33,308 bases of DNA, taken from assembly GCA_025058515.1 (NCBI GenBank), contig JANXDW010000013.1, positions 1-33,308 on the forward strand. Reading direction: 5' to 3'. The notes beneath the pieces are model-generated. The model saw only the letters and a program-made list of their open reading frames with translations. It was not told the DNA's origin and ran no database searches. The stretch is from Aigarchaeota archaeon (lineage in GTDB: Archaea > Thermoproteota > Nitrososphaeria_A > Caldarchaeales > Wolframiiraptoraceae). A program made the translations under genes and the position numbers. Positions 1 to 33,308 of this stretch are shown here, one piece after another; position 1 is the first letter of the stretch, and each line of letters starts with the position of its first letter.

Positions 1-1
1 A

Positions 2-292
2 ATCAATCTACCAGATATGCTCTTATTGAGAATTGTCTTAAAAGGTGTTAAAGGAGGTTTAGAATTCTCTAAGATATTTCAAGTTATTGATCTATATGAT
101 GAAGAGAAAAATATAACTGCATTATCTAGAACTACTGGGTATACGGCTGCTGGGGTTGCTCTACTTCTTGCAAAGAAGATAATAAGAGAGAAAGGAGTTC
201 TCCCTCCTGAGATGATAGGTTTCAATAAGATGTATATGAACCATCTTTTGAAATATTTAGCAGAGAGAGGAGTAACCGTACTAGAGATATAA
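2..292 (+). CDS. Saccharopine dehydrogenase family protein, C-terminal part (cut by window edge)
   Basis: The frame is open from base 2, so this is the 3' end of a longer gene. About 96 residues are visible. They match the C-terminal domain of saccharopine dehydrogenase-like oxidoreductases: a strand of the type D-x-L-L-L-R, then DLYDEEKNITALSRTTGYTA, an Ala/Leu-rich helix, and the hallmark GVLPPE turn near the end. In this family the domain follows an N-terminal Rossmann fold, which lies outside the window. The ATG at 17 is internal and not a plausible start. The true substrate (saccharopine, or another amino acid or polyamine conjugate) cannot be decided from the C-terminus. Family assignment is good; function is only general. 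Confidence 0.75.
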   Translation: MNLPDMLLLRIVLKGVKGGLEFSKIFQVIDLYDEEKNITALSRTTGYTAAGVALLLAKKIIREKGVLPPEMIGFNKMYMNHLLKYLAERGVTVLEI

Positions 293-328
293 TAGATTAA
301 AAGAGATGAGAGTCGATAACCATAGAAA

Positions 329-339
329 ATTTTAATAAT
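329..339 (+). promoter_or_regulatory. TATA-like box for the amino-acid ABC operon
   Basis: An AT-rich TTTAATAAT element lies about 15-25 bp before the ATG codons at 352 and 361. Archaeal transcription normally starts about 25 bp after the TATA centre. That would put the 5' end at about 355-361, which favours a leaderless start at ATG 361 over 352. Confidence 0.4.
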
Positions 340-351
340 CATTGCGTTCTT

Positions 352-1272
352 ATGTATCCCATGCATGGGAGAGTATATATTATCGGAGAGAATAGAGCGA
401 TTTCGAAAACTATTGCTATATTAATCGTTATAATAATTTTGTTAGGAATAGTAGCAGCTATAGAGCCATTACTCATCCCTGCTAGAGAAGTTACCTTAAC
501 TACGACAGTTACCGTGCCAGTTAAGGATGTTGTCTGGGAGGCTATTCAAAAAAGAGGTACAATAATAATTGGAACCTCTCCAGATTGGCCACCTTTCGAG
601 TTTTTAGATCCTAAAACTGGTAAGGTGATAGGTTTTGAAGTAGAGTTGATGGAGCTTATAGCGAGTAGGCTTGGACTTAAGGTAGAGTGGAGGACGATGG
701 ATTTCGCTACGATCATAGTTGCAGTAAAGAATAGAGACATCGATCTCGGGGTGAGCGGGTTCTCTATAACACCAGAGAGATTAGAAGAAGTACAGTTCAC
801 ACTTTATCATACGATTACTGAATCTCAACTAATAATGTTGACTAAGAGAGCTCAGGAACTAGGTATTAAAGAACTTGAGAATATTGAAGAGATAGCAAAG
901 TATAAACTAGTTGTGGGAACTGGGTCTGGGACAACACAAGAAGCAGAATTAATGGATTTAGTAAAGAAAGGTGTTATATCTATGGATCAAGCAAGATCTT
1001 ATGATGATTTTGGTATAGCTCTCGAAGACTTGAAGCTTGGAAGAATAGATGCTGTATATGCTGAGACACCTATAACTACCTGGTGGATTATGACGGAGGA
1101 GACACCTCTAGTAACAGTCTTCAGCGAACCTTACTGGCCTGTCGCATTCGTCGCTCATAAAGATGCTGATGAACTAGTATCAAAGATAAATGGTGTTTTA
1201 GCAGAATTGATAATGGAGGGCAAAGTTGCAGAATTACATCGTAAATGGAGTTCTCCAGAAGTATTAGCTTAA
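352..1272 (+). CDS. Amino-acid ABC transporter substrate-binding protein (family 3)
   Basis: Extracellular solute receptor of a polar amino-acid importer. Residues about 19-40 form a hydrophobic membrane anchor or signal, followed by a Thr-rich linker (TLTTTVTVP), as is common for archaeal binding proteins tethered outside the membrane. The binding domain starts near residue 68 with IIIGTSPDWPPFEF, then GKVIGFEVELMELIASRLG and the mid-domain DLGVSGFSITPERLE, all typical of SBP family 3 (HisJ/GlnH type). It is the first gene of a four-gene operon with two permeases and an ATPase. The start is either 352 or the ATG at 361; the promoter position slightly favours 361. Ligand specificity cannot be read from the sequence. 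Confidence 0.9.
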   Translation: MYPMHGRVYIIGENRAISKTIAILIVIIILLGIVAAIEPLLIPAREVTLTTTVTVPVKDVVWEAIQKRGTIIIGTSPDWPPFEFLDPKTGKVIGFEVELMELIASRLGLKVEWRTMDFATIIVAVKNRDIDLGVSGFSITPERLEEVQFTLYHTITESQLIMLTKRAQELGIKELENIEEIAKYKLVVGTGSGTTQEAELMDLVKKGVISMDQARSYDDFGIALEDLKLGRIDAVYAETPITTWWIMTEETPLVTVFSEPYWPVAFVAHKDADELVSKINGVLAELIMEGKVAELHRKWSSPEVLA

Positions 1273-1283
1273 AGAGATTAACA

Positions 1284-1934
1284 ATGACCCCTATTGAGCA
1301 ATTGACCTTCCTCCTCCGCGCCGTCCCAATAACCTTATCAATATCTCTCCTATCTTTTCTATTAGGTCTAACTCTTGGAATAATCTTCTCATTCATTAGG
1401 ATCTACGGTATAGCCCCTCTCAGATATATTGCAGATGGATATGAGAAAGTCTTTAGATCAGTACCCGTACTCTCCATCATGTTCTTATTATATTTCGGTT
1501 TAGGAGGATATATTCCAATCTTCAAAGATTCGTATCTTACATCTGTAATCGCTCTTGGACTTGTCAGTGGTGCAAACCAATCACAGATATTTAGAAGTTC
1601 AATTGGAAGTATTGGTAGAAGCCAGATGCTTGCTGCAACATCTCTTGGATTATCGAGTTTTAAAGCATTGAGACATGTCATCTTACCGCAAGCATTATTC
1701 TTAGCTGTTCCAGGTCTCGGGAGCGAGATAGCCTTATTGATAAAAGATTCTTCATACTCATTTATAATTGGAGTTTTAGAGTTGATGAAACATACAGATA
1801 TTCTTAGAGCAGCTACACGTTCTCTCGTCTTCCCATACATCGCATCAGCACTAATATATGTAGCTTTAACATTTCCATTAGCTACCTATCTAGATAAATG
1901 GGGAAGTAAGAAGAAGCGAGAGTTGGGATTATGA
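1284..1934 (+). CDS. Amino-acid ABC transporter permease (HisM type), first copy
   Basis: Membrane subunit of the polar amino-acid importer. Several hydrophobic segments are visible, beginning with LLRAVPITLSISLLSFLLG. The EAA-type cytoplasmic loop that docks on the ATPase is present as AATSLGLSSFKALRHVILPQAL. An in-frame ATG at 1245 lies inside the binding-protein gene; the ATG at 1284, 12 bp after that gene's stop, begins with TPIEQLTFLLRAVPITLS and is the better start. The stop overlaps the next start as ATGA, showing translational coupling to the ATPase. Together with the second permease it probably forms a heterodimer, as HisQ and HisM do. Confidence 0.9.
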   Translation: MTPIEQLTFLLRAVPITLSISLLSFLLGLTLGIIFSFIRIYGIAPLRYIADGYEKVFRSVPVLSIMFLLYFGLGGYIPIFKDSYLTSVIALGLVSGANQSQIFRSSIGSIGRSQMLAATSLGLSSFKALRHVILPQALFLAVPGLGSEIALLIKDSSYSFIIGVLELMKHTDILRAATRSLVFPYIASALIYVALTFPLATYLDKWGSKKKRELGL

Positions 1935-2662
1935 ACGTTCTTGAGTGTAAGAATCTAGTAAAGGTTTATGGAAAAGTTGTAGCAGTCAAAAACGTTTCTC
2001 TAGGGATAGGTAGAGGTGAAACAAAAGTAATCTTCGGTCCAAGTGGTTCTGGAAAATCCACTTTGCTAAGATGCCTTGGACTTTTAGAGAAACCTACTAG
2101 TGGAAACATATACTTCAACAATGTAGATGTTTACGCTACTAAGCAAGACCTCAATAAGCTTAGAGCTAAGATCGGTTTCGTTTTTCAAGAACCCTCACTC
2201 TTTAGACATTTAACAGCATTGAGAAATGTTATGCTAGGGCTCAAGCATGTTCTCGGATACTCTGAAGAAGAATCGAGGAGTAAGGCTATGGAAGCATTGA
2301 GATTGGTAAAGATGGAGGATTGGGCAAACTATTATCCAGCCCAGCTTTCAGGAGGACAGCAGCAGAGAGTAGGTATAGCTAGAGCTATAGCTATGGATCC
2401 AGAGATTATATTATTTGATGAACCAACGGCAGCTCTTGATGTAGAATTAAAGTGGGAGGTAATATCTGTTATGAAAGATTTGGCAGATAGAGGAATAACT
2501 ATGCTTATTGCAACCCATGAATTGAGGTTTGCTAAAGAGGTAGCTGATGAGATGATCTTCATGGATCAAGGTGAGATAATTGAGATAGGGGATGCAGAAC
2601 AATTCTTCACTTCACCAACTACTGAGAGAGCAAGAAGATTCATGGCTAAACTCTTAGGATAG
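1931..2662 (+). CDS. Amino-acid ABC transporter ATP-binding protein (HisP/GlnQ type)
   Basis: ATPase that powers the importer. Visible motifs are Walker A GPSGSGKST (residues about 36-44), the Q-loop in VFQEPSLF, the signature LSGGQQQR, Walker B IILFDEPTAALD and the switch histidine in ATHE. The length of 243 residues is normal for the family. It starts with an ATGA overlap on the upstream permease and is followed by a second permease after 10 bp. The high similarity to the PAAT (polar amino acid) class agrees with the neighbouring family 3 binding protein. Confidence 0.95.
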   Translation: MNVLECKNLVKVYGKVVAVKNVSLGIGRGETKVIFGPSGSGKSTLLRCLGLLEKPTSGNIYFNNVDVYATKQDLNKLRAKIGFVFQEPSLFRHLTALRNVMLGLKHVLGYSEEESRSKAMEALRLVKMEDWANYYPAQLSGGQQQRVGIARAIAMDPEIILFDEPTAALDVELKWEVISVMKDLADRGITMLIATHELRFAKEVADEMIFMDQGEIIEIGDAEQFFTSPTTERARRFMAKLLG

Positions 2663-2672
2663 TGAAAAGCAC

Positions 2673-3335
2673 ATGTTATTTCTATTAGATTTCTCAGATT
2701 TCTTGTTAAACGGTTTCTTAACGACTCTTCAAGTTACACTGGTAGGTGTAGGGTTGGGAATTATCTTAGGGATACTTGCAGCATTAGGAGATATTTATGG
2801 AGGTAAGATTGTGAAGATCATCGTGAATGTTTATGTAGAATTCTTCCGAGGATCACCATTGATAGCTCAACTCTTTCTAATCTATTTTACTCTTCCAGTC
2901 TTGACTGGGTTAAAGCTAGATGTAATCACAGTTGGATACCTAACTCTAGCTTTGAATAGCGGAGCCTATCAGAAAGGTTATCTTAAAGGTGCAATGGAGG
3001 CTGTATTCAAAGACCAGTTCCTCGCTGCTCTATCTCTAGGTCTCCCACTTAGAAAGATACTCATGTACGTTGTTGTACCACAGTCTTTAAGAATAGTTAT
3101 ACCAGCATGGTCTAATGAACTCGCATCCATGGCTAAGAGTACAACTGCTCTTATAGTTATAGGCGTTCGAGAGTTCCTTAATACAGGAGTCTCAATTACA
3201 GCTCAAACCTTTAAACCATTAGAAACATATCTATTCATCACAATAGTCTACTTTATCTGGATATACTCTATGTTAAAGATACTAGATATCATCTATAATA
3301 GAGTTAAGATACCTGGATTAGAGCCCGTGATATAA
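2673..3335 (+). CDS. Amino-acid ABC transporter permease (HisM type), second copy
   Basis: Second membrane subunit of the importer. It has the N-terminal segment LLNGFLTTLQVTLVGVGLGIILGILAALG, the FFRGSPLIAQLFLIYFTLP segment typical of HisM/GlnP permeases, and the coupling loop ALSLGLPLRKILMYVVVPQ. A second, different permease flanking the ATPase gene implies a heterodimeric channel. Its TAA stop (3333-3335) directly abuts the stop of the convergent Mrp gene, with no base between them. Confidence 0.92.
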   Translation: MLFLLDFSDFLLNGFLTTLQVTLVGVGLGIILGILAALGDIYGGKIVKIIVNVYVEFFRGSPLIAQLFLIYFTLPVLTGLKLDVITVGYLTLALNSGAYQKGYLKGAMEAVFKDQFLAALSLGLPLRKILMYVVVPQSLRIVIPAWSNELASMAKSTTALIVIGVREFLNTGVSITAQTFKPLETYLFITIVYFIWIYSMLKILDIIYNRVKIPGLEPVI

Positions 3336-4412
3336 TCAACTTTTCTCTTTATCTTTAGCTTCTTCAAGCTTCTTTCTAACTATGATGCTCACTCTCCCAG
3401 CCACTTTCTCCGCTATCTCCATAAATGCTTTACTTGCAGGAGAGTCTGGGTCTCTTATTACGACCGGTCTACCCATATCACCACCTTCTCTAACCTCTTG
3501 AGCTAATGGTATCTCACCTAAGAACGGTATATTCAATTCTTTACATATTCTGTAGGAGTTTCCGTATCCAAAGATCTCTGATCTAGAGCCACAGTTTGGG
3601 CAGATGAAGTAGCTCATGTTCTCGATAACTCCAATCACCTCTACCCCTAGCTTCATAAACATTCTCAAAGCCTTTAAAGCTATTCTTAAAGCAGCATCTT
3701 GTGGAGTGGTAACTATTATTACTCCCGTTAAAGGAATTATCTGAGATAGAGTAAGAGGGGCGTCACCAGTTCCAGGTGGTAGGTCAACGATCAAGTAGTC
3801 TATCTCACCCCAATCGACTTTATTTAACATTTCTTCTATAGCCTTCGCAACTAGTGGTCCTCTCCATATAACTGGTGCATCCTCAGGGATTAGTAAACCC
3901 ATGGACATAGTCTTTATACCCATGTAGGAGAGACTCGGCTCTATTCTATCTTCACCTATATAGAATGGTGGGCGAATTATATCGAGCATCTTAGGTATAG
4001 TAGGACCATATACATCAGCATCAAGTAGACCTACGCTTGCCTTCTTAGATGCTAATGCTAAAGCTAGATTCACCGCTACAGTAGACTTACCTACACCTCC
4101 CTTACCACTTGCAACAGCTATTACATTCTTTACATTAGGGATCTCTTTAGATAATGGTTGAGAGATAACTCTAGAAGTAATCTTAATCTTAACATCCTTA
4201 ACTTTATCTATCTTCTTAACCGCCTCTCTCGCTCTCTCCTCTAATACACTTTTAAGAGGACATGCAGGAGTAGTAAGCTCTAAAACAAATGATACAACAC
4301 CATCATCAGATATCTTTATATCCTTAACCATACCTAAGCTAACAATATCCTTCCCAATCTCAGGATCAATAACACTTCTCAAAGCATCCAGAACCTTCTC
4401 CTCAGAAATCAT
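3336..4412 (-). CDS. Mrp/NBP35-like P-loop ATPase, Fe-S cluster carrier
   Basis: Cytosolic scaffold or carrier thought to bind and transfer Fe-S clusters. From the chosen start there is an N-terminal MIP18/DUF59 domain (residues about 2-80, with DPEIGKDIVSLGMV and TTPACPL). It is followed by a deviant Walker A ATPase domain (VASGKGGVGKST near residue 101, LPPGTGDAPLT) and the CPNC pair that ligates the bridging cluster. The fusion of DUF59 with an Mrp ATPase is the usual ApbC architecture. The frame can be extended to an ATG at 4463, adding 17 mostly hydrophobic residues unlike the family, so 4412 is preferred. A TATA-like stretch near 4482-4492 would allow either start. Confidence 0.93.
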   Translation of the reverse strand: MISEEKVLDALRSVIDPEIGKDIVSLGMVKDIKISDDGVVSFVLELTTPACPLKSVLEERAREAVKKIDKVKDVKIKITSRVISQPLSKEIPNVKNVIAVASGKGGVGKSTVAVNLALALASKKASVGLLDADVYGPTIPKMLDIIRPPFYIGEDRIEPSLSYMGIKTMSMGLLIPEDAPVIWRGPLVAKAIEEMLNKVDWGEIDYLIVDLPPGTGDAPLTLSQIIPLTGVIIVTTPQDAALRIALKALRMFMKLGVEVIGVIENMSYFICPNCGSRSEIFGYGNSYRICKELNIPFLGEIPLAQEVREGGDMGRPVVIRDPDSPASKAFMEIAEKVAGRVSIIVRKKLEEAKDKEKS

Positions 4413-4463
4413 TGCTACTAAACTAACTACCACCCACGATAAAAACATTTCCAAATTACACAT

Positions 4464-4818
4464 CCATCATAAACTGAAAACAATAATATATGTAAAAGGT
4501 TTACGGTAAATCTTATACCTTAAACAAATCCAAAATTATAGAAATCGAGATAAAACTTTATCCGTTTCAAAAAGAATAAACTATACAAGTATACGAACCC
4601 CACACCGATTTGTTTCCTCGAATTCCCTGAAGCGGGAGATTTTTGTTCTTTTAGGGATTTTTATTCACTGTTTTTAAAGATACAAGTATATTGGGTCCAT
4701 CTTAATCCATTTGGAAGTGGATTATTATTGGTATTTCTTATTCATTTATTAATGGATTGTCAATTTTAACGAATTAACATAGGTAAAAGTTTAATCTTAG
4801 ATGTTTTAAGTTTTACTT
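4464..4818. other. Long intergenic region between divergent genes
   Basis: About 355 bp with no coding frame that I can support. It must hold the divergent promoters for the Mrp gene (TATA-like near 4482-4492, minus strand) and the basic protein gene (TATA-like near 4785-4793, plus strand). In the middle are a short GC-richer hairpin (TTCCC, loop, GGGAG, about 4624-4640) followed by T-rich runs, and a second inverted repeat AATCCA/TGGATT (about 4707-4726). These could be part of a small RNA or a terminator, but neither is strong. No tRNA cloverleaf or convincing C/D box pair was seen. Confidence 0.4.
4785..4793 (+). promoter_or_regulatory. TATA-like box for a leaderless start at 4819
   Basis: AAAAGTTTA lies about 30 bp before the ATG at 4819. 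With the usual archaeal spacing, transcription would start about 4 bp before the start codon, so the mRNA would be essentially leaderless. No Shine-Dalgarno sequence is seen. Confidence 0.4.
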
Positions 4819-5118
4819 ATGAAAAAGAGATCTGGTCGAGAAATTAGGAGAGTAAATAGGGCGAGTGATTCGAGGAAGGTGAAGGTGGAGGAGAAGTTTT
4901 GGAGACTTGCAGTTGAGAGTGCTATGAAGCAGCCTAGGCTTGCTTTTTACTCACCTATATCTAGTATTGTTTTGAATTATTGGAAGAACGTGATTCCAAG
5001 GTTTAGTATTAGTGAGCTTTTAGCTAAGATTGTAGAGAAGGAGATCGCTAATAGATGGCCACAACTATATATTAGAGCTAAGAGATCACTTAGTGCAAAA
5101 GGTGAAAAGAAGATATGA
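4819..5118 (+). CDS. Small basic protein of unknown function
   Basis: I do not recognise this 99-residue protein. It is strongly basic: the first 25 residues are rich in Lys and Arg (KKRSGREIRR, then SRKVKVEEKF), and the C-terminus is again basic (RAKRSLSAKGEKK). The middle looks helical (FWRLAVESAMKQPRL and SISELLAKIVEKEIANRW). There is no signal peptide, membrane segment or cysteine pair. The gene is probably real: it has a plausible promoter, and its TGA stop overlaps the start of the next gene as ATGA, which couples it to a hydroxyacid dehydrogenase. Nucleic-acid binding is possible from the charge, but that is inference only. Confidence 0.65.
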   Translation: MKKRSGREIRRVNRASDSRKVKVEEKFWRLAVESAMKQPRLAFYSPISSIVLNYWKNVIPRFSISELLAKIVEKEIANRWPQLYIRAKRSLSAKGEKKI

Positions 5119-6119
5119 AGATGAAGGTTTATGTTACTAGAAGAATTCCCGAGATTGGATTAAAGATTTTAAGAGAATACTGTGAGGTAATCTATAGAGA
5201 TGAGCTGGCCCCACCTACTAGAAAAGAGTTACTAGATAATATTAAGGATGTTGATGCAATCTACTGCACTCTTAATGAAAGGATTGATAGAGAAGTTATA
5301 GATTCTTCACCTAGATTGAAAGTTGTAGGTACAATGAGTGTAGGGGTAGACCACATCGATATAGATTACGCAACTAGTAAGGGAGTATACATCGTTTATA
5401 CTCCAGGAGTTTTAACAGAGACTACCGCCGATCTAGCGTTTGCTTTAATTCTTTCTACAGCTAGAAGAGTAGTTGAGACTGATAGGATAATACGTGAAGG
5501 TAAATGGAAACTAGCATGGGCACCTACCATGATGCTTGGGTACGAAGTATATGGGAAGACGCTGGGCATAATAGGGCTGGGTAGGATAGGTGCAGCAGTA
5601 GCTAGAAGAGCTAAAGGATTCAGAATGAAGATCCTCTATTATGATAAGATTAGAAGAGAAGATCTAGAGAGAGAACTTGAAATAGAATTTCGAGAAATAG
5701 ACGATCTCTTAAGAGAGTCAGACTTCATCTCTATTCATGTTCCACTTACAAATGAAACAAGGCATTTGATAGGAGAGAGAGAACTAAGGTTGATGAAGCC
5801 CACGGCCATCTTGGTAAATACTTCCCGTGGACCTGTAGTTGATGAGAAAGCATTGGTTAAAGCATTAAGAGAAGGTTGGATTGCCGGGGCAGGTCTAGAT
5901 GTTTTTGAAGAAGAACCTCTACCTCCTACCAGTCCCTTAATAGAGATGCCGAATACTGTTCTGACACCACATATTGGGAGTGCAACCTACGATACAAGGA
6001 ATAGAATGGCCCAATATGCTGCTGAAGGAATAATTAAAGTATTAAAAGGAGAAGAACCTGAGAATCTATATAATCGAGAAGTAGTTAAGATTAGACCACT
6101 GACAAAACTTATAGATTAA
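5115..6119 (+). CDS. D-2-hydroxyacid dehydrogenase, glyoxylate/hydroxypyruvate reductase type
   Basis: NAD(P)-dependent enzyme interconverting 2-keto acids and D-2-hydroxy acids; the N-terminus VYVTRRIPEIGLKIL closely resembles archaeal glyoxylate reductase (GyaR). The nucleotide-binding motif GLGRIG is at residues about 154-159. The acidic residue in YYDK after it suggests a preference for NADH. The catalytic trio is intact: Arg238 (NTSRGP), a Glu near 267 (FEEEPLP) and His286 (TPHIGS). The length of 334 residues is normal. The start at 5115 overlaps the upstream stop (ATGA); an alternative ATG lies at 5121. Exact substrate (glyoxylate, hydroxypyruvate or another) is not decided. Confidence 0.92.
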   Translation: MKMKVYVTRRIPEIGLKILREYCEVIYRDELAPPTRKELLDNIKDVDAIYCTLNERIDREVIDSSPRLKVVGTMSVGVDHIDIDYATSKGVYIVYTPGVLTETTADLAFALILSTARRVVETDRIIREGKWKLAWAPTMMLGYEVYGKTLGIIGLGRIGAAVARRAKGFRMKILYYDKIRREDLERELEIEFREIDDLLRESDFISIHVPLTNETRHLIGERELRLMKPTAILVNTSRGPVVDEKALVKALREGWIAGAGLDVFEEEPLPPTSPLIEMPNTVLTPHIGSATYDTRNRMAQYAAEGIIKVLKGEEPENLYNREVVKIRPLTKLID

Positions 6120-6262
6120 ATACCCATTCTTAAATTTCTTTTCTCATATTATCCTATAGATATTCTTTGGCGATTCCTTAGAAGACGATCGTAGAAACTT
6201 TTCAATTATAATACATAATAGGCTTATTGAGGTGGCGATAGTATCTATTATGTGAAATATTA

Positions 6263-6272
6263 ATATTATAAG
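6263..6272 (+). promoter_or_regulatory. TATA-like box for a leaderless phosphatase gene
   Basis: The element ATATTATAAG lies inside a longer A/T run, about 20 bp before the ATG pair at 6288 and 6294. The expected transcription start falls on or just beside these codons, so the transcript would be leaderless. Confidence 0.45.
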
Positions 6273-6287
6273 TACAGAGTCTTATGG

Positions 6288-7103
6288 ATGAAGATGGTGG
6301 ACTTTCTTAAGATAATTGAAGATGCTTTGATCTCAGCTAGAGAACATGCTCTAGAATCTATCAAATCTGGATGGGGGCTTAAAACAAAAGGGGTAGGAGC
6401 TTATGGTGATAGATCTTATGGATTCGATTTAGCTGCAGAGAGAGCGGTAATAAACATAATAAACGATAGACTTAGTAATGTTGCGATAATCTCTGAAGAA
6501 TTAGGAGTATCAGGTTCTAAGAATCCAGATTACTATGTTTTAATAGATCCAGTCGATGGAAGTAAAAACGCTTCTAGAGGCATACCCATATACTCAACTA
6601 CGATAGTCATATCTAAAAGCATTAGTTCAAAAGGTATAATTGCAGGAGGTGTTATAGACCACTCAAATGGAGAGATTTATCTAGGTGAAAAAGGAGGAAC
6701 TATTCTTGCAGCAGGAAAGAGACCGACCCTCACTTCTACGAAATCTCTTAGAGAATCTTATCTTATCGTGAGCAGCTGGTCTATTAGAAATGAGAAGTAC
6801 AAGAGATGGGCTGAGAAGATAATAAACGAATCTAGCTCCTCTATCTTCTTAGGTTCAACAGCTTTAGAGATATGCTACATTTTAACAGGGAGAGTTGATG
6901 GTTACGTCTGCCTAGGACCATATCTTAGACCTCTAGATTTCATGGCCTCTCTATTTATCTTAAAACTTTCAGGTGGATACTATCAGATAATCTCTATGAG
7001 TGGAGAAGTTGATGAGATAGATCTCTCTGCTGGAAAAGAGTTCGGAGTTATAGCTACATCTAATAAAGAACTTCTCCAAGAAATAATAGATCTCAGAGGA
7101 TAA
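6288..7103 (+). CDS. Inositol monophosphatase family phosphatase (IMPase / archaeal FBPase type)
   Basis: Mg-dependent sugar-phosphate phosphatase. Metal-binding residues are visible as the EE pair in SEELG (residues about 70-71) and as DPVDGSKN (about 87-94), the family's DPxDGTxN motif. The C-terminal motif near RPLDFMASLFILKLSGG holds the last catalytic Asp. In archaea such proteins often hydrolyse both inositol-1-phosphate and fructose-1,6-bisphosphate, serving inositol synthesis or gluconeogenesis; which one applies cannot be told here. The length of 271 residues is normal. The start may be ATG 6288 or ATG 6294; both fit a leaderless transcript. It stands alone between a dehydrogenase and TYW1. 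Confidence 0.9.
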   Translation: MKMVDFLKIIEDALISAREHALESIKSGWGLKTKGVGAYGDRSYGFDLAAERAVINIINDRLSNVAIISEELGVSGSKNPDYYVLIDPVDGSKNASRGIPIYSTTIVISKSISSKGIIAGGVIDHSNGEIYLGEKGGTILAAGKRPTLTSTKSLRESYLIVSSWSIRNEKYKRWAEKIINESSSSIFLGSTALEICYILTGRVDGYVCLGPYLRPLDFMASLFILKLSGGYYQIISMSGEVDEIDLSAGKEFGVIATSNKELLQEIIDLRG

Positions 7104-7150
7104 ACCCAACCTTAATTAATTCTTTTGACTCAGTCTTAATTGGAAGAACT

Positions 7151-8140
7151 GTGGTTGTATCTAGAGCCGATTTAGATGAATTGGATAGGTTGATGAAGAG
7201 CGGCTATAGGATAGTCGGTAGGCATTCAGCTGTTAAGATCTGTCACTGGACCAAGAATGTTCTAAGAGGTGGAAAACATTGTTACAAGAACTGGTATGGA
7301 ATAAATAGTCATAGATGTTTACAGATGACTCCGAGTATCCAGTACTGTAATATGATGTGTATATTCTGTTGGAGATTCCATACAATAAATAGAGTATCAT
7401 CATATGGAGGTGAGTGGGATAGCCCAGAAGATATTTTTGATGAATTAATCAAAGAGCAGAGACAGCTTCTCTCAGGTTTTAAGGGGAACCCTCTGGTAGA
7501 TCAGAAACTATTTAGAGAAGCCTTGAGCCCAAAACATATGGCTATATCTCTAGATGGAGAACCAACGCTTTACCCATATCTTGGAGAGTTGATCAAGCTT
7601 GCACATCAACGTGGGATGACCACCTTCCTAGTAACCAATGGAACTAATCCTAGTAAGTTAGAAGATTTGATAAATGAGGGTGCTGAGCCGACGAATCTCT
7701 ACATAAGCTTATATGGTCCAGATTACGAAACTCATGTTAAGCTTTGTAGACCGATCGTAAAAGATAGTTGGGTTAAGTTGAATGAAAGCTTGAAGCTTAT
7801 GCCTAACTTCACTAGATCTAGGAAAGTTATAAGACTTACACTTATTAAAGGATATAATATGGGAGAAGTTGAAAAATATGGTGAGCATATTAAGAAGGCT
7901 AAACCAGATTACGTAGAGTGTAAAGCTTACATGCATGTAGGAGAAAGTCAGAAGAGGCTTCCTAGAGAAGCTATGCCAAGTATGAAAGACATAATTGAGT
8001 TCTCTGAAGAATTGTGTAAAATTTTAAGATATAAGATAGTTTCTCATGATACAGCTAGCCGTGTATCTCTACTTGCAGATGAGTCATCCCCCTATTATTA
8101 TAAAGATATCGAGAGGATAATGAAGACAGATTCAAGTTGA
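7151..8140 (+). CDS. taw1: TYW1, 4-demethylwyosine synthase (radical SAM)
   Basis: Builds the tricyclic 4-demethylwyosine base at position 37 of tRNA-Phe from N1-methylguanosine and pyruvate. The radical SAM cluster motif CNMMCIFC (CX3CX2C) is present, followed by WRFH. Three upstream cysteines (in KICHW, KHCYK and HRCLQ) are spaced 12 and 11 residues apart and supply the second 4Fe-4S cluster characteristic of this enzyme. The SLDGEPTLYP and FLVTNGT segments match the radical SAM core. The start is a GTG at 7151. The 3' end overlaps the convergent HIT gene by 9 bp. The 329-residue length is normal for the archaeal form, which lacks the flavodoxin domain of the eukaryotic protein. Confidence 0.95.
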   Translation: MVVSRADLDELDRLMKSGYRIVGRHSAVKICHWTKNVLRGGKHCYKNWYGINSHRCLQMTPSIQYCNMMCIFCWRFHTINRVSSYGGEWDSPEDIFDELIKEQRQLLSGFKGNPLVDQKLFREALSPKHMAISLDGEPTLYPYLGELIKLAHQRGMTTFLVTNGTNPSKLEDLINEGAEPTNLYISLYGPDYETHVKLCRPIVKDSWVKLNESLKLMPNFTRSRKVIRLTLIKGYNMGEVEKYGEHIKKAKPDYVECKAYMHVGESQKRLPREAMPSMKDIIEFSEELCKILRYKIVSHDTASRVSLLADESSPYYYKDIERIMKTDSS

Positions 8141-8629
8141 TGGTTTAAAATATTTTATTAGACGTCCATATGTTTCTTCGGGTAACTCTGGAATAATCTT
8201 AGTATCAGAGATAACGGGCATAAAATTTGTATCACCAACCCACCTAGGCACTACGTGGAAATGTAAATGATCTTCTACTCCAGCACCTGCAGCTCTACCT
8301 ATATTTGCACCAATATTTAACCCACTTGGATTATATTCTTTCTTCAAAGCCTTTATACTGATAACAGTTAAATTCATCAATTCACATAACTCTTTCTCGT
8401 CTAATCTTTCTAATTCTCCAACATGTCTATACGGTGCTATCATTAAATGTCCACTAGTATAGGGGTACTTATTCAATATTATAAAACATTTCTCACCTCT
8501 GTATAGTACCAAGTTCTCTAGATCTTTATCTTCCTCAGCTTCTATACAGAAAATACATTTACCAGCACCTTTCCCTTTTAGATGTTGCTTAATGTACTTC
8601 ATCCTCCAAGGAGCCCATATAATCTTCAT
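8132..8629 (-). CDS. HIT family nucleotide hydrolase/transferase
   Basis: Histidine-triad protein acting on nucleotide conjugates such as AMP derivatives or diadenosine polyphosphates. The triad is clear as HLHFHVVPRW near residue 120. The N-terminus IWAPWRMKYI and the CIFC pair are typical of the AP4A phosphorylase/galactose-1-phosphate uridylyltransferase-like HIT branch found in archaea and many bacteria. The length of 165 residues is normal. It is convergent with TYW1 and overlaps its last 9 bp. The physiological substrate is unknown. Confidence 0.93.
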   Translation of the reverse strand: MKIIWAPWRMKYIKQHLKGKGAGKCIFCIEAEEDKDLENLVLYRGEKCFIILNKYPYTSGHLMIAPYRHVGELERLDEKELCELMNLTVISIKALKKEYNPSGLNIGANIGRAAGAGVEDHLHFHVVPRWVGDTNFMPVISDTKIIPELPEETYGRLIKYFKPST

Positions 8630-8724
8630 AACATCTTCAACTCCTTAATACCGATTTAAATTCTTTACTTTGAAGAGATTGATAGAAAAATATTTTTAAG
8701 AATGATTTAGAAGGATATAGAAGT

Positions 8725-9180
8725 ATGCCATTAGAGATAAGGCAGGTAAATGTATCGAGTAAGACTATGGTTAAGAGAGTGGCGATAGCTAGAGGATTCA
8801 TAAAACTACAGAGACATACAATAGAGAAGATAAAAGCTGGTGAGATTGAGAAAGGAGACCCTCTTCAAGTTGCAAGATTAGCTGGGATAAATTCTGCTAA
8901 ACTTACTCACCTTTTACTACCTCTATGCCATCCAATAAGAGTAGAATATGTAGAGGTTAATCCTAAGATTAGAGAAGATGGTATAGAAGTAGAGGTCTTG
9001 GTTGAAGCTGTAGAGAAGACAGGTGTTGAGATGGAGGCTTTAACAGCTGTTAGTATAGCTCTACTGAATATTTGGGATGTAGTAAAGATGTATGAAAAAG
9101 ATTCTGCTGGACAATATCCTGAAACTAAGATTACAGATATTAGGGTAATTGAGAAGGTTAAGGGAGATTTTGATGGCTAG
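8725..9180 (+). CDS. moaC: MoaC, cyclic pyranopterin monophosphate synthase
   Basis: Second step of molybdopterin (Mo/W cofactor) synthesis, converting 3',8-cyclo-GTP to cyclic pyranopterin monophosphate together with MoaA. The family signatures THLLLPLCHPI and MEALTAVSIALLNIWDVVKMYEKD are intact, including the conserved Cys-His and the Asp/Lys residues of the active site. At 151 residues it is full length. It is followed by moaB with an 8 bp overlap, so the two are made from one transcript. No moaA or moaE gene is in this window. In a thermophile the cofactor may carry tungsten rather than molybdenum. Confidence 0.95.
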   Translation: MPLEIRQVNVSSKTMVKRVAIARGFIKLQRHTIEKIKAGEIEKGDPLQVARLAGINSAKLTHLLLPLCHPIRVEYVEVNPKIREDGIEVEVLVEAVEKTGVEMEALTAVSIALLNIWDVVKMYEKDSAGQYPETKITDIRVIEKVKGDFDG

Positions 9181-9697
9181 ACCTCATGAAGAACATAGAA
9201 GCAAAGCTCCGAAGACTCTCAAGTTCACACTATACACTATTAGTACCTCCAGATACAATGCAAAGATCAGTGGAAAAGAATATAGTGATGAGACGATGGA
9301 TGTAGCGGTAAAACTCATTAGAGAGAAGAAACATGAGATTATTGAACGAGATATAATAGATGATGATAAAGAGATGATTAAGCAGACTCTTTTGAGAGCA
9401 GTTCAGAGAGATGTTGATGTAATCGTCTTGATGGGTGGTACAGGCTTATCCAGTAGAGATGTAACAGTAGAAGCTGTTAGACCATTACTTGATAAAGAGG
9501 TTGAAGGGTTTGGAGAGATATTTCGATTTGAGAGTTATAGAGAGATAGGTGCTGCAGCGGCTTTAACAAGAGCTACGGCTGGAATCATATCTAGGAGAGT
9601 AGTGCTATGTTTACCTGGCTCTCCTAAAGCTGTAGAACTTGCATTAAAGATCTTTTTAGATGAACTACCTCATCTAGTTTATTTGGCTAGACAGTGA
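9173..9697 (+). CDS. moaB: MoaB/Mog family molybdopterin adenylyltransferase
   Basis: Adenylylates molybdopterin before metal insertion. The MPT-binding motif VLMGGTGLSSRDVTVEAVRP is clear, followed by GFGEIFRFESYREIGAAAALTRATAG and LCLPGSPKAVELALK, all standard for the MoaB fold. An in-frame TTG lies at 9149, but the ATG at 9173 is preferred: it has GGGAG about 7 nt upstream and overlaps the moaC stop by 8 bp, a coupling arrangement. The resulting protein is 174 residues, normal for the family. Confidence 0.93.
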   Translation: MARPHEEHRSKAPKTLKFTLYTISTSRYNAKISGKEYSDETMDVAVKLIREKKHEIIERDIIDDDKEMIKQTLLRAVQRDVDVIVLMGGTGLSSRDVTVEAVRPLLDKEVEGFGEIFRFESYREIGAAAALTRATAGIISRRVVLCLPGSPKAVELALKIFLDELPHLVYLARQ

Positions 9698-9749
9698 AAA
9701 ACCTTCTTCACAAAACCTTGTAATGTCTAATTCTTGAAAACTATATATG

Positions 9750-10235
9750 TTATTTAGCTTCAATTATTACAGCTACTTTTATTTGAGATTCTTCTCCACG
9801 CATGACGTGGTAACTTGGAGACCTTACCTTGCTATCTCTAATATACACGTGTCCATGGGTTATCAGTTGCCTAGCTTGATAGATACTTTTAGCATAACCG
9901 AGTTTGAATACGATAGTCTGAAGCCTTCTCTCCAAAATATCTCTTATAGTTAATTTTAATACATCATCAGCTGTTGCTTCTTCTTCAACTAACCCCATCT
10001 TATATAATCTCTGGATAAGTCTTTTCTCTTCTTGAACTCTTTTTTCTCCAGTTAATATGAATAAAGATCTAGCTTGAGCTCTAATCTTTCTTAATATAGT
10101 CTCAGCTCTCCATAGTTCTCTCTTATTCCTCAAACCATACTCTCCTAGAAGTTGTAACTCCATCGATAACCTATCTGACTTCCAAGGATGTTTAGGAGTC
10201 TCATACTGTTTTCTAGGTCTTTTAGGATCTCCCAT
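9750..10235 (-). CDS. rps4: 30S ribosomal protein S4
   Basis: Primary 16S rRNA-binding protein of the small subunit body. The sequence is clearly S4: it starts MGDPKRPRKQYETPKHPW, the N-terminal archaeal/eukaryotic form, and carries the S4 RNA-binding domain as DILERRLQTIVFKLG, QARQLITHGHVYI and SYHV. The length of 161 residues is a little short for archaeal S4 but complete at both ends. In most archaea the gene sits in the S13-S4-S11 operon. Here the plus-strand moaB ends just downstream and a plus-strand gene lies upstream, so S4 is transcribed alone. Confidence 0.96.
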   Translation of the reverse strand: MGDPKRPRKQYETPKHPWKSDRLSMELQLLGEYGLRNKRELWRAETILRKIRAQARSLFILTGEKRVQEEKRLIQRLYKMGLVEEEATADDVLKLTIRDILERRLQTIVFKLGYAKSIYQARQLITHGHVYIRDSKVRSPSYHVMRGEESQIKVAVIIEAK

Positions 10236-10375
10236 CTCAGATACAATACGGAAAATACTTCCTTATTAACTTCTTCTTAAAATGAGAATCTATGCTATTT
10301 TAAACGCTCTCCGTATTTATGTTATTCTTATTTGGATTAAATTAAGCTATATAGAAGATGGAGGAGTATTTTATT

Positions 10376-10642
10376 ATGCCATATATTAAGAAAGAGTTTA
10401 GGGAGAGGCTTGATCCAAAGATTGATGGACTCGTAGATGAGTTGAGGAAAGCTTCTTTAGAAGAACTCGATGGACAAGTTAACTATGTTATATTCCGATT
10501 ACTTCTCCACTTATACCCACCGAAGTATTTCAATTATAATAGAGCTTTAGGAGTATTATCATCTGTAATTCAAGAATTCTATAGAAGACATGTAGCTCCA
10601 TATGAAGATTTGAAGATAGCTGAAACAGGAGATATCTCTTAA
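10376..10642 (+). CDS. Small conserved protein, DUF6899-like
   Basis: An 88-residue cytosolic protein of unknown function. The start motif MPYIKKEFRERLDP, the centre GQVNYVIFRLLLHLY and the end ALGVLSSVIQEFYRRHVAPYEDLKI resemble a family of short proteins found in many archaea and bacteria (I believe DUF6899, assigned from memory of the pattern). The upstream ATG at 10358 would add six residues. The ATG at 10376 is preferred because GGAGGAG ends 9 nt before it and because MPYI is the family's usual beginning. The conserved ending suggests a structural role, but no catalytic residues stand out. Confidence 0.75.
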   Translation: MPYIKKEFRERLDPKIDGLVDELRKASLEELDGQVNYVIFRLLLHLYPPKYFNYNRALGVLSSVIQEFYRRHVAPYEDLKIAETGDIS

Positions 10643-10687
10643 TCTTTTTAGAAAGATAGGGAAGATCTATAGATGAGAAGGAAGTCT

Positions 10688-12973
10688 CTAAGAACCTCGA
10701 GTTGATTTCTTCTTTTTCTTCTTTAACTCTTTTGCCAAATCTCCAAAAACATCCTCAATTTTTTCTCCACTCATCTCCAATTTTTTAATTACATCATCGA
10801 GAGTTACTGTAGGAGCTTTCTTAATCTCTACCTCTTCAAGATACTCATCTACCCTAATTACCGGTGGGGTAGGCTCTGGAGGTAGAGGTATCTCGATAGG
10901 CATCTCCCTGCGTTTTTTACGGACTTTGATAATTGCTGTAACTAAAAGGGAACCCGTAACTAAGCTTACCAAGATGATTATCTGAAGAGAAGTCTGTGAA
11001 AGAGGTATGGTTAAGTAGAGTGGTGAGGAGGTTTTTAGATCAAATTCTCTTACTAATTCATAATCCTGGTAATATACGTAAGCAAACAAGTTTACAGGTG
11101 GAAGTGGTCCAACATTCTTCAAGAGACCGTTCTCATCTGTTTTTCCTTCATACATTACCCTACCATCTTCCGTCTTAATTATTATCTTGGCATCTCTAAC
11201 TGGAAAACCAAAATAATCACTTATTTTGAATGAGAACTCGAAAATTCTCACCATTATTCTAACAATATTGTTTGAGTCTACATCTATTCTTAGTTGTTCT
11301 GTGGAGATCACATCAAACCCTCTCCATATCGCACTTTCAATCTTCCAATTTCCAATCCTCATCCATAGTTGAGAATTAGAATAAACTTGTTTAACATCTC
11401 CTTTTTCATGTCTAAGTTTGAATTCCACCTCTTCAATGCTTTTATTGTTCAGTGAGATTGCAAGTAGCTTAATATTTTTCTCGATATAGTATTCTGCGCG
11501 TATAGATAGGTGTGATTTAACCATATTTATAGTACATAGGTTATCTATTGCCTCGGAGCATCCAATCCATCTATCAAAAACCAGTCTAGTAAACTCATCT
11601 AATTCAATATTCTTCGTAGCTATTATATCGTATCCTTCATTCTCAGTTATCCAGAGTTCTCTCTCTAACTTAGAAGCTTCAGGCGCATTAATTTCGACCA
11701 AGTATTTTCTAATCCAAACCGCTTTGATAATTATAGGTCCATCTAGATTTCGGATATCTATAATAGGGTTAGATGATACGATGCTCCCCGTCCATTCTTT
11801 AAAGAACATTCTAACACCTTTATCAACTTCTCTCTCGATAGGGTTAGCATCTATAATTAAATGACTTCCTCTTTCTACCCAACCTACATTTTCTATTTTT
11901 ACAGGGGCTTCAGATTCTACTGAGACTAAATAATAGACTCTCCAAGTTGCACGAGCCTTTAAAGGCTTCTCTACTATAATATCTATGATGGGTGTTGATA
12001 TAGATATTCCACCAACCCATCTATCAAAGATTATCTTAGTTCCATTTTTCCACGTAACCTCATTCTCCATTTCCTTAAAAATTAATCTAGATCCCTCCTC
12101 TACCCATCCATCAAAGAGAATTGGTTTAATGTAATCTGATTCTAATACAATGTGATGTAACTTCTTCCAAATAGCTTTAATAACCATAGATGAATTAACT
12201 ACTATCCTAATCGTCTTTTCATCGATCTCAAGATGTTTATAATCTTCTATCAGATAGTTGACTACGAATCTCTGAAGCTCTATCTTCGTCTCTCCTCCAT
12301 CTAGATATATAACTGGGTCGACAGGCTCGATAGTAATTACTTCCTCTTCATTAAACCAATTGCTCTCTAATGATAGTGGATAGTCAGATATTATCTTGAC
12401 ATAGTATTGCGTCTTCCAGATAGCTTTTGCTTTTAATGGTTTAGTAAGGGTCTGAATATAGATGTCGGCTTGATCGCTTTGTATGTCTCCAACCCACTTA
12501 GAGAAGATCTTCCTAACACCTTCTCCAGCATTCCAACTCTCCAAGATATCATAAACTATGAAGGATCCTCTATTCCTCCATTCTCTAATAACTTGATAAC
12601 CTGTATCTAATTCTACGAGATATTGTACTTGGTACATTGCAGTATATTCTTGTATAAGGGGAGAATCCTTAGCAGTGACATTGAGTATCGGATTGCTAGT
12701 GATGAATACTCTATCTTCATACCATCCTTTGAAAATAATTCTAGTGTTGTTACCTCGATATTCTAGAGATGTATATGGAACTCTACAGCTAACGTTTTCC
12801 CCTACCAGGACCTCTACTTCACATTCAGATATCTTGATGCGGTCTCCTAACCCTGTATCAATGTAGAAGATTATCCTTACTTTCTGTTCTTCTGAATTAA
12901 CTATAACTAATGTTGAGACCGCTATCAAGAACATAATTGTAATGAGGGGCAATAGGTTACGCATTGTGCTCAT
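10688..12973 (-). CDS. Large surface protein with tandem beta repeats and a C-terminal membrane anchor
   Basis: A 761-residue type I membrane protein. Residues about 5-26 form a signal peptide. Residues about 115-187, 188-270, 271-345, 346-421 and 422-496 are five repeats of about 75 residues, with a more divergent one before them (about 31-114). Each runs roughly Y-x-V, W-V-x-x-G-S, R-x-x-F-x-x-W-x-G, then PL-x-x-x-A-x-W, similar to the divergent InlB-B/bacterial repeat type. A carboxypeptidase-regulatory-like beta domain follows (FPVRDAKIIIKTEDGRVMY). Then come one transmembrane helix (about 662-684) and a cytoplasmic tail of about 77 residues with a Pro-rich linker and a Lys-rich end. Likely role is a cell-surface stalk or adhesin; this is inference. 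Confidence 0.85.
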   Translation of the reverse strand: MSTMRNLLPLITIMFLIAVSTLVIVNSEEQKVRIIFYIDTGLGDRIKISECEVEVLVGENVSCRVPYTSLEYRGNNTRIIFKGWYEDRVFITSNPILNVTAKDSPLIQEYTAMYQVQYLVELDTGYQVIREWRNRGSFIVYDILESWNAGEGVRKIFSKWVGDIQSDQADIYIQTLTKPLKAKAIWKTQYYVKIISDYPLSLESNWFNEEEVITIEPVDPVIYLDGGETKIELQRFVVNYLIEDYKHLEIDEKTIRIVVNSSMVIKAIWKKLHHIVLESDYIKPILFDGWVEEGSRLIFKEMENEVTWKNGTKIIFDRWVGGISISTPIIDIIVEKPLKARATWRVYYLVSVESEAPVKIENVGWVERGSHLIIDANPIEREVDKGVRMFFKEWTGSIVSSNPIIDIRNLDGPIIIKAVWIRKYLVEINAPEASKLERELWITENEGYDIIATKNIELDEFTRLVFDRWIGCSEAIDNLCTINMVKSHLSIRAEYYIEKNIKLLAISLNNKSIEEVEFKLRHEKGDVKQVYSNSQLWMRIGNWKIESAIWRGFDVISTEQLRIDVDSNNIVRIMVRIFEFSFKISDYFGFPVRDAKIIIKTEDGRVMYEGKTDENGLLKNVGPLPPVNLFAYVYYQDYELVREFDLKTSSPLYLTIPLSQTSLQIIILVSLVTGSLLVTAIIKVRKKRREMPIEIPLPPEPTPPVIRVDEYLEEVEIKKAPTVTLDDVIKKLEMSGEKIEDVFGDLAKELKKKKKKSTRGS

Positions 12974-13032
12974 CTACTCTTTACTCAATTTTAATCTATG
13001 AACTCTCATCTAAAAAATCTTTTTCACATTAT

Positions 13033-13419
13033 TCATGGTCTCCAACCTTCAAACGTTATCCTCATGTCTCTGTGAAATATTAAGATTGGTACATTCTTCT
13101 TTTTCGCTTCTCTCACCATCTCTGAATCTGCTGTAACTATAGGCATATTCAATTCTCTTGCTACTTTGATGATCTTCTCATCTACAGAACTCTCTTCAAG
13201 ACATTCAATTATATTGAATTTGATCGCTATTTCTAATGCAACTCTAGCTAATTTCGACCTCTTCCCTTTACCTCTAGCGATAGCTTTCAACTCTCTTACT
13301 ACATCTTCGAGTGTGTAGAGTTCTAGTTTTTCATCTAGCTCTTTCTCAGCCATCTCTAATAGATTCTTTCCCAACTCTGCAGAGAGCATAAGAATACTAG
13401 AGTCCACTAAGACCTTCAT
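13033..13419 (-). CDS. PIN domain ribonuclease-like protein (VapC9/Fcf1-like)
   Basis: A 128-residue PIN-fold protein. The first acidic residue is in VLVDSSILM (Asp6), a second is in LEDVVRELKAI, and the C-terminal acidic cluster is in IVTADSEMVREAKKKNVPIL. Such a set binds Mg in RNA-cleaving PIN domains. No antitoxin gene is next to it. Instead it follows the aIF2 gamma gene on the same strand after 75 bp, an arrangement seen in other archaea, where the protein is thought to act in rRNA processing rather than as a toxin. The function is inferred from that context. Confidence 0.85.
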   Translation of the reverse strand: MKVLVDSSILMLSAELGKNLLEMAEKELDEKLELYTLEDVVRELKAIARGKGKRSKLARVALEIAIKFNIIECLEESSVDEKIIKVARELNMPIVTADSEMVREAKKKNVPILIFHRDMRITFEGWRP

Positions 13420-13494
13420 CTAGATTATCTATCTAGTAGATACATAAAAACCTAGTAGTTATAATGTTGGAGAAAATAATGGGTGCTCTATCGA

Positions 13495-14736
13495 TTAGAC
13501 TATGACCCCGTAGCCTATTAGTCTCCAACCTGCCCCGATTTTCCGAGATATAGATATCTTATCTCCTACTTGAGCTACTATTGGTCTTGTCAACTTTATC
13601 TCTAGTTTATCTTTAGATCTATGTGTAACAATACCGCTAGTAACTGCAGAATAGACATTTAGAACTAGAGATTCTTTTTCATTTATCGGTGCAACCTCCA
13701 TCTGTTCTTTAACTCCTACTACGTACTTGAAGAGAGTATACTCTAGTTCTACATCATGTAGGGTTGGAGGAAGAGCCCCTGGCTTTCCAGCTACATTTCC
13801 AGCCATAGCATCAGCTTTCGTTAATGAGGGGTCTAGCTTCGTCTCGATCCCCGTTAACCCACCGCTCATAGCTTCTTCAACATCTCTTCCACCTGCTTTA
13901 ATGTTAACTACCTCCGTTACTATAGGTTCGTAAGGAGCTCCAGCCTTCTCTTCCAATGGTATCCCAGGAGCTACCTCTATCTCTTCTCCTACTCTTATCT
14001 TTCCTTGAATAATTGAACCTCCTATTACACCTCCTCTAATCTTATTTCCAAGAGTGCCTGGAGGATTGACATCGAAAGACCTTAGTATAGGCATTCTGAA
14101 AGGTTTGGAGAGATCTCTTAATGGTGTTGGGATAAACTTCTGCATAGCCCAGATTAATAGATCTATCCCAACTTTATGTTGAGCAGATACTGGAATTATA
14201 GGACAACTCTCTAGCTTACTGTTTTTCAAGTATCTTCTAATCTCATCATAGTTTTCAAGAGCTCTCTCCCTAGTTACAAGATCTACCTTATTCTGAGCAA
14301 TAATCATGTTTTTAACATCCATTATATGGACTGCTTGAAGATGTTCACCATCTTGTGGTTGGGGAAACTCATGCCTAACATCTACTACAAATACTGCACC
14401 ATCGAATAAAGCTGCTCCCGATAGCATGGTAATCATTAATGAATGATGACCTGGACAATCTATGAATGATATCGATCTCTCGAATACGGTCTCTGAACCA
14501 CATCTTGGACAACGTTCTTCAACTGTATAGTTAAACGGTTCTTCACAATATTGGCAACGATATATCGCAGCATCTGCATAACCTATTCTTATGGTAATCC
14601 CTCTCTTAAGTTCCTCAGAATGACGTGCAGGCCAGATTCCCGTAATTGCTTGGACAATGGTACTCTTACCATTATCTACATGACCTAAAGTACCGATGTT
14701 AACTTCAGGCTGCTTCGGTAATGGCTTCCCACTCAT
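13495..14736 (-). CDS. eif2g: Translation initiation factor aIF2, gamma subunit
   Basis: GTPase core of the heterotrimer that brings initiator Met-tRNA to the small ribosomal subunit. Motifs are G1 GHVDNGKST (residues about 18-26), G2 RGITI, G3 DCPGHH, G4 NKVD and G5 SAQHK. A Cys4 zinc knuckle (CQYC and CPRC) is inserted in the G domain as usual for the gamma subunit. Domains 2 and 3 follow (RSFDVNPPGT, GGVIGGSI, DPSLTKAD, LTRPIVAQ). The length of 413 residues is normal. Two positions are unusual: Asn replaces His in GHVDHGK, and VVDVRHEFPQPQ replaces the more common AANEPCPQPQ. The PIN protein gene follows on the same strand. Confidence 0.96.
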   Translation of the reverse strand: MSGKPLPKQPEVNIGTLGHVDNGKSTIVQAITGIWPARHSEELKRGITIRIGYADAAIYRCQYCEEPFNYTVEERCPRCGSETVFERSISFIDCPGHHSLMITMLSGAALFDGAVFVVDVRHEFPQPQDGEHLQAVHIMDVKNMIIAQNKVDLVTRERALENYDEIRRYLKNSKLESCPIIPVSAQHKVGIDLLIWAMQKFIPTPLRDLSKPFRMPILRSFDVNPPGTLGNKIRGGVIGGSIIQGKIRVGEEIEVAPGIPLEEKAGAPYEPIVTEVVNIKAGGRDVEEAMSGGLTGIETKLDPSLTKADAMAGNVAGKPGALPPTLHDVELEYTLFKYVVGVKEQMEVAPINEKESLVLNVYSAVTSGIVTHRSKDKLEIKLTRPIVAQVGDKISISRKIGAGWRLIGYGVIV

Positions 14737-14943
14737 CCATCTCTCATTATTCTTTCCTCTTTATATGTATAGTCTTTTAAATCTTAAGAAGACAGAATGA
14801 GCTATAGATAGTGTTCTCGTAGAGCCACTTTATTTCACCTTGCACTCATCTAAGGATAGAATGGTTAATGAATAAAGTTATCTCGACTCTACTCAGCATA
14901 TTCTTTCTAGTCTTCAACACTATTCATCTGTATCTCTATGAGT

Positions 14944-15372
14944 TTAATATGTCTGTAGTTCGTCTTCACTAAAGAAGATCTTGTATTCTCTAAGATATGA
15001 TTCTACACCATCTGAAGCATGTATGAGGTTATCCGTTAAGTCCATCGCGAGGTCTCCTCTTATCGTTCCGGGCTCTGCATGCACAGGGTCTGTTGCACCT
15101 ATCATCCTCCTTACTACTTCTATAGCTTTCCTACCTTCTACTACCATTGCCACGATTCTCTTTCCTTCTAAAATTCTTACAAGTTTTTCATAGAAGTCTT
15201 TGCCTTTATGTATAAGGTAGAGTTCTTCAGCCATCTCTCTACTCATTTTGAAGAACTTCATCTGAATGATCTTTAAACCTTTCTTCTCAAGTCTAGATAT
15301 AATCTCTCCTACTAATCCTCGATCCAGACAGCTTGGTTTTAACATTATGAAGGTTCTCTCAACTTCTTCCAT
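14944..15372 (-). CDS. ndk: Nucleoside diphosphate kinase
   Basis: Transfers the terminal phosphate of nucleoside triphosphates to diphosphates through a phosphohistidine. The catalytic His is in NLIHASD, the expected context, and the nucleotide-binding residues are present in MLKPS, ELYLIHKGKDFYEKL, GATDP and TIRGDL. At 142 residues it is full length. Asp of the common KPD motif is replaced by Ser (KPSCLDRG). In many archaea ndk lies beside S28e, L24e and aIF2 gamma; here it is on the same strand as aIF2 gamma but about 200 bp away, with the S28e-L24e pair farther off. Confidence 0.95.
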   Translation of the reverse strand: MEEVERTFIMLKPSCLDRGLVGEIISRLEKKGLKIIQMKFFKMSREMAEELYLIHKGKDFYEKLVRILEGKRIVAMVVEGRKAIEVVRRMIGATDPVHAEPGTIRGDLAMDLTDNLIHASDGVESYLREYKIFFSEDELQTY

Positions 15373-15404
15373 ACATTTTAACCTCTAATAGCTACAATAT
15401 AGAG

Positions 15405-16475
15405 TTAGATTAATGACCTCTGCTTACACCATTCAAGTAATGGACCGGTTAAGACTTTTTCAGCATTCTTCAGCTCAAATATATTTCTACATCCTACAAG
15501 ATACATGGCCGTCTTCAACTCTTTAATTAATCTCATGAGATACTCTAAGATAGATTGAACGTTTTCTTGTGCAGGTTTGAGTAATGGTCTAGCAATTCCC
15601 GCCATACTCGCACCGATAGATATGGATTTAGCTATATCTAAACCAGTTCTAACCCCACCTGAGGCAACTACATCTATCTTAACAGTTGAAGCTACCTCTA
15701 TTACTGAAGCAGCTGTAGGTATACCCCATTCAAGGAAGACTTCAGCAAGCATTTTCTTCTCAGTATCTCCAGAGAACTCTGCTCTAATCTTTTCTATTAG
15801 AGTCCAGTTTGTCCCACCTGCTCCAGCAACATCTATAGCTTTAACACCGATAGATTCTAGAATCTTGGCTACCTTCATCGGTATACCACACCCAACTTCT
15901 TTAACTATAACTGGTACGCTCAATCTCTCCACTGTTTTCTCTATAGCTTTCACAACTCCTCGAAAAGTTGCTGTTCCACCAACTTGGATCTGTTCTTGTA
16001 AGCTATTGAGATGTATGGCCAATGCATCTGCATTAACCATCTCTACCGCTTTTTCAGCAAGTTCTACTCCTTCCACGGCTAATTGAACTCCACCAATATT
16101 TCCAATAACGAAGATATCTGGAGCGATATCTCTAACTATTCTATAAGTTTGTCTAAGGTCTGGGTTGTAGATACCTGCTCGCTGGCTCCCTAAACCTAGA
16201 GGGATATTAAGCTCAGAAGCAGCTCTTGCAAGATTACTATTAATCTCTAATGCTTCAGGTACACCTCCAGTCATTGCCTCTATGATTATTGGGTAATTGA
16301 AGTTTTTCTCTAAGAATTTAGCTTCAAGTACTATATCATCAACATTCAACTCAGGTAATGGGTTGTGGACTAGTTCAACATACTCCAGCCAAGTAGTCTT
16401 CTTCTTAAAATCCACATCTTCTTCAACACATATTCTAATATGATCTCTCTTTCTAGAAACTACTCCCTCTACCAT
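15405..16475 (-). CDS. fni: Isopentenyl-diphosphate delta-isomerase, type 2
   Basis: FMN- and NADPH-dependent enzyme interconverting IPP and DMAPP for archaeal ether-lipid synthesis. The N-terminus RKRDHIRICVEEDV is typical of the family. MTGG, LGSQRAG, VIGNIGG, the conserved His/Asn/Gln segment IHLNSLQEQIQ and the phosphate-binding KEVGCGI, GAGGTNW and ASGGVRTGLDIAKSI are all in place for an FMN-binding TIM barrel. The length of 356 residues is normal. It is divergent from a MEMO-family gene, a partner that repeatedly clusters with mevalonate-pathway genes in archaea. Confidence 0.96.
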   Translation of the reverse strand: MVEGVVSRKRDHIRICVEEDVDFKKKTTWLEYVELVHNPLPELNVDDIVLEAKFLEKNFNYPIIIEAMTGGVPEALEINSNLARAASELNIPLGLGSQRAGIYNPDLRQTYRIVRDIAPDIFVIGNIGGVQLAVEGVELAEKAVEMVNADALAIHLNSLQEQIQVGGTATFRGVVKAIEKTVERLSVPVIVKEVGCGIPMKVAKILESIGVKAIDVAGAGGTNWTLIEKIRAEFSGDTEKKMLAEVFLEWGIPTAASVIEVASTVKIDVVASGGVRTGLDIAKSISIGASMAGIARPLLKPAQENVQSILEYLMRLIKELKTAMYLVGCRNIFELKNAEKVLTGPLLEWCKQRSLI

Positions 16476-16605
16476 CTAAAATAGATAGATTGAAGAATTT
16501 AATGATAAATATTTCTAAAATGTATAATGATCAAGGTTTGTTTAAGTTTGGAGAGGCATTGATAGAGAGATCTCATCTTAGAGCCGATAGATCTCTGAGG
16601 CTGAG

Positions 16606-16617
16606 TATAAATAAATA
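16606..16617 (+). promoter_or_regulatory. TATA box for the MEMO gene
   Basis: TATAAATAAATA is a strong match to an archaeal TATA box. It lies about 32 bp before the ATG at 16643, so transcription should begin about 5-8 bp before the start codon. Confidence 0.55.
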
Positions 16618-16642
16618 TCTCTAATATCTTAGTATAGGTGGT

Positions 16643-17494
16643 ATGGCGAGGAGAAATCCTGCAGTCGCTGGTCTCTTCTATCCATCTTCTTCTGAGATGC
16701 TTAAGAAGAAGATAGAAGAGTGCTTTTTACATCCTATTGGTCCTGGGCATCTCCCCCTCAAGGTTGAAGGAGATAGGTTACCACCACTAGCTATAATATC
16801 TCCTCATGCAGGATATGTTTATTCTGGTCCAGTAGCTGCACATGGTTACCTACAGCTAGATGGTAGGAAGAAGCCTAAGACTGTCATCGTGATTGGGCCA
16901 AACCATTATGGTATTGGGACAGATATCTCAGTATATCCGGAGGGCGTATGGATTACTCCTCTAGGTTCAGTTAAGATAGATTCAGAACTAGCGAGAGAGC
17001 TGGTTAATTATTCAAGTGTTATCTCTCTTGATGAAGTCTCTCATATTCGCGAGCATTCTATCGAGGTCCAAGTACCCTTCCTCCAATATGTTCTAGGAGA
17101 TTTCATGTTTCTACCCATATGTATGCTTGACCAAAGTATTGAAGCTTCTCTAGAGTTAGGAGAAGTCCTCGGAGAAGTTTTAAAGAAGAGAAAAGATATC
17201 ATGTTAGTTGCTTCAACAGACTTTAGCCATTATGAACCTCATGAAGTAGCTGTTAGAAAAGATTCGATAGCCTTAGAGAAGATAAAGAACTTAGATCTGG
17301 AGTCGCTATATAGAGTTATAAGAGAGATGGATATAACGATGTGTGGTTACGGCCCGGTAGCCACCGTATTAAAAGTAGCTAGAGAACTTGATGTTAAAGA
17401 AGCTGAATTATTGAAATACGCTACAAGCGGGGATGTAACTGGTGATAGAGCATCTGTAGTAGGTTACGGTTCCCTTAAGATAGAGCATCTTTAA
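16643..17494 (+). CDS. MEMO family protein (AmmeMemoRadiSam branch)
   Basis: Homologue of human MEMO1, related in fold to non-haem iron dioxygenases. The metal-site histidines are in SPHAGYVYSG (near residue 55) and GPNHYG, and the family segments REHSIEVQVPFL, STDFSHYEP and MCGYGP follow, including the conserved Cys. At 283 residues it is full length. The biochemical role in archaea is not established; the gene often lies among mevalonate-pathway genes, and here it is divergent from the IPP isomerase gene. A good TATA box and a short leader fix the start. Confidence 0.93.
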   Translation: MARRNPAVAGLFYPSSSEMLKKKIEECFLHPIGPGHLPLKVEGDRLPPLAIISPHAGYVYSGPVAAHGYLQLDGRKKPKTVIVIGPNHYGIGTDISVYPEGVWITPLGSVKIDSELARELVNYSSVISLDEVSHIREHSIEVQVPFLQYVLGDFMFLPICMLDQSIEASLELGEVLGEVLKKRKDIMLVASTDFSHYEPHEVAVRKDSIALEKIKNLDLESLYRVIREMDITMCGYGPVATVLKVARELDVKEAELLKYATSGDVTGDRASVVGYGSLKIEHL

Positions 17495-17543
17495 AACAAA
17501 ATAGTTAAGAATAGGGTGTTAACTTAGCTAAAGCTAGAGAGCG

Positions 17544-17771
17544 ATGAGTAAACCTGCAAAGGCTGAACGGGTTGAAGAGGCCGTACCTGCTGTAGTTGAG
17601 CAGATAGTGGGTAGAACTGGCGCTACTGGAGAGATTACACAAGTAAGAGTTAGAATACTTGAAGGACGAGATGCTGGTAGAGTTATTACTAGAAATGTAA
17701 AAGGTCCTGTTAGAATAGGCGATGTATTAATGTTATTGGATACAGAGAGAGAAGCTGAAAAGATTAGGTAA
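17544..17771 (+). CDS. rps28e: 30S ribosomal protein S28e
   Basis: Small-subunit protein near the mRNA exit channel, shared by archaea and eukaryotes. The body [52 protein letters not shown] is a near-textbook S28e sequence, ending in the conserved acidic-Arg tail. It is 75 residues long, with about 12 extra N-terminal residues compared with the shortest homologues. L24e follows on the same strand after 11 bp. Confidence 0.96.
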
Positions 17772-17782
17772 GGGTGTGGTAT

Positions 17783-17977
17783 ATGCCTACGAAGCATAGA
17801 TGTTCTTTCTGTGGGAGAGAGTTCCTACATGGTAAAGGCATGCTCTACGTTAAGAGAGATGGAAGCCTTCTATGGTTCTGCTCAAGAAAATGTAGAGTCA
17901 GTATGATAGAGTTTAAAAGAGATCCAAGGAAACTTAAGTGGACAGAGTACTATGGAAAAGAGAGGCGTACAACATAA
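17783..17977 (+). CDS. rpl24e: 50S ribosomal protein L24e
   Basis: Zinc-binding large-subunit protein. The zinc ligands are CSFCG near the N-terminus and FCSRKC in the second half, and KRDPRKLKWTEYY is the conserved ending of the core. The start at ATG 17783 gives MPTKHRCSFCG and 64 residues, and has a GGTGT about 6 nt upstream. An in-frame TTG at 17774 is less likely. The gene forms a pair with S28e and is convergent with GluRS, with 10 bp between the stops. Confidence 0.94.
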   Translation: MPTKHRCSFCGREFLHGKGMLYVKRDGSLLWFCSRKCRVSMIEFKRDPRKLKWTEYYGKERRTT

Positions 17978-17987
17978 TTTTCCAAGA

Positions 17988-19709
17988 TTAATCATGTGCT
18001 TTTATAAATAAGTATCCATCTAGTGGTTCACGTCTACAGAAACCAAACCTCTCAAACTGAACTACTTCATCAAACTCTATATCTTCTATATTCAACTCAC
18101 CATATCCTTCAACTATCTTTAAACTCTCAGGATTGATCTCTCCATCATCTAGATATAGTATATCAGGTATGAGTACCTTGACTTTATGGTAGCTCTCTCC
18201 TGGAACCCATTGTATAATCGGCATACCTTGAATAGGTCCACCACTCTTCCATAAACCTCTCACCTCTTCTCGAGAAACTTCAACTACCTCGAAATTAGCT
18301 AAATACTTTAATCTAACTAGATCCCTTGGCTTCATCGATTCAGCATCAAGCCTCGATATGTAGAAGTTACATGTATATTCGACCTTTCTTACACCTAGAT
18401 TCTTATTTGTTGGATGATATGGTATTGATAATACTCCAGGTTCAAGTCCTTCTATAGTTAGTTTAACTGGGTCTGGAACAAAGAAGAATCTCCGAGCCTG
18501 AGGGTCTAAGAGTCTTCTATTCACTGCATATAGGAGACTCCAGTCATATTCTCTCTTAGCGTATGAAAATCCTGTATGGAGTATGGTGAACTCTCTTATT
18601 GCTTCTGGTTTTATACCTCTCTTCTTCAAGCCTTCTATAGTTGGAAACCGAGGATCATCCCATCCAGCTGCTAGACCAGCTTCAATTATAGCTCTCAGTT
18701 TTCTCTTAGATACAGGAGTACCTTTAAATTCAAATCTAGAATACTCTATGTATATTGGGTTGCTCATTCCTAAGAGCTCTCTAATATAATTCTGTAGTTC
18801 ATCTCTAAATGCGAACTCACTAGTTCTTAAGACGTGTGTAATACTGCATAAGTTATCTTCTATTGATGTTGAGAAGTCATATAGAGGCCATACACGATAT
18901 CTTGACCCAAATATTGGGTGAGGATGTTCAACAATCCTAAAGATTGCAGGGTCTCTCAAAGTTGTATTCTGGCTAGACATGTCTCCAACAAGTCTTAGAA
19001 TCGCTTTACCTTCTTTAAATCTCCCATCGAGCATCATCCTCCAATATCTTAAGTTCCCGTCTACATCATGTCTTCTATGATCACATTCTAGACCATCTCT
19101 TCTAAGAGCTCTGATCTTCTCCACTGGACAGAAGCACACATATGCCTTCCCTAATAATATAAGCTTCTCTGCGTAATCGTAGAATAATTCTATATCTTCA
19201 CTATTATTTTTCTCGTAATCCCATTCTATTCCCAGCCATCTATAACCTTTCCTAAAGTTTTCATAGTATTCTAGTTTAACTTTTCTAGGGTCAGTATCTT
19301 CAAATCTCAACCAGACCTTGCCATCGTACATCTTAGCGTATATGTAGTTTAGTAGACCGCTCATAGCATGACCTATATGCATGTGACCACTCGGCTCAGG
19401 GGGTAGGCGTGTAACTACCCTTCCTCTTACGGCATTTGGAAGAGGTGGAAGCTTCTTCTCCTCAACTTTCTTCTCTTGCTCTAATAGATCTGGACTTACT
19501 TCTTCTAGCAATCTTATCTGTTCATCTAAACTCATAGAATTTACTTTACTTACTACATCTTCTAACAAAGGGATGATCTCTTTTATCTTCTGTTTAAGAC
19601 TTGGCTCTTCTCGAAGAACTTTAGCTATTACAGCATTTTGTAAAGCCTTCCCTCCATGGTCGACAGCGTTCTTCAAAGCCCACTTCAATATAATCTTCTC
19701 TAGCTCCAT
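17988..19709 (-). CDS. gltX: Glutamyl-tRNA synthetase, archaeal GlnRS-like class
   Basis: Charges tRNA-Glu and, in archaea, usually also tRNA-Gln, which GatDE then amidates. After an N-terminal helical extension (about 90 residues, starting MELEKIILKWALKNAVDHGGKA) comes the class I core with the HIGH motif in PSGHMHIGHA. DTDPR follows, and the KMSKS-like motif appears as VSKRK. The C-terminal half is the beta-barrel anticodon domain of the archaeal-eukaryotic GlnRS type. The start at 19709 gives the family's usual beginning. An ATG at 19733 would add MLIHGLEG and would fit a leaderless mRNA from a TTTAAG box near 19752-19757, so it remains possible. Confidence 0.94.
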   Translation of the reverse strand: MELEKIILKWALKNAVDHGGKALQNAVIAKVLREEPSLKQKIKEIIPLLEDVVSKVNSMSLDEQIRLLEEVSPDLLEQEKKVEEKKLPPLPNAVRGRVVTRLPPEPSGHMHIGHAMSGLLNYIYAKMYDGKVWLRFEDTDPRKVKLEYYENFRKGYRWLGIEWDYEKNNSEDIELFYDYAEKLILLGKAYVCFCPVEKIRALRRDGLECDHRRHDVDGNLRYWRMMLDGRFKEGKAILRLVGDMSSQNTTLRDPAIFRIVEHPHPIFGSRYRVWPLYDFSTSIEDNLCSITHVLRTSEFAFRDELQNYIRELLGMSNPIYIEYSRFEFKGTPVSKRKLRAIIEAGLAAGWDDPRFPTIEGLKKRGIKPEAIREFTILHTGFSYAKREYDWSLLYAVNRRLLDPQARRFFFVPDPVKLTIEGLEPGVLSIPYHPTNKNLGVRKVEYTCNFYISRLDAESMKPRDLVRLKYLANFEVVEVSREEVRGLWKSGGPIQGMPIIQWVPGESYHKVKVLIPDILYLDDGEINPESLKIVEGYGELNIEDIEFDEVVQFERFGFCRREPLDGYLFIKAHD

Positions 19710-19810
19710 CCCTTCTAGACCATGTATCAGCATACGAGAATATAATATCTACTTAAACGCAAGATATTTGTATTAGCCTAATGGTATCAGTAAGAGGGAG
19801 ATGAGGGCAC

Positions 19811-20188
19811 ATGCCTAATCCAAGTTTTGTTACATTCAAGCCTCCAGAAGAATTGATGAAGGCAACAATTGAAGTTGTTAAGATGGCTAGGGAGACTGGA
19901 AAGATTAGGAAGGGAGTAAATGAGGTCATTAAATCTATTGAGAGAAATCAAGCAAAATTCGTGGTAATAGCGATGGATGTTGACCCTCCGGAGATCGTTG
20001 CTTTTATACCACACCTATGTGATGAAAAGAAGATCCCGTATACATTCGTGAATAGTAAGAAGAGTTTAGGAGAAGCAGCGGGGATAAATGTTTCAGCAAG
20101 CAGTGTCTCTATAATCGACCCAGGAGCATCAAAAGACTTCTTAGAAGAGATTATAAAGAAGATCTATGAGATCCGTGGAGTAAAGTAG
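19811..20188 (+). CDS. rpl7ae: 50S ribosomal protein L7Ae
   Basis: Kink-turn RNA-binding protein of the large subunit. In archaea it is also a core protein of C/D and H/ACA sRNPs and of RNase P. The RNA-binding segment RKGVNEVIKSIERNQAKFVVIAMDVDP and the loop of the LGEAAGINVSASSVSI type are intact. At 125 residues it is full length. A GAGGG lies about 6 nt upstream of the ATG. The gene is divergent from GluRS, which separates it from its frequent partners S28e and L24e. Confidence 0.96.
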   Translation: MPNPSFVTFKPPEELMKATIEVVKMARETGKIRKGVNEVIKSIERNQAKFVVIAMDVDPPEIVAFIPHLCDEKKIPYTFVNSKKSLGEAAGINVSASSVSIIDPGASKDFLEEIIKKIYEIRGVK

Positions 20189-20253
20189 TCTATAAAGTTT
20201 AAAAGTAGGAGAATCCACATAGCTTTAGTTATAGAGATTGTGTAGAATATTTT

Positions 20254-20463
20254 CTAGCTTCCTGTTAAGAGTCGATGTTCTCGACTGAGCTCAGAAGTTA
20301 TTAATAGCTTAGCTCTAAAAGATTTAGCCTTTCGGATGACGTTGAAACCACAGTATGGACATCTTGTCTCTGCAACTCTTGAAAGCTTCTCTTTCTCAAA
20401 GATCCTCTTACACCAAACACATTGATAGAGGATCTTCCCCTCAATCTTAGAGTGGAAAGCCAT
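20254..20463 (-). CDS. RNA polymerase subunit Rpo12 (RpoP)-like zinc-ribbon protein
   Basis: A 69-residue protein with a single zinc ribbon: YQCVWCKRIF, then TRCPYCGFNVIRK. The order Y-x-C-x-x-C-x-x-x-F, a Leu-rich spacer, RCPYCG and a following basic strand is that of Rpo12, the small zinc subunit at the Rpo3/Rpo10 platform of archaeal RNA polymerase. It is longer than the usual 45-50 residues: there are about 12 extra N-terminal residues (MAFHSKIEGKIL) and a longer basic C-terminus. It stands alone, away from other polymerase genes. Another small zinc-ribbon protein cannot be excluded. Confidence 0.65.
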   Translation of the reverse strand: MAFHSKIEGKILYQCVWCKRIFEKEKLSRVAETRCPYCGFNVIRKAKSFRAKLLITSELSREHRLLTGS

Positions 20464-20663
20464 ACTTGTCAGATAAAAATGGATTTTACCACGATTTTAA
20501 TATTCCAAATGTATTTAAGAGATTCTTTATATACTCTTCGGAAACTAGAAATACTACAATAAGTTGCAGTACTTGATTGAATATATTAATACTTTGGAGT
20601 ATTCTTGTAGACTTATATTTACATCAGTTTATATGGTTTCTCTTGGTAGATATAGGGTAGAGC

Positions 20664-22241
20664 ATGACCTACTTTAGAGAGCTCTCCCAATTATGTGAAA
20701 GACTTAGAGAGTTATCGGGTAGGAAGGATAAGATATCTCTTATAGCAAGGTTCTTGAAAAGACTTGAAATCTCTGAGGTTAAATGGGCTTCACGTCTACT
20801 AATCGGTAGACCTCTACCTGAATCAATAGATGAAGAATTAAACATAGGTTATACAACCTTGATGGAATTAAGGAATGCTCAATCATCCTTGATTACAGAT
20901 CCACCTACTATTGAGGAGGTTGGAGAATATCTTTTAAGAATAGCTAAGATTTCTGGACAAGGGGCTAGAGAGAGAAAGAAGAGTATGCTTGCAAGTCTCA
21001 TCGTTAGGATGACAGATCTTGAGAGAAGATGGCTTATCAAGATGATAATTGGAGAGATGCAGCACGGGGTTAATGAAGGACTACTCCTCGAAGTTTTATC
21101 AGAGATCTTAAATACAACTCGAGAGTCTATACAAAGAGCTTATACGCTGATTGGAGATATTGGTGAAGTAGCCCGATTAGCATTAGAAGGAGGTAGGCAG
21201 ATAATAGAATCTGTAAAGATAATGGTTTATAGACCTTTGAAGCCTATGTTAGCTGAAGAATGTGAAGATTTAGAAGAGATCTTTAGAGACCATCCTAGTG
21301 AGTATATGGCAGAATATAAGGTAGATGGTGCAAGAGTACATATCCATATAGGTGAAGAAGGTGTAAGAATATTCTCTAGAAGATTGAATGAGATAACTCA
21401 GAGTATTCCCGACGTAGTAGAACAAGTTAGAGAGCATGTAAAACCTTGTAGAACTATTTTAGATGGTGAGATAGTAGCGGTAGATCATAATGGGAGACCA
21501 TTACCCTTTCAGATGCTCTTAAGAAGATTTAAAAGAATAAGAGAGGTAAATAATGTAAAAGATATACCATTAAAACTATACGTCTTCGATATACTATATC
21601 TAGATGGAGAAGAATTAATCGATCTACCTTACACAACGCGGTGGAGGAAACTGGAGAATATAGTCTCACCTGAGATTCTTATTCCTAGAAAGATTGTTAG
21701 ATCGGTAGAAGATGTTGAAGAATTCTTAAAGTCAGCTATTGAATCAGGTAGTGAAGGTATTATGCTTAAGAGATTAGATGGTAGGTATATACCTGGTAAG
21801 AGGGAGAAGCTGTGGCTGAAGATTAAATCTGCGGAGACACTAGACCTTGTCATAGTTCAAGCAGATTGGGGTTATGGTAGAAGAACGGGATGGCTTAGCA
21901 ATTATCATCTAGCAGCTTATAACCCGGAAACAGGTGGATACGAGATAATAGGTAAAACTTTTAAAGGATTATCAGATGAAGAGTTTGAGTGGATTACTAA
22001 GAAGCTACTAGAATTAAAGATTGGTGAAGAAGAGTACACTGTAAGAGTTAGACCGGAGATAGTGGTCGAGGTAGCTTACGGTGAGATACAGAAAAGTAGG
22101 AAGTATCTTTCTGGTCTAGCTTTAAGATTTGCGAGGATTACTAAGTTTAGGTTAGATAAGAGACCATGGGAAGCAGATACTATCCAAGAAGTTAGACGGA
22201 GATATCTCAAGCAATTTGAGAAGAAGTCAGCTTATCTCTAA
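20664..22241 (+). CDS. lig: ATP-dependent DNA ligase
   Basis: Replicative type I DNA ligase of the archaeal-eukaryotic class. The N-terminal helical DNA-binding domain covers about residues 1-195. The nucleotidyltransferase domain has motif I EYKVDGAR with the AMP-accepting Lys near 219, motif III LDGEIVA, a YVFDILYLDG segment, motif IV EGIMLKR and motif V LWLKIK. The OB domain follows with the end LRFARITKFRLDKRPWEADT. At 525 residues it is somewhat shorter than many archaeal ligases (550-610) but lacks no domain. Its 3' end overlaps the convergent L35Ae gene by 35 bp. Confidence 0.96.
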   Translation: MTYFRELSQLCERLRELSGRKDKISLIARFLKRLEISEVKWASRLLIGRPLPESIDEELNIGYTTLMELRNAQSSLITDPPTIEEVGEYLLRIAKISGQGARERKKSMLASLIVRMTDLERRWLIKMIIGEMQHGVNEGLLLEVLSEILNTTRESIQRAYTLIGDIGEVARLALEGGRQIIESVKIMVYRPLKPMLAEECEDLEEIFRDHPSEYMAEYKVDGARVHIHIGEEGVRIFSRRLNEITQSIPDVVEQVREHVKPCRTILDGEIVAVDHNGRPLPFQMLLRRFKRIREVNNVKDIPLKLYVFDILYLDGEELIDLPYTTRWRKLENIVSPEILIPRKIVRSVEDVEEFLKSAIESGSEGIMLKRLDGRYIPGKREKLWLKIKSAETLDLVIVQADWGYGRRTGWLSNYHLAAYNPETGGYEIIGKTFKGLSDEEFEWITKKLLELKIGEEEYTVRVRPEIVVEVAYGEIQKSRKYLSGLALRFARITKFRLDKRPWEADTIQEVRRRYLKQFEKKSAYL

Positions 22242-22530
22242 ATTCAAGGAGAGTTCTATCTAATGGTAGGTATACTCTTCCTCTCCAAAACTGTCCTGGT
22301 AATGGTTTACGGAATCTAGCTCTAACCTTTCCTTTTACACCATGTGTTCTCAGAATTCTTCCAGAGATCTTGATAGAACCCTCTCGATACTCGACCTCCT
22401 TACCCACCAGCTTAATTGCAGACTTCATATCGCTTACACCTTGGAAACTTAATATATAATCTCTCTTCTTCTTACTCCTCCCACTTTGACGGAATCTTTC
22501 AGACAATACATAGCCAATCAACCAGACCAT
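22207..22530 (-). CDS. rpl35ae: 50S ribosomal protein L35Ae
   Basis: Large-subunit protein with a small beta barrel, shared by some archaea and eukaryotes. The core matches well: GYVLSERFRQSGRSKKKRDYI, AIKLVGKEVEY, ISGRILRTHGVKGKVRARF and KPLPGQFWRGRVYLPL. At 107 residues it is about 20 residues longer than typical archaeal members, the extra part lying at the C-terminus (DRTLLEFRDKLTSSQIA). That tail is encoded by the region overlapping the 3' end of the DNA ligase gene. Confidence 0.9.
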   Translation of the reverse strand: MVWLIGYVLSERFRQSGRSKKKRDYILSFQGVSDMKSAIKLVGKEVEYREGSIKISGRILRTHGVKGKVRARFRKPLPGQFWRGRVYLPLDRTLLEFRDKLTSSQIA

Positions 22531-22690
22531 GCCTCCACCCTAACTTGTTCTCGATCTAGAGCCTTTCTTTAAACCTTAAGAAAACACGGTAATCATAATA
22601 TTAGTAAATTACGAGTATATCATCTATGTTATATTAATGTAAGATTATCTCGAAATATTTTTCTGTTGGAGAGGATAACATCGTGAAGAT

Positions 22691-23233
22691 ATGAGGAGTT
22701 TCTTTATTGGATTATGTGTTATGCTTGCATCTTTGACTTTTGGAGCAGTTATATTGTTCAGCAATGAGGTGCTGGCTGAACCTCTCCCTCTACAGACTGG
22801 GTTGCTTAGAGTACTTCACCATATTTATACCTTTCTTCTAACACCATTATCTTCAGCATTAGGTGCATCCTCATTAGGTGGAGGAGGAGCAACTGGAATA
22901 TGGCCTCTACTATTATGGATACTGTGCTCAATTATCGTAGGACTCATGATAAGAGAACCGAGTAAGTGTGCTAAGATAGTCTTTACATCTGCTTCAATCA
23001 TCTTTGTATTCTGGATCTTCTCAAGTTACTTATTATTCTCAGTATGGGAGGATTTTCTAATGTGGCTTCCAGAAGTTGATAAATTAATGTCAGACTTGTT
23101 ATTACATAGGCCTCTAGACATAATCTTCTTCTTAACAATTCCTCCAATAATCTCAGCTGGTACATCTGCTATCTTACTCACGGTCTCGAAGAAGCATACT
23201 GAGATAGAAGAAGAACAATATCAATTCTGGTAA
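22691..23233 (+). CDS. Predicted four-helix membrane protein of unknown function
   Basis: I do not recognise this 180-residue protein. Hydrophobic segments lie at about residues 4-24, 67-87, 93-117 and 142-166. The loop between the first two contains a Gly-rich run (SSLGGGGATG), and a short hydrophobic stretch near 41-56 might be re-entrant. The C-terminus is charged (SKKHTEIEEEQYQFW). There are no obvious catalytic motifs. It stands alone, with an AATATTTT box about 35 bp upstream of the ATG. The next gene downstream is convergent. Confidence 0.7.
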   Translation: MRSFFIGLCVMLASLTFGAVILFSNEVLAEPLPLQTGLLRVLHHIYTFLLTPLSSALGASSLGGGGATGIWPLLLWILCSIIVGLMIREPSKCAKIVFTSASIIFVFWIFSSYLLFSVWEDFLMWLPEVDKLMSDLLLHRPLDIIFFLTIPPIISAGTSAILLTVSKKHTEIEEEQYQFW

Positions 23234-23267
23234 AAATAAGGAAAAGAAAAAATAGGAAGACAGTTTG

Positions 23268-23423
23268 TTATGCAGGAGGTGCTCCTGCTACCTCTTCTGC
23301 TGCAGGTTTTGCAGGTGCTTTTCGTGCTCTCTTCTTAGGTGCCTTCTTCTTTACTGCCTTCTTCTTTCCAGCCTTCTTAGCTGTCTTCTTCTTTCCTCCT
23401 TTCTTAGGTTTCTTTGGATTCAT
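23268..23423 (-). CDS. Lysine/alanine-rich histone H1-like small protein
   Basis: A 51-residue frame with 19 Lys, 2 Arg, 12 Ala and 7 Pro and almost nothing else. It begins MNPKKPKKGGKKK and proceeds in KKAGKKKA, KKKAPKKRARK units. A Pro/Ala C-terminus with two Glu follows (AAEEVAGAPPA). This is the composition and rhythm of histone H1 C-terminal tails and of bacterial H1-like proteins (HctA/HctB type, or the tail of mycobacterial HU), so it probably binds DNA or RNA electrostatically. The ATG is fixed by the opening MNPK and by an AATTAAAAT box 24 bp upstream, giving a leaderless mRNA. It lies head-to-head with the tRNA-binding protein gene. Confidence 0.7.
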   Translation of the reverse strand: MNPKKPKKGGKKKTAKKAGKKKAVKKKAPKKRARKAPAKPAAEEVAGAPPA

Positions 23424-23440
23424 CTTTCTACTACACACCA

Positions 23441-23452
23441 TCAATTTTAATT
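23441..23452 (-). promoter_or_regulatory. TATA-like box for the H1-like gene
   Basis: Read on the minus strand this is CGTAATTAAAAT. Its centre lies about 24 bp before the ATG at 23423, the distance expected when transcription starts on the start codon itself. Confidence 0.45.
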
Positions 23453-23463
23453 ACGTTTCAGTT

Positions 23464-23475
23464 GTATAAAAATTT
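23464..23475 (+). promoter_or_regulatory. TATA box for the tRNA-binding protein gene
   Basis: GTATAAAAATTT is a good archaeal TATA box. Transcription should start near 23494, 14 bp before the ATG at 23508 and about 60 bp before the ATG at 23556. With the box at 23441-23452 it makes up a compact divergent promoter. Confidence 0.5.
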
Positions 23476-23555
23476 TCGGGTAAATTGATGGATGAAGTTT
23501 GGGTAAGATGATCGCAAATGATAATAATGAGCAATGCCTACTCTTTATGGTGTTC

Positions 23556-23888
23556 ATGGTAGCGGAGGTAGATATTTCAGAATTTAGGCGTCTTGATCTA
23601 AGAATTGGACGAGTTATCGCGGCTGAGAAAGTGAAAGGTACAGATCGTCTGATCAAGATGGTAGTTGACTTTGGTGGATTGAAGAAGCAAGCTGTAGCTG
23701 GACTTGGCCATATTTATGAGCCGGAACACTTCGTAGGAAGACTTTACGCATTCGTCTTGAATCTCAAGCCAAGAAAGATCAGAGGAGAGATCTCTGAATG
23801 TATGATCTTAGCAGCAACTGCAAGTGAAGAAGATATCGCCCCCCTTATACCTGAGAAATCCATCCGAGAAGGCTCTCCAATAACATAA
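23556..23888 (+). CDS. Stand-alone tRNA-binding (EMAP/MetRS-beta-like) OB-fold protein
   Basis: A 110-residue OB-fold domain of the tRNA_bind family, as found at the C-terminus of MetRS, in CsaA and in Arc1p/EMAPII. The family pattern is clear: DISEFRRLDLRIGRVIAAEKVKGTDRLIKMVVDFG, then KQAVAGLGHIYEPEHFVG, VLNLKPRKIRGEISECMILAA, and a final P-E-x-S-I-x-x-GSPI. It probably presents tRNA to a synthetase, or is the detached beta subunit of MetRS. The start is uncertain: the ATG at 23508 would be nearly leaderless but adds 16 residues without family resemblance. AsnRS follows on the same strand after 69 bp. Confidence 0.88.
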   Translation: MVAEVDISEFRRLDLRIGRVIAAEKVKGTDRLIKMVVDFGGLKKQAVAGLGHIYEPEHFVGRLYAFVLNLKPRKIRGEISECMILAATASEEDIAPLIPEKSIREGSPIT

Positions 23889-23957
23889 CTAGAATATAAG
23901 AAATACCTAGAAATAGAAAATAATTAGGTTGGATTAGTATAGGCTGGAGGATGGGGA

Positions 23958-25253
23958 GTGTTTAAGAAGTACTACGTTAAGGATGCCTTCTTGTCTGAGG
24001 AAGGTTCAGAGATAGAGCTGATAGGATGGGTTAGGTCTAAGAGACGGCATGGGAGATTGATCTTCTTAGATCTTAGAGATTCTACAGGAGTAATACAAGT
24101 TGCAGTAAAACAAGGTGTATCAGATTCAAAGAGTTTTGAGAATGCATTAGAGATAGGTTTAGAATCGGCTGTAATGGTAAGAGGTATAATAAAGAAGGAT
24201 CCTAGAGCACATGGTGGTGTGGAGCTACATTGTAACAACTTGAAAGTTCTAGGACCTTCTTTAGAAGATTTTCCAATAAGAAAAGGTGTAGGCTTAAAGT
24301 TCTTGTTAGATAATAGACATCTTCACTTAAGGTCACCTAAGGTTGTAGCTATCATGAAGATAAGGTCGATACTTATGGATATAGCTCGTAGATGGTTAAG
24401 AGATAATGGGTTCATAGAGATTAACTGTCCAACTTTTATAACAGCTGCAGTAGAAGGTGGAGCCACGTTATTTAATGTAGAATATTTTGGGAGAAAAGCT
24501 TACCTAACTCAAAGTGTTCAATTTTATCAAGAAGCCGCTATATATGGGTTAGAGAAAGTATATAGTCTCCAGCCTAGTTTTAGAGCTGAGCTAAGTAGGA
24601 CTAGAAGACATCTAACAGAGTTCTGGCATTTAGAAGTAGAGATGGCTTATGCAGAATTAGAAGATATAATGAAGATTGTAGAAGTGCTTGTCTATACTAT
24701 GGTCGACGGCTTAAGTAGAGAGGCGAGAGATATTTTGAAGGTGCTCGGTAAAGAGATTAAATCAGAGATGGCTGAGCCACCATACCCAAGAGTAAAGTAT
24801 TCAGAAGCCCTACAGATTCTTAATAATAAAGGTGTTCAGATAAACTGGGGAGAAGACTTCGGAGCAGATGAAGAGAGAATTTTATCTAAAGAATTTGAGA
24901 AACCTTTCTTCGTAACCAATTATCCAAAAGAAGCGAAAGCCTTCTACCATATGCTTGATCCTACAGATCCCTCTGTCTGCTTGAATGCAGATCTACTTGC
25001 ACCGAAAGGATATGGTGAGATAGTAGGAGGAGGCCAGAGGATCCATGACTACCACCTACTAGTAGAAAGGATTAGGGAGAATGGATTGAATATTGAAGAT
25101 TATAAATGGTATGTTGATTTAAGGAGGTATGGCAGTATACCTCATAGTGGTTTCGGACTAGGAATTGAGAGAATGCTCTGGTGGCTTCTAGAACTACCTC
25201 ATATCCGTAGTGCATGCCTCTTCCCCCGAACTCCTGCAAGAGTATACCCATAA
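23958..25253 (+). CDS. asnS: Asparaginyl-tRNA synthetase, archaeal type
   Basis: Class IIb synthetase charging tRNA-Asn directly. The N-terminal OB anticodon-binding domain (residues about 15-110) has GWVRSKRRHGRLIFLDLRDSTG. The catalytic domain carries motif 2 as FRAELSRTRRHLTEFWHLEVEMAY and motif 3 as GFGLGIERMLWWL, and ends in FPRTPARVYP. The SRTRRHLTEFWH form and the QSVQFYQEA segment are those of archaeal AsnRS; AspRS would have a QSPQLYKQ-type sequence and EHNT. The start is a GTG with GGAGG 7 nt upstream. Its presence means the organism need not make Asn-tRNA by transamidation. Confidence 0.9.
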   Translation: MFKKYYVKDAFLSEEGSEIELIGWVRSKRRHGRLIFLDLRDSTGVIQVAVKQGVSDSKSFENALEIGLESAVMVRGIIKKDPRAHGGVELHCNNLKVLGPSLEDFPIRKGVGLKFLLDNRHLHLRSPKVVAIMKIRSILMDIARRWLRDNGFIEINCPTFITAAVEGGATLFNVEYFGRKAYLTQSVQFYQEAAIYGLEKVYSLQPSFRAELSRTRRHLTEFWHLEVEMAYAELEDIMKIVEVLVYTMVDGLSREARDILKVLGKEIKSEMAEPPYPRVKYSEALQILNNKGVQINWGEDFGADEERILSKEFEKPFFVTNYPKEAKAFYHMLDPTDPSVCLNADLLAPKGYGEIVGGGQRIHDYHLLVERIRENGLNIEDYKWYVDLRRYGSIPHSGFGLGIERMLWWLLELPHIRSACLFPRTPARVYP

Positions 25254-25425
25254 ACCAACCTTAACCACAATAACTAGCCCAAGGACACATTATTATATAT
25301 GCTCACTACATTATGTAATAGATGAAGATTCTTTTCTGGCACTTTTTAAAATACATGTTGTCGGTATTCTTAGATAATTTATGTCCTCTTCTCCTCTTAC
25401 ACTCTAGATTAGGAGGTGCTTATCC

Positions 25426-26001
25426 ATGAAATCGTCACAAAGGTCTTTAGATGATCTTTATAGACCATCTGAAGATACATTCTTGCTACTTGACTCAATA
25501 GAGAGCTTAGGTGGTAGAGGTTTTAAGAGAGCTTTAGAGATCGGTTCGGGAACAGGAATAGTGACTGAGGCTCTCTGTAGGATCTCTAGAGAAGTATATG
25601 CTGTAGATATTTCAAGGAACGCTGTATTAGAGACTTGGAGAAAGTTAAAGTCTGCAGGTCTTGAAAATATCTCACATATTATAGAAGGCGACCTATTGTC
25701 CATGTTTAGAGAAGCTCCACTTTTCGATCTTATTGTCTCGAATCCACCATACCTGCCCTTAGAGGGGTTAGGGGATAAGACAGTAGAAGGAGGAATCGAG
25801 CTTATAAGAAAGATCATAGATGCTTCCACTTCTCTAATAACACAGAGAGGCATAATCTTACTAGTAGCTTCATCGCTTACATCTAATCTCGATGAACTCA
25901 TCTCATATTTTAATGCAAAAGGATTATACTCCTATATTAAGATGTCTAGAAAGCTATTTTTTGAAGAGATAGTAATTATAGAAGCTACGAAAGAAGATTA
26001 A
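25426..26001 (+). CDS. HemK/Mtq2-like N5-glutamine methyltransferase
   Basis: SAM-dependent methyltransferase that in archaea and eukaryotes methylates the GGQ glutamine of the class I release factor, with a Trm112 partner. The sequence opens with the Mtq2 hallmark DLYRPSEDTFLLLDSIE. The SAM motif ALEIGSGTGIVTEAL (residues about 36-50) and the catalytic SNPPYLP follow. The length of 191 residues is normal for the short archaeal form without the bacterial N-terminal domain. GGAGGTG lies about 7 nt before the ATG. The transporter gene follows after 25 bp on the same strand and may be co-transcribed. Confidence 0.92.
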   Translation: MKSSQRSLDDLYRPSEDTFLLLDSIESLGGRGFKRALEIGSGTGIVTEALCRISREVYAVDISRNAVLETWRKLKSAGLENISHIIEGDLLSMFREAPLFDLIVSNPPYLPLEGLGDKTVEGGIELIRKIIDASTSLITQRGIILLVASSLTSNLDELISYFNAKGLYSYIKMSRKLFFEEIVIIEATKED

Positions 26002-26026
26002 CATTCCTCACGGGGTCTAGATCCAG

Positions 26027-27919
26027 ATGAGTAATGAGATAACTCTAAAGAGAGAAGTGGGATGGTTTGGATCATTCTCTTTAGGCTATGCTGATGTTGG
26101 AGCAGATATCTTCATAGCCTTAGGATTAATAGCATTATATGCTGCAGGAGCTACACCAATAGTCTTCATGATAACAGCGATCATCTACATCTCGATAGGG
26201 CTTGTCTACGCAGAACTGGCTCCAACATACCCGTATGCAGGCGGAGTCCAAGTCTACTCAATGAAGACCTTCAACGACTTACTAGGCTTCATAGCTGGAT
26301 GGGCTCTAATCTTAGATTACACGATCTGTATCTCTCTATTCGCTTTAGCATCTGCTGGATACTTATCATACCTACTACCAGACCTTACACATTCACTAAC
26401 CCTGAATGGTATACCACCTCTAGGGGTAATCTCTATAATCTTGATAACCTCTCTCATACTGATTAATTATCTTGGGATAAAGTATTCAGTTGAGGTCTCG
26501 ATAGCATTAGTTATCCTAGGGTTAATCGTTCAAGGATTCATCCTGCTGTTCGGCTTCCTACTCGTCTTCAACCCTTCAAGATTTATAGAACAACTCCAGA
26601 TACTAGGTTCAAGTAAAATTTTAAGCGAGGTCGCGTACATACCAGACCTCTCGATAAATATTCAAAATCTACTGTATTCTTTTACTCTGGCCATGGCCTC
26701 TTTTGTAGGTATAGAGTCTATTGCACAAGCTGCTGAAGAAACTAGGAGGCCGGCTAAGCATATTCCGAAAGCTGCCAAGTTCTCAGTATTAGCCGTCTTG
26801 ATATCTGTTATAGGATTCTCGACCTTGTCCATGGGCTCGATCTCATGGGAGAAGTTGGCTGATGAACTAGAGTACTCTGTAGCAGGTCTAGTGAGAACTT
26901 ACCCAGTTGTCGGCGAGGTTGGAGCTATATTGGTAGCCCTCGCTGGATTCGTTCTATGTTATGCATCATCTAATACTGGAGTAATCGGTGTATCAAGACT
27001 TGTGGCCTCAATGGGTAAGTATAGACTAGTCCCCCAATGGTTCTACAAGATCCATCCAAGGTTTAGGACCCCGACGCGGACAATAGTAATATTCGGCTTG
27101 ATAGGTTTAATCTTAGCATCTTTTGGAAATATACCATTTGTTGCTGAACTATATGTTTTCGGAGCTCTCTTAAGCTATCTAATACTTATGCTCGCATTCA
27201 TAAAGCTAAGGAATATAAGAGAAGAAGTTTACACTCCTTGGAAAGTTCCAGGAGAGATTACTATAAACTTTAAGAGAAAGATAATAAGAATACCATTATT
27301 AGGGTTAATAGGTTTAATCGGGGTTGGTTGCTTACTTATCCTCACCCTCATCTTTCATTCAAAAGGTAGGATTCTTGGAACTATATGGGTAGCCATAGGT
27401 ATAGTAATGTATATCCTTTATAGGAAGAAGATAGGTCTTAAGCCTACTATCTCTGCATCCGCTAGTCAGATAATGCCTATCTCATATATTTATGATGTAG
27501 GGGTACTGGTTAGACCGATAGTAGAAAGAGCTGAACGGATAGTGGATATAGTGACTAGGAATTTTGATAGAAGATTTAGGATAATGTTGACTAGCATCGT
27601 AGACCCAGATGACTTTAACTTAAACCTATCCCGTATAAGTGATAGAGCAGAACTATACCATATAAGAAGTGATACTATTGAAGAACTGGATGATATTGCG
27701 AATAAACTTAGAAAAGCTGGTTATCTAGTAGAAGTGAGAGTATTTGTAGGAGACTTAGAACAGATAATATCTAGCCTCCTCGAATCGGGAAGATTGGAAT
27801 TCATAGCTCTTATTAGAAGGATAAGTGAGAAAGTAAAAGTAGAGAAAGCTCATGAAGATAAGCTCTATAGAGTTATATCTAAGTATCATGGAAGAATAAT
27901 GGCGTTAAGAAGGGTTTGA
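26027..27919 (+). CDS. APC family amino-acid transporter with a C-terminal cytosolic regulatory domain
   Basis: Secondary transporter of the amino acid-polyamine-organocation superfamily. About 12 hydrophobic segments cover residues 1-465. TM1 has the unwound substrate region (SLGYADVGADIFIALGLIALYA), and the conserved FVGIESIAQAAEETRRPAKHIPKA loop is present. The last 150 or so residues are soluble and look like a divergent universal stress protein domain (RFRIMLTSIVDP, then LRKAGYLVEVRVFVGDLEQII, LEFIALIRR). This C-terminal tail is not needed for transport in simple APC proteins and suggests regulation. The next two genes, a RAM domain and a UspA-like protein, follow without gaps. Confidence 0.9.
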   Translation: MSNEITLKREVGWFGSFSLGYADVGADIFIALGLIALYAAGATPIVFMITAIIYISIGLVYAELAPTYPYAGGVQVYSMKTFNDLLGFIAGWALILDYTICISLFALASAGYLSYLLPDLTHSLTLNGIPPLGVISIILITSLILINYLGIKYSVEVSIALVILGLIVQGFILLFGFLLVFNPSRFIEQLQILGSSKILSEVAYIPDLSINIQNLLYSFTLAMASFVGIESIAQAAEETRRPAKHIPKAAKFSVLAVLISVIGFSTLSMGSISWEKLADELEYSVAGLVRTYPVVGEVGAILVALAGFVLCYASSNTGVIGVSRLVASMGKYRLVPQWFYKIHPRFRTPTRTIVIFGLIGLILASFGNIPFVAELYVFGALLSYLILMLAFIKLRNIREEVYTPWKVPGEITINFKRKIIRIPLLGLIGLIGVGCLLILTLIFHSKGRILGTIWVAIGIVMYILYRKKIGLKPTISASASQIMPISYIYDVGVLVRPIVERAERIVDIVTRNFDRRFRIMLTSIVDPDDFNLNLSRISDRAELYHIRSDTIEELDDIANKLRKAGYLVEVRVFVGDLEQIISSLLESGRLEFIALIRRISEKVKVEKAHEDKLYRVISKYHGRIMALRRV

Positions 27920-27921
27920 AG

Positions 27922-28194
27922 ATGCCGCGGGGAGTATTAGCTATAATACATGTATTTGTTGATTCATCTAAGTTAGAGTACGTAGCTGAAGAGATCAATA
28001 AACTAGAAGAAGCTCTAGATGTATATGAAGTCACTGGAGAATTCGATATAATCGCTATAATGAAGTCGGATGACATAATTGGTTTTAGGAAGCTCTTGAA
28101 AGATAAGATACTGAAGATAGAAGGAGTAAAGAGTACCGTAACATCTATAATTCTCTTCACACATAAGAGAGATGGGAGACCTATAGAAGAATGA
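27922..28194 (+). CDS. Stand-alone Lrp/AsnC ligand-binding (RAM) domain
   Basis: A 90-residue protein consisting only of the ligand-sensing domain of Lrp/AsnC regulators, without a helix-turn-helix. The beta-alpha-beta-beta-alpha-beta pattern is visible in VLAIIHVFVD, the helix KLEYVAEEINKLE, the core ALDVYEVTGEFDIIAIMKSDD and IEGVKSTVTSIIL. Such stand-alone RAM proteins form dimers and higher rings that bind amino acids. The ATG at 27922 starts 2 bp after the transporter stop, and the stop overlaps the next ATG (ATGA). The context suggests that it senses an amino acid for the upstream transporter. Confidence 0.88.
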   Translation: MPRGVLAIIHVFVDSSKLEYVAEEINKLEEALDVYEVTGEFDIIAIMKSDDIIGFRKLLKDKILKIEGVKSTVTSIILFTHKRDGRPIEE

Positions 28195-28625
28195 GCAAAT
28201 CCCGTGCCTATAAAGCTCTCTTAGTAGTTGAAGAATACGTAAATCTTAAAGCTCTCGCACACTTACTAGAGTTTATTTCTAGAAATGTAGAGATAACTTT
28301 TCTACATGTAGTAGAATTTCCTCTTCCAACATCTATCTATCCAGAGACTGTGGCCCCTTACATTGAGAAAGCTAAAGAAAGATTTAGAGAACTTTTAGAT
28401 TGGGCCAAATCTCAAGAGATAAAAGCTGAGTTGAAAGTTGTTGCATCTAGAGATTTATCTGAAGCAGTTTTAACTGAGCTTGAGAATGTTGAGTATGACT
28501 TTATAATAATTCAAAGGGAAATAAAGAAAATTAAGAGAAAGATTAGGGAGTTGTTTCGTAGGACTTATCTTGAGAAGATCGTTGATAAGACTAGGCGGGT
28601 GGTCATAGTTCTTCCTTTTAGCTAG
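28191..28625 (+). CDS. UspA-like protein without the nucleotide-binding motif
   Basis: A 144-residue universal stress protein fold: KALLVVEEYVNLKALAHLL, EITFLHVVEFP, a long central helix (KAKERFRELLDWAKSQEIKAEL), then DLSEAVLTELENVEYDFIIIQR and a last strand VVIVLP. The G-x2-G-x9-G-(S/T) phosphate loop that ATP-binding Usp proteins carry between the last strands is replaced by basic sequence (KKIKRKIRELFRRTYLEKI), so nucleotide binding is unlikely. It is translationally coupled to the RAM gene (ATGA). With the transporter it forms a three-gene cassette. Its TAG stop overlaps the stop of the convergent acidic gene. Confidence 0.82.
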   Translation: MSKSRAYKALLVVEEYVNLKALAHLLEFISRNVEITFLHVVEFPLPTSIYPETVAPYIEKAKERFRELLDWAKSQEIKAELKVVASRDLSEAVLTELENVEYDFIIIQREIKKIKRKIRELFRRTYLEKIVDKTRRVVIVLPFS

Positions 28626-28750
28626 AATTCTTCTTCCTCTTCTTCCTCGAATTCTTCCTCCCAGCCTTCTTCCTCCTCTTCCTCGAACTCCTCCTCCCAC
28701 TCTTCTTCTTCATCCTCCTCAATCTTGAAAATTCTATCCTCCAACTCCAT
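28622..28750 (-). CDS. Ultra-acidic 42-residue repeat protein
   Basis: A short frame encoding MELEDRIFKIEEDEEEE followed by two 12-residue units, xWEEEF plus six Glu, and a final EEEF-like end. In total 27 Glu and 2 Asp occur among 42 residues, with Trp at 18 and 30 and Phe at 22, 34 and 42, the last being the C-terminal residue. The non-acidic amphipathic start (LEDRIFKI) and the aromatic spacing argue for a real protein rather than a chance open frame. It is convergent with the UspA-like gene and the stops overlap. Acidic-aromatic peptides of this kind can mimic DNA or bind basic proteins (compare Sem1/Dss1 and acidic SSB tails); that is inference. Confidence 0.6.
   Translation of the reverse strand: MELEDRIFKIEEDEEEEWEEEFEEEEEEGWEEEFEEEEEEEF
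28631..28702 (-). repeat. Tandem 36-bp repeat inside the acidic gene
   Basis: Codons 17-28 and 29-40 of the acidic gene encode the same 12-residue unit with 11 of 12 identical residues (Glu versus Gly at the first position). The purine strand is nearly all GAG/GAA, making a polypurine tract on the minus strand. Confidence 0.8.
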
Positions 28751-29008
28751 AATCATTCAATAAATTAGATACAAATCTACTCATAAGGATTTCTTCTAAA
28801 GATGTTCTACATACATAAGGATTTACCTCTTTACTATATTCTAACATCTTACTCAGAGAAGTGATACATAATATTTGTTAGAGTGACAAGCTCCTTGAAA
28901 CTATGTTCTCCATAGTTGATATTAAAGAGAATCTATATTCTTCTACCATATGTTCATAGATGCTTGGATGGGTTGATGGATTTTGAGTTTCATCATCATT
29001 AGAAGTAG

Positions 29009-29686
29009 CTATCTGTGAAGAGATTTTAGTTTCTCCAGAGAGATACATGTTTTAATATGCTTTATGAATAGATAGTTATCTTTAAACCATTCAAGAAATC
29101 CTTTAATCTTCCTTATAGGTACATATGGATATCCTTCTACTATAAGCTCTCTAGGTTCATAAAGAGTGAGAACTACAGGTATTACTCTTACTTCTACTTC
29201 TCCATTAAATGATGTTAATGCTCTTATCCTTTCTTCCTGCATTGAGATTATCTTTCTTCTCTCACTATGAGCTGGAGGCTTAGCCCAGTGTTTACAATCT
29301 ACTACCAACAATACTGACTCCATTAGAGCTATCAAGTCGATCTGATATATTCTTCTTCTCAGAGGTATCCTAATATCTCGAAATACAGTATATCCAGCTT
29401 CTTTAAATAATTCTGCTGAGAGTTCTTCAAATTCTCTCCATGTTAAGTATCTTGCTATTCTATCTCCTTCTACTCCTTGACTTAGAGCTATCAAGGTTGC
29501 TTTAACTCTCTTAGATGATGTAGGCTCGCTATCGAGTGAATAAGATTTTAGAAAAGCTTCTACAATACTTTTCTCAACTAAGGCTTCTTTTGAGATCTCT
29601 TCAATTCTAACATTCTTATTTCTAGACGTAAGCTTGAGATAGGTTGTTACTATCTTGATAATGATGTCTTTAGAGAAATAGGTCAT
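29009..29686 (-). CDS. Predicted PD-(D/E)XK (Mrr-like) nuclease with an N-terminal helical domain
   Basis: A 225-residue protein. Residues 1-80 are helical and may include a winged helix (VRIEEISKEALVEKSIVEAFLKSY). The second part fits a restriction-endonuclease-like fold: helix LTWREFEELSAELFKEAGYTV with the first Glu, strand YQIDLIAL with the metal-binding Asp, then VVDCKHWA, where the acidic-x-K motif appears as DCK. This order is that of Mrr_cat-type nucleases. No methyltransferase lies nearby, so it is not an obvious restriction system; repair or defence are both possible. It overlaps the 3' end of cofE by 17 bp, so the two are co-expressed. Confidence 0.75.
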   Translation of the reverse strand: MTYFSKDIIIKIVTTYLKLTSRNKNVRIEEISKEALVEKSIVEAFLKSYSLDSEPTSSKRVKATLIALSQGVEGDRIARYLTWREFEELSAELFKEAGYTVFRDIRIPLRRRIYQIDLIALMESVLLVVDCKHWAKPPAHSERRKIISMQEERIRALTSFNGEVEVRVIPVVLTLYEPRELIVEGYPYVPIRKIKGFLEWFKDNYLFIKHIKTCISLEKLKSLHR

Positions 29687-30425
29687 CTTCTTCTCTCCTA
29701 GGTATAACGGTGGCAGGAGTCTCTGAAGACTGATAACGATACCCTCGTATAATAGCTACTGGAACTCCTTCATCCGCTTGACCTATTACAAGCTCAGCTG
29801 CTGAAGCTAGCTCATCTGCAATACATATTATCTTTGATGTTAATTCTCTACCGTAGAGATCCTTCTCCCCCCTTCTATCGAATAACGGCTCTATCCCTGA
29901 ACATCCAATCGCTATGTTTACTGCTCCACTTCTTAGAGGTCTACCATGTGTATCAGATATTATGACCGCAACATCTACGCCTATCAGCTTCTTGATCTTC
30001 TCTCGTATCTTCCTAGCTGAGTAATCAGGATCTATGGGTAGTAATGCAGCTCTACCTATTCCTGCATTAGATAAGTCTACTCCTGCATTAGCACAGACAA
30101 GCCCTCCCACTGTCTCTGATATTATTAAACCTCTCCTCATTCTAACAATTCTCTTAGACTCTCTCAACACTAATTCAACGTATCTAGGGTCTTTACTAGA
30201 TTCTTTAGCGATCTTGAGAGCGAATTCTGAAGGCTTGATACTTGAGAGATCTACAGTTCTACCCTCAGCCTTTGAGACTATTATATGACTGATAACAATT
30301 ATATCTCCATCTCTTAGCTCAAATCCCATCTTTCTTAAAGAATCGACTATAACCTCTCCTAACTCTACGCCCTCAGAAATATCTGGAATATGTTCTACCC
30401 CAATTATCTCTATTCTATTCTTCAT
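29670..30425 (-). CDS. cofE: Coenzyme F420-0:L-glutamate ligase
   Basis: Adds gamma-linked glutamates to F420-0 using GTP, finishing coenzyme F420. The family pattern is clear: GDIIVISHIIVSKAEGR near residue 40, RRGLIISETVGGLVCANAGVDLSNAG, LPIDPDYSARKIREKI, VAVIISDTHGRPLRSGAVNIAIG and the end VIGQADEGVPVAIIRG. At 251 residues it is the normal archaeal length and lacks the C-terminal FMN domain of actinobacterial FbiB. It indicates that the organism makes F420. The nuclease gene overlaps its 3' end. Confidence 0.95.
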   Translation of the reverse strand: MKNRIEIIGVEHIPDISEGVELGEVIVDSLRKMGFELRDGDIIVISHIIVSKAEGRTVDLSSIKPSEFALKIAKESSKDPRYVELVLRESKRIVRMRRGLIISETVGGLVCANAGVDLSNAGIGRAALLPIDPDYSARKIREKIKKLIGVDVAVIISDTHGRPLRSGAVNIAIGCSGIEPLFDRRGEKDLYGRELTSKIICIADELASAAELVIGQADEGVPVAIIRGYRYQSSETPATVIPRREEDDLFL

Positions 30426-30467
30426 ACCCTAGATAATTTAATTGAGAAGCATTTCTAAAATTGTTTC

Positions 30468-30689
30468 TTAGATAAAAGCTTTAAAGACTATGTAATTGAG
30501 TTGGGAGACCTTGAAGAAGTCTCTTATTACTGGTATACCAAGCTCTTTTAAAAAGTATGTTAATCCTGCAATTGCTACTAAGACCATTAGAAAGAACATG
30601 AATAAAGCTATGATGGATAAACTCTCTCTAATAATTATTCTATAGGACATCTCTAAGATTGTTGGTAATCTTAAGTATAATTTAAACAT
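30468..30689 (-). CDS. Possible small single-pass membrane protein
   Basis: A 73-residue frame with one strongly hydrophobic segment (SIIALFMFFLMVLVAIAGLTYFL, about residues 24-46) and short amphipathic flanks. I do not recognise it. It sits between livF and cofE on the same strand with gaps of 46 and 42 bp, which fits a co-transcribed gene. An AGGAG directly touches the ATG at 30689, a poor spacing; the internal ATG at residue 14 is another possible start. It may be a chance open frame. Confidence 0.4.
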   Translation of the reverse strand: MFKLYLRLPTILEMSYRIIIRESLSIIALFMFFLMVLVAIAGLTYFLKELGIPVIRDFFKVSQLNYIVFKAFI

Positions 30690-30735
30690 CTCCTGATATG
30701 TGGTACTAGCTCCTCTACTATCTCACCTTGATAAA

Positions 30736-31455
30736 CTATGTTTGAGCTATCCCTAGATATATTTTTGCTAATTCAGGATGATGTAGAAGTTCTTGTGCAG
30801 AACCTTCAAATCTCATAGTACCACTTACAAGTAGGTATGCTCTATCACCTATCTCTAATGCTTTTCTAGCAGCTTGCTCAACCATTACAATTGTTAATCC
30901 TAGCTCATCTCTAAGCTGCACAACTTTCTCCATTACTCTTTTAACCATTATAGGTGCAAGGTCTGTAGACATCTCATCAAGTAGTAGGATCTTCGGTCTC
31001 CTCATTAATGCCATGCCTATTGCAAGCATCCTTCTCTCTCCACCACTCAATGTTCCTGCTTTCCTATTAATGAAATCTCTTAGAACAGGAAACATATCAA
31101 GGATCTCCTTCATCCTACTCTTCACCTCACTTGTAGGTAGAAGGTAACTAGCAATCTTCAAATTTTCTTCAACAGTTAATTCTGAGAGAACGTTTCCCAT
31201 CTGTGGTAGATAGGCTATACCCATCCTAGCAATCTTGTAAGCTTGCAGTCCATTCAACTTCTTTCCCTCAAATAATATGTTACCGTTATGTATTGTAGCT
31301 AAACCCATTACACTGTTTAAGAGAGTGGTCTTTCCAGCACCGTTAGGTCCTACTACTACTGTTATCTCTTTCTCTTCAGCTTTGAAGTTTATATCGAATA
31401 AGACTTTGATCTTCCCATACCCTGAGTAGAGTGAAGAGGTTTCAAGGATTGCCGT
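30736..31455 (-). CDS. livF: Branched-chain amino-acid type ABC ATPase LivF, with a non-canonical start
   Basis: Second ATPase of a Liv-type importer. Motifs are Walker A GPNGAGKTT (in-frame, 31351-31325), the Q-loop in AYLPQMGN, signature LSGGERRM, Walker B ILLLDEMSTDLAP and the switch residue in MVEQAAR. The first ATG is at 31308, but it lies after Walker A and cannot be the start of a working protein. The frame is open up to the livG stop (31464-31462) and contains no ATG, GTG or TTG before 31308. The ACG at 31455 is the best start: it gives AILETSSLYSGYGKIKVLFD, the usual LivF beginning, and lies 6 nt after GGTGA. ATT at 31461 is an alternative. From ACG the protein has 239 residues, a normal length. 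Confidence 0.85.
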   Translation of the reverse strand, partial: TAILETSSLYSGYGKIKVLFDINFKAEEKEITVVVGPNGAGKTTLLNSVMGLATIHNGNILFEGKKLNGLQAYKIARMGIAYLPQMGNVLSELTVEENLKIASYLLPTSEVKSRMKEILDMFPVLRDFINRKAGTLSGGERRMLAIGMALMRRPKILLLDEMSTDLAPIMVKRVMEKVVQLRDELGLTIVMVEQAARKALEIGDRAYLLVSGTMRFEGSAQELLHHPELAKIYLGIAQT

Positions 31456-31461
31456 ACCAAT

Positions 31462-31466
31462 TCACC
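31462..31466 (-). promoter_or_regulatory. Shine-Dalgarno GGTGA overlapping the livG stop codon
   Basis: On the minus strand the livG stop is part of GGGGTGA. The next 6 nt (ATTGGT) are followed by ACG. The same GGTGA plus 6 nt spacing precedes the TTG start of livG (GGTGA at 32237-32233). This shared spacing supports ACG at 31455-31453 as the livF start. Confidence 0.55.
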
Positions 31467-32226
31467 CCAAGTATACTTCTATTACTCTTGAGTTCTTCTC
31501 AACCTCACTGGGGAGACCCTCAAATATTACGCTACCACGGTCCATAACGTATACATAATCGGCAAATGGTAAAGCAATATCTATCCTATGCTCTATGAGG
31601 AGAAAGGTTACACCCCAAGTCTCCTTGATGTTCTTAACGTAGCTGAGGATGTCTCCAGCATATGCTGGGTCTACACCTCCGATCGGCTCATCTAAAGCGA
31701 TAAGCTTAGCGCCAGTAGCTAGTGCTCTAGCGACTTCAAGCATCTTAAGCTGTGCACCTCCAAGCTTGAATGCCTCGTAGTACCATGCATCTTCCAAGCC
31801 GACCTTTCCAAGTATCTTGAATGCTCTTTCAATATTCTCTTCTTCTTGCTTCAACCACATTGTTCTAAATGGAGCTTTAAGAGGATTCTCAGCATCGTTC
31901 TTTAGAGCAGCCAATACGTTCTCTAAGACTGTAAGCTTTAGAAATGGAGAAGGTATCTGGAAGGTTCTAACAAAGCCTTCTCTATAGATTTTATGAGAAG
32001 GCCATCCTGTAATATCTTTACCGAGAAAATATATTTTACCTGAGTCAGGTTTTAGAACGCCTGTGCATAGATTTACAAGTGTAGTCTTACCTGCACCATT
32101 AGGTCCGATAAGCATAGTTATAGTCTTCTCTCTTACCCCTATATTTACACTGTTAACTGCAGCTAACCCTCCAAAGAACTTGCTTAAACTCTCTGTCCAG
32201 AGAATGCGTTTATCCAATTCTCCCAA
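31462..32226 (-). CDS. livG: Branched-chain amino-acid type ABC ATPase LivG
   Basis: First ATPase of the Liv-type importer. Motifs are Walker A GPNGAGKTT, the LivG-specific GFVRTFQIPSPF region with the Q-loop, Walker B LIALDEPIGGVDP and the switch His in LIEHRID. The signature is altered to KLGGAQLKMLEVARAL, where most members have LSGGQQ. The protein has 254 residues. The start is a TTG at 32226, with GGTGA 6 nt upstream; no ATG is available before the conserved N-terminus LWTESLSKFFGGLAAVN. It lies between the binding protein and LivF on the same strand. No LivH/LivM permease genes are in the window; they may lie upstream of the binding protein gene. Confidence 0.93.
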   Translation of the reverse strand: MGELDKRILWTESLSKFFGGLAAVNSVNIGVREKTITMLIGPNGAGKTTLVNLCTGVLKPDSGKIYFLGKDITGWPSHKIYREGFVRTFQIPSPFLKLTVLENVLAALKNDAENPLKAPFRTMWLKQEEENIERAFKILGKVGLEDAWYYEAFKLGGAQLKMLEVARALATGAKLIALDEPIGGVDPAYAGDILSYVKNIKETWGVTFLLIEHRIDIALPFADYVYVMDRGSVIFEGLPSEVEKNSRVIEVYLG

Positions 32227-32299
32227 AATCCTTCACCAAAAGTAAAAAAATAGGAATTTAAAAATTTATTCATAGTTTATGTGATCTCTTCAACCTCAT

Positions 32300-33308
32300 C
32301 TACTTTGTAGCTTCTAACCACCAATCAGCCCATTCTACTTTATCGATTGCGCCACGCCATGTTCCTGCAATACGCCAATCATAGGTGCCATCAACACGCC
32401 ATGGAATCCACAATTCGTAATCTGCATATGCTCTATCTCCAGCTTTATCAAGCTCGATGAAGCCTGAAGCACCTATATACCTCTTCACAACTTCAGGTAA
32501 AATATCTCTGACAGCTTTTGAATCATATTTATCCACTAGGTCTAGAGCAATAGCTAGAGTCCATAATTGGTCATAAGAGTTGTACGCATATGGCTCTGGA
32601 TCTCTACCGAGTTTCTCTCTAACAGCATTCTTTACCTTTTCTGTATGTGGTGCAACACCAAGTGTAGCAATTGGATTAAGGAACTGGATCTTCATACAGA
32701 ATTCTGCTAGTTCTCTTTCTTTAACTAAACCGCTGACGCCGGCAGTCCCATCGGATCCAATCCATTTTACTTCAGCAAGTATCGGGTATGCTTTTGCTGC
32801 AGTGATAAATGCTATCATCTCCTCGAACCCTATAGCATCGATACCTACTTTGTCTTTACCGTACTTTCCTACGAGGTCAGTTACCAGACTTGCTAATTTC
32901 GCTGCTTCAGCCGAGAACTCCTTTGCAGCTGGATCATATCTAACTCCTTCTATAACTTCACCCGCTTCTCCTGTCTTCTTTAGAATATTTGAGAATGCTT
33001 CTCGTGTAGCACGCGCTAAACCATCGCCCCAAGTATCTCCTCGCCAAACTTGTACTAGATATCTTATCCCTTGTTCGTATGCTACCCTAGCTGCTGCTGG
33101 TCCTTGTATTAGGTCAGTTGCTACATAACGGTATACCCAGTCGCCTTCAATTGCTAGGGCAGGACTGGTTGAAGATTGTGAGATAACAAGTATCTGGTTT
33201 GCATCTGCGTACGACTTGATCTCACTGACTTCTGCACTACTCATTGGACCGATAATAAACTTGATCCCTTTTCCATGTAGCGTCATCAGCTTATCTAGCG
33301 CTGTCTTC
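32300..33308 (-). CDS. Branched-chain amino-acid/amide type ABC substrate-binding protein (5' end outside window)
   Basis: Extracellular receptor of the Liv-type importer; about 335 C-terminal residues are visible and the frame is still open at the window edge. Family features of the Peripla_BP_6 type are seen: FIIGPMSSAEVSEIKSYAD, LVISQSSTSPAL, WVYRYVATDLIQGPAAARVAYEQGI, then DPEPYAYNSYDQLWTLAIALD and ASGFIELDKAGDRAYADYELW near the end. The N-terminal signal and the first strand are beyond 33308. It lies 73 bp upstream of livG on the same strand, the usual order. The substrate (branched-chain amino acid, amide, urea or other) cannot be decided. Confidence 0.92.
   Translation of the reverse strand, partial: KTALDKLMTLHGKGIKFIIGPMSSAEVSEIKSYADANQILVISQSSTSPALAIEGDWVYRYVATDLIQGPAAARVAYEQGIRYLVQVWRGDTWGDGLARATREAFSNILKKTGEAGEVIEGVRYDPAAKEFSAEAAKLASLVTDLVGKYGKDKVGIDAIGFEEMIAFITAAKAYPILAEVKWIGSDGTAGVSGLVKERELAEFCMKIQFLNPIATLGVAPHTEKVKNAVREKLGRDPEPYAYNSYDQLWTLAIALDLVDKYDSKAVRDILPEVVKRYIGASGFIELDKAGDRAYADYELWIPWRVDGTYDWRIAGTWRGAIDKVEWADWWLEATK

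Follow-up and report, generated by a model that had tools for sequence, protein, structure and literature searches.

Does an open reading frame built almost wholly of glutamate codons, interspersed with tryptophan and phenylalanine, encode a genuine protein, and if so, what might that protein do? The question is raised by a frame at 28622..28750 on the minus strand of the window, by which we mean the entire 33,308-nucleotide stretch from an Aigarchaeota archaeon (order Caldarchaeales) that was analysed. Translation from the ATG at 28750 gives 42 amino acids and from an alternative in-frame ATG at 28756 (28622-28756) gives 44; the stop codon occupies 28622-28624, and the full sequence of this microprotein is MIMELEDRIFKIEEDEEEEWEEEFEEEEEEGWEEEFEEEEEEEF. 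On the same strand, an N-terminal module, MELEDRIFKI (28721..28750), is followed by a glutamate tract (28628..28720) that carries W20, F24, W32 and F36 (44-residue numbering) and by the codon for a C-terminal Phe (28625..28627). As recorded in the initial annotation, 29 of the 42 residues are Glu or Asp, the last residue is Phe and two 12-residue units are identical at 11 of 12 residues. The units, EWEEEFEEEEEE (28667..28702) and GWEEEFEEEEEE (28631..28666), lie in the tract and share 31 of 36 nucleotides in the DNA. Glutamate is specified by 13 GAA and 14 GAG codons. An Arg/Gly-rich frame (28470-28700, minus strand) has its GTG start inside the acidic gene, in another reading frame. Because similar R/G-rich frames overlap the acidic gene on the opposite strand in two other loci (L102 and L103), we regard such basic shadow frames as a by-product of GAR-rich DNA.

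Used as an ordinary protein query, the 42 residues had matches in only 4 of 101 genomes. The low complexity of the sequence makes such searches miss the family, and we therefore used DNA patterns and synteny. Two flanking genes served as markers: a convergent gene at 28191..28625 (plus strand), for a 144-amino-acid protein that has the look of a universal stress protein and no Pfam match, marks the locus in the genus and in Caldarchaeaceae-like relatives, and an upstream gene at 29009..29686 (minus strand), for a NERD/Mrr-type nuclease-related protein, marks it in the family. Frame breakage in close relatives had been named as grounds for doubting the gene; none of the five genomes of the genus shows such a break, and the same frame recurs in many genomes of the family and order. 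In the order, a C-terminal DNA pattern of four Glu codons, Phe and stop (EEEEF-stop) gave essentially one match per genome in 31 of 44 genomes, and the reversed-pattern control was near zero. The translatable matches encode ultra-acidic W/F proteins, except for the second match in one genome (G002), which is an 18-residue open frame.

Between two congeneric genomes (G001 and G004), we counted 13 synonymous changes and 1 non-synonymous change among 40 codons. The neutral expectation is 13-27% synonymous; P is therefore between about 6e-11 and 5e-7, according to the transition bias assumed. This is a real gene under constraint at the protein level. The 13:1 excess, together with retention of the frame across the genus, upholds the earlier suggestion of protein-level importance for the Trp/Phe spacing and the C-terminal aromatic residue, and a merely drifting GAA/GAG repeat, the other explanation then offered, fails to account for the changes.

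The recurrence of Trp and Phe with a period of 12, also reported at the outset, holds for the window microprotein but not for its relatives, in which the repeat is not conserved and aromatic residues are irregularly spaced (most often 3-8, mode 5). The 12-residue repeat is thus a species-level detail. Lengths differ between species, and the N-terminal module is kept within the genus (MELEDRIFK[IM] or MKLEDRIYKI), with other short hydrophobic or aromatic leaders elsewhere. Conservation instead concerns the acidic tract and the spaced W/F, and most members also end in an aromatic residue.

Across the phylum, EEE[W/F]EEE matches were found in 206 of 397 sampled Thermoproteota genomes, usually as one clustered locus on one strand, and the reversed control was near 0. 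The translated frames are mostly 20-60 amino acids long, with W/F separated mostly by 3-8 Glu (for example, MFEEEWEEEWEEEWEEEEWEEEW and MREEEEEWEEEEEEEWEEEEW); some single matches are unrelated larger proteins (L176 and L181). The collected frames are nearly pure Glu (2580 E versus 176 D), and the penultimate residue is Glu in 125 of all 128. Among 114 archaeal members that are distinct in their last 25 residues, the protein ends in W in 64, F in 38, Y in 1 and another residue in 11, so that 103 of the 114 have W, F or Y where the window protein has Phe. The terminal aromatic residue is not universal: members ending in V, I, L, P or T occur in f24 and, often, in f2 (a family of the window's own order), and members ending in Glu occur in f37, f42 and f70.

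Acidic tails also occur at the ends of other proteins. In f27, two loci (L164 and L165, in genomes G178 and G098) encode a zinc ribbon like that of the amino-group carriers LysW/ArgW, joined to an acidic W tail (NF041070, E 2e-9, below the cut-off; PDB 5k2m). The likeness to LysW/ArgW is confined to this family; the tail of LysW is EDWGE, whereas the window protein has neither a zinc ribbon nor an EDWGE tail, nor the C-terminal Glu of these carriers. A TATA-binding-protein look-alike (L311, genome G052, f13) has a comparable acidic C terminus, EEGGEELVEEEEFEEEL, and a rubredoxin- or zinc-ribbon-like protein on a bacterial-labelled contig (L122, a Caldilineales bacterium MAG) ends in LEDWDEEEEEWEEEEDWEEEEEEEF. 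Two viral-labelled IMG/VR contigs (L257 and L275) encode short acidic W proteins, MEEEEEWEEEDWEEEWEEEEEE and MKTKEEEWEEEEWEEEEEEE, without a C-terminal aromatic residue. A scan of viral contigs returned 44 scattered acidic matches, none with an ABCE1-type motif.

The window protein matched no Pfam family at E up to 10 and no NCBIfam model, and a PDB sequence search gave nothing meaningful; a match to AcrIIA4 (E 0.21) was put down to composition. AlphaFold, run on the single sequence, modelled one long helix (mean pLDDT 86, pTM 0.48). For a peptide so rich in Glu, such a model carries little weight, and the window peptide may be helical or disordered. A helical aromatic stripe of the coiled-coil kind was ruled out on the modelled helix, as the aromatic phases, worked out by hand, are spread around it.

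When we clustered the genes that flank the microprotein, the dominant neighbour was ABCE1 (Rli1), the Fe-S ribosome-recycling ATPase, recognized by its Fer4_RLI and ABC domains. We compared independent coordinate lists of ABCE1 and of an EEEW-stop pattern in 92 genomes, a sample weighted towards f5: among the matches listed, the two form a same-strand pair within 4 kb in 76 of the 92 genomes, and in 67 the pattern precedes ABCE1 by no more than 400 bp, again on the same strand (chance expectation for the pairing, about 0.014). In panels centred on ABCE1, linkage was seen in 25 of 30 genomes of a set dominated by f5 and in 10 of 30 of a deliberately diverse set; overall, it extends to at least 24 families. 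In most genomes with the linkage, the microprotein frame precedes ABCE1 by 45-200 bp, and in f5 a perfect ggaggtga Shine-Dalgarno sequence stands just before its start codon. Other neighbours include genes for CGI-121 (KEOPS), THUMP, Sua5/YrdC, a TFS-type zinc ribbon and asparaginase. This linkage is one of gene position; adjacency is not interaction. The sampled families f7 and f46, which we take to be ammonia oxidisers, have almost no microprotein matches, suggesting that ABCE1 can work without the microprotein. One genome (G044) has two microprotein copies (L151 and L152), of which only one is beside ABCE1, and another (G446, C62:5409-9082) has two tandem ABCE1 genes.

The arrangement varies. 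A TFS-type gene lies between the microprotein and ABCE1 in f8, f33 and f35, the distance reaches 2.3 kb in some genomes, and at one locus (L225) the two genes are divergently oriented. In the Caldarchaeales, f14, f15, f27 and f29, the microprotein is unlinked to ABCE1 and retains the same architecture. In the genome of the window, ABCE1 is on another contig (C31), with no acidic frame nearby and with neighbours that look like SBDS and exosome subunit genes. Linked and unlinked copies probably share one ancestor, as their common architecture and near single-copy occurrence suggest, the sequences being too simple for a tree. Because the microprotein persists when unlinked, with an interposed gene, in divergent orientation and sometimes fused to a zinc ribbon, we infer that it acts in trans. 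In the order of the window, the gene no longer lies beside ABCE1 yet has kept its sequence, which points to a function of the protein and not of a leader peptide only.

The explanation that we favour, and to which we give an even chance, is that this genuine, usually single-locus microprotein represents a phylum-wide family that ancestrally lay upstream of ABCE1 and acts in trans, as an acidic adaptor of the ABCE1 pathway. We infer the function in this ribosome-recycling pathway. Ancestrally, a separate microprotein gene would have stood directly upstream of ABCE1/Rli1. The Glu tract would hold the Trp and Phe 'stickers' exposed and attract a basic surface electrostatically; docking would, in most members, take place through the aromatic residue at the free C terminus. 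Apo-ABCE1 could then be handed to the Fe-S assembly machinery, the job done in eukaryotes by Lto1.

This last step draws on an analogy. In yeast, Lto1 uses its C-terminal Trp, which is Phe in certain organisms, to bring in the cytosolic Fe-S targeting complex specifically for Rli1 (PMC4523923); the recognized tail is [LIM]-[DES]-[WF]-COO-, and a free [DES]-[WF] end is a general signal (PMC10623007). Like Lto1 (with Yae1), the microprotein is small, is associated with ABCE1, in its case by gene position only, and has a C-terminal Trp or Phe after a typically acidic residue; the window protein ends in Phe. Unlike them, it is ultra-acidic, has multiple internal W/F and is archaeal, and no archaeal targeting complex has been demonstrated. 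The deca-GX3 motif of Lto1/Yae1 is absent from the 44-residue window protein, which has a single Gly. Its tail, E-E-F or in other members E-E-W, agrees with the last two positions of the tripeptide but not with the antepenultimate one, and the presence of Glu instead of Leu, Ile or Met before [E]-[W/F] counts against an Fe-S adaptor. So do the missing deca-GX3 motif, the members without an aromatic end, the internal W/F repeats, which are unnecessary for a simple C-terminal tag, and, to our knowledge, the lack of Cia1 in archaea. Archaeal Fe-S proteins have been reported to lack the [LIM]-[DES]-[WF]-COO- tail (PMC10623007), which is a further point against this reading and would also leave room for a separate adaptor. 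The unlinked position of the gene in the window's genome and its near absence from f7 and f46 weigh against the adaptor explanation as well. We therefore treat delivery of apo-ABCE1 to the Fe-S machinery, in the role of Lto1, as a tentative proposal that may well be wrong. Putative delivery through a C-terminal [E]-[W/F] is the most specific version of the adaptor reading; that a dedicated W/F microprotein would hand over apo-ABCE1 by such an aromatic tag, as a forerunner of the Lto1/targeting-tripeptide system, seems to us rather unlikely. Elsewhere in the window, a gene at 3336-4463 (minus strand) appears by eye to encode an ApbC/Nbp35-like ATPase whose N-terminal region is DUF59 (Cia2/SufT-like), a candidate Fe-S assembly factor.

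Other readings share part of this evidence. An acidic RNA mimic or ribosome-side regulator, which would bind basic surfaces on ABCE1, the small subunit or a translation factor, is almost as likely as the idea of an ABCE1 adaptor, and we consider it possible rather than probable. It would modulate recycling or re-association and have no role in Fe-S assembly. The same linkage to ABCE1 and translation genes speaks for it, an acidic tract with exposed aromatic residues suits nucleic-acid-binding surfaces, and in the single-sequence AlphaFold model the aromatic residues wind around a continuous helix without forming a stripe; taken alone, however, it leaves unexplained why W, F or Y is the last residue, after Glu, in about 90% of members. 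The short frame, the strong Shine-Dalgarno sequence and the distance of 45-200 bp to ABCE1 that most linked genomes show would also suit a leader peptide acting in cis on ABCE1 translation, in which a poly-acidic stretch would destabilize or stall ribosomes and so sense recycling capacity. Acidic nascent stretches and ribosome destabilization are discussed for bacterial regulatory small open reading frames and pausing (PMC8092293, PMC11282234). MgtL-type poly-acidic leaders are likewise short acidic frames upstream of another gene. In contrast to such leaders, the microprotein is kept when unlinked, has conserved aromatic residues and has a single-gene identity across the phylum. Copies of the same architecture that lie away from ABCE1, the interposed TFS-type genes, the distances of up to 2.3 kb, the divergent orientation and the fusions of the acidic tail to zinc-ribbon domains make a leader improbable, and a purely cis-acting one was mostly rejected because the gene is not upstream of ABCE1 in every genome, notably in the Caldarchaeales.

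The initial annotation had proposed a DNA mimic, a chaperone for basic or chromatin proteins, or a regulator of an OB-fold protein such as SSB, in the manner of Dss1/Sem1 or of SSB tails. Dss1 is acidic with W/F, and acidic SSB tails end in Phe, so the style of the sequence recalls both. Like Dss1/Sem1, which binds the proteasome lid, BRCA2 or RPA, the microprotein is very small and acidic, with Trp and Phe within acidic stretches, but its acidic residues are almost all Glu, with little Asp, its gene is linked to ABCE1 and it ends in an aromatic residue rather than in a C-terminal helix segment; the Pfam search of the window protein returned no Dss1/Sem1 model. It resembles the tails of E. coli SSB and T7 gp2.5 in being acidic and Phe-ending, but it is a free-standing gene linked to translation genes, with no OB-fold attached: the window protein has 44 residues, one predicted helix and no Pfam match. 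No linkage to replication or chromatin genes was seen, the neighbours being ABCE1 and tRNA-modification genes (CGI-121/KEOPS, Sua5 and THUMP), and these proposals, left without support, are in our view even more doubtful than a leader. That the frame is a non-functional repeat tract staying open by chance seems negligible. Low-complexity GAR repeats do expand and contract, and lengths vary between species, but the synonymous excess, the occurrence of essentially one copy per genome, the phylum-wide position beside ABCE1, the conserved ends and the Shine-Dalgarno sequence effectively refute this reading.

Full-text searches of open-licence papers turned up no account of an acidic archaeal microprotein linked to ABCE1. 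The family may have been reported elsewhere, and its mechanism may prove to be a variation on known acidic adaptor peptides. It appears to have stayed unnamed because a gene so tiny and of such low complexity readily escapes gene callers and is masked in searches. The trans-acting adaptor that we favour would belong to a gene family conserved across the Thermoproteota, a phylum that is one of the closest relatives of eukaryotes. Its position beside ABCE1, which is among the most conserved archaeal and eukaryotic proteins, gives a concrete link to ribosome recycling or to the route by which two Fe-S clusters enter archaeal ABCE1. If the proposal is true, an adaptor with a C-terminal aromatic tag would be a functional forerunner of the Lto1/targeting-tripeptide system that was previously reported to be absent from archaea.
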